Positions 1 through 51,350 of a stretch of 51,350 nt of DNA are shown one piece after another. Origin of the DNA: Bacillota bacterium (GTDB taxonomy: Bacteria > Bacillota_I > Bacilli_A > RF39 > UBA660); the NCBI GenBank assembly GCA_015059445.1, contig SVAK01000007.1:1-51350 (forward strand). Direction: 5' to 3'. Under the pieces are notes generated by a model, which was not told the DNA's origin, made no database searches, and worked only from the letters and a program-made list of their open reading frames with translations. Positions within the stretch are counted from its first letter, which is position 1. Every line of letters begins with the position of its first letter. Position numbers and translations under genes: made by a program.

Positions 1-70
1 AATTGAGTACTTGCACACTCACTTTGTAATGCAGCATATCCATAGTCACTTGGACTCATTAATCCTACAT
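1..70. repeat. Terminal direct repeat, left copy
   Basis: These 70 bases are identical to 51281-51350. They lie inside a surface-protein coding sequence, and joining the two ends keeps the reading frame open. The repeat is most simply the overlap an assembler leaves when it closes a contig on itself or stops in a repeated gene segment. Confidence 0.97.
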
Positions 71-1658
71 ATCCACTTGACGATCTCCCACTTGTTTTTT
101 CATAAAAATATGTTGCAGATGTTGTTGTAACATTATCATAATATAATCCTCTCCAAGTTGGTTGTGTTATCATTCCTCTTGATTCTTCTGTTAATCCATT
201 TGTAGTGAAACCTGCATCAATAGTTGTTCCAAAAGATTCATCAAAATATTCTTGTTTATTATAATAACCCAGATTTAGAAAATTATTTGGTTGTGTGTAT
301 CTCCATTCTGTAGCATCTGAAAACGCACCATAATCATAAGCAAAATTTCCCAATGTTTCACTTCTAATTATCTTAGTATAATATTCTCCACTTGTTAAAC
401 CTATTGTACTTCCTTCTTCTACTCCAATAATTCTCCATGTTTCATCATTGAATGTTACATAGTTGTTTACTTCAGCACCTTCATAGCGATATGAATCTAA
501 ATTTACAGTTTCAATTGTAGCATATGATATTTTAAATGTAGTGTTGTCTACCTCATCATATTGTGAACCTGCTGAAGTAATTGAGATTGTTATAGTATTT
601 TCAGGTGTTAGATATCCTAAATCCCTACTTCCTGATGATTCTCCGTATGGATGATAATTATATACATTTTGGCCATCTACATATATATCAAAAATTAAAT
701 GTATAGATTCACCACCAAGCACTTTATAATAACCGCTATTTAATGGTTTAAATGTTGAAGTGCTACTTGGTGGTGTACAATTACCACCATCATCACAACT
801 AACTGATAATTGATAAGCCCCTTCTGCTTCTGAAGTTATTGTAACTCCTTCTCCTAATGTCATACTACTCCATGATGATGCATTGGCAGAAACAGTGGAA
901 TAGGTTCCTATTATTCTATCTGTCACAGTTTCGTGATATACTCCACTATCTTCCACTTCTGTTAAAGCTATGATTGTTTCACTTAAGTTTTTGCCATCTC
1001 TTTCGACCACTTGACAATTTAAACTTGAGTTTTCAAATGATACACCAAAATCTTTACCAGCAAAATAATCTTGTTTAGTTGATTTATTAGTGAATTTCAT
1101 AGCTGCAGAAACAACTATTTCTCCACCTTCAACTTTAGTGTTACCAGTTCTTGTAAATGACACTGTGTAATCTTTTGCTTCTAATTCTGTAATATCAATA
1201 GCATTAGTAGTATCTAAACCAGTGATTGTAGCATTATTTGCAGTAACATAAAGTTCAGCATCTCCAGCTTCTAATAAAGCAGCGTCTCCAGTTTTAACTA
1301 CAGTTAATGTGTAACTACAAGAATAGTTTGTAGTATCTTCACCGCCAGAAATATTTAAAGTAGATACAGCCACTTCTTCTCTGTCTGCTACATAATTATC
1401 ATCACCAGCAGTTGCCCAGAAAACTTTACCACTTGCGCCAGCAGTAGATTGGGTCATGTCATTTTCTAATAAAGTTAAATGCATTTCTTTACCACCAGTA
1501 AGTGTAATTGAACCTACAGCTTTTGTAGATGTTTCGATTACAGTAGTACCAGAAGCATTATTTGAAGCTGTGAAGTATGCAAATGTTGCACCAACTACAG
1601 CAACTAATAAAGTAGCAACGGCAATTACTGTTAATAACATTGTGTTTTTCTTATTCAT
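1..1658 (-). CDS. Secreted surface protein with TasA/SipW-type signal, 5' part of gene
   Basis: An open frame of 552 codons runs from ATG at 1658 off the left edge. The N-terminus is a lysine-rich stub plus a hydrophobic stretch ending in GATFAYFT (residues 23-30), the pattern of SipW-dependent (TasA/camelysin) signal peptides. A polar secreted region follows, then a segment shared with the gene at 16745 (KNLSETI, EVEDSGVYHETV, SSWSSMTLGEG) and a module with VTFNDETWRIIGVEEG and IGLTSGEYYTKII. Across the terminal repeat the frame continues into 51016-51350, giving about 640 residues ending in RPVVYLKSNVIITNDGTGEE. The biological role is unknown; an extracellular matrix or adhesin-like protein is an inference. 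It has its own promoter and a GGAAGGAA-type ribosome binding site. Confidence 0.85.
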   Translation of the reverse strand, partial: MNKKNTMLLTVIAVATLLVAVVGATFAYFTASNNASGTTVIETSTKAVGSITLTGGKEMHLTLLENDMTQSTAGASGKVFWATAGDDNYVADREEVAVSTLNISGGEDTTNYSCSYTLTVVKTGDAALLEAGDAELYVTANNATITGLDTTNAIDITELEAKDYTVSFTRTGNTKVEGGEIVVSAAMKFTNKSTKQDYFAGKDFGVSFENSSLNCQVVERDGKNLSETIIALTEVEDSGVYHETVTDRIIGTYSTVSANASSWSSMTLGEGVTITSEAEGAYQLSVSCDDGGNCTPPSSTSTFKPLNSGYYKVLGGESIHLIFDIYVDGQNVYNYHPYGESSGSRDLGYLTPENTITISITSAGSQYDEVDNTTFKISYATIETVNLDSYRYEGAEVNNYVTFNDETWRIIGVEEGSTIGLTSGEYYTKIIRSETLGNFAYDYGAFSDATEWRYTQPNNFLNLGYYNKQEYFDESFGTTIDAGFTTNGLTEESRGMITQPTWRGLYYDNVTTTSATYFYEKTSGRSSSGYVGLMSPSDYGYAALQSECASTQ

Positions 1659-1716
1659 TATTTCCTTCCCTTTCAAATTCACATTCCGAAATACCATCTT
1701 CTATATTTCTACATTA

Positions 1717-1745
1717 ATTCTACAAAATTAGTTTTCATGAGTCAA
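1717..1745 (-). promoter_or_regulatory. Sigma-A promoter of the left surface-protein gene
   Basis: On the minus strand, -35 TTGACT (1740-1745), a 17-nt spacer and -10 TAGAAT (1717-1722). The expected start near 1710 leaves a leader of about 50 nt before ATG 1658. The rest of the gap to frr (1746-1877) shows no convincing gene. Confidence 0.75.
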
Positions 1746-1877
1746 TATTTTTTTTGAAAAACTGAAGTAATTTTATAATAATATCAATATACATAAAAAA
1801 AGAAATAATTATAAAGCTGCTATGATTATGTAATAAGAACACCTGTATAACTATAAAATAAATTTTAAATCTAATAT

Positions 1878-1903
1878 AAAAACTACTTTTTCAAGTAGTT
1901 TTT
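1878..1903 (-). terminator. Intrinsic terminator after frr
   Basis: Perfect 11-bp stem AAAAACTACTT/AAGTAGTTTTT with a 4-nt loop. On the minus strand the stem ends in five T. The stem includes part of the frr stop codon (1902-1904). Confidence 0.75.
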
Positions 1904-2435
1904 ATATTTTCATTAATTCTTGTTCTTTTTCTTTTACTTTTTCATCCACTATTTTATTATATTTACTAATTAATTCTTGCACATCCTCTAAATATAATTT
2001 TTCTTCGTCTTCTGGCAATTCTGCTTTTTTGATTTTGTCATTATCTTCTTGACGAATATTTCTTAAAGCCACTTTAGATTCTTCGCCTAATGACTTAGCT
2101 TGCTTAACATATTCTCTTCTTCTTTCTTCAGTAAGTTCTGGAATAGTTAAAATTACCATTTCTCCATTATTCGAAGGCGCTATACCTAAATTTGATTCAT
2201 TAATTGCTTTTTCTATATTTTTAACAGCGCTTCTATCAAATGGTTTTATAAATAGTTGTCTAGCTTCCGGAACAGTAATGTTAGCAATGCTATTAATCGG
2301 TGTTGGGGTTCCATAATAATCCACCATAATTCCATTTAACATTGCAGGATTGGCGCGACCAGCGCGAATGCTTAATAATTTATTTTCTAGTGTCTCAATT
2401 GCTTTTAACATTCTAATTTCTGTATTTAAGTCCAT
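1902..2435 (-). CDS. frr: Ribosome recycling factor
   Basis: This 177-residue protein (usual length about 185) releases the post-termination ribosome from mRNA together with EF-G. The family signatures are present: LSIRAGRANPAML near residues 22-34, VPEARQLFIKPFDRSAVKNIEKAI, and the C-terminal helix with LTEERRREYVKQAK. It belongs to a three-gene operon. Its ATG abuts the stop of the upstream membrane protein, and its Shine-Dalgarno GGAGG lies inside that gene, so translational coupling is likely. In most Bacilli frr follows pyrH and tsf; here the neighbours are two membrane proteins and topA, so the context is rearranged. Confidence 0.97.
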   Translation of the reverse strand: MDLNTEIRMLKAIETLENKLLSIRAGRANPAMLNGIMVDYYGTPTPINSIANITVPEARQLFIKPFDRSAVKNIEKAINESNLGIAPSNNGEMVILTIPELTEERRREYVKQAKSLGEESKVALRNIRQEDNDKIKKAELPEDEEKLYLEDVQELISKYNKIVDEKVKEKEQELMKI

Positions 2436-3194
2436 TTAATTAACCTCCATAACTTCATTATAATCGACTTGAGTGGTTTTGACAAGATAACTAATATATA
2501 GTTTTCCATAATCATTTATATATAAAGAATAATTATTAAAATCATTAATTGTTTCATCAATTTTTATTAATTCCTCATTATCAAATACTGTTTGTTCTTC
2601 ATTTAAATATTCTTTAATTTGTTCTTTAATTTCACTCATATTTTTATTATATAATTTTAAAATTTCATTTTCAGTAAGTAATTTACCATTTTTTATATTA
2701 AATATATAACTTTTTGTTTTAGCAAAAGTAGTATCATCAAAGCATGTGTAATTATAATCGTCCACTACTAAACTTATATACTCTTCAAACTCATATACTG
2801 TGTATTCTCTAAAATTCAAAGCATATAGTCCGTCTTTATTATATACTATAATATCTTCCAACACTTCAGTATCTTTAATATATTTTATAGTATTCTTATA
2901 AATTCTATTTTCTTTTTTTAAAGTTTCTGTCAATGTTTCCTGAGTACTTAGATTTATTACTACATCTCTATAAAATATTTCAGCTTTTTCGCTGATTACT
3001 TCTTCATTAATAAAATAAATATAGTCTTTATCTTTATCTATTTTGTAATCTGTTTTTTTTGCTTCCTTATTTTCTTTTGTTGAATCATAATCTTTAATAA
3101 TATTTTGAGTAAAAAAATATCCTCCTATTGCAAATCCAAGAATTATTATAATAAACATCCATAATCCTAATTTGTTTTTAAAATTTTCTTCCAT
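2436..3194 (-). CDS. Membrane-anchored protein, possibly RsiV/DUF3298-like
   Basis: 252 residues with one N-terminal membrane segment (about 12-30) after a short basic cytoplasmic end, then an acidic, lysine-rich outer domain. The pattern SYIFNIKNGKLLTENEIL followed by a helical LYNKNMSEIKEQIKEYL resembles the C-terminal DUF3298 region of RsiV-type proteins, where a 'sets L-x-x-x-E-I-L' motif precedes a helix. This is a weak resemblance by eye and no function should be assumed. It lies 7 nt downstream of the thioredoxin-like gene and directly abuts frr. Confidence 0.6.
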   Translation of the reverse strand: MEENFKNKLGLWMFIIIILGFAIGGYFFTQNIIKDYDSTKENKEAKKTDYKIDKDKDYIYFINEEVISEKAEIFYRDVVINLSTQETLTETLKKENRIYKNTIKYIKDTEVLEDIIVYNKDGLYALNFREYTVYEFEEYISLVVDDYNYTCFDDTTFAKTKSYIFNIKNGKLLTENEILKLYNKNMSEIKEQIKEYLNEEQTVFDNEELIKIDETINDFNNYSLYINDYGKLYISYLVKTTQVDYNEVMEVN

Positions 3195-3201
3195 AATTCA
3201 C

Positions 3202-3798
3202 CTATTTAATAAATTCTAGCAAAGCTGTTTTAAAACCTTCATAAGTTAAACCTTTTTGATATTCTGTATAATAAATATCTGGGGTAACATTTCCTTTTAT
3301 AATAGAAGTGTCATCAAAATATCCGATTATTTCCCCGTTTTTTACTATGACTACAGTTGGAGCTTGAATATCTTGAAATCCATTATCATCAACTGGAACA
3401 TATGCTGTTAATTTATTAACCACCGTTTCATATGTACCATTTGATTCATCGCGGTCTTTTTGAAAATCATAATAATGTATTTTATCAATTCCAACTTCTT
3501 TACTAACTTTGTTTAATATATCTGCGTAGTAATTTGTCCATATATTAGTAGGAAATCCCATTAAAATTACACCACTTCGACCATTAAGTATTTCTAATAC
3601 TTCTGTTGCATTGCTAAAAACATATAAATTATCATCTTCTACTAAACTATACAAAGAATGAAATTTTTTTGATTCTGTATCCATGTCTTTTTGAAAATCA
3701 ATTTGTCCAATAACTATAAATAAAACAATACATGCGATAAAAATGATACTATAAACTATCATTTGCTTTTGATTTTTAAATAAACTCTTTTTTTTCAT
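3202..3798 (-). CDS. Membrane-anchored thioredoxin-fold protein lacking CxxC
   Basis: 198 residues: basic N-terminus, one membrane segment (about 13-31), then an outer domain with thioredoxin-like order. The strand GVILMGFPT (76-84) is followed by NIWT (85-88), where bacteriocin-accessory and thioredoxin relatives have Cys-x-x-Cys. Later comes the cis-proline strand APTVVIVKNGEIIGYFD. The fold assignment rests on this order and is moderate. With no cysteines at the active site it cannot be a standard disulfide oxidoreductase; a binding or structural role is inferred. It is the first gene of the operon with the 252-residue protein and frr. Confidence 0.65.
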   Translation of the reverse strand: MKKKSLFKNQKQMIVYSIIFIACIVLFIVIGQIDFQKDMDTESKKFHSLYSLVEDDNLYVFSNATEVLEILNGRSGVILMGFPTNIWTNYYADILNKVSKEVGIDKIHYYDFQKDRDESNGTYETVVNKLTAYVPVDDNGFQDIQAPTVVIVKNGEIIGYFDDTSIIKGNVTPDIYYTEYQKGLTYEGFKTALLEFIK

Positions 3799-3813
3799 AA
3801 TTCACCTATATAA

Positions 3814-3842
3814 ATTATAACAGACTTTCTTTTTAATTTTAA
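3814..3842 (-). promoter_or_regulatory. Extended -10 promoter for the 3798-1902 operon
   Basis: TATAAT (3814-3819) preceded by TG one base upstream, with a weak -35 TTAAAA (3837-3842) at 17 nt. An AGGTGAAT ribosome binding site follows before the ATG at 3798. Confidence 0.6.
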
Positions 3843-3887
3843 GGCAATTGAATTTTTTATGTAAAAAATATGTATAAAAATTTTAAT

Positions 3888-3915
3888 AAAAAATTGCAAT
3901 TTCTTGCAACTTTTT
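3888..3915 (-). terminator. Intrinsic terminator after topA
   Basis: A 12-bp stem (3904-3915 with 3888-3899) with one G-U pair, a GAAA tetraloop on the minus strand and a run of T. The stem overlaps the topA stop codon. Confidence 0.75.
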
Positions 3916-5941
3916 ACTTTTCACAATATTCACAAACATCTATATTATTTTTATTAACTATTAAATTTCCACATTTTTTACACATACCACCAGTTGGACG
4001 ATACCAAGTTGCGTAATCACATTTAGGGTATCCAGAACATCCATAGAAGGTTTTACCTTTTCGTGTTTTTCTTTCAATAATATCTTTGTGACACTTTGGA
4101 CATTCAGCAATTACCATAACTTCAGTTTCTTCTTTTTTTTCTTTCTTAATATATTTACAAGTTGGATAATTTGAACAAGCAACAAACTCACCATACTTTC
4201 CTTTTCTTATAACTAAATCGCTGCCACATTCTGGACAAACTTCTCCAGTAGAAACCGGAGCTTTCTTTTCCATGTTTTTTAAAGCATCATCCATAATTGG
4301 AGCAAATTTATCATAAAAATCGTGTAAAACTTTAATGTTATCTTTTTTTGCTTCCGCTATATCGTCTAAGTCATTTTCCATATGTGCAGTATATTTTACG
4401 TTAATAATATCACTAAAATACTCTTGTAATTTATCAGTAGTTTCCATGCCCATTTCAGTTGGAATAAATTTTTTTTCTTCCGTTTTTACGTAATCATGAT
4501 CTTTTAAAGTGGATATAATTGTGGCATATGTACTAGGTCTTCCGATTCCTAAAGATTCTAACTCTTTAATTAAACTGCTTTCTGTATAACGACTAGCTGG
4601 TTTAGTAAAATGTTGATATTTATTAATGGAATCTGCAACAATTACTTTACTTTGATAGTCTTTGAAATTAGGAAGAATTTTATCTTCACTATCTTCATAT
4701 TCGCTATAAACTTTTAAATATCCATCAAAGGTAAGCACGCTACCAGTTGTTTTAAATAAATATTCATTATTTTCAAATACTACTGTTGTAGCTTTAACTT
4801 TAGCATCTGCCATTATGGATGCTAAAGCTCTTATATAAATTAATCTATAAATTTTGTATTCATCAGCACTTAAAAAGGATTTAACGCTTTCCGGAGTTCT
4901 TAAAATGCTTGTCGGTCTTATGCCTTCATGAGCATCTTGCATATTGCTACTTTTTTTACCGATTTTTGAATTTCCTACATATTTTTCTCCATATGTATTT
5001 TTTATATAATTTTTAGTACTTCCAATAAATTCATCGGATACACGAACACTATCTGTACGCATATAAGTAATTAGCCCGACCGTTTCATTAGCTAAATCAA
5101 CACCTTCATATAATTTTTGTGCTATTTTCATTGTTTTAGATGCCGCAAAATTAAGACGAGTTGAAGCCATCTGTTGTAAAGTCGATGTTTTAAATACTTC
5201 TTTGGCGCTCTTCTTTTTATCCTTCTCTTCTATACTATCTATATTAAAAGAGTTAGATAATTGAGCTAAAATTTCATCAGCCTCTATCTCAGTATTGATT
5301 TCTATATCTTTGCCCTGATACTTGAATAACTCTGCTGTAAAATCTTTAAAATCCGCTTCGATAGTCCAATATTCTTTAGGAATAAAAGCCAAAATTTCTC
5401 TTTCTCTATCAACAATTAATTTTAAAGCAACAGACTGCACACGGCCAGCACTTTTACCGCCAGTTTTATATTGCATTAATTTACTCAATCTAAAACCAAT
5501 AATTCTATCTAAGATTCTTCTAGTTTCAGCGCCTTTAACTAAATCCATATCAATTTTAGCTTTTTCATTAATTGAATTTAAGACAACGTCTTTAGTTATT
5601 TCTCTAAATGTTACCCGATCATATTTCTCTTCTGGTATACCAAGTTCTTCTTTTAAATGCCATGAGATAATTTCTCCTTCACGATCAGGGTCGGTCGCTA
5701 AATAAACATGTTCTGCTTCTTTAACTAGTTTTTTTAATTCTTTAACATCTTTATTTTTTCCTTTAATAACTACATAATTTGGTTTAAAATCTTGTTCTAA
5801 ATCAACGCCCAAACCATATTTACCAGTGGTAGCTAAATCTCTTATATGTCCTTTCGAAGATACTACTTTATAATCGCCAGCCAAATATTTTTCAATTGTT
5901 TTACTCTTAGCAGGTGATTCTACTATTACGATATTTTTCAA
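3914..5941 (-). CDS. topA: DNA topoisomerase I
   Basis: A 675-residue type IA topoisomerase that relaxes negative supercoils through a 5'-phosphotyrosine. The Toprim domain opens with IVIVESPAKSKTIEKYL and carries TDPDREGE (83-90) with the metal-binding acidic residues. The active tyrosine is Y293 in ITYMRTDS. Three C-terminal zinc-binding units follow (CPECG..CSNYPTC, CPKCH..CSGYPKC, CKKCG..CEYC). The start is TTG at 5941-5939, because it matches the family N-terminus, an AGGAG site precedes it by 7 nt, and the nearby ATG and GTG are out of frame. A near-consensus promoter sits just upstream and an intrinsic terminator ends the transcript, so the gene is probably monocistronic. Confidence 0.98.
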   Translation of the reverse strand: MKNIVIVESPAKSKTIEKYLAGDYKVVSSKGHIRDLATTGKYGLGVDLEQDFKPNYVVIKGKNKDVKELKKLVKEAEHVYLATDPDREGEIISWHLKEELGIPEEKYDRVTFREITKDVVLNSINEKAKIDMDLVKGAETRRILDRIIGFRLSKLMQYKTGGKSAGRVQSVALKLIVDREREILAFIPKEYWTIEADFKDFTAELFKYQGKDIEINTEIEADEILAQLSNSFNIDSIEEKDKKKSAKEVFKTSTLQQMASTRLNFAASKTMKIAQKLYEGVDLANETVGLITYMRTDSVRVSDEFIGSTKNYIKNTYGEKYVGNSKIGKKSSNMQDAHEGIRPTSILRTPESVKSFLSADEYKIYRLIYIRALASIMADAKVKATTVVFENNEYLFKTTGSVLTFDGYLKVYSEYEDSEDKILPNFKDYQSKVIVADSINKYQHFTKPASRYTESSLIKELESLGIGRPSTYATIISTLKDHDYVKTEEKKFIPTEMGMETTDKLQEYFSDIINVKYTAHMENDLDDIAEAKKDNIKVLHDFYDKFAPIMDDALKNMEKKAPVSTGEVCPECGSDLVIRKGKYGEFVACSNYPTCKYIKKEKKEETEVMVIAECPKCHKDIIERKTRKGKTFYGCSGYPKCDYATWYRPTGGMCKKCGNLIVNKNNIDVCEYCEK

Positions 5942-5964
5942 AATACCACTCCTGTCATTTATAT

Positions 5965-5993
5965 TTTATACACTTATTTTAATTTCTTGTCAA
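5965..5993 (-). promoter_or_regulatory. Sigma-A promoter of topA
   Basis: -35 TTGACA (5988-5993), 17-nt spacer, -10 TATAAA (5965-5970), with the transcription start expected near 5958, about 17 nt before the TTG start. Confidence 0.85.
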
Positions 5994-6021
5994 TTATGAA
6001 TTAGATGGTTGACAAAACAAT

Positions 6022-6058
6022 ACAAAAAAATACTATTTATTCTAGATAAATAGTATTA
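6022..6058 (-). terminator. Intrinsic terminator after the LTA-synthase-like gene
   Basis: Perfect 12-bp stem AATACTATTTAT (6029-6040) / ATAAATAGTATT (6046-6057), 5-nt loop, then seven T on the minus strand (6024-6030). Confidence 0.85.
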
Positions 6059-6075
6059 ATCCTTTAACAATTATA

Positions 6076-8121
6076 TTAGTCAACTTTATTTGTATCGGAA
6101 GTTCCTTCTTCAACAGGAAGTTCTTCTATTTGTTTATGAGCTTCTTCATATTCTTTTAATTTCTTTTCCAAATAATTAAAATAATTATTTTTAATTGCTG
6201 TGCTACTCATTTGAATTTTTAAGCTTATATCATTATTTATTTCTTGAATTTCTTCAGAAGTGTAAACATCTTCTCCATAATATTTAATCTTACTAGTTGA
6301 GGCATTATAATAAGCCTTTTCATCTTTCCAAGAGCCATCAGCAAATACTACTTTAGATTCATAGTCTGGGCTTAATAAATCTGCGCCCATATATAATCTA
6401 GGATCATAATTTAAATTCATTAAATTAGCTAATGTAGGTACTAAATTAATATATGAACTATATTCTGTAAATGCTTTAGAAGTCATAGATGTGTTATATA
6501 TTACTAGAGGCGTCTTTTCAATTTCATAGTCATTTAAATCGTGATCAATTATTTCACTAACTTGTGATTTACTTAGGCCATATGGATAATGATCTGCAAG
6601 CATAACAATAACTGTATTATCAAGTTCACCAGCGGTTTGTAGTTTTTCAATCATTAACCCAATGGCTTCATCTACAACTTTTAATTTAGATAAATATCTA
6701 CTTACTGACGTTGAATAACCTAATTTTTTAAAATCATCTTTATATAAATCTCCATATGTTGATGATGAAGAATAAGGTTGATGGCTAGTAACCGTGGTTA
6801 GCCATGTCATCCATGGAGCATCGGTATCGTCATTTAATACAATTTCCAATGCCTTATCAAAAAATTCTACATCACTTGGCCATTCTCCATAATATCCTGC
6901 CGTCTTAATTTTCAACTTATCCGCACCATAATATGTCCCACTACCCATATTTGGATGAATTGTTTTGCGATAATAATACCACTCTACAAAATTATGCATA
7001 CTTGATGTAGTATAACCTTTTTCATTAAATAAACTAAATATAGCATTAAAATAAGTATTGTTTTTATAAACATTAGTTGTACATGTATTATAAATTGAAT
7101 ATAATCCAGTCATAGCGCTAAATTCATTATTACCAGTAGCACAACTATTTCTTGGCGAATAATTATTTTCCCAATGCCATCCTTCGATATAAAGCTTATA
7201 GAAGTTTGGAAAATACTCTTTATTAATAATTGCTTCATTAACCGATTCCATTAAAATGACAACTACATTTTTTCCTTCAAACATCCCAGTATATTCATTA
7301 TAATCGGTCACTTTTTGAGCAGCAAAATAATTATTTAAATTTTTATACTTTTTATTAGTCTCAGATGCAGCTATCTCCTCTAAAGCTGGGGTCACTTCTC
7401 TAATAACTGGCTCAGATTCTTCTTTACCAATAGCAGTATATTCCTCTTGTTCTTCAGGCATAGGGAAAAGATACGTTTTTAAATCTAAAATACCAAAAAC
7501 CGTTGTTCCAAACTGATTAACTGCTACTGTAGGAACATCTGGATTTACAAATAACTTTTTATTACTTTTAATTTGCAATTCATTTTGCATAAATGGTAAA
7601 GTGATTGTTCCATAGTAACTAGCTATACTAATTATTAGTATAGGAATTAATAATAAATAAGATTTATTAAAATTAATTTTGTTATATTTTCTTTTGCGAT
7701 TAATTACTAGGTACCAAAGTATAGCCATTACAAATGGCAAAAAAATGGCATAATAAACCAATTTAAACGACATTAAATAATCAAATATATAATCTTTTAC
7801 AGCACCAAATTGACTAGTTGTATTAAAAGAAATATATACACCCAAATAATTTATAAATCCTAATTGTAGCCATGTATATATAGCATATACAAATAAAAAC
7901 GCTAGATTAATTATATTTCTTAACCATTTTCTCTTAGTTAAACTACTCAAAAAAGTTATTACTATAGATAAAATAAAAGAACTTATCAGTATTCTTAATG
8001 TAGCGTAATCTACCAATTCAAAATTAGATATTGCTCTAAACAAAACTTCAATTAAAAAAACACCTAAAGTTACAAATATTAAGTTATTTACATATGTGTC
8101 ACTAAATATACTCTTTTTCAT
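6076..8121 (-). CDS. Lipoteichoic-acid-synthase-like membrane sulfatase-fold protein
   Basis: 681 residues: about five membrane helices in the first 175 residues, an acidic linker, then an extracellular sulfatase-fold domain. The layout matches LtaS, which polymerises glycerophosphate from phosphatidylglycerol onto a glycolipid anchor. Visible are the metal/nucleophile region VVVILMESVN (Glu near 292), SCATGNNEFSAMTGLYS with the candidate nucleophile threonine near 329, and LADHYPYG with later metal ligands. The start is ATG 8121; two GTG codons at 8127 and 8130 are alternatives, but GAGTGGTG fits best as ribosome binding site for 8121. It overlaps rnhB by 20 nt and is the last gene of the rplS-side operon. 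The UgtP-like gene at 27597 could make its anchor (inference). Confidence 0.85.
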   Translation of the reverse strand: MKKSIFSDTYVNNLIFVTLGVFLIEVLFRAISNFELVDYATLRILISSFILSIVITFLSSLTKRKWLRNIINLAFLFVYAIYTWLQLGFINYLGVYISFNTTSQFGAVKDYIFDYLMSFKLVYYAIFLPFVMAILWYLVINRKRKYNKINFNKSYLLLIPILIISIASYYGTITLPFMQNELQIKSNKKLFVNPDVPTVAVNQFGTTVFGILDLKTYLFPMPEEQEEYTAIGKEESEPVIREVTPALEEIAASETNKKYKNLNNYFAAQKVTDYNEYTGMFEGKNVVVILMESVNEAIINKEYFPNFYKLYIEGWHWENNYSPRNSCATGNNEFSAMTGLYSIYNTCTTNVYKNNTYFNAIFSLFNEKGYTTSSMHNFVEWYYYRKTIHPNMGSGTYYGADKLKIKTAGYYGEWPSDVEFFDKALEIVLNDDTDAPWMTWLTTVTSHQPYSSSSTYGDLYKDDFKKLGYSTSVSRYLSKLKVVDEAIGLMIEKLQTAGELDNTVIVMLADHYPYGLSKSQVSEIIDHDLNDYEIEKTPLVIYNTSMTSKAFTEYSSYINLVPTLANLMNLNYDPRLYMGADLLSPDYESKVVFADGSWKDEKAYYNASTSKIKYYGEDVYTSEEIQEINNDISLKIQMSSTAIKNNYFNYLEKKLKEYEEAHKQIEELPVEEGTSDTNKVD

Positions 8122-8740
8122 TTTCACCACTCTCTTTCAAAATGTTACATATCGGTTTAAACGTTTTACGATATTCATCCAATACCCCATGTTTTTTAAG
8201 CAATTCTATATGTTTTTTAGTAGGATATCCCTTATGATGTTCAAATTCGTATTCAGGATAAATTTTACCTAAATCTTCCATCATTCTGTCTCTTGTGACT
8301 TTTGCTATAACAGATGCTGCGCTTATTGATAAACTTAGAGCGTCGCCATGAATTATTGGCAAAACCGGAACATCTCTATCTAGTTTCATAGCATCACTTA
8401 AAATATAGTCTGGCTTTACAGATAAATTATCTAATGCCGTATTCATTGCAAGGCGCGATGCTTCTAAAATGTTTATCTCATCAATTATTTTTTCAGAAAT
8501 AATTCCTATTCCCACACTAACAGCATCCTTCATAATTATATCATAAAAAATATTTCTTTTCTTCTCACTTAATTTTTTTGAATCAGTTAATCCTTTTAAC
8601 TGATAATTTTTAGGAAGTATCACTGCTGCTGCTACTACTGGTCCTACCAAAGGCCCTCTTCCTACCTCATCTGTACCTGCTATTAAATTATATCCTTTTT
8701 GATATAATTCTTGTTCATATTTTAATAACTCTACTTCCAT
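8102..8740 (-). CDS. rnhB: Ribonuclease HII
   Basis: 212 residues. It cuts RNA in RNA-DNA hybrids and at single embedded ribonucleotides. The catalytic acidic residues sit in the expected places: AGTDEVGRGPLVGP (D24, E25), YILSDAMKL (D117) and SAASVIAKVTRDRMM (Asp of the TRD). DSKKLSEKKR and the C-terminal HHKGYPTKKH are also family marks. Its ATG overlaps the end of rbgA by 10 nt and its end overlaps the next gene, so the three are co-translated. The rbgA-rnhB pair is a standard Firmicutes arrangement. Confidence 0.97.
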   Translation of the reverse strand: MEVELLKYEQELYQKGYNLIAGTDEVGRGPLVGPVVAAAVILPKNYQLKGLTDSKKLSEKKRNIFYDIIMKDAVSVGIGIISEKIIDEINILEASRLAMNTALDNLSVKPDYILSDAMKLDRDVPVLPIIHGDALSLSISAASVIAKVTRDRMMEDLGKIYPEYEFEHHKGYPTKKHIELLKKHGVLDEYRKTFKPICNILKESGENEKEYI

Positions 8741-9594
8741 ATATCAAATGTTACTCCCTTAATTACACCGGATACAACATCATTATAAACTTTTAAGCTT
8801 ACTCGTTCATAATCCGCTTCGCCATTTTTAAATGCGCCAATTTTTTTAGCAATAACTTCATACATTTCCATTACATCATTATTTGTAATATTATAGATTT
8901 CCTTTATTTTCGATGGATAATTCTCATATAAAGTATTTAATATGTGTATACAAATCTCATCCATATTTAAAATTTCAGAACGAATACCTCCAGTAGAAGC
9001 TATATTTAATGCTACGTTTTGATCATCTAATTTTGGCCAAAGAATTCCTGGTGTGTCAAGCATTGTAATTCCTACATTAGTCTTTAGATAATTTAATTGT
9101 TTAGTAACTCCCGGCCTATTCTCAACATTAGCACTCTTCTTTCCGGTTATTTTATTTATTAAAGTGCTTTTACCGACATTAGGTATTCCGATTACTAATA
9201 CCCTAATTTCTTTTTCCTTTAATCCTCTTTCAATTCTTTTTTCTTGGATATCTTTTGTAATATTATGAGTACACTCAATGATTTTTTTATAGTCTTGACT
9301 TTCTTTTAAATCCACTAATAATACTATATATCCTTGTTCTTCGTAATATTTTATCCACTTTTTTGTAACATCTATATCGCATAAATCTTTTTTTGTCATG
9401 ATCAGAATACGACTTTTATTTTTTATCAAATTATTTATATCTTTAATCTTACTAGAGTATGGTATTCTTGCATCTACTATCTCATAAACAATATCAATAT
9501 TCTTTAATTCATTACCAATCAATCTTTTAGTTTTTGCCATATGACCAGGATACCAGTTGATGCTAGTTTTGTGACAACTTTCGTTATTATTCAT
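8731..9594 (-). CDS. rbgA: Ribosome biogenesis GTPase A
   Basis: 287 residues. A circularly permuted GTPase (YlqF family) that acts late in 50S subunit assembly. The N-terminal INWYPGHMAK is diagnostic. Motif order is permuted: G4 MTKKDLCD comes first, then G1 GIPNVGKSTLINKI, switch region PGVTKQ and G3 DTPGILWPK. G4 has TKKD where NKxD is usual; this is a tolerated variant in the family. The C-terminal helical domain is complete. It lies in the conserved rplS-lepB-rbgA-rnhB neighbourhood, with two additional genes between lepB and rbgA here. Confidence 0.96.
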   Translation of the reverse strand: MNNNESCHKTSINWYPGHMAKTKRLIGNELKNIDIVYEIVDARIPYSSKIKDINNLIKNKSRILIMTKKDLCDIDVTKKWIKYYEEQGYIVLLVDLKESQDYKKIIECTHNITKDIQEKRIERGLKEKEIRVLVIGIPNVGKSTLINKITGKKSANVENRPGVTKQLNYLKTNVGITMLDTPGILWPKLDDQNVALNIASTGGIRSEILNMDEICIHILNTLYENYPSKIKEIYNITNNDVMEMYEVIAKKIGAFKNGEADYERVSLKVYNDVVSGVIKGVTFDIWK

Positions 9595-9615
9595 ACTTTT
9601 TTCACTTCCTTTTTA

Positions 9616-10383
9616 TCAATAATTAATTTCATTAATTATTATATAATGATCAGATAACAATTTAACAATTTTCGATTTGGATTCTATTTCTTTTGGCAAT
9701 AATATATCATCAAACATTTTTCCATCAACCGTTGTTATACTATTAATCGTTCTTTTATATTTATTTGAAGTTTTATTCATTAAAACCATAAAATTTTCAG
9801 CATTAAAGTCTCCTGTAATTATATTTGGATTATATTTTTCTACAACATTATCAAAGAATTTAAATACTTCTTTGTTCTTTTCTGGTGTAGAATTAAATCT
9901 TCTATAAGGAAAACCATGATGAGTTAATACTTTTAATTTTTTATCGTATATTTCTATTTCATCCATCATATAACCTTTATTATATGTATAATATGTATTT
10001 CCAGAATTAGTTGTTTTAGATAATCTTGGATTAGGAAATATTTCTTTTATTATACTTTTCATAGGATATTTAGAAAGTATAGCTAATCCGCAATCAGTGT
10101 TTTTTACAATATTACATTCACTTAGTTCAAAAAAGTCATAAAATTTTAATTGTGTTTTCTTAACAATTGTTTGAATATATTTTATTCTTTCTGTTGTTAT
10201 TATTTCTTGAAAACATATAACATCTAACTGTTCACTATTTATTATATTTATTATTTGTTGCAGCAACTTATTATCAACTGAATCTACGGCTTCTCTGTCT
10301 AAATACTCATTATCTTCGTTTCCTATATAAAATCCACCACTAATATTAAAACTAGCAATTTTAAAATCCACTTTATTTTTCAT
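9616..10383 (-). CDS. Endonuclease/exonuclease/phosphatase family protein
   Basis: 255 residues with the EEP-fold metal phosphodiesterase motifs in order: IASFNISGG (Asn ligand), VICFQEI (Gln-Glu), ILSKYPM, ITGDFNAENF (Asp and Asn of the active site) and LLSDHYIIINEI (Asp-His). This fold includes DNases, sphingomyelinases and inositol phosphatases, and the sequence does not let me choose between them. There is no signal peptide, so a cytoplasmic role is likely. An AGGAG site precedes the ATG. It is inserted between rbgA and the possible ADP-ribosyltransferase gene in the rplS operon. Confidence 0.8.
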   Translation of the reverse strand: MKNKVDFKIASFNISGGFYIGNEDNEYLDREAVDSVDNKLLQQIINIINSEQLDVICFQEIITTERIKYIQTIVKKTQLKFYDFFELSECNIVKNTDCGLAILSKYPMKSIIKEIFPNPRLSKTTNSGNTYYTYNKGYMMDEIEIYDKKLKVLTHHGFPYRRFNSTPEKNKEVFKFFDNVVEKYNPNIITGDFNAENFMVLMNKTSNKYKRTINSITTVDGKMFDDILLPKEIESKSKIVKLLSDHYIIINEINY

Positions 10384-10397
10384 ATATATTATTTCTC

Positions 10398-10511
10398 CTA
10401 TTCTTCATTGTATATTTTGTCAATAGTTTTCCTTAAATCCTGATTACCATGCCCATTTATTGACTCATAGTTTCTTATATTAGAAATCTCGAATAAGTTG
10501 TTTAAAATTCA
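10398..10511 (-). pseudogene. In-frame coding-like tail beyond tandem stops of the upstream gene
   Basis: Immediately after the TAA-TGA that ends the 438-residue gene, the same frame stays open for 36 codons to TAG at 10398-10400, with coding-like composition (for example RNYESINGHGNQDLRKTIDK). There is no start codon or ribosome binding site. It may be the former C-terminus of that protein lost to a nonsense change, or chance. Confidence 0.3.
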
Positions 10512-11828
10512 TTAAATTTTTTTAGAGGATTCGAGGACGCTTTCATCTATTTCAGGAACAAATTTAGAACAAACTAAAATTGAATGATCATAAACAACAC
10601 CTTTTCTATCTACTGGCAAAGAGGCTATTTCTTTTTTGTCTAGCGTATCACCAAATAGTAGTATTTCATTTGTGTTAAAATCCGATTCCTTTTGCAGTTG
10701 ATATATAACCCTTTTATATTTGTAATCAATTTCTGCTGCTACAACAGTATACGGAAAAATCAAAAAAGGCACTCCTTTTTTTAAATTCAAGCAATAAATT
10801 TTTTTATGAGTTCCTGATGTATAAGAAAATGTTTTAAAATATTCTATAGTAGTAGAAATAATATTTCCTCTTGCTAGCTCGTTAGTATCATCTTCATTTG
10901 TACCTATACCTCTAAATACTAACATATCAAATGGTAATATTAAAAGGTCTTTACTTTGTTCTAATACTTTTAAAACTTTTTTTAAACTTTCTATAAAACC
11001 GGCTTTTGTTTTTAAATCAATTTTTTCTAAAATTGCATATAATTTTAAATCAATCTTGGCATATAAATTTTTTATAGTTTGTTGTTCAGTTGGTGAATAT
11101 TCCATTAATAATCTCTCATCTGAATAAACCATTTCCAACAATCTTTTCCACTGTCTAGATCTACCAAAAATTTGAATTGTTTCTTTACAACGCTCAATAC
11201 TCATTAATTGATTGTAAAGTTGTGCCGAATCCATATCCTCATAATTAGGGATACTACTTAACATATTAATACATTCAAACAAAGATGTTTTATATATAAT
11301 TAATGCTTCTTTTACTTCTTCAGGTAATTGTTCTGCCATTAAGGCTAATTGTTGATATTTATCTTGTGTTTCTTGTGAAGATTCTAAGAGATATTTAGGA
11401 TCAATTACAGTTTCCCCTGAATAACCAATTATCTTTCTTAGCTCTTGATATTTTATATTTTTATCAAATTTCATTCTTAAGTTTTCATGTTCGGCATATA
11501 ATCTATCCACTTCTTCCTGAGAAATTATTTGACCATTAAAAATATATATAATATTGGGTTTGGGCACCGAATAATCATCAAAGTCAATAATGATAGGATA
11601 ATCAAATGCCATTAATGCTATGACTTTTGATATTTTTTTTAGGAATTCTTCAAAATCAGCCGGATTTCCGTCAAAGCTATATTTTTTAGCTATATAAACT
11701 ACGTACTTATTATATACTGTAATTTCAATACTAGATGGGCCAATATTAATTTTATTAACAGAATTTCGTTGATAAAAATTACCTTGTTTTAGTAACCATT
11801 CTTTTATTTGTCTATATTTATACCCCAT
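10512..11828 (-). CDS. Protein with possible ADP-ribosyltransferase-like C-terminal domain
   Basis: 438 residues, no signal peptide. The N-terminal half is unfamiliar (beta strands to about 100, then helices with QLPEEVKEALIIYKTS). From about residue 300 the order of motifs follows mono-ADP-ribosyltransferase folds: LVFRGIG (Arg306), NIISTT (Ser325-Thr-Thr), a strand with CLNLKKGVPFLIFPY, and a strand NEILLFGD (Glu388). Active enzymes normally have Gln or Glu two residues before the catalytic Glu; here it is Thr386, so activity is doubtful. The assignment is by pattern only. It ends in tandem stops TAA TGA and lies between lepB (14 nt) and the EEP gene in a ribosomal-protein operon. Confidence 0.5.
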   Translation of the reverse strand: MGYKYRQIKEWLLKQGNFYQRNSVNKINIGPSSIEITVYNKYVVYIAKKYSFDGNPADFEEFLKKISKVIALMAFDYPIIIDFDDYSVPKPNIIYIFNGQIISQEEVDRLYAEHENLRMKFDKNIKYQELRKIIGYSGETVIDPKYLLESSQETQDKYQQLALMAEQLPEEVKEALIIYKTSLFECINMLSSIPNYEDMDSAQLYNQLMSIERCKETIQIFGRSRQWKRLLEMVYSDERLLMEYSPTEQQTIKNLYAKIDLKLYAILEKIDLKTKAGFIESLKKVLKVLEQSKDLLILPFDMLVFRGIGTNEDDTNELARGNIISTTIEYFKTFSYTSGTHKKIYCLNLKKGVPFLIFPYTVVAAEIDYKYKRVIYQLQKESDFNTNEILLFGDTLDKKEIASLPVDRKGVVYDHSILVCSKFVPEIDESVLESSKKI

Positions 11829-11841
11829 TATATATCTACCA

Positions 11842-12327
11842 CTATTTTACCTTTCCAATTTTATTAAATGGATACAGGACTACACCAACAGTCCCCTCTA
11901 TTTCTTGGCTTTTTATAATACCTATAGTTCTGCTATCTTTAGATATTTCGCGATTATCTCCCATCAAAAAGTATTCATCTTCTCCTAGAGTAATTTCTTG
12001 AAAATTACCAGTATCACCATAAGCATATATATCATTTACTATTTCATCATTTATATATAACTTATTATTTTTATATCTAATTGTTTCACCAGGAAGCCCA
12101 ATAACTCTTTTAATTAAATTATCACCTTCTACACTTTTATTTACTACAACAATGTCAAATCTTTCATAAGAAGTATCATACTTTTTCAAAATCATTATTT
12201 CTCCACCATCTAGCGCAGGAACCATGCTTTCGCCTTGAACAATAATTGGTGTAACAATAAAAGTTCTAATTGATATAACTACTGCAATAATAATTAAATA
12301 TGGAATTAATTCTTTTATAAATTTCAT
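11842..12327 (-). CDS. lepB: Signal peptidase I
   Basis: 161 residues, short as in Gram-positive SipS-type enzymes. It removes signal peptides on the outer face of the membrane. One N-terminal membrane anchor (about 8-26), then the catalytic serine in QGESMVPA (S34) and the lysine in LIKRVIGLPGE (K73), followed by the structural box GDNREISKDSRTIG. The Ser-Lys dyad marks it as a bacterial-type peptidase, not the ER-type SipW that usually processes TasA-like precursors. It follows rplS across a terminator-like hairpin and has an AAGGAG site. Confidence 0.95.
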   Translation of the reverse strand: MKFIKELIPYLIIIAVVISIRTFIVTPIIVQGESMVPALDGGEIMILKKYDTSYERFDIVVVNKSVEGDNLIKRVIGLPGETIRYKNNKLYINDEIVNDIYAYGDTGNFQEITLGEDEYFLMGDNREISKDSRTIGIIKSQEIEGTVGVVLYPFNKIGKVK

Positions 12328-12340
12328 TTTTTCTCCTTAA

Positions 12341-12375
12341 AATAAAAGAAATTAAGGTTAAACACCTTAATTTCT
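12341..12375 (-). terminator. Terminator or attenuator between rplS and lepB
   Basis: Perfect 12-bp stem AGAAATTAAGGT (12347-12358) / ACCTTAATTTCT (12364-12375) followed by TTTTATTTT on the minus strand. The stem includes the rplS stop codon. No separate lepB promoter is visible, so partial read-through would feed the rest of the operon. Confidence 0.75.
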
Positions 12376-12708
12376 CTCTTTAACCTTATATTCTTTACGC
12401 ATATTTTTAATAAAGTTAAGTTTTGCTCTTCTAACCATTCCTTTTTTAACTACTGTTATTTTATCAATAGTTGGAGCATTAACAGGGAATATTCTAACTA
12501 CCCCTATACCGTTTGAAGTTTTACGAACTGAGAATGTTTCAGAAACGCTTCCACCTTTTTTTGCGATTACTAATCCTTCAAAAGCTTGGATTCTTTCTTT
12601 CTTACCTTCTTTTACCCAAACATCAACACGTACAGTGTCTCCTACACGAAATTCAGGAATGTCTTTGCGTATATGACGAGCGTTAATTTTGTCTACTAAA
12701 TTAGCCAT
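12367..12708 (-). CDS. rplS: 50S ribosomal protein L19
   Basis: 113 residues from ATG 12708 (an in-frame TTG lies one codon upstream). L19 sits at the 30S-50S interface. The family core is intact: IPEFRVGDTVRVDVWVKEG, RIQAFEGLVIAKKGG, FSVRKTSNGIGVVRIFP and the basic C-terminus with VRRAKLNFIKNMRKEYK. A promoter and a structured leader precede it, consistent with feedback control by its own product, known for L19 leaders in low-GC Gram-positives. It lies close to lepB and rbgA as in other Firmicutes. Confidence 0.98.
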   Translation of the reverse strand: MANLVDKINARHIRKDIPEFRVGDTVRVDVWVKEGKKERIQAFEGLVIAKKGGSVSETFSVRKTSNGIGVVRIFPVNAPTIDKITVVKKGMVRRAKLNFIKNMRKEYKVKERN

Positions 12709-12796
12709 CAATATTACATCCTTTCTAAAATAAATTATTTTACTGTAATCATTAATATATATTATTTTTAAGCGGATTACATACCTTTTGGGTTCG
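12709..12796 (-). promoter_or_regulatory. Candidate L19 leader RNA
   Basis: The untranslated leader of about 88 nt between the promoter and rplS contains a 7-bp helix GATTACA (12775-12781) with TGTAATC (12744-12750) and a GGGTTCGCT segment near the 5' end. Autogenous L19 leaders are known in this phylum; the match here is by position and structure only. Confidence 0.4.
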
Positions 12797-12802
12797 CTAG
12801 TA

Positions 12803-12831
12803 ATTATATCACACTAATTAAGCTTTAGCAA
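12803..12831 (-). promoter_or_regulatory. Extended -10 promoter of rplS
   Basis: -35 TTGCTA (12826-12831), 17-nt spacer ending in TGA, -10 TATAAT (12803-12808). The TG one base before the -10 makes it an extended -10 promoter. Confidence 0.8.
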
Positions 12832-12838
12832 CCCATTT

Positions 12839-13906
12839 TTATTCTTCGATTTTTTGCTCCGAAGATACTAATCTTCTGCTCATATCAGGTTCTGTAACAG
12901 GTTCTACTAATGTTTTTAACAAAGTCATTTCGTATACAAGTACTGCCCTTCTTAACGCTGCAATTACCTCTATAGGCGGAATATTCATTAACATCGATAT
13001 CTCTTCAACAGAATAATTATTCTCATACTTCAAAACCACTATTTTAATGTCTTCTTTCTTTAGAGAGGACATTAAATTTTGGAATGTTGTAGTTGTATAA
13101 AAAGAATTATTTAAATAATTCTTAGATTCTATAGTTATAGAATCTATAGGCGATCTAGTTTCACTTGTTGGTTTTGCTTCGCAAATGAATATAATTCTTT
13201 GCCATTCTTGATCTTCTTCAAATGATAAGGCTTCAATCAAATTATATGCTTTTTTTATTCTGCGTTGTAACTTTCTTCTTAAAGAATCAAATTTAATTCC
13301 CATTTGTTCATTCCACAAATGACTTTTTTTAGGGGACTGTAAGTTTCTCCCGTATTTCAGATAAATTAAATACTTTTCTTCAAATGAAAGTTCCATTAAT
13401 AAAGCATTAACTTTTTCTTTTGACTCACCAGGGAAATAATCATAAATAGTAACGCTATACTTTTTACATTCAAAATGACTAGTTAACGCTTTTATCACTT
13501 TATTGTGAAACTTTATTGTCATTTCGTTTGTCCAAAGTGGATTCTTTTCAGTTTTATCCAATTTTTCACCGTATCTAAAATATAATAACTCTCTTGCTTG
13601 AGGATGAAGGCTTTTAATTGCCTCATTAACTTCTTCTACAGAATGTTCTGGAAAATATTCGTAAATTGTTTTTAACTTTTTATTCATTTTCAATAGTATT
13701 CCCTTTAACTTAGGAATTAAATGTCGATAAAACAAACGCGATTGCTCTGAATTTAACGTTAAACTTTGATCTGGTTTTGATAAATTAGGCCCATATCTTT
13801 GTTGAATAAGCTTTATTTCACTTTCATCCAACATTTTCAAAGCTTCATTTATATCTTTTTTAGAAAAACCGTTTAATAAATCATATAATGTCTTCACATT
13901 TTTCAT
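12839..13906 (-). CDS. Protein with three sigma-like repeats and a C-terminal HTH
   Basis: 355 residues from ATG 13906. I choose this over the ATG at 13975 because the promoter (-10 at 13940) would start RNA downstream of 13975 and the extra 23 residues look non-coding. Three repeats of about 70 residues share the frame TIYEYFPExSxEEVNxAL / L..YGxNL / LWNEQM, at roughly 6-70, 79-143 and 152-216. The C-terminal part (about 285-330) reads SLKKEDIKIVVLKYENNYSVEEISMLMNI, like sigma region 4. No sigma region 2 is seen, so it is not a normal sigma factor; a DNA- or polymerase-binding regulator is inferred. It is monocistronic. Confidence 0.7.
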   Translation of the reverse strand: MKNVKTLYDLLNGFSKKDINEALKMLDESEIKLIQQRYGPNLSKPDQSLTLNSEQSRLFYRHLIPKLKGILLKMNKKLKTIYEYFPEHSVEEVNEAIKSLHPQARELLYFRYGEKLDKTEKNPLWTNEMTIKFHNKVIKALTSHFECKKYSVTIYDYFPGESKEKVNALLMELSFEEKYLIYLKYGRNLQSPKKSHLWNEQMGIKFDSLRRKLQRRIKKAYNLIEALSFEEDQEWQRIIFICEAKPTSETRSPIDSITIESKNYLNNSFYTTTTFQNLMSSLKKEDIKIVVLKYENNYSVEEISMLMNIPPIEVIAALRRAVLVYEMTLLKTLVEPVTEPDMSRRLVSSEQKIEE

Positions 13907-13939
13907 AATACCACTAACACCCCTTAAATAATGATAATT

Positions 13940-13967
13940 ATTATAGCATAAAACAAAAAAATTGCAA
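13940..13967 (-). promoter_or_regulatory. Promoter of the sigma-like repeat gene, inside an inverted repeat
   Basis: -35 TTGCAA (13962-13967), 16-nt spacer, -10 TATAAT (13940-13945). The -35 lies in an AAATTGCAA/TTGCAATTT inverted repeat (about 13958-13978) that could be an operator or a terminator for RNA arriving from the trmD side. Confidence 0.65.
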
Positions 13968-13986
13968 CTTTGCAATTTTAAATATT

Positions 13987-14381
13987 TCAGTTATTTGCGA
14001 AATTCCAAATTCCTAATTTCCCTTTAACTTCAATTTTCGTATTTAATACTTGAATATTATCAAGAAACCATGCATATCTTCCTATTTGGTATTCTCCAAC
14101 TAAATACTCTTGAAAATTATTTTCTTTTATACTATTTATATATTCTTTTGCCTAAAAATACAATCTACCAATTCAACCTACAAATAATTTTACCATAATT
14201 AAATCCTAAATCTTTTATTAAATAATCTAAAGTTTTTTCACTAACTTAATTCTGATTTTTATTTAAACACACATGAATATAATTTGCCACGATAATTAGT
14301 CTTCCAACTCCTAGTTTCTATTTTTTTAAGTCCTACTGCGATAAGTGTTGCAAAACGCTCTCTAATAGTTAGAACTTTTAC
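13987..14381 (-). pseudogene. Decayed ASCH-domain gene
   Basis: Directly after the stop of the 124-residue gene the frame reads VKVLTIRERFATLIAVGLKK then IETRSWKTNYRGKLY, the classic N-terminal half of an ASCH domain (RNA-binding, PUA-like fold), but the start is GTA and a stop follows at SCVFK. After frameshifts the second half resumes as EYLVGEYQIGRYAWFLDN and EVKGKLGIWNF, ending in TGA at 13987. At least two internal stops and two frame changes are visible, so the gene is dead. This 395-nt stretch explains the gap between the two neighbours. Confidence 0.85.
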
Positions 14382-14756
14382 TTATCTCCCACGTCCTCTT
14401 TTCGGTATTCTTAATTTTTCGTCTAATAAAAAAATCATTTTTAGATATTTATTAAGCAATTCTCTACTAATATATTTATAATATCTACTTAATAATATAT
14501 TTTTTAACTCTTCTATTTTTAAAAGTGCTAATTCAGTATCGCTTTCTGTACTATCTTCATTTTCTGAAATATCCATAACAATATATAATAATTTACGATA
14601 TTTTTGATTAAAATTACTATCTATTATTTTTTCAACCATTTCCATATCATATATTGTAATTTTTTCATTTTTACTAGTATTAATTGTGAATTTTTTAGAC
14701 TCTTCTTTATCTAAAATAGTAAATTCGCTCATTACTTTCTTTAAACTATTTTTCAT
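14382..14756 (-). CDS. Unknown small protein after trmD
   Basis: 124 residues, soluble, highly charged and mostly helical, with a short beta-rich start ([20 protein letters not shown]) and a basic end (IPKRGRGR). I do not recognise the family. Its ATG overlaps the end of trmD by 11 nt, so it is co-translated with the tRNA/rRNA methylation operon, and a dead ASCH gene follows immediately. A nucleic-acid-related role would be a guess from context alone. Confidence 0.7.
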
Positions 14757-15423
14757 TATGCTTTTCCAGAAGTTCAGGTCTTCTTTCTCCTGTTCTTTTT
14801 ATTTGTTCATTCTTTCGATACTCCGCAATCTTAGCATGATTGCCACTTATTAACACATCTGGTACTTTCATTCCTCTAAAATCTGCTGGTTTTGTATAAG
14901 TAGGATAATCCAATAAATTATTAGTAAATGAATCTTCAATATATGATTCTTTATTGATAACCCCAGGAATTAATCTGACTATTGAATCGGTTATAACCAT
15001 CGCAGGTATTTCACCGCCTGTTAAAATATAATCACCAATACTTATTTCTAAATCAACAAAATTCCTAATTCTTTCATCGTAACCTTCATAATGACCACAT
15101 ATAATTATCAAATGATTTACTTTTTTTAATTCGTGAGCAGCATTCTCATTATATACTTTTCCCTGAGGGCATGTAAGAATTACTAATGAATCATCCTTTT
15201 TTAAATCTTCGATTGCTCTTACTACTGGTTCACACATGAGAACCATTCCAACCCCACCACCATAAGGGGTATCATCAACTTGGCCATTTTTTAAAGTTGA
15301 ATACTTTCTAAAATCAATAACATTTATTTCAACACACTTATTATTAATGGCTCTTTTAATGATGGATTCCGATAGGAATCCATCAAACATTTTAGGAAAA
15401 AGTGTTAATATATCTATTTTCAT
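14746..15423 (-). CDS. trmD: tRNA (guanine-37-N1)-methyltransferase
   Basis: 225 residues. It methylates G37 next to the anticodon and prevents +1 frameshifting. The SPOUT trefoil knot and S-adenosylmethionine site are visible: [26 protein letters not shown] and [15 protein letters not shown]. The C-terminal tRNA-binding part has [17 protein letters not shown] and [10 protein letters not shown]. It overlaps rimM by 4 nt and the 124-residue gene by 11 nt. The rimM-trmD pair is standard; rplS is nearby but is separated here by the sigma-like gene. Confidence 0.98.
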
Positions 15424-15914
15424 ATTATTAATTCCCTTCCTTTATCTGTTATTATTTTTTTATTTAATTTATCAATGTTTTTAATATAAACTTCAATTTT
15501 TGGCAAATAAAACGTTTTTCTTCCCCTAACTTTTAATAAAACACTGTTGGGAGTCATTTCGTAGTCAATAACTATACCTAGTAATTTATCTTCATCGTAA
15601 ACTTCAAAACCAATTAAATCATTTAATAAATATTCATTACTTCCAAGATGCAAATCTTTTCTTTCAACATACACTTTTTTTCCCTTATATTTTAACACTT
15701 CATTAATATTTGTATAATTTTGGAAAGTCGTTAAATCATAATTTTTGTGTAAACGATGAGAATTTATTAATTCTTTTTCCTTTAACTCCCCAATATATAC
15801 TGGAAAGTCTTTAATAAAAATTCTATCTTTATACTCAAAATCACTTGCTATTTTAAGTTCTCCTTTAATACCAAAAGTATTAATTATTTTTCCAACTTCA
15901 ATATAATTATTCAT
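15420..15914 (-). CDS. rimM: 16S rRNA processing factor RimM
   Basis: 164 residues from ATG 15914 (GAGGCGAG ribosome site 2 nt upstream; an ATG at 15926 is less likely). It binds S19 and assists maturation of the 30S head. The N-terminal beta-barrel begins [19 protein letters not shown], and the C-terminal PRC-barrel contains [19 protein letters not shown] and [14 protein letters not shown]. The sequence is quite divergent in its middle but complete. It overlaps both neighbours by a few bases in the operon with the SpoU-type methyltransferase and trmD. Confidence 0.93.
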
Positions 15915-16626
15915 GACTCGCCTCATACATTAAAATGCTTGCCGTAACTGCAGCATTTAAACTTTCACAATTACTATTCATCTTTATATAAACTTTTTCA
16001 TCACACATATTTTTTATAATATCACTAACTCCTTGACCTTCATTACCAATAACAATAGCACATTTTTTATAATTTATATCTTTAATATTTTTTCCATTAA
16101 CTACATCTGTCGTTATCTTCATATAATCATTATCTAAATCGTTTAAAAAGTTAACTAAATTAGTTCTAATAATATTTACGTGAAAAAGCATACCTTCTGA
16201 TGCCCTTATTACTTTAGGATTATATAAGTCAACTGAATCATCGCTCAATATAATTGAATCAAAATTAAAAGCTACAGCACTTCTAATGATCGTACCTAAA
16301 TTACCTGGATCTTGCAATCTATCTAATAATATTACGTTTCCACAAACATCTCTTTCTTCTAAATACCGGCAAACTGCAATAACTTTAGCACCGGTAATTT
16401 GACTAGAAATTAATTTCATAATTTTTTCAGTTACGAAAAAAGTCGGTACATCATATGATTTGCTTTGATCTAAAGTAATTATTTCTTTAACAACTCCCTT
16501 TTTTAAAGATTCATTAACTAAATGTTCATCTTCAACTAAAAATAATTTTTCTATATTCCGATATTTTTTTTGATTTAATTTTTGCCAAAATTTAACTTTA
16601 TCATTATTCACACTAGTAAGTTCCAT
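15907..16626 (-). CDS. SpoU/TrmH-family RNA 2'-O-methyltransferase
   Basis: 239 residues from ATG 16626 (the ATG at 16638 would lie upstream of the predicted RNA start). An N-terminal substrate-binding domain (about 1-90) is followed by the SPOUT catalytic domain with the three family motifs: LLDRLQDPGNLGTIIRSA, AIVIGNEGQGVSD and NCESLNAAVTASILMYEA. It transfers methyl from S-adenosylmethionine to a ribose 2'-OH in rRNA or tRNA; the exact target cannot be read. First gene of the operon with rimM and trmD. Confidence 0.92.
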   Translation of the reverse strand: MELTSVNNDKVKFWQKLNQKKYRNIEKLFLVEDEHLVNESLKKGVVKEIITLDQSKSYDVPTFFVTEKIMKLISSQITGAKVIAVCRYLEERDVCGNVILLDRLQDPGNLGTIIRSAVAFNFDSIILSDDSVDLYNPKVIRASEGMLFHVNIIRTNLVNFLNDLDNDYMKITTDVVNGKNIKDINYKKCAIVIGNEGQGVSDIIKNMCDEKVYIKMNSNCESLNAAVTASILMYEASHE

Positions 16627-16642
16627 GTAAATCACCATCTTT

Positions 16643-16671
16643 AGTATACTAAAACATGCTAATTTTTACAA
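16643..16671 (-). promoter_or_regulatory. Promoter of the methyltransferase-rimM-trmD operon
   Basis: -35 TTGTAA (16666-16671), 17-nt spacer, -10 TATACT (16643-16648). The RNA start near 16636 leaves a very short leader carrying GGTGAT. Confidence 0.75.
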
Positions 16672-16690
16672 CAAATGACATATTTTTCAT

Positions 16691-16727
16691 AAAATAAAAA
16701 GTTATCATTGTTACTTTGATAACTTTA
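16691..16727 (-). terminator. Intrinsic terminator after the second surface-protein gene
   Basis: Perfect 10-bp stem AAAGTTATCA (16698-16707) / TGATAACTTT (16717-16726), then TTTTTATTTT on the minus strand. Confidence 0.85.
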
Positions 16728-16744
16728 TTTCGTCTTAATAATAA

Positions 16745-18499
16745 TTATAAACCAATTTCAAATTTATTTCCTTCTTCGCCAGTTCCATCATTGGTTATTA
16801 TCACATTTGATTTTAAATATACTACTGGTCTAGCATTAGCAAGTGGTTCTGAATCAGATATAACAGTAGTTAACCCACCACTAGATGTAACATAATCATA
16901 ATATGGAGGCACATCATTCATATAAGAAATTACCCATTCAGCTACACCTTTAAATAACCAGTTTTTTGTTGCACAACTATCTACCGAAACATTAGCACAT
17001 TCACTTTGCGGTGCTGCATAAGCATAATCTATTGCGCTCATTACACCGACTGGTATTACATATTGGTTATAATATGTTTTTTCAAAAACTGGCATTTCTA
17101 TTGGCTTTAGATCCATTATTGATACCCATTCTAATTCATTATAATAAAACTCATAATCCAGTTCAACATATCGTTTGGCATCAACTGTCAATAGTTTTAA
17201 TTCTTCACTAATTGTTTTTGTCACTGTTCCTGGTTGATATACTTCTTCTTCAGTATAGCTATCTTTTATTATTTTAGTATAGTATTCACCACTAGTTAAA
17301 CCTATTGTACTTCCTTCTTCTACTCCTATTATTCTCCATGTCTCATCATTAAATGTTACATAATTGTTTACTTCAGTACCTTCATAGCGATAGCCCACAT
17401 CGATTTCATCGTATACACCCAAACGTAAGTTAAATGCTAAATCTATTGATCCAACACTATCAGCACCAATATTTATTTTAATATTATTTGTAGAATTTAA
17501 ATTTCCTAATTCCAAGGAAGTCGCACATGAATCGTTATCATTTTGCGAGCAACTCCAAACTAATGTGTTGTCAACATATATAGATATAGAAAACCAGCCA
17601 CCCTGATTATAAAAATTCACGAAATAATATCCTTCATTTAATGGGGTAAAGATTGATGTACTACTTTCTTCAGGGCTAAGCTGTACATAGTAAGTTCCTT
17701 TTGCTTCTGAAGTTATTTCAACTCCTTCTCCTAATGTCATGCTACTCCATGAATCCACACTTGCTGGTACTACAGGTTTAACTATTCCATTGACGGTTTC
17801 ATGATATACTCCACTGTCTTCAACTTCTGTTAAAGCCATGATTGTTTCACTTAGGTTTTTTGGTTTAACTTCGACTACTTGACAACTTAAATCTGAGTTG
17901 GAGAATTTGATTCCTAAGCTAGTACCAGCTATATAACTTTGATCTGCATTTCTATTTGCGATTGCTACCGCTGCTGTTACTGCTTGTCTTTTTACATTTG
18001 TTCCATCTAACTTGAATGTTACTTCATACCCTTCGCTTGATACATTTGTTAAATCTACTTTTTCAGTTAAAAGTCCTCCAAATTGAATATATGCATCATT
18101 TGCTTGTAATTTACTTGCCATTGTATCTGATAACTCTACACTTATTGTTGTTGTACATTTATACTTTAATGTGGCTTCTCCTCCACTTAGTTCTGCTACA
18201 GCTATCTCTCTTTGGACTTCTTCTTCATCATAATTCTTTGCACTATCATTTGTTGCCCAATATGATCCTAACTTATCTTGAGCCATATCACTTACTGTTA
18301 AATTTAAATGTAAGTCTCCAGTTGGATTACTTAGTGCTATACTTCCTATTGCTTCTGTTGTTGCCGTTACATTAGTTGGTTTTTTATCATTACTTACTGG
18401 TGCGCTAAAATAAGCAAACGTTGCACTTAATACTAGCATTAGTAATGTTACCACACCCACTATTGTTAATGTCATTCTTTTTTTGTTATCAACTTCCAT
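16745..18499 (-). CDS. Secreted surface protein with TasA/SipW-type signal, complete copy
   Basis: 584 residues. The signal segment ends in SATFAYFS (25-32), as in the partial gene at 1-1658. Region order: signal, polar beta-rich domain with few cysteines (about 35-215), shared linker KNLSETIMALTEVEDSGVYH, a domain with SIYVDNTLVW, the VTFNDETWRIIGVEEG module, a variable stretch, then AAPQSECANVSVDSCATKNW and the shared end RPVVYLKSNVIITNDGTGEE. No LPxTG or C-terminal membrane anchor is seen. It is paralogous to the split end gene and shares 85 bp of exact DNA identity with it. It stands alone between its own promoter and terminator. Function unknown. Confidence 0.88.
   Translation of the reverse strand: MEVDNKKRMTLTIVGVVTLLMLVLSATFAYFSAPVSNDKKPTNVTATTEAIGSIALSNPTGDLHLNLTVSDMAQDKLGSYWATNDSAKNYDEEEVQREIAVAELSGGEATLKYKCTTTISVELSDTMASKLQANDAYIQFGGLLTEKVDLTNVSSEGYEVTFKLDGTNVKRQAVTAAVAIANRNADQSYIAGTSLGIKFSNSDLSCQVVEVKPKNLSETIMALTEVEDSGVYHETVNGIVKPVVPASVDSWSSMTLGEGVEITSEAKGTYYVQLSPEESSTSIFTPLNEGYYFVNFYNQGGWFSISIYVDNTLVWSCSQNDNDSCATSLELGNLNSTNNIKINIGADSVGSIDLAFNLRLGVYDEIDVGYRYEGTEVNNYVTFNDETWRIIGVEEGSTIGLTSGEYYTKIIKDSYTEEEVYQPGTVTKTISEELKLLTVDAKRYVELDYEFYYNELEWVSIMDLKPIEMPVFEKTYYNQYVIPVGVMSAIDYAYAAPQSECANVSVDSCATKNWLFKGVAEWVISYMNDVPPYYDYVTSSGGLTTVISDSEPLANARPVVYLKSNVIITNDGTGEEGNKFEIGL
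16748..16832. repeat. 85-bp exact repeat, copy in second surface-protein gene
   Basis: Identical base for base to 51025-51109. It encodes the shared C-terminal RPVVYLKSNVIITNDGTGEE region. Identity at silent positions points to recent duplication or gene conversion. Confidence 0.95.
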
Positions 18500-18529
18500 A
18501 TTTTTTCTCCGTTCCTATTTTATAAGTAA

Positions 18530-18559
18530 ATTATATATTTTTCCCGACTCCAGAGTCAA
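18530..18559 (-). promoter_or_regulatory. Promoter with overlapping inverted repeat, second surface-protein gene
   Basis: -35 TTGACT (18554-18559), 18-nt spacer, -10 TATAAT (18530-18535). An inverted repeat GACTC-N2-GAGTC (18546-18557) overlaps the -35 and looks like a possible operator. Confidence 0.75.
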
Positions 18560-18602
18560 GTTTTTGTAAAAATTTTGTTGGTAATTTACAGTCTTTTCAT
18601 CA

Positions 18603-18636
18603 ATCAAAAAAAGAAGTATTCAAACTCCTTTTTGAT
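18603..18636 (-). terminator. Intrinsic terminator after xseB
   Basis: Minus-strand hairpin AAAAAGGAGT / ACTTCTTTTT (one G-U pair, 6-nt loop) running into a T tract, 47 nt after the xseB stop. Confidence 0.75.
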
Positions 18637-18682
18637 ACAAGTTTCATATTCTAAAACTCACTATGATATTAATATTAAATCA

Positions 18683-18907
18683 TTAATTTTCCGCTTTTAC
18701 TTCGAAATCTTTCAATTCCCCGTCACTTGATAATATTTTATTTACTTTTTCGGTGGCGCTATTTAATTTTTCACTACAATCTTTAGCGAGTTCCATTGCT
18801 TCTGTATATTTGATAATTGCGTCTTCCAAAGGAACATTACCAGCTTCTAATTCTTTGACTAAATTTTCTAATTCTTTTAAATTACTTTCAAATGATTTTT
18901 CGTTCAT
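18683..18907 (-). CDS. xseB: Exodeoxyribonuclease VII small subunit
   Basis: 74 residues, normal for the family. It forms the helical bundle that binds the long coiled-coil of XseA. The core FESNLKELENLVKELEAGNV then PLEDAIIKYTEAMELAKDC is typical, ending in an acidic tail. Its ATG lies 1 nt beyond the xseA stop, and it is the last gene before a terminator. Confidence 0.95.
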   Translation of the reverse strand: MNEKSFESNLKELENLVKELEAGNVPLEDAIIKYTEAMELAKDCSEKLNSATEKVNKILSSDGELKDFEVKAEN

Positions 18908-18908
18908 A

Positions 18909-20237
18909 TTATTTTATCTCCTTTACTATTCCAACGACTTCGCCATCATATAACTTAATATTTATTTCATCATTTTCTTTTAATTCTTTACTGCTTTTTA
19001 TAACTTTATCATTATATTTTACTAAAGAATATCCATTACTTAAAATATTTAGAGGGTTTACTAATTTTAATGTATTAATTAAATATTCTAGATTATGTCT
19101 AGTATTATTTAATTTTTTATCTATCATATTATTTATGTTGGTTATTATTTCTCTTATTTTATTTTGATTATTATTTATTATATTTATTGGACTTATAAGT
19201 TTGACTTTATTAAGACTTATTTCTAAATTATGCTTTTTATTATCTAATATAACATTAATATTCCGGTTCAAATTATCAATTAATTTATCTAGTTTTTGTT
19301 CTTTCATTTCATATAGACTCATGGGATTTTTCAAAATAAAAGAATTTTTTAAACTATGTAATTCAATAAATTTAGTATTTATTAATGTTTTAATATTTTT
19401 ATTTAATCTTAATTTATATTGATTAATTAAATTATTTATATCGCTTATTGTGGGCACTGCCATCTCTGCTGCACCGGTCGGAGTTGGAGCTCGTAAATCT
19501 GCAACAAAATCCGCAATTGTAAAATCTGGCTCGTGTCCTACAGCGCTTATGATTGGGGTATTAGCATTATAAATAGCCCTGGCTACTATTTCTTCATTAA
19601 ATGCCCATAAATCTTCAATTGATCCACCACCACGACCTACAATTAAAACATCACATCCATAAGTGTCTGCAACTTCAATTTGTTTTACAATATTAGGGGC
19701 TGCAAACTCGCCCTGAACTAGAGTTGGAAATAAAACCACTTCACATAAAGGATAACGTCTTTTAATGGTGCTCATAATATCTCTGACAGCAGCGCCTGTA
19801 TCAGCTGTAACTACACCAATACGCTCTGGAAACCTAGGTATAGGTTTCTTGTGTTCTTTATTAAACAATCCTTCTTTTAATAATTTTTCTTTTAATTTTT
19901 CAAATTCAATGTATAAATTACCAATACCATCTAGTTGCATATCTTGAACATATATTTGATAACTACCACTCGCAGGATATGCCGAAACTCTTCCAGTTAC
20001 TAGTACATTCATACCATCCTCTGGCTTAAATTGCAAAGACTTGGTATTACCAGCAAACATTACAGCAGCTAAACGAGAATTTTCATCTTTTAAAGTAAAA
20101 TACAAGTGCCCTCTTGTATGACTTTTAAAATTAGAAATTTCCCCTTTTAAATAAACTAGATTTAAGTTGCTATTACTATCAAGTAATAATTTTATATAAT
20201 TGTTTAATTCTGTTATTGTTTTATATTTATTATCCAT
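18909..20237 (-). CDS. xseA: Exodeoxyribonuclease VII large subunit
   Basis: 442 residues. Together with XseB it degrades single-stranded DNA from both ends to acid-soluble fragments. The N-terminal OB fold has LKGEISNFKSHTRGHLYFTL. The catalytic domain has RIGVVTADTGAAVRDIM, VVLFPTLVQGEFA, LIVGRGGGSIEDLWAFNEE and ISAVGHEPDFTIADFVAD, with RAPTPTGAAE. A long lysine/asparagine-rich coiled-coil follows (about 270-390), then a small beta end. Upstream nusB is separated by 162 nt in which I see no clear promoter. Confidence 0.97.
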   Translation of the reverse strand: MDNKYKTITELNNYIKLLLDSNSNLNLVYLKGEISNFKSHTRGHLYFTLKDENSRLAAVMFAGNTKSLQFKPEDGMNVLVTGRVSAYPASGSYQIYVQDMQLDGIGNLYIEFEKLKEKLLKEGLFNKEHKKPIPRFPERIGVVTADTGAAVRDIMSTIKRRYPLCEVVLFPTLVQGEFAAPNIVKQIEVADTYGCDVLIVGRGGGSIEDLWAFNEEIVARAIYNANTPIISAVGHEPDFTIADFVADLRAPTPTGAAEMAVPTISDINNLINQYKLRLNKNIKTLINTKFIELHSLKNSFILKNPMSLYEMKEQKLDKLIDNLNRNINVILDNKKHNLEISLNKVKLISPINIINNNQNKIREIITNINNMIDKKLNNTRHNLEYLINTLKLVNPLNILSNGYSLVKYNDKVIKSSKELKENDEINIKLYDGEVVGIVKEIK

Positions 20238-20399
20238 TACATCACCCCTCTACTATATCTTTCTAATAATTTATTCAATTCTTTCTTTATTTATAGAGAA
20301 TTTTCAAATATTCTTCTCCAAACAGCTAGTAGAATTCTATCATTTATTTAATCAAAATAAATATCTAAATCTAAAAAAACAGTTACTCTTTGCATAAAA

Positions 20400-20798
20400 C
20401 TATTCTTTTATAATTTTATCAAGTACTGCATTGATAATTTTTCTAACATTATCATCACTATATTTTTTTGCTAGTTCTACTGCTTCATTTATTACTACTA
20501 CATCAGGAGTATCAGTATATTTAAGTTCAAAAACACCCATTCTTAAAATAGCTGACCCAGTCTTATCTAATCGGTCAATACTCCAATCTGTCATATATTT
20601 ATTAGCTAGTTCATCAATTTCTACTTGATGAGTTACTACACCATACACAACATCTTTGACAAAATCATTTTCTATTTCCATATTATTATCAATTATTTCG
20701 TCAATTGTCATCACATTTTCTTGAGTTTTCTTAAATATTTCCCATTGATATAAAATTATCATTATTTTTTCTCGTAATTCACTTCTTGTTTTTGCCAT
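20400..20798 (-). CDS. nusB: Transcription antitermination protein NusB
   Basis: 132 residues from ATG 20798 (MAKTRSELREKI; GGTGATTAGA site precedes it, so the ATG at 20810 is not needed). NusB with NusE/S10 binds boxA in rRNA leaders. All-helical sequence with LREKIMIILYQWEI, DWSIDRLDKTGSAILRMGVFEL and the C-terminal VVINEAVELAKKYSDDNVRK then IINAVLDKI, all diagnostic. nusB-xseA-xseB is a common Firmicutes block; folD, often between them, is absent. Confidence 0.96.
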   Translation of the reverse strand: MAKTRSELREKIMIILYQWEIFKKTQENVMTIDEIIDNNMEIENDFVKDVVYGVVTHQVEIDELANKYMTDWSIDRLDKTGSAILRMGVFELKYTDTPDVVVINEAVELAKKYSDDNVRKIINAVLDKIIKE

Positions 20799-20818
20799 TC
20801 TAATCACCAACTAAAATT

Positions 20819-20827
20819 ATTATATCA
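20819..20827 (-). promoter_or_regulatory. Extended -10 promoter of nusB
   Basis: TG-A-TATAAT on the minus strand (TATAAT at 20819-20824), with no good -35. It lies directly in the tail of the preceding terminator. Confidence 0.55.
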
Positions 20828-20864
20828 AAAAACCTTTAAATTTAATAGTAGATTTAAAGGTTAT
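20825..20864 (-). terminator. Intrinsic terminator after the HipA-like gene
   Basis: Perfect 11-bp stem AACCTTTAAAT (20831-20841) / ATTTAAAGGTT (20852-20862) followed by TTTTTT on the minus strand. Confidence 0.9.
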
Positions 20865-20871
20865 TATATAT

Positions 20872-21777
20872 TTAAAATTTTCTTCCTGAAGCAATACCTA
20901 ATTTATTTAAAACTAATTCAATTTGTTTTATATTAAATAAAAAAACATGTATGTATGATTCTTTAATATCTTTTGGCATTTCGCATCCTATTTTGTCTTC
21001 AACTTTGGCAATTAATTGCAAGAAAACATCAATTGATAATAGGTTGAATTTTTCTAAAAATAGTTCTATAAATTCACTACTGGACACTTTTAAAAATTCT
21101 TCTAAAATTTCATAATTACTTGTTCCTTCATCATTAAAATTAGTAGATAATCTATTTGCTGGATATTTGCCACCTTTAACTCGAAAACACATTTCATTAT
21201 CAAAAATAGGAACTACTGAGACTTTAGTAGGGCTTTCTTCTAATTCCCAATTATGCGGCATTCCATCATTTTGAGCTGCCAAAATATAAAATATAAATTG
21301 GTTAATTATGTTATCCATTATTTCTTTCATGTTTATAGTAAGAGAAGTGTCTTTATATCTATTTTCAATAGCTTGCCAAATTATTTCTAAATTATTTAAA
21401 CTTCTAGGCGCCAGATAATCATTATCAATTAACCCCATTTCCTTAGATATTTGCACATTTTTTTGGAATCGTATATAATCTCGCAAAATTCTATTACCAG
21501 ATATATAATTACACCCAAAATGGCGATAACTTTTAGATATAACTCCTTTATTTTCTTCATAAATTGCTAAATCATAGCAAGTAGCATTAAAACCCAAAAA
21601 TGTAGCTAATTCATACGCCAATAATTCTGCATAAGGATATTTAGTAAGTTTAAAATAATATTCTTCATTATCAATAGTAATCCAATACTGATAATCAATA
21701 TAACTTTCCTGTACTTGGTTTTTACTAAGATAATTGTCTAAATCTAAATACCCGTTAATTCTTCTTATACTTTTCAT
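20872..21777 (-). CDS. HipA-like kinase-fold protein
   Basis: 301 residues. The layout fits the HipA/CtkA kinase family: YYFKLTKYPYAELLAYELA (40-58, with a lysine and the AE helix), a core, then AAQNDGMPHNWELEE (N170, D171, H175, N176) resembling the HipA catalytic N-x-D-x-H-x-x-N region, and PIFDNEM (D193-N194) where HipA has the metal-binding aspartate. No HipB-type antitoxin lies beside it. It overlaps the mutS stop by one base, so it is co-transcribed with mutS, in the place where mutL usually is. The family call is by pattern and moderate; substrate unknown. Confidence 0.55.
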   Translation of the reverse strand: MKSIRRINGYLDLDNYLSKNQVQESYIDYQYWITIDNEEYYFKLTKYPYAELLAYELATFLGFNATCYDLAIYEENKGVISKSYRHFGCNYISGNRILRDYIRFQKNVQISKEMGLIDNDYLAPRSLNNLEIIWQAIENRYKDTSLTINMKEIMDNIINQFIFYILAAQNDGMPHNWELEESPTKVSVVPIFDNEMCFRVKGGKYPANRLSTNFNDEGTSNYEILEEFLKVSSSEFIELFLEKFNLLSIDVFLQLIAKVEDKIGCEMPKDIKESYIHVFLFNIKQIELVLNKLGIASGRKF

Positions 21778-24317
21778 TATTTCTTAATACTTTCTTTTAA
21801 ATCATACAAATAATTTAAAGCCTCAATCGGAGTCATTTCTAATGGATTGATGCTTGCTATTTTATCTTTTAAATTATCTTCTTCTTTATCTTCTAGAAAA
21901 TCAAAACTTAGTTGTACTTTGTCAACTTCTTTTGCTACCTTTTTACTTCCGGATTCATACTCTCTCAAGATTTCATCTGCTCTATTTAATAATGTTTCTG
22001 GCATTTCCGCAAGACGCGCTACATGGATACCATAACTTTTATCGATTGCGCCATTTTTTATTTTATGTAAGAAAGTAATTTTGCCTTCATTTTCTACCGC
22101 AGAAACATGAACATTTTTAATAGTTTTGTATTTTTTTTCCAAACTAGTAAGTTCATGATAATGTGTGGAAAATAAGGTAAGTGCTTTAATATTGTCACTA
22201 ATATATTCTAAAATAGCTTGTGCTAAACTCATTCCATCATAAGTGGCTGTCCCTCTTCCAAGTTCGTCAAAAATAATTAAACTATTGGAGGTTGCATTAA
22301 CCAAAGCATTTCTTGCTTCTTTCATTTCAACCATAAATGTAGATTCTCCACTTACTAAATCATCAGAAGCTCCAATTCGAGTAAATATTTTATCAATTAT
22401 CGGCAAATTTGCACTCTTAGCAGGAACAAAAGACCCCATCTGAGCCATTAACACTATAATAGCTATTTGTCTCATATAAGTAGATTTACCGCTCATATTT
22501 GGACCAGTTATTAATAATGTGGAACTATTGTCATTCATTATACAATCATTTGACACATATAAATCTCCGCTTACTATTTCTACTACTGGATGTCTGCCAT
22601 CAACTATTTCTAAAGTTTTTTCATTATTTAGTTTAGGCCTTACTAAATTTAATTCTTCACTACAAATAGATAGCGATAATATGGCATCAATACTACTTAT
22701 AATATCAGCTGTTTTTTTGATTTTTAAAATTTCTTTTTTAATTATATTTTTAATTTCTATAAATAAATTATATTCTAATTCAACAATTTTTTCTTCGGCA
22801 TTTAAAATCATTGCCTCTTTTTCTTTTAGTTCGGGCGAAATAAATCTTTCGCAATTTGTTAAAGTTTGTCTTCTTTCCCAGCCAAAATTTTCTTTAACTT
22901 CTTTGGCTTGACCTTTTGATACTTCAATAAAATAACCAAATACTTTGTTAAAGCCTACTTTTAAATTTTTTATTCCAGTTTCTTCTTTTATTTTATTTTC
23001 AAAAGCCGCTAAAAAATCTTTTCCTCCGCTTCTAATACTTTTCAACTCGTCTAATTCAGCATTATAACCATCTTTAATTAAATAACCCTCTTTAATTCCA
23101 ATTGGAGGATTATCATATAAAGACATTTCTAATAACATATAAATATCTTGATGAGTTTCAATATTTTCTTCAAAACTTAATTCCTTTAATATTTCTTTAA
23201 TTCTAGGTAATACTTTTAAGCTACTTCTAAATTGTAATAAATCTCTACCATTAACATTACCAGCAGTAATTTTCCCACATAATCTTTCTAAATCATAAAT
23301 TTCATATAGTAAATCTTTTAATTCATCTTTTAGTATAAAATTATTGTTTAAAATTTCAATCTTGTCATATCTTTTATTTAATTCCCTTATGCTTTTTAAT
23401 GGATGCATTAAAAAGCTCTTTAATTTTCTAGAACCCATTGCAGTTTTACATTTATCTAGTAGCCATATTAACGAATATGTTCTATCCTTTAGTCTAATTG
23501 TTTCAAATAACTCTAGATTTCTTACAGTATGAATATCCATTTCTAAATAATCTAATTTTTGAATCTCCCTACATTCATTGAAATGACTAATGCTTTTTAA
23601 TTCTTTTACTACTAAATAATAAAATAAATGTTTTACGCCTGCTTTTTTACGAGCATCACTTAAATTATTTAAATAAGAAAGCTCATCGCTTAAATATTCA
23701 CTACTAAATACAACATCAATTCCATATTTATTCTTAAGCAAATCTACTAAAGTGACATTTAAATTGTCTAATAATACTACCTCTTTGATACCTAAACTAA
23801 GAATCTCACTTATTAATAAATCTTCCTTTTTTTCTAAACTTAAGCTATTAAGTTCACCAGTAGAAATGTCAGCATAAGTAATTATATAAAGATCACTAAA
23901 TTCTAAAATACTCGCAATATAAGAATTATTTCTTTCGTCTAAAAGTTCAAAGTCTGTAATTGTTCCCTTACTAATGACATCAACAACACCACGGCGCACT
24001 GTTTCTTTAGTTGCTTTAGCATCTTCTAATTGTTCACATATGGCGACACGATATCCTTTATTTACTAATTTTTCAATATATCCTTTTACAGCATGATAAG
24101 GAACACCACACATTGGAACTCTCTCATCTAATCCTGCCGATTTACCTGTTAGGGTTAATTCTAATTCTCTAGATGCGATAATCCCATCTTCAAAAAATAA
24201 TTCATAAAAATCACCAAGGCGAAAAAATAAAAGTTCTTCTTTATATTGATCTTTTATTTCCATATATTGTTTCATCATGGGACTTAATTTTGTTCTATCT
24301 ACTTCATTTCTTTTCAT
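21777..24317 (-). CDS. mutS: DNA mismatch repair protein MutS
   Basis: 846 residues. It recognises mismatches and recruits MutL. The mismatch-binding motif is GDFYELF (F37, E39). The ATPase has Walker A ITGPNMSGKSTYMRQIA, the signature DELGRGTATYDG and FSTHYHEL, and the C-terminal segment ends with PIEALNYLYDLK. The C-terminal beta-clamp-like QLSFDF motif is present. The chosen ATG (24317) lies only about 9 nt after the -10 of a strong promoter, so the mRNA is nearly leaderless; no Shine-Dalgarno is seen. mutL is not next to it; a HipA-like gene is. Confidence 0.97.
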   Translation of the reverse strand: MKRNEVDRTKLSPMMKQYMEIKDQYKEELLFFRLGDFYELFFEDGIIASRELELTLTGKSAGLDERVPMCGVPYHAVKGYIEKLVNKGYRVAICEQLEDAKATKETVRRGVVDVISKGTITDFELLDERNNSYIASILEFSDLYIITYADISTGELNSLSLEKKEDLLISEILSLGIKEVVLLDNLNVTLVDLLKNKYGIDVVFSSEYLSDELSYLNNLSDARKKAGVKHLFYYLVVKELKSISHFNECREIQKLDYLEMDIHTVRNLELFETIRLKDRTYSLIWLLDKCKTAMGSRKLKSFLMHPLKSIRELNKRYDKIEILNNNFILKDELKDLLYEIYDLERLCGKITAGNVNGRDLLQFRSSLKVLPRIKEILKELSFEENIETHQDIYMLLEMSLYDNPPIGIKEGYLIKDGYNAELDELKSIRSGGKDFLAAFENKIKEETGIKNLKVGFNKVFGYFIEVSKGQAKEVKENFGWERRQTLTNCERFISPELKEKEAMILNAEEKIVELEYNLFIEIKNIIKKEILKIKKTADIISSIDAILSLSICSEELNLVRPKLNNEKTLEIVDGRHPVVEIVSGDLYVSNDCIMNDNSSTLLITGPNMSGKSTYMRQIAIIVLMAQMGSFVPAKSANLPIIDKIFTRIGASDDLVSGESTFMVEMKEARNALVNATSNSLIIFDELGRGTATYDGMSLAQAILEYISDNIKALTLFSTHYHELTSLEKKYKTIKNVHVSAVENEGKITFLHKIKNGAIDKSYGIHVARLAEMPETLLNRADEILREYESGSKKVAKEVDKVQLSFDFLEDKEEDNLKDKIASINPLEMTPIEALNYLYDLKESIKK

Positions 24318-24326
24318 AACGTTCTT

Positions 24327-24355
24327 ATTATACTAATTTTTTCTAACCCTGACAA
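24327..24355 (-). promoter_or_regulatory. Promoter of mutS
   Basis: -35 TTGTCA (24350-24355), 17-nt spacer, -10 TATAAT (24327-24332). Only 9 nt separate the -10 from the ATG. Confidence 0.8.
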
Positions 24356-24375
24356 TTAAAATTCTTTATTTAAAT

Positions 24376-24400
24376 ATAAAAAGATGTGTAAATCACATCT
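24376..24400 (-). terminator. Intrinsic terminator retained with the surface-protein relic
   Basis: Perfect 7-bp stem AGATGTG (24382-24388) / CACATCT (24394-24400), 5-nt loop, then TTTTTATAT on the minus strand. The stem contains part of the relic's stop codon and now ends the YgjP transcript. Confidence 0.75.
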
Positions 24401-24477
24401 ATAATCCTATTTCGTATTTATTTCCTTCTTCGCCAGTTCCATTATCTCCTGTGCAACTTTTAACGAAAATTAATACC
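24399..24477 (-). pseudogene. Relic of a surface-protein 3' end
   Basis: In a frame different from the neighbouring gene the minus strand reads VLIFVKSCTGDNGTGEEGNK then YEIGL and TAG at 24399-24401. This matches the shared C-terminus of the surface proteins (VYLKSN..NDGTGEEGNKFEIGL), and about 30 nt are almost identical at DNA level. No other part of such a gene remains; the upstream side overlaps the 3' end of the metallopeptidase gene. Confidence 0.85.
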
Positions 24478-25102
24478 TCAGTTTTTTCCTTTTTTCTTTA
24501 TAGTCTGGGATGGCCATACTTACTAAATTCCAGAAATTTTTTCCGTGGTTAGGTTCAAAAAAATGAGTCATCTCATGAATAATTACATAATCGATCAAAG
24601 ATATATCTTTCTTTAGTAATTCACTATTTAAAGTAATTGTTTTATCTCTGGTATTACAAACTCCCCATCTAGTGCGCATTTTTCTAATCTTCAAAGTAAA
24701 TTCAGGCAATTCATTAAAGCATTTTTTACAAACATCAATTTCTTCATTAAAAATTCGTAAACACTCATCATCATAAAATTTCTTCAAAGCATCTTCGTCA
24801 TGACATGTAATTTTATTATCTTCAAATTCTATTTCTGATACTCTATTATCAAAAGTTACTTCATAGCTTTTCCCTAAATACCAGAACAAACTATCTCGTT
24901 CTTTTCTTTGCAAGGCATTTTCATACATTTTTAAAATAGCACTAGAATTTTTGGTAATTAAGTTTCTAATCTCTTCATCAGTAATAAATCTCGGAGCCGT
25001 GATAATTAAATTGCAATTTTCATCAATGCGAAAATAAAGATTTTTATTATCTTTTTTTATCACTTCATAATTTACAATATAATCATTTAATTTAAATTTC
25101 AT
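24470..25102 (-). CDS. YgjP/DUF45-type zinc metallopeptidase
   Basis: 210 residues from ATG 25102 (ATG 25105 and GTG 25111 are alternatives in the same frame). The C-terminal domain is the YgjP family: LKIRKMRTRWGVCNTRDKTI, LNSELLKKDISLIDYVIIHE, with HEMTH (H176, E177, H180) and FFEPNHGKNFW (H186 as third ligand). The Wss1/SprT-like fold suggests cleavage of proteins, but the substrate is not known. The frame overlaps the relic of a surface-protein gene at its 3' end, so this end may have been reshaped by that event. It lies downstream of a SirA-like gene. Confidence 0.85.
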   Translation of the reverse strand: MKFKLNDYIVNYEVIKKDNKNLYFRIDENCNLIITAPRFITDEEIRNLITKNSSAILKMYENALQRKERDSLFWYLGKSYEVTFDNRVSEIEFEDNKITCHDEDALKKFYDDECLRIFNEEIDVCKKCFNELPEFTLKIRKMRTRWGVCNTRDKTITLNSELLKKDISLIDYVIIHEMTHFFEPNHGKNFWNLVSMAIPDYKEKRKKLRY

Positions 25103-25135
25103 CATTACCACTACTTAATTCTATCATAAAAATAT

Positions 25136-25552
25136 TTATCTCACAAATTCATTTAACCAAAAATAATCTTTATTTTTAAAATCACATACAAATAAATTAT
25201 CAGTCATTAAATAATTCACTAAAAGGGTTGGATTTATTACATCACTTTTTAAAATAATATGACTTCTATAAACTCTCAAAGTGCTAGTTTCCGGTTTGTA
25301 TTTATTACAAATAGTATGAATATCTCCATCTTTATTATAATATCTATGATTTTTAAATAAATTATAAATTCTTTTATTTATATATTCTTTATCAAATAAA
25401 TCGAATAAATCATTATATATTTTAAAAGAAACACCTAATGAGTCATTATCCAAATAGTATAAATTCTCAATAGTCCTATAAAGATTATATGGCGTTTCTT
25501 TAGTTAATATAGTTAATTCCCTTTTTATTTTAAATATATAAAATGTACGCAT
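25136..25552 (-). CDS. SirA-like replication-inhibitor homologue
   Basis: 138 residues, soluble. The ends resemble SirA of Bacillus, which binds DnaA domain I and blocks chromosome replication at the onset of sporulation: FYIFKIKREL at the start, and VCDFKNKDYFWLNEFV at the end, compare AFDFNSKRYGWLN. The middle is divergent (SLGVSFKIYNDLFDLFDKEY). I judge homology likely but not certain. The gene has a TATAAT (25570-25575) with no clear -35, and is followed by the YgjP gene. Whether the organism sporulates cannot be decided from this window. Confidence 0.55.
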   Translation of the reverse strand: MRTFYIFKIKRELTILTKETPYNLYRTIENLYYLDNDSLGVSFKIYNDLFDLFDKEYINKRIYNLFKNHRYYNKDGDIHTICNKYKPETSTLRVYRSHIILKSDVINPTLLVNYLMTDNLFVCDFKNKDYFWLNEFVR

Positions 25553-25620
25553 TTTATCACCCTACTTAGATTATACAAAAGTAACTTTAAAATCTTTGTA
25601 AGGTTTTGTCGAACATCTAA

Positions 25621-27585
25621 TTATTTTTTCATTAATTCTATAATCTTTGTTTTAATTGAATCAGCATCTAAATTATAATAATTTAATAATTCTTCTTTTG
25701 TACCTGATGTACTATATTTATTTATTCCAAAAACATAGTCCTCATTTGTTGCATATTTATGCCACATGGCACCACTGCCAAATTCAATAACAAAAGTTTT
25801 TAACTCTTTTGGTAGCAAACTATATTTATATCTTTCATTTTGCAATTCAAATAATTCTTGGCTTGGCATTGTGATTACTCTAAAATCAATTCCATAAGGA
25901 AGTAATTCATCAGCTATTTTTAATGCAAGGGATACTTCACTACCAGTTGCAATAATAATACCATTGGCTTCACCTTTTTCTCTTTTAGCTCGGTAAGCTC
26001 CGGCTACAACATATTTGGGGTTAGTTCCCATTAACTTTTTTATTTTTTCATTACCAATAATTATTGCACTACTTTTTTTGTAGTTCGCTAAAATATTATA
26101 TATTCCTATGATTTCATTTATATCGGCTGGCCTAAAAGTAATTAAATTAGGAATTATTCTTAAACTATTAATTTCATCAACACCACTAATTCCCATATCT
26201 TCATACGAATTTAAAAAAGTATCGTGACTAAATATGTAATTAACAGGCAAATTATATTCAGAACTAAATCTAATAAAAGGTCGCAAAAAATTACTATCTA
26301 TAAGTGGAGCACTAACAAACATTTTAAATCCCAAGCTAGCTAGACCATTGACAATTCCTCCCATTGCTAATGTCCTATTACCAAAATAAATATTTCTACC
26401 AGTAGGATTTTCTTTACTCATTACATTGGATTCGCTAATATTACACTTAGTATGTATGAAATTCCCGCTGCTGCCACTTAAAATAAATGGACTTTTGCTA
26501 GCTAATATATTAAATATTTTACTATTACCTACTAATAATTCTTCTTCATAGCTATCATTTATTTTTATATTTTCTGAATTAAAATTAACTTTGACATTTT
26601 TTGTTTCTAAAAATTCAATTACTTCTTTTATTTTTAAATCATTTAAAAATGTATTTTTTATTTCTAGCCATTTAATTAATTCTTTGTTTAGTCGTTTATT
26701 AACATGCTTATTTATCTTTTCATAACAATCTTCTGTTACACTAAATGGATTTTCTATTTTATATTTTTCTCTTAAACTATTCATTTCCTCATTTGTTAGA
26801 GGCTTATTATGAAATTCCCCCAGAAAATCTCTTGTTAGTTCTTTACAACGGCCATTTTTTATTAAGATAATTGTAGGTTTTTCATTATCCTTAGCTTCAT
26901 CAATGGCATCTTCTAAAGCCCCAATATTATTTCCTTTTAATTCAATAATATTGAATTGCAATGCTTTTAGGCGATTAACTATGTCTTCTGACTCGGTTTC
27001 TTTGAATTTACTATCTTTAGCTGCTTCATTTTTAACAACAATTAAAATAAATTTATTTAATTTTTCTTTTCCGGCAAAAGCCAAAGATTCATAACTAAGC
27101 CCACTCATCAAATCGTTATAAGAACATACACAATATGTTTTAAAATCAATCAGATTGCATTTTGGTTTTTCATCCTTCACTAAAGATTCTAAATATCTTT
27201 CCCCAAGAGCAACTCCTACACTGGAAGATATAACATCTTCACTTGTATGACTGCCAATCTCAATGCCAGCACAAAGAGGACTAGCATATCCTAAAGTATT
27301 AGAGTTGACTTTTTTAAATTCTTTTAAATTATCTAATGAAACATCATAGCCAAACATATGTAACGTAGAATACATAACTGGTAGAAATTCATTAGTTACT
27401 ATTAATCTATCTCTATTTATCCAATTAGGGTTTTTAATATCAAATTTTAAATGTTCCATAAATAAAGTATAAAAAACTAATGAACTACTTAAAGATAATT
27501 TAACATTCCCACTGCCAGCTTCCTTAATCATATCTAAGCTTAACATTTTAATATTATTTATTATGTTATTTTCTAACTTACTCAT
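25621..27585 (-). CDS. Transketolase homologue without active-site residues
   Basis: 654 residues, collinear with transketolase over its whole length (LSLDMIKEAGSG, NPNWINRDRLIV, the pyrimidine-binding domain, and the C-terminal IIIATGSEVSLALKIADELL). Almost every cofactor or catalytic motif is changed: SGHPG is SGNVK (25-29), AGHGS is NEFLP, TTGPLGQG is replaced around 111-120, the ThDP motif GDGDLMEG is SYNDLMSG (155-162), the metal Asn region is KNEA (185-188), and the catalytic Glu of GVREFAM is Thr405 (GNRTLAM). The frame is intact, so it is not a recent pseudogene. A non-enzymatic or regulatory role is inferred. It follows a UgtP-like gene by 11 nt. Confidence 0.85.
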   Translation of the reverse strand: MSKLENNIINNIKMLSLDMIKEAGSGNVKLSLSSSLVFYTLFMEHLKFDIKNPNWINRDRLIVTNEFLPVMYSTLHMFGYDVSLDNLKEFKKVNSNTLGYASPLCAGIEIGSHTSEDVISSSVGVALGERYLESLVKDEKPKCNLIDFKTYCVCSYNDLMSGLSYESLAFAGKEKLNKFILIVVKNEAAKDSKFKETESEDIVNRLKALQFNIIELKGNNIGALEDAIDEAKDNEKPTIILIKNGRCKELTRDFLGEFHNKPLTNEEMNSLREKYKIENPFSVTEDCYEKINKHVNKRLNKELIKWLEIKNTFLNDLKIKEVIEFLETKNVKVNFNSENIKINDSYEEELLVGNSKIFNILASKSPFILSGSSGNFIHTKCNISESNVMSKENPTGRNIYFGNRTLAMGGIVNGLASLGFKMFVSAPLIDSNFLRPFIRFSSEYNLPVNYIFSHDTFLNSYEDMGISGVDEINSLRIIPNLITFRPADINEIIGIYNILANYKKSSAIIIGNEKIKKLMGTNPKYVVAGAYRAKREKGEANGIIIATGSEVSLALKIADELLPYGIDFRVITMPSQELFELQNERYKYSLLPKELKTFVIEFGSGAMWHKYATNEDYVFGINKYSTSGTKEELLNYYNLDADSIKTKIIELMKK

Positions 27586-27596
27586 AAATCTCCTTA

Positions 27597-28727
27597 TTAC
27601 AACTTGTTCACTAAATCATTAATTTTTTCAACTGATTTATTATCATCCAACTTAAGCATTCTTTCGTGCATTTTCTTGATTATATTTGGATTATTATCTA
27701 TTTTTTTCAACCATCTTTTAAATCCCCAAGTTCCCTTAACTCTAATACCAAATTTCTTTTTGACCATAAATTTTGCATTATATTTTTCTTGACCACCTAA
27801 GCCAGGCAATGATAATAAAGGCACTTTCATTTCTAAACATTCTGTTACAGTAGCCCCACCTGGTTTACTTATAACTAAATCAGATATTTTCATTATATTT
27901 AATATATCATATGAAAAACCAAGCACTTTAATGTTCTTTATGTTTTTTGACTTTACATATTTTTCACATTTATTTTTTAGTTTTTCATTTTTACCACTTA
28001 TAAAGATAACATCAGCATCTAAATTTATCTTAGCAAGCGTTTTAAAATAATCATAATAATACATACTACCGGCTGTACCGCCACCAAAAAATAAATACAC
28101 TTTTTTATTTCCTTTAAATTTATATCTTTTTAAAATTTCTTCTTCTGAATCTAATTGCTGAATTTGTGTAATATTTAAAGGCAGACCGAAAGCATGAACT
28201 TTTTTGGCTTCTACACCTCTTCGAACTAATTCCTGTTTAACCATTTCATTGCCTACTATAAATCCATCTTCTTTTTTATGATTTTTAATCCACCACTCAT
28301 GTATTCTATAATCTGTAATAATAGAAAATAACTTAGTATTAATAAGCTTTATTTCATTATAATAATTTATTATGCTACTACAGTAAAAGTGACTTGATAT
28401 TGTAATATCGGGGTTAAAGTTTGCTATTAATTCTCTTAATCTTTGATTATCATAACTCTTTTTAGAAAATAAATTATGTCCTAAAGTTGGCACTTTATGA
28501 TCTGTAATCTCATACGCTGAATCAAATATAAATTCTGGACGATATTTAGAGACAAAATCCATAATTTTAACGCTGACTTTGCCTAACCAATTTCCGTAGT
28601 CAGTCATATCTAAAACCATAACTTCAATTTTTTTGTTATTGTCCTTAAGATAATTTGCCACATATTCAGCAATTGCTTTATGTCCCGATCCATATCTTGC
28701 ATACATTATTAAAACTTTTTTCTTCAT
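27597..28727 (-). CDS. UgtP/MGDG-synthase-type glycosyltransferase
   Basis: 376 residues, GT28-like. The N-terminal domain has VLIMYARYGSGHKAIAEY (the GSGH loop that binds acceptor lipid in MGDG synthases) and the C-terminal domain has LFFGGGTAGSMYYY, LGFSYDILNIMKISDLVISK, PGGATVTECLEMKVPLL and GQEKYNA, the nucleotide-sugar site. Relatives transfer glucose or galactose from UDP-sugar to diacylglycerol at the inner membrane face, giving membrane glycolipids and the anchor of lipoteichoic acid; the LTA-synthase-like gene at 6076 is a plausible partner. It has its own promoter and is followed by the transketolase homologue. Confidence 0.88.
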   Translation of the reverse strand: MKKKVLIMYARYGSGHKAIAEYVANYLKDNNKKIEVMVLDMTDYGNWLGKVSVKIMDFVSKYRPEFIFDSAYEITDHKVPTLGHNLFSKKSYDNQRLRELIANFNPDITISSHFYCSSIINYYNEIKLINTKLFSIITDYRIHEWWIKNHKKEDGFIVGNEMVKQELVRRGVEAKKVHAFGLPLNITQIQQLDSEEEILKRYKFKGNKKVYLFFGGGTAGSMYYYDYFKTLAKINLDADVIFISGKNEKLKNKCEKYVKSKNIKNIKVLGFSYDILNIMKISDLVISKPGGATVTECLEMKVPLLSLPGLGGQEKYNAKFMVKKKFGIRVKGTWGFKRWLKKIDNNPNIIKKMHERMLKLDDNKSVEKINDLVNKL

Positions 28728-28749
28728 GTTTCATACCCTCTTATTAATA

Positions 28750-28778
28750 ATTATAATATTTTTTTTAAAATAAAACAA
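28750..28778 (-). promoter_or_regulatory. Promoter of the glycosyltransferase operon
   Basis: -35 TTGTTT (28773-28778), 17-nt spacer, -10 TATAAT (28750-28755). The -35 overlaps the end of the preceding terminator stem. Confidence 0.65.
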
Positions 28779-28797
28779 TGAATTACTTATTCATTGC
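28765..28797 (-). terminator. Intrinsic terminator after the 49-residue membrane-protein gene
   Basis: Perfect 8-bp stem CAATGAAT (28776-28783) / ATTCATTG (28789-28796), 5-nt loop, then TTTTATTTT on the minus strand. The stem overlaps the stop codon of the small gene. Confidence 0.8.
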
Positions 28798-28932
28798 TAT
28801 ATATGTATTATTAATATTTTCGTTATTTTTATTATTTAAGTGTGAAAATCTAAAATTCAGGAGCAATACTCCAATCACGATGACCGAATAAAATAAAATT
28901 AATCCTCCCATGTCCATTAACTTTTTTTTCAT
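28783..28932 (-). CDS. 49-residue membrane protein divergent from lexA, SosA/YneA analogue candidate
   Basis: Starts at ATG 28932 with AAGGAG 9 nt upstream and ends with TAA at 28783-28785. It has a basic N-terminus (MKKKLMDMG), one membrane helix (GLILFYSVIVIGVLLLNF, about 10-27) and a polar asparagine-rich tail. It has its own -10 and its own terminator, and a LexA-like dyad lies just upstream of the -10. In Bacillus yneA and Staphylococcus sosA, short single-span membrane proteins divergent from lexA block cell division during the SOS response. This gene has the same place and build but no recognisable sequence match; it lacks a LysM domain and is shorter. The function is therefore inferred from context. 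Confidence 0.75.
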   Translation of the reverse strand: MKKKLMDMGGLILFYSVIVIGVLLLNFRFSHLNNKNNENINNTYIAMNK

Positions 28933-28953
28933 ATAATATCACTCCTTCTTGCA

Positions 28954-28980
28954 ATTATATCTTAGCAAAAACATTTGTTT
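28954..28980 (-). promoter_or_regulatory. Promoter and LexA-like operator of the small divergent gene
   Basis: -10 TATAAT at 28954-28959 with no good -35. The dyad AAAC-N4-GTTT (28969-28980) sits where the polymerase would contact the spacer and -35, a natural repressor position. Confidence 0.55.
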
Positions 28981-28997
28981 GTGTCAACCGCAAAAAG

Positions 28998-29036
28998 AAA
29001 CAATTGTTTGACATTTTACATATCATGTTGTAAAAT
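28998..29036 (+). promoter_or_regulatory. lexA promoter with overlapping LexA-like operator
   Basis: -35 TTGACA (29008-29013), 17-nt spacer, -10 TAAAAT (29031-29036). The perfect palindrome AAACAATTGTTT (28998-29009) overlaps the -35, as expected for autoregulation. The core AAAC-N4-GTTT differs from the Bacillus GAAC-N4-GTTC box in the outer bases. A second dyad ATTTTACA-N8-TGTAAAAT (29013-29036) covers the spacer and -10. Confidence 0.75.
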
Positions 29037-29053
29037 ACTCTTAGGAGGAAGTT

Positions 29054-29677
29054 ATGAAAGGAACTGAAATTACTAAAAGACAAAAAGATGTACTTGATTA
29101 CATAAAAAAATACATTGCTGACCATGGTTATCCACCTGCCATTAGAGAAATATGTAAAGGCGTAAACTTATCAAGTCCTGCAACTGTATTCGTCCATATG
29201 AAAAACTTAGAGCAATTAGGATATATTAAAACAACAAGTAATAAATTTAGAACAATTGAAATTTTATGTGAAAATGAATATTTAGAAACTAAAGAAGATA
29301 TTGTTAAAGTACCGCTGCTTGGAAAAATTACTGCAGGATCACCAATTACTGCTATAGAACAACCTAATGAATTTTTTGATATTCCCGCTTCATTAATCCC
29401 AGCAACAGAAACTGTATTTACTTTACATGTAAGTGGCGAAAGCATGATTAACGCCGGAATATATGATGGCGATTATGTTATAGTCCAAAAACAAAGCAAT
29501 GCTAAAAATGGTGACATAGTTGTAGCAATGACCATGGAAAATGAAGCAACAATCAAAACTTTTTACAAAGAAAAAGATCATATTAGATTACAACCAGAAA
29601 ATGATACAATGGAACCTATAATTCTAGATAATTGTGTAATTTTAGGAAAAGCTATTGGATTGTATAGAAAATTTTAA
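29054..29677 (+). CDS. lexA: SOS repressor LexA
   Basis: 207 residues, the only large plus-strand gene. The N-terminal winged helix has ITKRQKDVLDYIKKYIADHG, PPAIREICKGVNLSSPATVF then HMKNLEQLGYI. The self-cleavage domain has the Ala94-Gly95 site in ITAGSP, the catalytic serine S130 in VSGESM and the lysine K168 in ATIKTF. RecA filaments trigger cleavage and derepress SOS genes. AGGAGG precedes the ATG by 6 nt. Two matching dyads in the intergenic region suggest it controls itself and the divergent small membrane-protein gene. Confidence 0.97.
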   Translation: MKGTEITKRQKDVLDYIKKYIADHGYPPAIREICKGVNLSSPATVFVHMKNLEQLGYIKTTSNKFRTIEILCENEYLETKEDIVKVPLLGKITAGSPITAIEQPNEFFDIPASLIPATETVFTLHVSGESMINAGIYDGDYVIVQKQSNAKNGDIVVAMTMENEATIKTFYKEKDHIRLQPENDTMEPIILDNCVILGKAIGLYRKF

Positions 29678-29695
29678 AAACAAATAATAACATGC

Positions 29696-29731
29696 AAAAA
29701 ATATTCTTAGAAAACACTAAGAATATTTTTT
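29696..29731. terminator. Bidirectional terminator between lexA and mtaB
   Basis: Perfect 15-bp stem AAAAAATATTCTTAG (29696-29710) / CTAAGAATATTTTTT (29717-29731), 6-nt loop, T-rich on both strands. It serves the convergent ends of lexA and mtaB and touches the mtaB stop codon. Confidence 0.9.
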
Positions 29732-30968
29732 ATTTTATTTTATAAATTGTTTTGTATATTTGGTTTTTTTCTAAAATGTCAGAAATTTCTACTTTGAGAA
29801 AATTAGATGTGTGCCCAATGCTTTTTCCATTTTTTACCTCTTCAATCAATACCTCTACTTCTTGATTATTAAATCGATTATTATATTCTCGTTCCAACAA
29901 ATCTGATAATTCTAATAATTTATGAACACGATTAGTTTTTTCTTGGGCCGAAACTTCTTTCATTTTGCTAGCAGCAGTTCCATTTCTCTTAGAATAAGGA
30001 AAAACATGAATTTTGCTAAAACCTATTTTTCGAGCTGTTTCATATGTTTTTTCAAACATTTCATTTGTTTCCTCTGGAAAACCAACAATTATATCAGTTG
30101 TAATGGAAATGTTTGGTCTTATATTTTTTATTTCGCTTACCTTATTAAAGAAATATTCCAAATCATATTTACGATTCATCATTTTAAGAACTTCATCACT
30201 TCCTGCTTGTAGTGGAATGTGTAAGTGATCACAAAATTTATAATTATGTTTCAACATATTCATAAATTTATCATTTAGCTCTGTGATTTCCACACTTGAA
30301 AGTCTTATTCTTTCTAAAAATTCTAATTTACTCAATTCCTCGATTAAATCTACTAAGTCTTTTCCATTGTCATTATAAGAACCTGTATGAATGCCGGTAA
30401 GGACTATTTCTTTATGACCATTGCTAACTAATTTTATAGCTTCTTTAACAATTGAATCAAATTCTTTACTGCGACACTTCCCTCTCATAAAAGGGATTAT
30501 ACAATATGAGCAAAAATTGTCACAACCATCTTGAACTTTAATAAAAGCCCTTGTGTGATCAAAGTTGGTTATTTCCATATTTTCAAAAGTTAAATCTCTA
30601 TTATTGTCGATATAACTATATCTTTTATGATTACAAATATAATTATTTATTAATTCAACTATCTTTGATTTGTGTCTATTTCCCAACAAGATATCAATAT
30701 TCATATTATTATACTCTTCAAAGTTATTTTGAACACTGCAACCTATTACTACTAATATGCTATCTTTGTTTTCTCTTCTGACCCTTCTAACATATTTTTT
30801 ACATTTACTATCAGCAGTATTTGTAACTGTACATGTATTAATAACTATAATATCAGCAGCTTTCATATCATTAACAAAAAGAAAGCCATTAGCTAGTAAT
30901 GACTGTTTTATAAAACTTGATTCATATGTGTTTACTTTACACCCAAAAGTTTCAATATAAAATTTCAT
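29730..30968 (-). CDS. mtaB: tRNA t6A37 methylthiotransferase MtaB
   Basis: 412 residues. A radical-SAM enzyme that adds a methylthio group to t6A at tRNA position 37 (ms2t6A). The N-terminal UPF0004 domain has the three cluster cysteines C10 (FGCKVN), C46 (NTCTVT) and C77 (IGCSVQ). The radical-SAM site is C149-x3-C153-x2-C156 in QDGCDNFCSYCIIP, and a short TRAM-like end follows. FGCKVNTYES marks the MtaB/YqeV branch rather than MiaB or RimO. In Bacillus it follows dnaJ closely (hrcA-grpE-dnaK-dnaJ-yqeT-yqeU-yqeV); here two unrelated genes lie between. Confidence 0.95.
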   Translation of the reverse strand: MKFYIETFGCKVNTYESSFIKQSLLANGFLFVNDMKAADIIVINTCTVTNTADSKCKKYVRRVRRENKDSILVVIGCSVQNNFEEYNNMNIDILLGNRHKSKIVELINNYICNHKRYSYIDNNRDLTFENMEITNFDHTRAFIKVQDGCDNFCSYCIIPFMRGKCRSKEFDSIVKEAIKLVSNGHKEIVLTGIHTGSYNDNGKDLVDLIEELSKLEFLERIRLSSVEITELNDKFMNMLKHNYKFCDHLHIPLQAGSDEVLKMMNRKYDLEYFFNKVSEIKNIRPNISITTDIIVGFPEETNEMFEKTYETARKIGFSKIHVFPYSKRNGTAASKMKEVSAQEKTNRVHKLLELSDLLEREYNNRFNNQEVEVLIEEVKNGKSIGHTSNFLKVEISDILEKNQIYKTIYKIK

Positions 30969-30979
30969 AAAACCACCCT

Positions 30980-31579
30980 TTAATTTAATAAACTATTTAA
31001 TTCCTTTAATGCACTTAAGAAGGCCTCTTCTTTTTGGTAACTGATTACTCTAACTTCTTCTTTTATTATTTCTTCTTCATTTTTATTAACTAAATCATTT
31101 AAATTTACTTTTTTAACTATTAAATCATCTATTACTTCTTCTTTTTCATAATTAATAGCATACTTATTGCGTTTTTCAAGTAACTCTTCATAACTAATTA
31201 TTGCTTTTTCTTCTTGATCTTTCTCATATTCAGTACAACTTATTCTATCAGAATTTTCTTCGGCTTTTAATTTTTTAGTTAAACTTTCTAAATCTAAAAG
31301 TTCTCCTTCTTCATCATTATATTCATCTGCATATTTCTCATCCGTTTTGATTTCAATTTGCTCAATTATATTTTGATGTTCATCGACTTTTGACTCATCT
31401 TTAAGTGAATTTTCACTTGGAGGGAAAAAATCATCTTCTCCTAAAACTTCTTTATTAATTCTAATAAAATAAATTAAAGTTACAATTAAAATTAACAATG
31501 TAATTATTGCTATAAAAAATACTATATCTACAAAACTCAAATAACTAATAAACGTATATATATCTTTTAATAAATTCAT
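30980..31579 (-). CDS. Single-span membrane protein with acidic cytoplasmic tail
   Basis: 199 residues from ATG 31579 (GTGGTGG site; an ATG at 31609 is upstream but less likely). One membrane helix (about 12-37) is followed by a long acidic, glutamate- and lysine-rich, probably coiled or disordered region with short hydrophobic motifs (IISYEELLEKRNKYAINYEK, VRVISYQKEEAFLSALKELN). Topology resembles division or septum accessory proteins such as EzrA or GpsB partners only in general plan; I do not recognise a family. It has its own promoter and lies 11 nt before mtaB. Confidence 0.7.
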   Translation of the reverse strand: MNLLKDIYTFISYLSFVDIVFFIAIITLLILIVTLIYFIRINKEVLGEDDFFPPSENSLKDESKVDEHQNIIEQIEIKTDEKYADEYNDEEGELLDLESLTKKLKAEENSDRISCTEYEKDQEEKAIISYEELLEKRNKYAINYEKEEVIDDLIVKKVNLNDLVNKNEEEIIKEEVRVISYQKEEAFLSALKELNSLLN

Positions 31580-31594
31580 AAAAATACCACCACG

Positions 31595-31622
31595 ATTATA
31601 TTTTATCACTTAGTGTAAACAA
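31595..31622 (-). promoter_or_regulatory. Promoter of the membrane protein-mtaB operon
   Basis: -35 TTGTTT (31617-31622), 16-nt spacer, -10 TATAAT (31595-31600). Confidence 0.6.
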
Positions 31623-31677
31623 AAATAAGTGCCTTTCATTTGCTTTACACAACTTTTTGCAAATATTGACACTTATT
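31620..31677 (-). terminator. Large stem-loop terminator after the third surface-protein gene
   Basis: Outer arms AATAAGTG / CACTTATT enclose inner arms TTTGC / GCAAA, followed by TTTTTG on the minus strand, 27 nt after the stop. The T tract abuts the -35 of the next promoter. Confidence 0.6.
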
Positions 31678-31703
31678 ATAACACACATTTTTACAACAAA
31701 CAA

Positions 31704-32954
31704 TTAATTTTGTTCCTTCATTTTATAAGGATTAGAGCTAGTGCCATCCCCCTCTACTTCAATATTTTTTATTAAATTAATAACCGGCCTTACGTTACGA
31801 TATAAATTTCCTGTAATATTAGTTTTTAAACTACCTGAAGTATCAACCATAAACATATTAATATTTGACTCTGTGCCGCGAGCCCCAGTCATTGTATACC
31901 AAGAATCTTTGATTTCTGAATTATATAAATAATAATTTTTGTTACTTAATTCTGAACTCCCTCCGGCAAAAGAAACTTCGTCCGCAGTTAATAAACCAAT
32001 ATTATCATTAAAAGAATTCCCTAAACAATTAAGTGTTGGTATTTTGTTGGTTACAATTCTTGCGTAAGAATTGAAATTATAAATATCATCATATGTGATA
32101 TCATTACAATATTTAGTATTAGCAATATAGTCAACATAGTCTGCCAGATTATCATTCAGCCAACTTTCTAAATAAGTGTTAATATTAGCATCCTCAAAAT
32201 CAAATACTATATTATCTGAAGTATAATAACTAGAAATAGTATCAGTAACCCCATCCAAAATTAATCTTACAGTACCATCACCATTTATTCTTACTATTCG
32301 CCAAGTTAATTCTCCAAAAGAAACATAGTTATTATTTACATTTCCTCTAAAATAATAAGAAACTCCCATATCATCATTACCCTTTATCAAGCCTTCATTT
32401 TCATTAGCTACCTCTGTGCCTACATCAGTTAAAGAATTCGGGGATGGCGGATTATTTTTTAAAATAGTATCTGAAAATGTAATTATTTTCGATTCTTGAG
32501 CCCGTATATTTAAAATACCTTTCAGTACTGAATCATCATTATTAGTTATTTCTAATGTATATAGTTTCGTTTCTTCAGAATCTATACTAATAAAATCCGT
32601 TGTTATTTCATCAATGCTTGTTAATTTCCCTTCCGTCACTATACTATCATTATATAAAAGTTTATAACTTCCATTACCTCTAATTTGAGCAAATCCAATA
32701 TTATAATAATTCACCCTATCACTACCATTAGTCACTGAAAATTTAATTGTTGTTGCATCTTCAACATTAAAAGATTTACCATCTATATAATTTATTGATA
32801 AATTGCCAGTTACTTCAATATCTGAATCGAATTCAACAATTTTATCATAAAATAAATACAATATTCCTGTAATCGCGGCTACTAAAATAAAAAAACCAAT
32901 TAATGATAAAAAAGTTTTATATACTGCTCTCATCTTTAATTTTACCATTACCAT
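31704..32954 (-). CDS. Membrane-anchored surface protein with WRI module
   Basis: 416 residues from ATG 32954 (GGTGAT site 5 nt upstream). A basic start and one hydrophobic anchor (about 13-32) without the FAYF signature are followed by a beta-rich outer domain and a C-terminal module: YYFRGNVNNNYVSFGELTWR then IVRINGDGTVRLI, later IGLLTADEVSFAG, SWYTMTGARG and RNVRPVINLIKN with a GDGTSSNPY end. The order W-R-I, G-L, R-P-V and G-D-G-T matches the C-terminal half of the two TasA-signal proteins, so it is a distant relative. Four cysteines are absent or scattered, with no sortase signal. Function unknown; it interrupts the dnaJ-mtaB synteny. Confidence 0.75.
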   Translation of the reverse strand: MVMVKLKMRAVYKTFLSLIGFFILVAAITGILYLFYDKIVEFDSDIEVTGNLSINYIDGKSFNVEDATTIKFSVTNGSDRVNYYNIGFAQIRGNGSYKLLYNDSIVTEGKLTSIDEITTDFISIDSEETKLYTLEITNNDDSVLKGILNIRAQESKIITFSDTILKNNPPSPNSLTDVGTEVANENEGLIKGNDDMGVSYYFRGNVNNNYVSFGELTWRIVRINGDGTVRLILDGVTDTISSYYTSDNIVFDFEDANINTYLESWLNDNLADYVDYIANTKYCNDITYDDIYNFNSYARIVTNKIPTLNCLGNSFNDNIGLLTADEVSFAGGSSELSNKNYYLYNSEIKDSWYTMTGARGTESNINMFMVDTSGSLKTNITGNLYRNVRPVINLIKNIEVEGDGTSSNPYKMKEQN

Positions 32955-32976
32955 TAGGCATCACCTTACATTAAAC

Positions 32977-33015
32977 ATTATATAATAAATACCAAAATAA
33001 TGTCAAATTTTGACA
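32977..33015 (-). promoter_or_regulatory. Promoter with palindrome, third surface-protein gene
   Basis: -35 TTGACA (33001-33006), 18-nt spacer, -10 TATAAT (32977-32982). The -35 is half of an inverted repeat TGTCAAA-T-TTTGACA (33001-33015). Confidence 0.75.
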
Positions 33016-33025
33016 ATTATTTTGT

Positions 33026-33053
33026 AAAAAAAGGAAAGTGTTTGCCTTTCCTA
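33026..33053 (-). terminator. Intrinsic terminator after dnaJ
   Basis: Perfect 7-bp stem AGGAAAG (33032-33038) / CTTTCCT (33046-33052), then TTTTTT on the minus strand. It overlaps the dnaJ stop codon. Confidence 0.85.
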
Positions 33054-34175
33054 TTTTAATGATTTCTTGAATTCTTTAAATTCACTTTCAGTTTCTAAAT
33101 CAGTTTCTGAAAGTTCTTTTAATAAATCTTTTTGTTTTTTTGTAAGTTTTGTTGGAATAATAACATTAACTATTACGTACATATCACCAGCGACCTTACT
33201 ATTAACACCTTTTATCCCTTTACCTTTAAGCTTCAACTTAGTATAATTTTGAGTTCCCGGTTTTATTTCAATAAATCCATTACCTGATAAGGTAGGAATT
33301 TCTTTTTTACAACCAAGAATAGCATCAGTTATAGTAACCGGTAGTTCCAAATAAATATCATCGCCATCTCGTTCAAAATACTTATGTTCTTCAACCACAA
33401 ATTCTAAATAAACATCTCCATTTGGACCACCATTGATACCAGCACCACCTTTTCCGCTTAAACGAAGCTGATTACCTGTATCAACTCCTGCTGGAATATT
33501 AATAGTAAGCGTTTTATTCTTAGCAACTCTTCCTTCTCCTTGACAGTCTTTACAAATTTCCTTAAAAGTTTTACCCTCACCGCGACAATCTGGACATGTT
33601 TTTTGAGTTTGCATCATTCCAAATAAAGTTCTTTGCTCTTCTCTAATCACTCCACGACCAGCACATGTACTACAAGTAACCTCTCCAAAACCGCCTTTAC
33701 CTTTACACGCCTCGCAAGTTTCAGTGACATTTACTTTAATATCTTTTTTACAACCATTAACAGCCTCTTCAAAATTTAATTTTATACGCATTAACATATC
33801 CTCACCGCGGCGAGCACGATTACTGGCTCTGGCGCTTGCAAATCCAGAAGAGAATGAAGAAAATCCTCCAAATCCACCACCAAAGATATTGGATAAGATA
33901 TCATCTAAATTAATGTCACCCATATCGAATCCCGCGCCACCTTGAGCACCATCAAAAGCTGCATGGCCAAATTGATCATATTGGGCTCTTTTATTTTTAT
34001 CAGATAAAACGGAATATGCTTCGCCAATTTCTTTAAATTTTTCTGCAGCACCTTCTTCTTTATTGACATCGGGATGATATTTTTTAGCAAGCACTCTAAA
34101 TGCTCTTTTTATTTCCTCGTCTGTTGCAGTTTTAGAAACTCCCAACACTTCATAATAATCTCTTTTATTATTCAT
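33051..34175 (-). CDS. dnaJ: Chaperone protein DnaJ
   Basis: 374 residues, type I Hsp40. It delivers substrates to DnaK and stimulates its ATPase. The J domain carries HPD (34-36 in [10 protein letters not shown]), then a Gly/Phe-rich linker ([11 protein letters not shown]), four zinc-binding CxxCxGxG repeats ([32 protein letters not shown]) and the two C-terminal beta domains. The ATG overlaps the end of pepF by 8 nt, so it is translated with pepF and not directly after dnaK as in Bacillus. Confidence 0.98.
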
Positions 34176-35970
34176 TTATTTCACTTCCTTGTAACGCTTC
34201 ATATTCATGAGTTAATTCGTCCATAAAGATCATGGCATCATCTAATACTTCACCACTCATCATATCAACTCCCGCAACTTTTAGAGATTCAATTGGATTT
34301 TTAGTGCATCCTAATTTTAAGAATTCCAAATATTTATCTCTTGTATCATTATTTCCTTCATATATTTCATTAGCAATTTTGACTGCTGCAGCAAAACCAG
34401 TTGCATATTGATAAACATAGAAATTCATATAAAAATGTGGTATTCTTTCCCATTCATATTTTACTTCATCATCTACAATTACATTGTCACCAAAATATAA
34501 TTTATTCAAATCATAGTACTTATCGCACATGTTTTGGCTTGTAAGTACTCCGCCAGATTCTACAAATTCATGAATATATAATTCAAACTCAGCAAACATA
34601 GTTTGACGGAAAATAGTAGATTTAAATTTTTGTAATAAATCATCTATAATTTTAATTTTTTCAGATTTTGAATTACTATTATCTAGCAAATATCTACACA
34701 ATAGTATCTCATTAACTTGACTAGCTACTTCTGCTACAAAAATGCTATAACCATAATCTTGAAATTTTTGATACTTGCAAGCGTAATAGTAATGCATTGC
34801 ATGTCCCAATTCGTGAGCAAGAGTTGATACATCGTTGAGCAATCCTTCATAACTCATTAAAACATAAGGGTGAACACTATAACATGCAGTACAATAAGCA
34901 CCGCCTCTTTTGCCAGTATTATTACACGAATCTATCCACCCATCAGTAAACGATTTAGTAATGTCTTTTTGATAAGTCTCACCCAACGGTTCAACAGCTT
35001 TTAATATTAATTCTCTTGCTTCTTCAAAACTATATTTGCTATTATCTAGTTCACTAACATCAGCATATGTGTCATAAATATGTAAATCTTCTAAATTAAG
35101 TAATTTCTTTTTTAAATTCCAATATTTATATAAGGATTTTAAATTTTTATGTACTGATTCTATTAAATTAGTATATACTTTTTTATCTATTTCATTTCCA
35201 AAAAGTGATGCTTCTAAACTACTATTAAATTTTCTTAATTTGGCTTTAACAATGTTTTTATCAACTTCGTTTCTCAATATGGTTGCTAAAGTGGTTTTAA
35301 AGTTGCCATAAGTTTTATATAAAGATTCAAATGCAGCCTTGCGAACATTTCTATCTTTATACCTTAAATAAACCGAATAATTACTTTCAGTAAGTTCAGT
35401 TTCTTTGCCATCAACCATAATAGAATCAAACTTAAAATCACTGTCAGTTAAAGCTCCCATAATTTCATCAGGAGCATCCATAAGTTTGGCGAAGGATGAC
35501 AAACACGCTTCTACTTCGCTATTTAATATATGTTCTTTATTTCTAAAAATATCTTTTAAATTTCTTTCATATTCTTTTAATTTAGAATTTTCTTTAATAA
35601 AGTTATCTACTATTTCATAATCACTTTGCAATAATTCTGGAATTATATAAGATGATACTTCCAAATATTTTGTATAAATATTTTTAGTTTTCCCAAATAA
35701 TTCTTGGTAACTAGTATCTAATGTATCTGCATCATTATTAATGTGTGCATAAATATAAGCTCTTTCTAATTTTTTAGATATTTCTGTATCTAATTCTAGC
35801 AAATTTAATAAATTATCAGCACTATTTAAAATTTTCCCTCTGTATTTTTCATAATCTTTAATTTGTTTTTCAATTACTTTTAAATCTTTTTCGCAATCTT
35901 GATCATTTTTATATAAATCTTTTGTATTCCATTTATATTCTTTCTTAAAAGATTTTCTTCCTTTTGCCAT
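34168..35970 (-). CDS. pepF: Oligoendopeptidase F
   Basis: 600 residues, M3 family zinc peptidase that degrades short peptides in the cytoplasm. The long helical N-terminal lobe is followed by the zinc site HELGH (H386, E387, H390) and the downstream glutamate in [14 protein letters not shown]. [20 protein letters not shown] and the late [12 protein letters not shown] are family marks. AAAGGG lies before the ATG. It is inserted between dnaK and dnaJ; a terminator-like palindrome separates it from dnaK, so it may be read by leakage from the heat-shock operon. Confidence 0.96.
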
Positions 35971-35979
35971 AAATCCCTT

Positions 35980-36016
35980 TCTAACTAAAAGTTAGGCTCT
36001 AGAATTCTAGAGCCTT
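35980..36016 (-). terminator. Terminator or attenuator after dnaK
   Basis: A 22-bp perfect palindrome centred on GAATTC (35994-36015), followed on the minus strand by a second small hairpin CTAAC-TTTTA-GTTAG. pepF begins right after it with no visible promoter. Confidence 0.75.
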
Positions 36017-36030
36017 ATACATTCTCTTTT

Positions 36031-37857
36031 TTATTTTTCTTCAAATGATGCTTCTTCTACATTGTCATCTTTTTTTGATGATTCGGCACTAGAATCTGCA
36101 TTAGTAGCATCTGCATTTTCCGGATTTACGTTTTGATATACTTTAGCGGCCAAATCCATTGCCACTTTATTTAACTCTTCAGTTTTTTCTTTAATTTTAT
36201 CAATATCACTACCAGCAAGCAATTCTTTTAATTCTTTAACTAATTCTTCAGCTTTTTCTTTATCTTTAGCCTCTACTTTGTCGCCTAAATCTTCTAAAGC
36301 TTTTTCAGTAGTGAAAATCATTGAATCAGCATTATTTCTAATTTCCGCTTCTTCTTTTTTCTTTTCATCAGCTTCTTTGTTGGCTTCTGCTTCCTTTACC
36401 ATTTTTTCAATTTCATCATCTGATAAACTTGTACTAGATGTAATTGTAATTGATTGTTCTTTACCAGTACCTAAATCTTTAGCTTTAACATTAACAATAC
36501 CATTAGCATCTATATCAAATGTAACTTCGATTTGAGGAACACCTCTTTTTGCAGGTGGCAAATTAGTTAATTGGAAGTTTCCTAAAGTTTTATTATCTCC
36601 AGCCATTGGTCTTTCACCTTGTAATACATGAATATCTACAGCCGGTTGGTTATCTACAGCAGTACTAAATACTTGACTCTTACTTGTCGGAATAGTTGTA
36701 TTTCTTGGAATTAAAACTGTCATAACGTTCCCTAAAGTTTCAATACCTAATGATAAAGGAGTAACATCTAATAATACGATATCATCAACTTCACCAGTTA
36801 ATACTCCACCTTGAATGGCTGCCCCCATTGCAACAACTTCATCTGGATTAACACCTTTATTAGGTTCTTGTCCTAATTCCTTTTTAACTAATTCTTGAAT
36901 ATAAGGAATTCTTGTTGAACCTCCAACTAAGATTACTTTATCTATATCTTTATTTGTAAGTTTAGCATCTTTAAGCGCTTTTCTTACAGGTTCCATAGTC
37001 GAGTCAAATAAATCACGACATAAATCTTCAAATTTAGCTTTTGATAAACTCATTTCCATATGTAATGGTCCTTCATCACTTTGTGCAATGAATGGTAAGC
37101 TAATTTGTGCATTAGTCATACCTGATAAATCTTTTTTTGCTTTTTCGGCAGCATCTTTAATTCTTTGCATTGCCATTTTATCTTTTGAAAGATCAAGACC
37201 ATGTTCTTTTTTGAATTCACTTACTAAATATTCTGAAACTCTTTCATCGAAGTCGTCGCCACCTAAACGATTATTACCACTTGTAGACTTAACTTCAAAT
37301 ACACCATCACCAAGTTCTAGAATTGATACGTCAAATGTACCACCACCCAAATCATATACTAAGATAGTTTGTAATTTGTCTTGTTTATCAAGACCATAAG
37401 CAAGCGCTGCTGCAGTAGGTTCATTAATAATTCTTTCTACTTCAAGGCCGGCAATTTTACCAGCATTTTTTGTTGCTTGTCTTTCAGCATCATTGAAATA
37501 TGCTGGAACAGTAATAACTGCTTTTGTAACTTTTTCACCTAAATAAGCCTCAGCATCAGCTTTTAATTTAGTTAAAATTTTTGCACTAATTTCTTCTGGT
37601 GTATATTTTTTATCGTTAGCTTCTACTTTTTCACTAGTCCCCATTTTTCTCTTAATTGATGCAATAGTATTTTTGACATTAGTTACTGCTTGTCTCTTAG
37701 CAGTTTCTCCAACTAATTCGTCATCCCCCTTAAAAGCCACTACTGATGGAGTCGTACGATTACCTTCGCTATTTGGTATAACCTTGGGTTCTCCACCTTC
37801 TAGTACAGCTACACAACTATTTGTTGTTCCTAAATCTATCCCTATAATTTTTGCCAT
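36031..37857 (-). CDS. dnaK: Chaperone protein DnaK (Hsp70)
   Basis: 608 residues. ATP-driven chaperone. The ATPase domain has [54 protein letters not shown] and [14 protein letters not shown]; the substrate domain has [13 protein letters not shown], and the C-terminal lid ends in a short acidic tail ([10 protein letters not shown]). As in other Gram-positives the ATPase domain lacks the stretch found in Gram-negative DnaK. It follows grpE by 14 nt and is controlled by the CIRCE elements at the hrcA promoter. Confidence 0.99.
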
Positions 37858-37871
37858 TTATCTCATCTCCT

Positions 37872-38408
37872 CTATTCATTAACTTTAACCATGGCAGGTC
37901 TTATAACTTTATCTTTATATTTATAACCTTTTAACATCACTTCAGTAACTATTCCAGAATCTTTCCCCTCTGCAACTTCAGTCATGACCGCTTCCATTGT
38001 TTCTGGATTAAAAGGTTCATTCAAGCAATTAATTTCGACAACTTCAATTTCTTCCAAATTCTTTTTAAGTTCATTATAAATCAATTTAAATCCATTTAGG
38101 AATTTAGAAACCTCATCTTCTAAATTATCGTTATCCATATTAATGGCTCTTTCAAAATTATCAAGTACTCCCAGAGTCTTTTTAATAAAAAACTCTCCTT
38201 CATATCTATATATTCTTGTTATTTCATCTTCGTATCTTCTTTTCATATTTTGCATTTCTGCGCTAACCCGAAGTAATTTATCATTCAAAATATTTTTTTC
38301 TTCTTGTAATTTTTCTATTTCTTTATTATTCTTTTTCTTTTCTTTTTTTACTTTTTTATCCTCTTTTACTTCTTCTAAGTTTTCAACTATATTTTCTTTT
38401 TCTTCCAT
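37872..38408 (-). CDS. grpE: Nucleotide exchange factor GrpE
   Basis: 178 residues. It releases ADP from DnaK. A highly charged, lysine/glutamate-rich start (about 1-40) leads into the long dimer helix (LQEEKNILNDKLLRVSAEMQ) with the MKRRYEDEI segment, then the compact beta domain with GVLDNFERAI, FNPETMEAVMTEVAEGKDSG and LKGYKYKDKVIRPAMVKV, the family signature. Its ATG overlaps the hrcA stop in TAATG. Confidence 0.97.
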   Translation of the reverse strand: MEEKENIVENLEEVKEDKKVKKEKKKNNKEIEKLQEEKNILNDKLLRVSAEMQNMKRRYEDEITRIYRYEGEFFIKKTLGVLDNFERAINMDNDNLEDEVSKFLNGFKLIYNELKKNLEEIEVVEINCLNEPFNPETMEAVMTEVAEGKDSGIVTEVMLKGYKYKDKVIRPAMVKVNE

Positions 38409-39409
38409 TATTTTCCCTCTATTTTATCTACCATATAATTTAAAAGCGATACAACTCTTTCATATTCCATTCTCTTGGGGCCAATGATAGCAATTGTTCC
38501 TTCTTCACCATTTGATTTGTATTTTCTCTTAATTACAGTAACATTATCATCAAAATTGGTTTCTTCTCCTATGTATATTTGTAGTTCTTCATTACCATCT
38601 ATACTATTTACCATTTCTCTAAAAGATTCATCTTCCAATTTTGATGCAATCCTTTTAATATCTTCAGTATTATCATACTCAGGTTCTTTTAGTAAATTAA
38701 CTCGTCCCGAAACATGAATGTTGGTATTATGCATTAAAAAATCATTAAATGCATCGTAGAATATATTATATACTGTTTCATAATTTTTAATTTGCTGAGC
38801 AATAATCGGTTTAATTTCAAATTCCAACTTTTCTGCAACCTTATTTATTGGTGTTCCAACCAGCATTTTATTAATCATTTCACTAGTTCTAACTATTTCT
38901 GCTACATTAGAATTGCTAGGTAATATAAATTGTTTGTTTTCTACTATTCCTTTATCTGTACATACTATTGCTACTACTTTATTAGAATCCAAGGTAATAA
39001 TATTAATTTGTTGCAACAAATTATCATTACTATTTTTTCCTAAAACTATAGATGTATAGTTAGTTAAATCACTTATTATTTCCATACATTTAGCTACAGC
39101 ATCACTTACTTGCAACTCTTTATTGGAAAATATAGTTTGCAACTTTAACATATCTTCTCCAGTTAAATCTTTAGGTTTCATTAAATTTTCTACATAGTAT
39201 CTATAACCTAACTCACTCGGAATTCTTCCACTAGAAATATGATTTTTTTCTATGTAGCCCATATTTTCTAACACTGCCATTTCATTTCTAATTGTGGCAC
39301 TTGAACATTTCAACTTTTTACATAAAGATTTACTACCTACTGGTTTAACCGTCTTAACATAATTTTCCACTATTTCTTTTAATAGTTCTTTTTTTCTCTC
39401 ATCTAACAA
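38408..39409 (-). CDS. hrcA: Heat-inducible transcription repressor HrcA
   Basis: 333 residues from TTG 39409, giving MLDERKKELLKEIVENYV as in the family; the ATG at 39430 lies inside the CIRCE element and would add seven odd residues. HrcA binds CIRCE and represses the dnaK and groE operons until heat stress. The N-terminal winged helix has KPVGSKSLCKKLKCSSATIR and GYIEKNHISSGRIPSELGYR; the C-terminal domain ends with IAIIGPKRMEYERVVSLLNY. GGTGGTGAT serves as ribosome site. First gene of hrcA-grpE-dnaK. Confidence 0.97.
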   Translation of the reverse strand: MLDERKKELLKEIVENYVKTVKPVGSKSLCKKLKCSSATIRNEMAVLENMGYIEKNHISSGRIPSELGYRYYVENLMKPKDLTGEDMLKLQTIFSNKELQVSDAVAKCMEIISDLTNYTSIVLGKNSNDNLLQQINIITLDSNKVVAIVCTDKGIVENKQFILPSNSNVAEIVRTSEMINKMLVGTPINKVAEKLEFEIKPIIAQQIKNYETVYNIFYDAFNDFLMHNTNIHVSGRVNLLKEPEYDNTEDIKRIASKLEDESFREMVNSIDGNEELQIYIGEETNFDDNVTVIKRKYKSNGEEGTIAIIGPKRMEYERVVSLLNYMVDKIEGK

Positions 39410-39423
39410 TATATCACCACCGT

Positions 39424-39450
39424 TTAGCACTCTTTTCTTTTTAATGCTAA
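39424..39450 (-). promoter_or_regulatory. CIRCE element 1 (downstream of hrcA promoter)
   Basis: TTAGCACTC-N9-TAATGCTAA, two mismatches from the consensus TTAGCACTC-N9-GAGTGCTAA. It covers the transcription start and leader. Confidence 0.9.
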
Positions 39451-39454
39451 TTAC

Positions 39455-39483
39455 ATTATAATATTATGCTTAGCACTTGTCAA
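39455..39483 (-). promoter_or_regulatory. Sigma-A promoter of hrcA-grpE-dnaK
   Basis: -35 TTGACA (39478-39483), 17-nt spacer, -10 TATAAT (39455-39460): full consensus at both boxes, strong and repressor-controlled. Confidence 0.92.
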
Positions 39484-39497
39484 GTTATGAGTGCTAA
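39470..39497 (-). promoter_or_regulatory. CIRCE-like element 2 (over the hrcA -35)
   Basis: TTAGCACTT-N10-GAGTGCTAA. One arm is perfect; the spacer is 10 instead of 9. It overlaps the -35 box. Confidence 0.75.
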
Positions 39498-39540
39498 CTT
39501 CACATTTTTTTCATTTTTCTTGTTTTTATGCCTTCAAAAC

Positions 39541-39567
39541 AAAACTCCGCATTTCTTGCAGAGTTTT
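39541..39567 (-). terminator. Terminator after the YsxE-like gene
   Basis: AAAACTCCGC (39541-39550) / GCAGAGTTTT (39558-39567) form a 10-bp stem on the minus strand with one G-U pair, followed by TTTTG. On the plus strand one pair is a mismatch. Confidence 0.6.
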
Positions 39568-39584
39568 TGCTCACCAATTATCAT
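39556..39584 (+). promoter_or_regulatory. Possible promoter of the small plus-strand gene
   Basis: -35 TTGCAG (39556-39561), 17-nt spacer, -10 TATCAT (39579-39584). The expected start near 39591 gives a 27-nt leader. Confidence 0.4.
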
Positions 39585-39617
39585 CAATTAAAATATATTA
39601 TTATAGGTGATAAGTAT

Positions 39618-39791
39618 ATGCCTTTTAAAAATAATCCAACATTTTTTATATTTTGCGCTATTGGCCTGTCAATATTAATTTTTTACCAATTATTCATCAC
39701 TTTTATATTTCCGTTTAGATATAATATTTTTATTTTGACAGTTGAAATAGTTTTACTCTTATTCTGCATTAGTAGAATAGTATGGTTTTAG
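39618..39791 (+). CDS. 57-residue two-helix membrane protein
   Basis: From ATG 39618, preceded by AGGTGAT at 6 nt, the usual ribosome site of this genome. The protein is almost wholly hydrophobic: helix 1 TFFIFCAIGLSILIFYQLFI (about 8-27), a short FPFRYN turn, helix 2 IFILTVEIVLLLFCISRIVW. An ATG at 39528 opens the same frame but lacks a ribosome site. It converges on the YsxE-like gene and overlaps its 3' end by 33 nt. It is one of only two clear plus-strand genes. Function unknown; a chance frame is possible. Confidence 0.5.
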   Translation: MPFKNNPTFFIFCAIGLSILIFYQLFITFIFPFRYNIFILTVEIVLLLFCISRIVWF

Positions 39792-40652
39792 AAAATCCTC
39801 AGTTTTAAAAATATAATCTAAATTTTTACGCATATTTTTGCAGCAATCAAATTCATTATCTGTAAATTTAATTTCAGGAACTAAAGATATTAAAATAAAA
39901 AACAACTTTTGTTCATGCTCAGATAAACTAGCAATAGATAAATATTTTTTATAAATTGTATTAAATTCTAAATCCCAAAAATTATTTTGATAAAGTTTGA
40001 CTAAATCCAGAACCGGTGTATCGAATTTAGAATTATCCCAACTTATTAAATAATCTTTATCGCTTCTAATATAATGTTCTAAACTCAAATTATTATGAAT
40101 GAGGGATATTCTTTCATTCTTTTTATCTTTGACTAAACTATACCAATTATCAAGTTCACTTTCAGTAAAATTTAAAGCAGCCTTTATTTTAGAATAGTTT
40201 CTCACAAATTGATACTTTGATGGTGACATATAAATATCTTTTAAAAACATTTCATAATATTTTAAATAATAATCTTTTAAATATAATACGTTGTTTTTAA
40301 TATTTTCATATATTTCTTTATAAGTCTCTTCCGACACTTCCTTATTAAAAGAAGTTTTTGAGTGCAAAAGCCCCACTAAGTTAATTAGGTCTTCACTTTT
40401 TTGGGGATTAATTATATCGTTGGATTCAATATATTCATAAACATAAGTATCATCTCTTGTGTTGGTATAAAATTCTGGGAAATAATCAAAATTTCTTGAT
40501 TTTAAATAATTAAAAATACTATGCAAGTCTTTATTCTTTGGTTTTTTCTTAACCACAAAATTACCGCTGGTCGTTTCTAATATTGTACATTTACCTTTAA
40601 TAGTATATCTATACGGTTTATATAAAGATTTTAAAGACTCTAACTTATTCAT
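39759..40652 (-). CDS. YsxE/CotS-like kinase-fold protein
   Basis: 297 residues of the CotS/YsxE/YutH group, related to aminoglycoside phosphotransferases. It starts with a YRYTIKGKCTILET and NFVVKKK strand pair that corresponds to the nucleotide lobe, then YVYEYIES as hinge. The catalytic loop LIHNNLSLEHYI has Asn188 where active kinases have Asp (HGD), while the metal-site WDN (D206) and DLVKL remain. Kinase activity is doubtful. In Bacillus ysxE follows spoVID; here it follows a SpoVID-like gene with an 8-nt overlap, which supports the assignment. Its relatives work on the spore coat. Confidence 0.7.
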   Translation of the reverse strand: MNKLESLKSLYKPYRYTIKGKCTILETTSGNFVVKKKPKNKDLHSIFNYLKSRNFDYFPEFYTNTRDDTYVYEYIESNDIINPQKSEDLINLVGLLHSKTSFNKEVSEETYKEIYENIKNNVLYLKDYYLKYYEMFLKDIYMSPSKYQFVRNYSKIKAALNFTESELDNWYSLVKDKKNERISLIHNNLSLEHYIRSDKDYLISWDNSKFDTPVLDLVKLYQNNFWDLEFNTIYKKYLSIASLSEHEQKLFFILISLVPEIKFTDNEFDCCKNMRKNLDYIFKTEDFLKPYYSTNAE

Positions 40653-41412
40653 CCATCTTTGGAATTAATATTTTATCTCCAATAGACATACTATCTAAAT
40701 TATTATACTCATTTATTAAACTATTTGGGACATTATACATTGCGCAAATACTTTCTATTGTTTCTGTTTCCTTTACTACATGTATATGATAAGTAACAAA
40801 CGTATCATCACTATCTTTAATTGTATCCATAATTGTTTTCTCCTCTTCTTTTGTCATTCTTTCTTCTTCATCTTCTACTTCTTCCACTACTTCTGTTTTG
40901 TCTATTTCTTCTTTAAATGTTTCTTTTCTATCTTCTTCAACTAGCATTTCTACTTTGTCTTGAGTATCTTCTGTAACTTTTTTTTCTTTTTTCTCTACTT
41001 CATCTTCAACTATTTCTTCTTCTAAAAATGTATCAATAAACGCTAATTCACTTTCTAATTCATCTTCATTAACACGCTCAAATAACACTTCTTCTAGCTC
41101 AGCTTTTAAAGAATATTCAATATTTACTTTTAACACTTTATTATTTACAACATTATATGAGAAATCTTCAATATTAAATTCTAATGTATCTTTTTTTAAA
41201 TCATCTCTTAATTCTACAGTAAAAGGTAATGTGTAATTAAATGGTTCTTTATTTATACTAACTTCGTGCACACGATATTCACCACTTATGTAAAAATTAC
41301 CCAGTACCACTCCATCGTTAACGTTAAAATCATGTTCTAAAGACATTTTGGTAATCTCACTAATATTTGTTTTAAATTCTATTTCGCTCTCAAAAGGTAT
41401 TTTAATAAACAT
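40645..41412 (-). CDS. SpoVID-like LysM protein
   Basis: 255 residues. The N-terminal beta-rich domain resembles SpoVID (YTLPFTVELRDDLKKD followed by EFNIEDFSYNVVNNKVLKV), a morphogenetic protein that lets the coat encase the spore. A very acidic glutamate-rich linker (about 110-200) follows, then one LysM domain (YHIHVVKETETIESICAMYN..GDKILIPK) that binds peptidoglycan or lipid II. No signal peptide, as expected for a mother-cell cytoplasmic protein. The gene order lon, spoVID-like, ysxE-like agrees with Bacillus, with the hem genes missing between. Homology is likely; function in this lineage is not proven. Confidence 0.7.
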   Translation of the reverse strand: MFIKIPFESEIEFKTNISEITKMSLEHDFNVNDGVVLGNFYISGEYRVHEVSINKEPFNYTLPFTVELRDDLKKDTLEFNIEDFSYNVVNNKVLKVNIEYSLKAELEEVLFERVNEDELESELAFIDTFLEEEIVEDEVEKKEKKVTEDTQDKVEMLVEEDRKETFKEEIDKTEVVEEVEDEEERMTKEEEKTIMDTIKDSDDTFVTYHIHVVKETETIESICAMYNVPNSLINEYNNLDSMSIGDKILIPKMDE

Positions 41413-41442
41413 ATTATCATCTCCTAAAAAATAATATGTTAC

Positions 41443-41476
41443 AAAAAAAATAATATAACTTACGCTATATTATTTT
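41443..41476 (-). terminator. Intrinsic terminator after lon
   Basis: Perfect 11-bp stem AAAATAATATA (41447-41457) / TATATTATTTT (41466-41476), then eight T on the minus strand. The loop contains the lon stop codon. Confidence 0.85.
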
Positions 41477-43763
41477 CTTCTTTCTTGTTAAATAAATCAT
41501 TATATATTGTATCAAAATTATTTACTAATTTAATATTAATACTTTCTATTATTTGTTTTGGAATATCTTTTAAATCAAAACTATTGTCTTCAGGAACATA
41601 AACTGTTTCAATGCCGGCATTATATGCAGCAATTAATTTTTCTTTTAATCCGCCAACTTTTAAAATGTTCCCTTTTAAAGTAATCTCGCCAGTAAAAGCA
41701 ACCTTTTCGCTAATTTCAATATTTAATAACCTAGATAAAATCACTGTAGTAATTGCAACCCCACAAGAAGGGCCTTCTTTTTTAGTCGCTCCATCAAGTA
41801 AGTGAATATGAACCACCCTATTGTAAAACTCTGTGTTACTAACATAATTTTTTTCTTTAATAAAAGATGTCGCAACATTTATACTCTCTTTTAAAACGTC
41901 ACCAATAGACCCTGTCACTAGCACTTTTTCTTCGCCATTATAAATCGAGCATTCAATTTGTAAGTTTATTCCACCATAAGGTGTATAGGCTAAGGCATTA
42001 ACAATACCCGGTTCTTTTATTTTTTTATTTTCTAGATTATTAATTGGGTCTTTTAAATATTTCATTAAATCCACATTGCTTATTGCAAAAGATTCACCTT
42101 TGCTAGTAACAACTTTGGTTACTAAGGTTCTTAACACTCTACTTAAATTTCTAACTCCAGCTTCTTTGGTATAATTATTAATTAAATAAATAAGTGTCTC
42201 ATCTTTCATAACTAATTTTTTATTTAAATTTAATTCTTCATATATTTTTGGTAAAATATGTTTTTTGGCAATGTCAACTTTTTCAAAAACTGTATAACTA
42301 GAAAGTTCAATAATCTCTAAACGATCATATAAAGTATAAGGTATATCCTCAATATTGTTAGCAGTCAATATAAATAAAACATCACTTAAATCAAAAGGTT
42401 CTTCAATATAATTATCTACAAATGTTTTATTTTGAGTACTATCTAAAATATCTAACAAAGTACTTGCCGGATCTCCTTTATAGTCCTTAACCATTTTATC
42501 TACTTCATCAATTAAAATTACTGGATTATTAGTGCCACATTTTTTTAAGCCTTGAATAATCTTACCAGGAAGAGCCCCAAGATATGTACGACGATTACCA
42601 ATTAATTCAGTCGAATCATTTAATCCTCCAACACTTATTTTATAAAACTCTCTATTTAATGAAGATGCGATACTAGAGGTTATTGTTGTTTTGCCAACTC
42701 CTGGAGGACCTACTAAACAAATTATTGGACTACTAACATCAGGATTAATGTTTTTGATATTAATGTAATCTTCTACTCTTTCTTTAACTTCAGATAAGCC
42801 AAAATGACTTTTGTTCAAATTATTCAAAACTGTTTTAACACTTAAATTTTCTTTACTTTTATTATTCCAAGGTAAATTAAGCACCCAATCCAAATAGCTT
42901 TTTATAACAGAATTTTCCGGAGCATTTGGCGTTCCATTTTCTAATTTTTTTATTTCTGCTTTTAATTTATCATTACTTTTAGCATTTAATTGTAAGCTAT
43001 CTAATTTTTCATAATATCTTTGAACTTCTTCATCATTGTTTTTTTCAAGTCCCAAAGTACTTTCTATTTCTTTTATTTTTTCTTTTAAATAATATTCTTC
43101 TTGTTCTTTTGATAATCGCACTTGAACATTATTATCAATTTTAGCTTCTAACTTAATATATTTAATTTCTAACTTAATGTCCTTAATTAAAGATAAAGCC
43201 CTCTTTTCATAATTTATTTCTTGCATGTATGCAAGTTTTTTTGAAGTGCTCAACGGCAAAAATGATGTTACTGCATCAGTTAGAAAATCCAAATCATCAT
43301 TTTCATTTATAGTTTTTATAATGCTATTAGATATATTAGGAGCGGAATTAATATAATCATTTAATATTTCTTTTAATTTTTTCCTAATTACATTTTCTCC
43401 GGCTTCCTCTAATTTAGGTAAGATAATATCTGACACAATACCATCAATTATCTCACTACTAAACGATTCATAATCTAATATTTTAACTCTTTTCTCTCCT
43501 TTTAAAGTAACTCTTAAATTACCATTAGAAAGTTCAATTTTATTTTTAATATAGGCAACTACACCAACATTGGGCAAATCTTCAATGGATGTGTCATTGT
43601 TTTTGGAATTTATAGGAGATACCACTAACACACGATTATTATACTTCTTACTACTAAATTTAATTATTTTTTTACTTATTTCATCTTTTAATTCTAATTT
43701 TATCTCTTGAAAGGGCAAAATCACTAAATCTTTTAAAAGCATAACTAGTAGTGTGTAGTCCAT
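41460..43763 (-). CDS. lon: ATP-dependent protease Lon
   Basis: 767 residues from ATG 43763: a GGAGGTGCGAT site precedes it and the promoter start lies near 43781, so the upstream ATG at 43829 is excluded. Lon unfolds and degrades misfolded and regulatory proteins. The N-terminal substrate domain starts LLVMLLKDLVILPFQEIKLE; the ATPase has Walker A CLVGPPGVGKTTITSS and Walker B PVILIDEVDKM; the protease domain has the serine in KEGPSCGVAITT and the lysine in GGLKEKLIAAYNAG. Relatives have the serine motif DGPSAG; here it is EGPSCG. Confidence 0.97.
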   Translation of the reverse strand: MDYTLLVMLLKDLVILPFQEIKLELKDEISKKIIKFSSKKYNNRVLVVSPINSKNNDTSIEDLPNVGVVAYIKNKIELSNGNLRVTLKGEKRVKILDYESFSSEIIDGIVSDIILPKLEEAGENVIRKKLKEILNDYINSAPNISNSIIKTINENDDLDFLTDAVTSFLPLSTSKKLAYMQEINYEKRALSLIKDIKLEIKYIKLEAKIDNNVQVRLSKEQEEYYLKEKIKEIESTLGLEKNNDEEVQRYYEKLDSLQLNAKSNDKLKAEIKKLENGTPNAPENSVIKSYLDWVLNLPWNNKSKENLSVKTVLNNLNKSHFGLSEVKERVEDYINIKNINPDVSSPIICLVGPPGVGKTTITSSIASSLNREFYKISVGGLNDSTELIGNRRTYLGALPGKIIQGLKKCGTNNPVILIDEVDKMVKDYKGDPASTLLDILDSTQNKTFVDNYIEEPFDLSDVLFILTANNIEDIPYTLYDRLEIIELSSYTVFEKVDIAKKHILPKIYEELNLNKKLVMKDETLIYLINNYTKEAGVRNLSRVLRTLVTKVVTSKGESFAISNVDLMKYLKDPINNLENKKIKEPGIVNALAYTPYGGINLQIECSIYNGEEKVLVTGSIGDVLKESINVATSFIKEKNYVSNTEFYNRVVHIHLLDGATKKEGPSCGVAITTVILSRLLNIEISEKVAFTGEITLKGNILKVGGLKEKLIAAYNAGIETVYVPEDNSFDLKDIPKQIIESINIKLVNNFDTIYNDLFNKKEENNIA

Positions 43764-43787
43764 ATCGCACCTCCAAATATAAACTTT

Positions 43788-43816
43788 ATTATAAAGAATT
43801 ATTTTCATTTTGTAAA
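43788..43816 (-). promoter_or_regulatory. Promoter of lon
   Basis: -35 TTTACA (43811-43816), 17-nt spacer, -10 TATAAT (43788-43793). No CIRCE or CtsR-like heptad repeat is seen beside it. Confidence 0.75.
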
Positions 43817-43875
43817 CAATAAAAGTCATTTTAAATTGAAAGATTTTACCAACTTAAAAATGATTAGTTAACTAA

Positions 43876-44139
43876 TCATTTATATATCAGATTTCCGATT
43901 TCTTTAAGTAATTCTAAACCAATTCTTTTGTCTTCAACATCTTTTGTTTCTAATAACATTATCTCATTATTATTAATAATATACAAAGAATAATAAATAT
44001 TTAGTTTTCTCTCTTTATTAATAGATTTATCCGTATACACTACATAATCTTTATTACTTTTATCATCATGATATGTTGCTAATACTTCATAAATTATTTC
44101 TTTGCCGTTTTCAAAAGTTTTCAAAGATAATTCTTCCAT
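43876..44139 (-). CDS. DUF1292-like small protein
   Basis: 87 residues, soluble. NGKEIIYEVLATYHDDKSNK then DYVVYTDKSINKERKLNIYY is the pattern of DUF1292 (YrzB) proteins, small beta-rich proteins of unknown function in Firmicutes. A second member is at 50027. It is translated from an ATG 2 nt after the stop of the 63-residue membrane protein. Confidence 0.75.
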   Translation of the reverse strand: MEELSLKTFENGKEIIYEVLATYHDDKSNKDYVVYTDKSINKERKLNIYYSLYIINNNEIMLLETKDVEDKRIGLELLKEIGNLIYK

Positions 44140-44141
44140 AT

Positions 44142-44333
44142 TTATCTTCCTCTTTTTTTATCAGTTTTGTCTTCCTCTGCTCCCTTAGCAGCAGAAATCT
44201 TTTTAAAATCATTGATTGCTACTTGGCGGTTTGTATTATTGGGATTCAGATTTATTGCTAAATGAAACAATAACGCTACAGTCATCAATCCAACTCCAGC
44301 ATATATTTTAAATTTATCTCTATTTATTGCCAT
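44142..44333 (-). CDS. Small single-span membrane protein
   Basis: 63 residues: a basic start (MAINRDKFK), one membrane helix (IYAGVGLMTVALLFHLAINL, about 10-29) and a charged tail ending DKTDKKRGR. I do not recognise a family. It has an extended -10 promoter and an AGGAGG-type site and forms a two-gene operon with the DUF1292 gene, placed between tig and lon where Bacillus has clpX. Confidence 0.7.
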   Translation of the reverse strand: MAINRDKFKIYAGVGLMTVALLFHLAINLNPNNTNRQVAINDFKKISAAKGAEEDKTDKKRGR

Positions 44334-44355
44334 TATTTTAACCTCCAGTAAAATA

Positions 44356-44385
44356 ATTATATCAAAAACCGCTCGAAATATTCAA
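44356..44385 (-). promoter_or_regulatory. Extended -10 promoter of the small membrane protein-DUF1292 operon
   Basis: -35 TTGAAT (44380-44385), 18-nt spacer ending in TGA, -10 TATAAT (44356-44361). The rest of the gap up to the tig terminator (44386-44521) shows no gene. Confidence 0.75.
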
Positions 44386-44521
44386 TAGATTATAATTTTA
44401 TAAATAATTTTGATAAGAATTTACAACTTTAGTAAAGAAGAAATACTCTTTTTATCAAATTGTATGAATTACTAAATTAATATGGTTAATGTTTATCCCA
44501 AAAGCCAATCAAAATTCAAAT

Positions 44522-44550
44522 AAAATAAAAGGCTACTATATTTGTAGCCA
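44522..44550 (-). terminator. Intrinsic terminator after tig
   Basis: Stem GGCTAC (44531-44536) / GTAGCC (44544-44549), 7-nt loop, followed by TTTTATTTTA on the minus strand. Confidence 0.85.
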
Positions 44551-44566
44551 CTAATAACTTGTTTTT

Positions 44567-45817
44567 TTATTTATTGTTTTCTTTTAAAATTTCTAATGCT
44601 CTATGCATTTTCATATCATATTTAACAACGTCAATTGTACCATATGCATTAATTAACTCTTCTACTTTGATTCCATAATTATCAGCCATTTCTTTAGCTT
44701 TAGCTTCTACTTCTTCTTCAGTGAAATCAATTTTTTCAAGTTCTGCTATTTCTTCAATTACATAACGATATTTAATTCTCTTAACAGCTTCAGGTTCCAT
44801 TTGTTTATGTAAATCTTCATGGGAAGTGCCAGTTAATTGGAAGTATTGTTCCATATCGATTCCTTGTGCTTTTAATTGATTAGCATAACCATCAATCATT
44901 CTGTGAACTTCTTCAGAAATTATTTCTGGATTAATTTCTACTTCTAATTTTTCAGATGCTGCTTGAAGCAAATCTTCAACAAATTTATCTTCTAATTCAG
45001 CTTCTTTTCTATCTTTAATTGTTTTTTCAACCTCTTTTTCAAAATCTTCAACTGTTTTAACATCTTCAAGTCCTAAATCAGCATAGAAATCTTCATTAAT
45101 TTCTGGTAATACTCTTGTCTTAATTTCGTGAATTTTAACTTTAAATGTAACCGCTTTATTTTTTAAATCTTCAACATAATTTTCTGGGAAAACTAAATTT
45201 AATTCTGTTTCTTCTCCCGTTTTCTTGCCAACTAATCCTTCTTCAAATCCCGGAATAAATGTATGTGATCCAATTTCTAATGGATAGTTTTCTCCTTTTC
45301 CGCCTTCTAATGCTTTACCATCAACATATCCATCAAAGTCTATAACTACTGTGTCACCATCAGCAACTACACCATTTTCTTTAACAACAACTTCAGCAAG
45401 TTGACTTCTTAAAACATCAATTTCTGCTTGTAATTCTTCTTTTGAAACTTTAACTTTTTCTTTTTTTACTCCCAAATTTTTATAACTTGTAAGTTTTATT
45501 TCTGGCTTTGTTATAATTGTAAATTTAAAGATAACTGAGCCATCACTAATACCAGTAACATCCACAGCTGGCTCAATAATTGGTTTTAAATCATTATTTT
45601 CTAATAATTCTTTATAAGCTACATTAATCGCTTCATTAATTGCTTCAGAATATAAAGACTCAACTCCATATTTTTTTAAATAAATGTCTTTCGGAGCAGC
45701 CCCTTTTCTAAATCCATCAATTTTAATATCTTTATTAACTTTTTTAAAAGCATTATCTAAACATTTAGCCCATTTTTCGCCTTCTAATTTAATTTCTATT
45801 TCATGTACGTTTTTCAT
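44567..45817 (-). CDS. tig: Trigger factor
   Basis: 416 residues from ATG 45817 (AAGGAG 5 nt upstream; the ATG at 45835 is unlikely). A ribosome-bound chaperone and prolyl isomerase that meets nascent chains. The N-terminal ribosome-binding domain contains IDGFRKGAAPKDIYLKKYG (usual signature GFRxGK/RxP; here GFRKGAAP). The FKBP domain has GDTVVIDFDGYVDGKALEGG and SHTFIPGFEEGLVGKKTGEE, and the C-terminal helical arms complete the protein. It has its own promoter and terminator. tig next to lon follows the Bacillus order tig-clpX-lon. Confidence 0.97.
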   Translation of the reverse strand: MKNVHEIEIKLEGEKWAKCLDNAFKKVNKDIKIDGFRKGAAPKDIYLKKYGVESLYSEAINEAINVAYKELLENNDLKPIIEPAVDVTGISDGSVIFKFTIITKPEIKLTSYKNLGVKKEKVKVSKEELQAEIDVLRSQLAEVVVKENGVVADGDTVVIDFDGYVDGKALEGGKGENYPLEIGSHTFIPGFEEGLVGKKTGEETELNLVFPENYVEDLKNKAVTFKVKIHEIKTRVLPEINEDFYADLGLEDVKTVEDFEKEVEKTIKDRKEAELEDKFVEDLLQAASEKLEVEINPEIISEEVHRMIDGYANQLKAQGIDMEQYFQLTGTSHEDLHKQMEPEAVKRIKYRYVIEEIAELEKIDFTEEEVEAKAKEMADNYGIKVEELINAYGTIDVVKYDMKMHRALEILKENNK

Positions 45818-45841
45818 TAAAACTCCTTCTTTCAATTAGAT

Positions 45842-45870
45842 ATTATAATATATTTAAGATTCTTTTACAA
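45842..45870 (-). promoter_or_regulatory. Promoter of tig
   Basis: -35 TTGTAA (45865-45870), 17-nt spacer, -10 TATAAT (45842-45847). Confidence 0.75.
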
Positions 45871-45894
45871 GTCTTATACTAACTCTAAGTAATT

Positions 45895-45918
45895 AAAAAA
45901 GCCTAAATAAATTAGGCT
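45895..45918 (-). terminator. Intrinsic terminator after greA
   Basis: Stem AGCCTAA (45900-45906) / TTAGGCT (45912-45918), 5-nt loop, then TTTTTT on the minus strand. It contains the greA stop codon. Confidence 0.85.
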
Positions 45919-46382
45919 ACTTTCATTATTTTAATATTATATCCACCATTAGGACTTTCTACTAATACTGTATCTCCAGTTTTATGACCTTTAATTGCAA
46001 TTCCTATTGGTGATTCCACTGATATTTTATTATTAAATGGATCTGCTTCTACAGATGATACCAATCTATATTCTTCTTCATCGCCATCTTCATCTTGAAT
46101 AGTAACGATTGAGCCAATACCAGCACTTCCGCCTTTTTTTGAAGGATCTATAATTTTACTATGTTCTAATTTATATTCTAATTCTTTAATTCTTGCTTCA
46201 ATTTGTGCTTGTTCATTTCTTGCTGCATCATAGTCAGCATTTTCTGATAAGTCTCCCATTGCTCTAGCTTCTTTTAAAGCTGTAATTACTTCTGGTCTTC
46301 TTACATTTTTAAGTTCATTTAATTCAGTTTCTAACTCTAAATAACCTTCAGCAGTTAGTTCGAAAAAATCTTCAGTTTTCAT
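45912..46382 (-). CDS. greA: Transcription elongation factor GreA
   Basis: 156 residues. It rescues backtracked RNA polymerase by stimulating transcript cleavage. The coiled-coil has the acidic tip MGDLSENADYDAARNEQAQI, with the Asp and Glu that act in the secondary channel, and the C-terminal FKBP-like domain has VSVESPIGIAIKGHKTGDTV. It has a promoter inside the end of trhP2, and its own terminator. greA near yrrO is also found in Bacillus, there with udk between; udk is missing here. Confidence 0.97.
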   Translation of the reverse strand: MKTEDFFELTAEGYLELETELNELKNVRRPEVITALKEARAMGDLSENADYDAARNEQAQIEARIKELEYKLEHSKIIDPSKKGGSAGIGSIVTIQDEDGDEEEYRLVSSVEADPFNNKISVESPIGIAIKGHKTGDTVLVESPNGGYNIKIMKVA

Positions 46383-46415
46383 TAAAAAATCTCTCCTTTA
46401 TAATCAACGTACAAA

Positions 46416-46444
46416 ATGATACTATAAAACACTTTTTTTGTCAA
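46416..46444 (-). promoter_or_regulatory. Promoter of greA
   Basis: -35 TTGACA (46439-46444), 17-nt spacer, -10 TATCAT (46416-46421). The -35 lies inside the 3' end of the upstream U32 gene. Confidence 0.65.
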
Positions 46445-47606
46445 ATACTTTTATACGCATCATGGCATATTTTTCTAACTCAATATCTAGAGGTAATTTG
46501 ACAATCATTTTTGGGTGTCTTGCAACATCTATTTTTTCGCCGTCTTCATTTACAATTGTACTTATAGTATATGTTAATGTATCCATATTAGGACCAATGA
46601 ACTCAACTATATCTCCAATTTTAAAATAATTTCTTTGTTCTAATATGAGATATTTATTCTCTTTATCATAATCTAATACAATTCCCAAAAAATCTTGATT
46701 GGATACTTCAGTTCGATCCGAAAAATAACTTTCATTTACCCCAGGAAATTCATGAAAAAATTGAGGGGTAGTATCACGATTAGCAACTCTATCTAATATT
46801 TTACTATAATATTCTCTATCTTCTTTTGGCAAAGATTTATTAACTATACCATCAATCATTTTGCGATAACACATAATAACTGTCGCAATATAATATATAG
46901 AACGCATTCTTCCTTCTACCTTAAAAGAGTTAACACCAATCTTAATCATTTCCTCTAAATAATCAACCATATTTAAATCTTTACTCATAAAAGTAAAATC
47001 CGGACTTCCATCTTTTGTAAATACCCATCGACAAATTTGAGCACAACCACCACGATTAGAATCTCTATTTGTACAATAATTTGATAAAACGCATTTACCA
47101 CTTATTGATGTACACATAGCCCCGTGAATAAAACATTCTATTTCAACATTAGTTTCTTCTTTTATTCTAATAATATCTTCACGATTAGCTTCTCTTCCCA
47201 AAACAATTCTTTTAACACCTAAATTTTTCCAAAAATTTACTGCTTCATAATTTAACGTACTAGCTTGCGTCGATAATATAATATCTAAGCCCACTTCTTG
47301 AGCCATTTTAACACCAATAATATCGCTAACAATTACAGCATCTACTTTTATTTCTTTTAATTTTTGTAAATACTCTTCTAAATTTTCTAAATTTTTATCG
47401 TGAAAAACAATATTTACTGTTACATAAATTCTTTTTCCTAAACTATGGGCAAATGTACATGCTTCATTTAGTTCTTCAATACTAAAATTTTTAGCATTTG
47501 CTCTTAAACTATAATCTCTACCACCTAAGTAAACAGCATCAGCTCCATATAAAAGAGCAATCTTTAATCTTTCTAAGTCTCCAGCAGGAGCTAATAACTC
47601 AGTCAT
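46422..47606 (-). CDS. trhP2: U32-family tRNA 5-hydroxyuridine modification protein, YrrO type
   Basis: 394 residues, U32 'peptidase' family. It starts TELLAPAGDLERLKIALLYG, the TIM-barrel start of the family, and has the cluster cysteines in FIHGAMCTSISGKCVLSNYC and GGCAQICRW, and a C-terminal beta domain. In Bacillus TrhP1 and TrhP2 (YrrN, YrrO) hydroxylate wobble U34 using prephenate, before TrmR methylates it. Here all three genes are adjacent and overlap (8 nt with trhP1), so the pathway to 5-methoxyuridine is probably complete. Confidence 0.9.
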   Translation of the reverse strand: MTELLAPAGDLERLKIALLYGADAVYLGGRDYSLRANAKNFSIEELNEACTFAHSLGKRIYVTVNIVFHDKNLENLEEYLQKLKEIKVDAVIVSDIIGVKMAQEVGLDIILSTQASTLNYEAVNFWKNLGVKRIVLGREANREDIIRIKEETNVEIECFIHGAMCTSISGKCVLSNYCTNRDSNRGGCAQICRWVFTKDGSPDFTFMSKDLNMVDYLEEMIKIGVNSFKVEGRMRSIYYIATVIMCYRKMIDGIVNKSLPKEDREYYSKILDRVANRDTTPQFFHEFPGVNESYFSDRTEVSNQDFLGIVLDYDKENKYLILEQRNYFKIGDIVEFIGPNMDTLTYTISTIVNEDGEKIDVARHPKMIVKLPLDIELEKYAMMRIKVFDKKSVL

Positions 47607-48384
47607 CAGTACCTCCTTTTAATTTATAAATAGTCTCAGTATATAAGAACCCTTTATCACTATCTATACCATCTAAATTACCATTTAATACTCCAATAAT
47701 TTGATTAATATTTAAAAATACTGAATTAACAAAATAATATTTAGCATCTAACCTCATTAATTCTAAACCATCAAATACTTTTTCATGATAAAAATATGTA
47801 CCAAATTCATTTTCATATACAATAAATTTATGATCAGAATTATCAATTACTATTGGATTTTCTTTTTCTATATTATAAAACTTACTATAATTATCTAAAA
47901 GTAACCTTCTAGAATACATTACTCCCGTATAGCCAAAAGTAAATAGGGTTATCTCCTTTTTAGTATTACTTATTATGTTTTCAATTTCTTCTTTGGTAAT
48001 ATCGGTCGAAAGAATTACTGAATCAACAAAATCCAAATAAATATTTACAGATTTACTATTGGTATTAAAATGAGTTAAATAAAGAATTTTTTCTATCTTT
48101 AAATCTTTAATTAATTCCAATATGCCTAAATCATCAAAAATAATTCCTTTTATATTTTCAGGTAAGTTATTTAAAATTTTTCTTAATTTATCTACCCCAT
48201 CATTATCTAAAATTCGATTAATATAAAGATAACCATCACAAGGTATTTCAGGAACTAAAAAAGTATTAGGTATGCCTACACAAAATCCTTTTAAAGGAAA
48301 AGCAAATTTTGTTATACCTAATTCTTTTAATTTATTTATATCTTCTAAGTTGTTAATAGTAATTAAAATCTTATTATTTTTCAT
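47599..48384 (-). CDS. trhP1: U32-family partner protein, YrrN type
   Basis: 261 residues, a shorter U32-family barrel with the same fold but without the cysteine cluster of trhP2: ILITINNLEDINKLKELGIT, KGFCVGIPNTFL, LYLTHFNTNSKSV and VILSTDITKEEIENII. It is divergent, and the assignment relies on its position between trmR and trhP2, exactly as yrrN in Bacillus. It ends in TGA (47599-47601), evidence that TGA is a stop in this genome. Overlaps both neighbours (8 and 11 nt). Confidence 0.8.
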   Translation of the reverse strand: MKNNKILITINNLEDINKLKELGITKFAFPLKGFCVGIPNTFLVPEIPCDGYLYINRILDNDGVDKLRKILNNLPENIKGIIFDDLGILELIKDLKIEKILYLTHFNTNSKSVNIYLDFVDSVILSTDITKEEIENIISNTKKEITLFTFGYTGVMYSRRLLLDNYSKFYNIEKENPIVIDNSDHKFIVYENEFGTYFYHEKVFDGLELMRLDAKYYFVNSVFLNINQIIGVLNGNLDGIDSDKGFLYTETIYKLKGGTDD

Positions 48385-48970
48385 TTTTCCATGTACTTAC
48401 AGAAAGTCCGTCGCCAATGTCATAGAACTTAGTATCAAATTCTTCGTTGTCTTTTAGAAAATCAATATAATTTTCTATTTTTTGTACTAATCCTTTTAAG
48501 TTTTTACTTTCAATTTTATCAGATTTTCCCACATATCCATGGAACTTTAGATTGTCAGTAATTATGGCTCCATTTTCTTTTAAGAAATATTTGTATTTTT
48601 CAAAAAACCTTTCGTATTGCCCTTTAGCAGCATCAATAAAGATTAAATCATACTTTAAATCTTCTGATAAATTAACATCTAATGCATCTTGGAATACAAC
48701 ATTAATTTTTTTATCTAAGCCACATTTCTTAACGTTTTTTAGACATTCCATATACCTTTCTTCATCACGTTCAATTGTTGTAACAAACGCATCATTCGTT
48801 GCACTTGCCATTAGAATTGCTGAATACCCAATCGCTGAACCTATTTCTAAAATACTCTTTACATTATTATCTTTAATATATTTCATAATAAATGCAATAG
48901 ATTTCTTTTCAATTATAGGAACATTCTTTTCCTGGGCATAATCTTCCATTTCTAATATTAATTCTTTCAT
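48374..48970 (-). CDS. trmR: tRNA 5-hydroxyuridine methyltransferase TrmR
   Basis: 198 residues, class I O-methyltransferase (YrrM). It methylates 5-hydroxyuridine at position 34 to mo5U with S-adenosylmethionine. Motifs: ILEIGSAIGYSAILMASA (SAM loop), VTTIERDEERYMECLKNV, LIFIDAAKGQYERFFEKYKY and AIITDNLKFHGYVG with the metal-binding Asp-Asn. The close neighbours trhP1/trhP2 supply its substrate. It starts 8 nt after mltG. Confidence 0.93.
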   Translation of the reverse strand: MKELILEMEDYAQEKNVPIIEKKSIAFIMKYIKDNNVKSILEIGSAIGYSAILMASATNDAFVTTIERDEERYMECLKNVKKCGLDKKINVVFQDALDVNLSEDLKYDLIFIDAAKGQYERFFEKYKYFLKENGAIITDNLKFHGYVGKSDKIESKNLKGLVQKIENYIDFLKDNEEFDTKFYDIGDGLSVSTWKNEK

Positions 48971-48978
48971 ATTACCAC

Positions 48979-50016
48979 CTAACTATATTTTTGAATTAAA
49001 TTTTGAAATTCATTATAAGTTTTTGCAAAATGTAACTCACCTGTTTTAATATCTGCATAGAAATACAAATAGTTTGTATCACTAGGCTTTAACGCTGCTC
49101 GAATTGAAGCCTCGCTAGGATTACAGATAGGCCCAATAGGTAAACCTAAAAAATCTGTTCTCCTTGTATTATATGCATTAACACTATTTAAGTCACTTTT
49201 AGTTAAATTTTCGCTTAGTGCTTTTTGCACCCCATAATATGTAGTTACATCCATTCCTAAACTCATATTCAAATCAAGTCTTTTATATATTACTTGACTA
49301 ACTTCATCTCTTTGATCAGCTATCATAGTTTCATTTTCAATTATACTAGCCATAGTAAGTATTTCATGAATATTGTAATCTGACGCACCAATCAAATTAC
49401 TATAATTATCTAACACATTTTTCGTTTTATCAAGCATTTTCTCAATTATCCCCTTTATACTAGCATCTTCATAAAACTCATAAGTTGCTGGAAATAAGTA
49501 TCCCTCTAAGGGATAATAGATATCGCTATTTAAAATTCTTTCATCTAAAAAATCATATTTATTAATTAACTCTTTTAAATAATTACTATCATTCATAACA
49601 TCTAATATTTCATTTTCGCTATATCCAAATTTTTCACTTATAATGCTTACATAATTAGTGATTCGTTTGCCTTCAATAAAAGTAACAGAAACTGTATCAT
49701 TTATAACATAACCATCACTAAGAATTTCTAATATTTTTTTAGTATCATAACTTCGATCTAGTTCATAAGTTCCTGCTTTAATTACAATATCACTATTTAA
49801 TTTAACATATATCATACTAGAAATTTTACTTTTTATTAATCTCGCCTTATACAAATTATTTAAAATTTCTTTAGTACTTGTATTTGCAGCAATGTTAAAC
49901 GTTACTTTTTCTTCCTTTTTACTAACGCTTGTAAGCCCATAAAAATATAATCCAACTATTAGTAAAATCACAACTATTATGCTTATTACAACTATTATAA
50001 TTCCTTTTTTCTTCAT
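48979..50016 (-). CDS. mltG: Endolytic murein transglycosylase MltG
   Basis: 345 residues, YceG family. A basic N-terminus and one membrane helix (about 5-28) anchor an outer domain with a LysM-like start (TFNIAANTSTKEILNNLYKA) and the catalytic part: YPLEGYLFPATYEF, ILTMASIIENETM with catalytic Glu227, MDVTTYYGV and the C-terminal GLPIGPICNPSEASIRAALK with YLYFYAD. It cleaves nascent glycan strands and sets their length, so this organism builds peptidoglycan. Order mltG-trmR is as in Bacillus (yrrL-yrrM). Confidence 0.95.
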   Translation of the reverse strand: MKKKGIIIVVISIIVVILLIVGLYFYGLTSVSKKEEKVTFNIAANTSTKEILNNLYKARLIKSKISSMIYVKLNSDIVIKAGTYELDRSYDTKKILEILSDGYVINDTVSVTFIEGKRITNYVSIISEKFGYSENEILDVMNDSNYLKELINKYDFLDERILNSDIYYPLEGYLFPATYEFYEDASIKGIIEKMLDKTKNVLDNYSNLIGASDYNIHEILTMASIIENETMIADQRDEVSQVIYKRLDLNMSLGMDVTTYYGVQKALSENLTKSDLNSVNAYNTRRTDFLGLPIGPICNPSEASIRAALKPSDTNYLYFYADIKTGELHFAKTYNEFQNLIQKYS

Positions 50017-50026
50017 CTTATCACTT

Positions 50027-50230
50027 CTAACTATCTAATTTTTCTAATATTTTATTAAGATAATCTAATTCATTATCTTCTAAAACTAATAACTTTCCTT
50101 TTACATTTTTACCACTGTAAACATTCCCTGTTAATGGATCTTTGTAAACTATATATTTATTACTATCTTTTTCTATTTCAAATATTATTTCAAAGTGTCT
50201 TTCTATTCCTTTACTATTCTTTAATATCAT
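50027..50230 (-). CDS. yrzB: DUF1292 protein, YrzB type
   Basis: 67 residues. ERHFEIIFEIEKDSNKYIVY then KDPLTGNVYSGK follows the DUF1292 pattern, and the position between ruvX and mltG is that of yrzB in Bacillus. It overlaps ruvX by 17 nt. Biochemical function unknown. Confidence 0.8.
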   Translation of the reverse strand: MILKNSKGIERHFEIIFEIEKDSNKYIVYKDPLTGNVYSGKNVKGKLLVLEDNELDYLNKILEKLDS

Positions 50231-50642
50231 TTTGACACCTCTTTAAATAACTTTCCAATATTACACAAGCAGCAATACTATCGATTTTATTTTTAGTGTT
50301 TTTGACATTTTCATTATTCAAATGAATTATATCTTCCGCTGTCTTAGTAGTAAGTCTTTCATCCACTAATTCTACTTTGATATTTTCCAATTCTAATAAT
50401 TCTTTAAATTTTAAACTTCTTTCTCCTGCAAAGCCAACACTTCCATCCATATTTTTAGGAATTCCTAATACCACTAGTTTAATATTATAATCACTGATTA
50501 TTTTTTTTACTTCATTTAATACGGCACTATAATTTTCAAATTGAAATCTTAATACTTTTAGAGGACTAACCAATGTATTTGTTTTATCACTTATACTAAC
50601 ACCTAATGTTTTTGTGCCCAAATCCAATCCTAAATATCTCAT
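50214..50642 (-). CDS. ruvX: Holliday-junction resolvase-like protein RuvX/YqgF
   Basis: 142 residues, RNase H fold: MRYLGLDLGTKTLGVSISDK with the first catalytic Asp, KLVVLGIPKNMDGSVG, VELVDERLTTKTAEDI and KIDSIAACVILESYL with the last Asp. The family acts in 16S rRNA 5' processing and possibly on DNA junctions. It follows ireB by 1 nt. Confidence 0.95.
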   Translation of the reverse strand: MRYLGLDLGTKTLGVSISDKTNTLVSPLKVLRFQFENYSAVLNEVKKIISDYNIKLVVLGIPKNMDGSVGFAGERSLKFKELLELENIKVELVDERLTTKTAEDIIHLNNENVKNTKNKIDSIAACVILESYLKRCQNDIKE

Positions 50643-50643
50643 T

Positions 50644-50886
50644 TTATTTTCCTTGATAATTATTTATTAAAGCCAGTAGTACTTCTTCTCTTTTTAAAGT
50701 TCTCACTTTATCACGAGCTCCCTCAAAAGTAGAAATATATGTTGCATCACCAGTCATAAGATATCCAACTAACTGATTTTCTGCCTTATATCCTTTTCTA
50801 TCCAAAGATTCAATAACTTCATTAATAGTAAGTAATATCATTTCTTGTCTCAAAGCCGCAACATTAAAAATACTAGTTCTGTCCAT
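50644..50886 (-). CDS. ireB: IreB/YrzL family regulatory phosphoprotein
   Basis: 80 residues, DUF965. YKAENQLVGYLMTGDATYIS and ARDKVRTLKREEVLLALINN are the family core (usual: NQIVGYLxSGDPAYI). In Enterococcus IreB is a target of the PASTA kinase IreK at N-terminal threonines; here Thr4 (MDRTSIF) is kept. First gene of the ireB-ruvX-yrzB-mltG-trmR-trhP1-trhP2 run, which keeps the Bacillus order. Normally alaS lies upstream; here a surface-protein gene does. Confidence 0.93.
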   Translation of the reverse strand: MDRTSIFNVAALRQEMILLTINEVIESLDRKGYKAENQLVGYLMTGDATYISTFEGARDKVRTLKREEVLLALINNYQGK

Positions 50887-50912
50887 AATAATTTACCTTT
50901 CACTTCTCTATA

Positions 50913-50941
50913 ATTCTATCAAATTATACCGCCTTTTTCAA
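50913..50941 (-). promoter_or_regulatory. Promoter of the ireB operon
   Basis: -35 TTGAAA (50936-50941), 17-nt spacer, -10 TAGAAT (50913-50918). An alternative -10 TATAAT lies about 10 nt upstream with a TTGGTT -35 at 17 nt. Confidence 0.65.
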
Positions 50942-50979
50942 TATTAACCAAAAATTACTAAATATTATATTCTTTATCA

Positions 50980-51012
50980 GAAAAGAACACTTTCAAACTA
51001 TGAAAGTGTTCT
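50980..51012 (-). terminator. Intrinsic terminator after the right-end surface-protein gene
   Basis: Perfect 11-bp stem GAACACTTTCA (50985-50995) / TGAAAGTGTTC (51001-51011), 5-nt loop, then TTTTCTG on the minus strand. Confidence 0.85.
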
Positions 51013-51015
51013 ATA

Positions 51016-51350
51016 TTATTCATTTAAACCAATTTCAAATTTATTTCCTTCTTCGCCAGTTCCATCATTGGTTATTATCACATTTGATTTTAAATATACT
51101 ACTGGTCTATATGGTTCACTACCACCGGAATGGATTTTTATTATATTTCCTTCTTCATTTACACTAATAACTGTAAACTGCATTAACCATTCTTCTGCTT
51201 CGGCATAATTTATATTACTAATCAACCATTCGCTATTTCCTGATAACCAGTTATTTGACGCACACGACGAATATGATGTTAATTGAGTACTTGCACACTC
51301 ACTTTGTAATGCAGCATATCCATAGTCACTTGGACTCATTAATCCTACAT
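51016..51350 (-). CDS. Surface protein, 3' part of gene
   Basis: The frame enters from the right edge and ends with TAA at 51016-51018. It reads GLMSPSDYGYAALQSECAST, then NNWLSGNSEWLIS, a variable stretch and the shared end RPVVYLKSNVIITNDGTGEE with EIGLNE. Through the 70-bp terminal repeat it is the in-frame continuation of the gene at 1-1658. The end is identical over 85 bp with the gene at 16745. If the two window ends come from different paralogues, the joined protein would be an artefact. Confidence 0.85.
   Translation of the reverse strand, partial: VGLMSPSDYGYAALQSECASTQLTSYSSCASNNWLSGNSEWLISNINYAEAEEWLMQFTVISVNEEGNIIKIHSGGSEPYRPVVYLKSNVIITNDGTGEEGNKFEIGLNE
51025..51109. repeat. 85-bp exact repeat, copy in right-end surface-protein gene
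   Basis: Identical to 16748-16832; encodes the common C-terminal segment of the surface-protein family. Confidence 0.95.
51281..51350. repeat. Terminal direct repeat, right copy
   Basis: Identical to bases 1-70. See the left copy; joining at this overlap gives a 51,280-bp closed sequence with one uninterrupted surface-protein gene across the junction. Confidence 0.97.

Follow-up and report, generated by a model that had tools for sequence, protein, structure and literature searches.

The AdoMetDC prozyme and PDX1.2 are pseudoenzymes that accompany an active paralogue, and in both an enzyme fold has stayed under selection after the loss of catalytic residues. Also comparable are human TKTL1 and TKTL2, transketolase-like proteins of doubted activity for which modelling supports cofactor binding (PMC6334435) and which accompany an active transketolase. 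A literature search of limited scope turned up no paper describing a bacterial transketolase pseudoenzyme. Here we report such a protein from a genus of gut Bacilli. Like the prozyme and PDX1.2, it is an enzyme fold maintained after its catalytic residues were lost; unlike these and the human proteins, it comes from the sole transketolase gene found in its genome, its active site is gone, and phosphoketolase probably took over its substrate.

The lexA-tkt region of Bacillus subtilis, whose gene order is lexA-yneA-yneB-ynzC-tkt-sirA, without ugtP, is the nearest counterpart of the locus itself. In both, lexA is divergent from a gene for a small membrane protein, and tkt and a sirA-like gene follow downstream. 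The present locus differs in that the small open reading frame (49 aa) has no family match, a GT28-type glycosyltransferase gene is inserted, and tkt appears, judging by its residues, to be catalytically dead. The features of the window, by which we mean the whole stretch of 51,350 nucleotides that was analysed, are collected in Table 1.

Table 1. Features of the pseudo-tkt locus and the adjoining lexA region (window coordinates)
Feature	Position	Strand	Remarks
Terminator-like hairpin	24382..24400	(-)	after YgjP-like gene; consensus match only
YgjP-like metallopeptidase-domain protein	24470..25111	(-)	last gene of the presumed operon
SirA-like protein	25136..25552	(-)	138 aa; adjoins tkt across the family; 21.8 bits
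tkt-derived pseudoenzyme	25621..27585	(-)	654 aa; PP ~1-310, Pyr ~311-520, C ~521-654
GT28/MGDG-synthase-type glycosyltransferase	27597..28727	(-)	first large gene of the operon; 11-bp gap to pseudo-tkt
Unannotated 49-aa ORF (MKKKLMDMGGLILFYSVIVIGVLLLNFRFSHLNN...)	28783..28932	(-)	hydrophobic segment; ribosome-binding site ahead; between lexA and operon
LexA-type box AAACATTTGTTT	28969..28980	.	overlaps promoter-like site of the minus-strand operon
LexA-type box AAACAATTGTTT	28998..29009	.	beside lexA promoter-like site
lexA	29054..29677	(+)	divergent from pseudo-tkt operon; TIGR00498 226.9 bits, cut-off 110.95

The pseudo-tkt frame is intact from an ATG start, with a good ribosome-binding site (AAGGAG) ahead of it. 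Its product matches Pfam Transketolase_N (E=4e-50) and Transketolase_C_1 (E=6e-26), and residues 4-651 align collinearly with B. anthracis transketolase. The AlphaFold model is confident (pLDDT 91, pTM 0.92) and superposes 644 residues on PDB 3m49, the B. anthracis enzyme, at 1.9 Å (Z 43.3). Reading frame, domain matches, alignment and superposition agree on a full-length transketolase fold with all three domains, as the sequence-only reading of this DNA had held when it described an intact frame collinear with transketolase over 654 residues. The protein thus shares length, domain order and fold with bacterial transketolase (TIGR00232; PDB 3m49/3hyl) and, within its family, the locus beside lexA and the SirA-like gene. 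It departs from bacterial transketolase in most of its cofactor, substrate and catalytic residues, and in a TIGR00232 score of 373 bits that lies below the equivalog cut-off of 682. A second, normal tkt was looked for by profile search and none was found elsewhere in the source genome (1.02 Mb, 95% complete), where this is the only Transketolase_N gene detected; the case is thereby stronger than if the protein had been a spare paralogue.

To describe the active site we used 22 ThDP, Mg, substrate and catalytic positions, assigned from general knowledge of yeast transketolase and given in yeast numbering. The canonical residue is replaced at 18 of them. Among the ThDP/Mg ligands and the catalytic glutamate, the window copy carries D157Y, E162S, HTS in place of the GPL of GPLGQG, and E418T (Thr405), and N187 alone is kept. 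Among the substrate and phosphate residues, H30, H69, H103, R359, D477, H481 and R528 are altered and only H263, S386 and H469 retained, S386 being the sole one of this set that is invariant across the genus. I191, D387, F442, F445 and Y448 are replaced as well. The earlier statement that all motifs had been replaced, the catalytic position Thr405 included, therefore describes most of the site accurately and is slightly overstated with respect to the four residues that persist. From these replacements we infer that the protein is catalytically inactive.

The same condition prevails throughout the genus. An open-frame gene is present in 35 of its 37 genomes (34 of 36 besides the source genome), and each of these copies has between 0 and 5 of the 22 canonical sites left. 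Relatives with standard motifs would have told against the sequence-only reading; all 34 of the other genus members that carry the gene are without them, and the agreement of 35 genomes rules out a sequencing or assembly error. As for the two remaining genomes (G021 and G036), a loss of tkt is unsupported: their lexA match is missing too, so that the tkt region is probably absent from the assemblies rather than the gene lost. Named genus records are metagenome-assembled genomes (MAGs) of uncultured Bacilli, mostly from rabbit samples ("Lapin") and also from goat, sheep and cattle; Candidatus Coprovivens, a relative among the matches, has been assigned to the GTDB order RF39 (PMC8035907), so RF39 is probably also the order of the genus.

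Most of the genus proteins are 608-655 aa long, and in four species (L033-L036) they measure 552-560 aa. A 554-aa form still yields a confident model (pLDDT 89, pTM 0.90) with the same order of secondary-structure elements, and its ThDP domain falls below the Pfam cut-off.

Selection on the gene was estimated as dN/dS (omega) with a codon model fitted to clusters by maximum likelihood. Omega for pseudo-tkt is 0.021-0.024 in four genus clusters, compared with 0.016-0.031 in canonical transketolase clusters of the same family and 0.009-0.030 for neighbouring operon genes in those genus clusters, and further clusters agree (0.008-0.030); these values are approximate, synonymous sites being near saturation, yet nowhere near one. 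Under neutrality, a frame with such a composition seldom stays open past 0.05 redraws per site. The pseudo-tkt is selected as strictly as the working enzyme, and with its catalytic residues lost, its fold kept and purifying selection acting on it, the protein is a pseudoenzyme. A ratio near one, which would have spoken against selection, did not occur, and an omega of about 0.02 together with the genus-wide open frames bears out the earlier proposal that the fold is kept for some purpose other than transketolase activity.

What is under selection is no longer the active site. At the 18 catalytic columns that are invariant in canonical transketolase, the genus consensus retains the residue at 1, and the replacements vary, with a mean majority frequency of 0.46; the corresponding figures for 85 other canonical-invariant columns are 53 retained and a majority frequency of 0.74. 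No conserved ligand site was seen in the old pocket when column conservation was followed across the genus. The relative rates of the domains have also shifted. In canonical transketolase PP is slowest and C fastest (PP 0.90, Pyr 1.04, C 1.17), whereas in the genus the order is inverted and PP is fastest (PP 1.14, Pyr 0.84, C 0.93), with a bootstrap interval for the C-minus-PP shift of 0.15 to 0.31 that excludes zero. Because the pocket varies and PP is now the fastest domain, we conclude that constraint has left the active site and moved onto the Pyr and C domains. The shortened subclade (L033-L036) shows an eroding ThDP domain, and there C changes half as fast as PP (0.56 versus 1.14). The shift was not seen in the one other degenerate group tested, and the genus may for that reason be a special case in this respect.

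Phosphoketolase is the likely driver of the loss, a factor absent from the sequence-only reading. The source genome encodes a complete phosphoketolase with all three XFP domains. By family searches, the means by which pathway genes were assessed, phosphoketolase is present in 22 of 24 genomes with a degenerate tkt, in 33 of 39 without tkt and in 49 of 123 with a canonical tkt (Fisher p = 2e-6 and 9e-7, shared ancestry not corrected for). In these counts, degenerate status came from the N-domain score alone for five g77 genomes, G175 and G229, weak partial matches were scored absent, and seven genomes were left out as fragmentary. The two degenerate genomes lacking a phosphoketolase match (G014 and G233) are possibly incomplete MAGs. 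Rpe was found in 56 of 56 genomes and RpiB in 55 of 56. Transaldolase (PF00923) was found in none of the 56 family genomes under a search that did match control genomes, and throughout the family the non-oxidative pentose phosphate pathway is in that regard atypical. On the simplest reading, phosphoketolase, Rpe and RpiB substituted for transketolase chemistry, and phosphoketolase probably made transketolase catalysis dispensable; we infer that it arrived first and caused the release. Our literature search, limited in scope, found no paper linking RF39-type Bacilli with phosphoketolase metabolism.

Catalytic loss has occurred repeatedly in the family. The gene tree contains at least 4 changes between canonical and degenerate forms, all forced by well-supported branches, and the loss in L055 is recent, this degenerate protein sharing 78-80% identity with near-canonical enzymes. 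Degenerate but open tkt genes were also seen in L057, L059, L060, L061, L081, L083, L125, L153 and L164, and several of this set, L055 included, are independent of the genus. In three further relatives (L176, L183 and L184) tkt has been deleted in place, and lexA now adjoins the SirA-like gene or GT28. Some relatives bearing phosphoketolase have deleted tkt, and any non-catalytic role is therefore not universal; since deletion is possible in relatives, retention in the genus requires a cause.

The surroundings of the gene are old. The order lexA-(GT28)-tkt-SirA-like is common to degenerate and canonical loci alike, and pseudo-tkt descends vertically from the usual tkt of the family and has kept its ancestral place. 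After deletion of tkt in L176, L183 and L184, the SirA-like gene still stands beside lexA or GT28. The SirA-like protein scores below the PF10747 gathering score of 26 (21.8 bits, E=0.00029) and has no meaningful match among solved structures; its identity rests on its position beside tkt. SirA itself is a replication inhibitor linked to sporulation. No terminator-like site was found between it and pseudo-tkt. The sequence-only reading had placed pseudo-tkt in one transcript with a UgtP-like glycosyltransferase and likened this to a link known in Bacillus. A GT28-type gene does lie 11 bp upstream in the same orientation. By score it is far from UgtP, however: it has GT28/MGDG_synth domains only, and against the diglucosyl-diacylglycerol synthase PRK13609 it reaches 153.5 bits where the cut-off is 500. 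The comparison with Bacillus is correspondingly weak, for GT28 also adjoins canonical tkt genes, and it is lexA and the SirA-like gene that are conserved as neighbours. Where degenerate tkt loci beyond the genus were inspected, none had a GT28 match next to the gene.

Between lexA and the operon lie sites that resemble LexA boxes. Of 80 loci, 73 have at least one RAACN4GTTY box no further than 110 bp from lexA and 39 have two, where 0.012 per locus would be expected. The strict B. subtilis-type box GAACN4GTTC has no exact match in the window and one-mismatch matches to it fall at chance frequency, the relaxed RAACN4GTTY being the conserved form; a stricter Bacillus form, CGAACN4GTTCG, was found in some relatives. 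The 49-aa ORF has no Pfam or NCBIfam match and is conserved at most genus loci and many family loci, including those of tkt-less relatives. Proteins of the YneA/SosA class are SOS-induced division inhibitors. With its position divergent from lexA and behind the LexA boxes, and a hydrophobic stretch read from the sequence, the ORF is placed as members of that class are, and we consider it a candidate SOS-induced small membrane protein, YneA/SosA-like by position. Given the conserved boxes and this small ORF between lexA and the operon, LexA may plausibly control pseudo-tkt and its operon.

This arrangement could mean that the protein is a dedicated member of an SOS operon, acting under LexA with the small membrane protein and the GT28-type, SirA-like and YgjP-like proteins in a checkpoint-type role, perhaps one that transketolase had earlier held as a moonlighting function. 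The divergent lexA, boxes far above expectation, conservation of the small membrane ORF and the SirA-like neighbour, a gene order kept across the family and a junction between pseudo-tkt and the SirA-like gene in which no terminator-like site was found are all consistent with it. Yet the same neighbourhood houses canonical, catalytically normal tkt genes, and loci that have deleted tkt still carry the boxes and the small ORF, so adjacency to lexA may be ancestral only; we regard this explanation as unlikely. Its extension to the family, in which an old non-metabolic function of transketolase tied to a LexA-controlled operon alone kept the protein once phosphoketolase had relieved it of catalysis, repeatedly and independently, and made it a dedicated DNA-damage or cell-cycle factor, we consider doubtful to a similar degree. 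Rather improbable is an enzyme or sugar-phosphate sensor with a rebuilt pocket. The fold is intact and the window copy has S386 and some histidines left, but the phosphate-binding R359 and R528 are gone, the residues of the old pocket differ among genus members, and the shortened subclade has an eroding ThDP domain. The sequence-only reading had suggested sugar-phosphate sensing, and for the old pocket this finds no footing, since the binding positions are lost and their replacements vary (0.46 versus 0.74).

The strong co-occurrence with phosphoketolase might also be taken to mean that the pseudoenzyme is a partner or regulator of this homologous enzyme, as a hetero-oligomer or allosteric subunit comparable to other pairs of inactive and active enzymes; both fall within the ThDP-enzyme superfamily and have related folds, and Pfam Transket_pyr touches phosphoketolase. 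Functional replacement accounts equally well for the co-occurrence, however, many phosphoketolase-bearing genomes are without any transketolase homologue, and the two genes lie on different contigs, and we judge such a partnership distinctly improbable. A functionless relic in slow decay is hardly credible. Some family members have lost tkt, and pseudo-transketolase is often the least conserved operon protein in the genus (65% in L003, versus 74-86% for the GT28, SirA-like and YgjP-like proteins), but a neutral frame closes quickly, and here omega is about 0.02 and 35 frames are open across a deep genus, in assemblies obtained independently from rabbit, goat and cattle samples. The selection tests and the open frames rule out decay for the genus; for recent single cases such as L055 the verdict is less certain.

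We therefore favour, with a probability of roughly 0.55, a pseudoenzyme freed by phosphoketolase and kept as an interaction or scaffold protein that acts non-catalytically through its Pyr and C domains. The ancestral tkt would have turned into a pseudoenzyme in its original place. Xylulose 5-phosphate would be used through phosphoketolase, with Rpe and RpiB connecting it to ribose 5-phosphate; transketolase chemistry would no longer be needed and the ThDP/substrate pocket would lose its constraint. The genus would then have retained the gene for a folded protein, probably still dimeric, that may serve as a scaffold or interaction partner, its working surface lying in the Pyr and C-terminal domains.

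Pseudoenzymes usually derive from spare copies, whereas here the sole copy found of a central-metabolism enzyme has lost its catalytic residues genus-wide. Related lineages display each stage of this process, from a working enzyme through recent loss, old loss and a shortened form to clean deletion. Annotation and metabolic models will wrongly assign the transketolase step to these gut bacteria, because the Pfam score exceeds its cut-off. The family offers a natural experiment in which the catalytic and non-catalytic roles of a textbook enzyme are separable.
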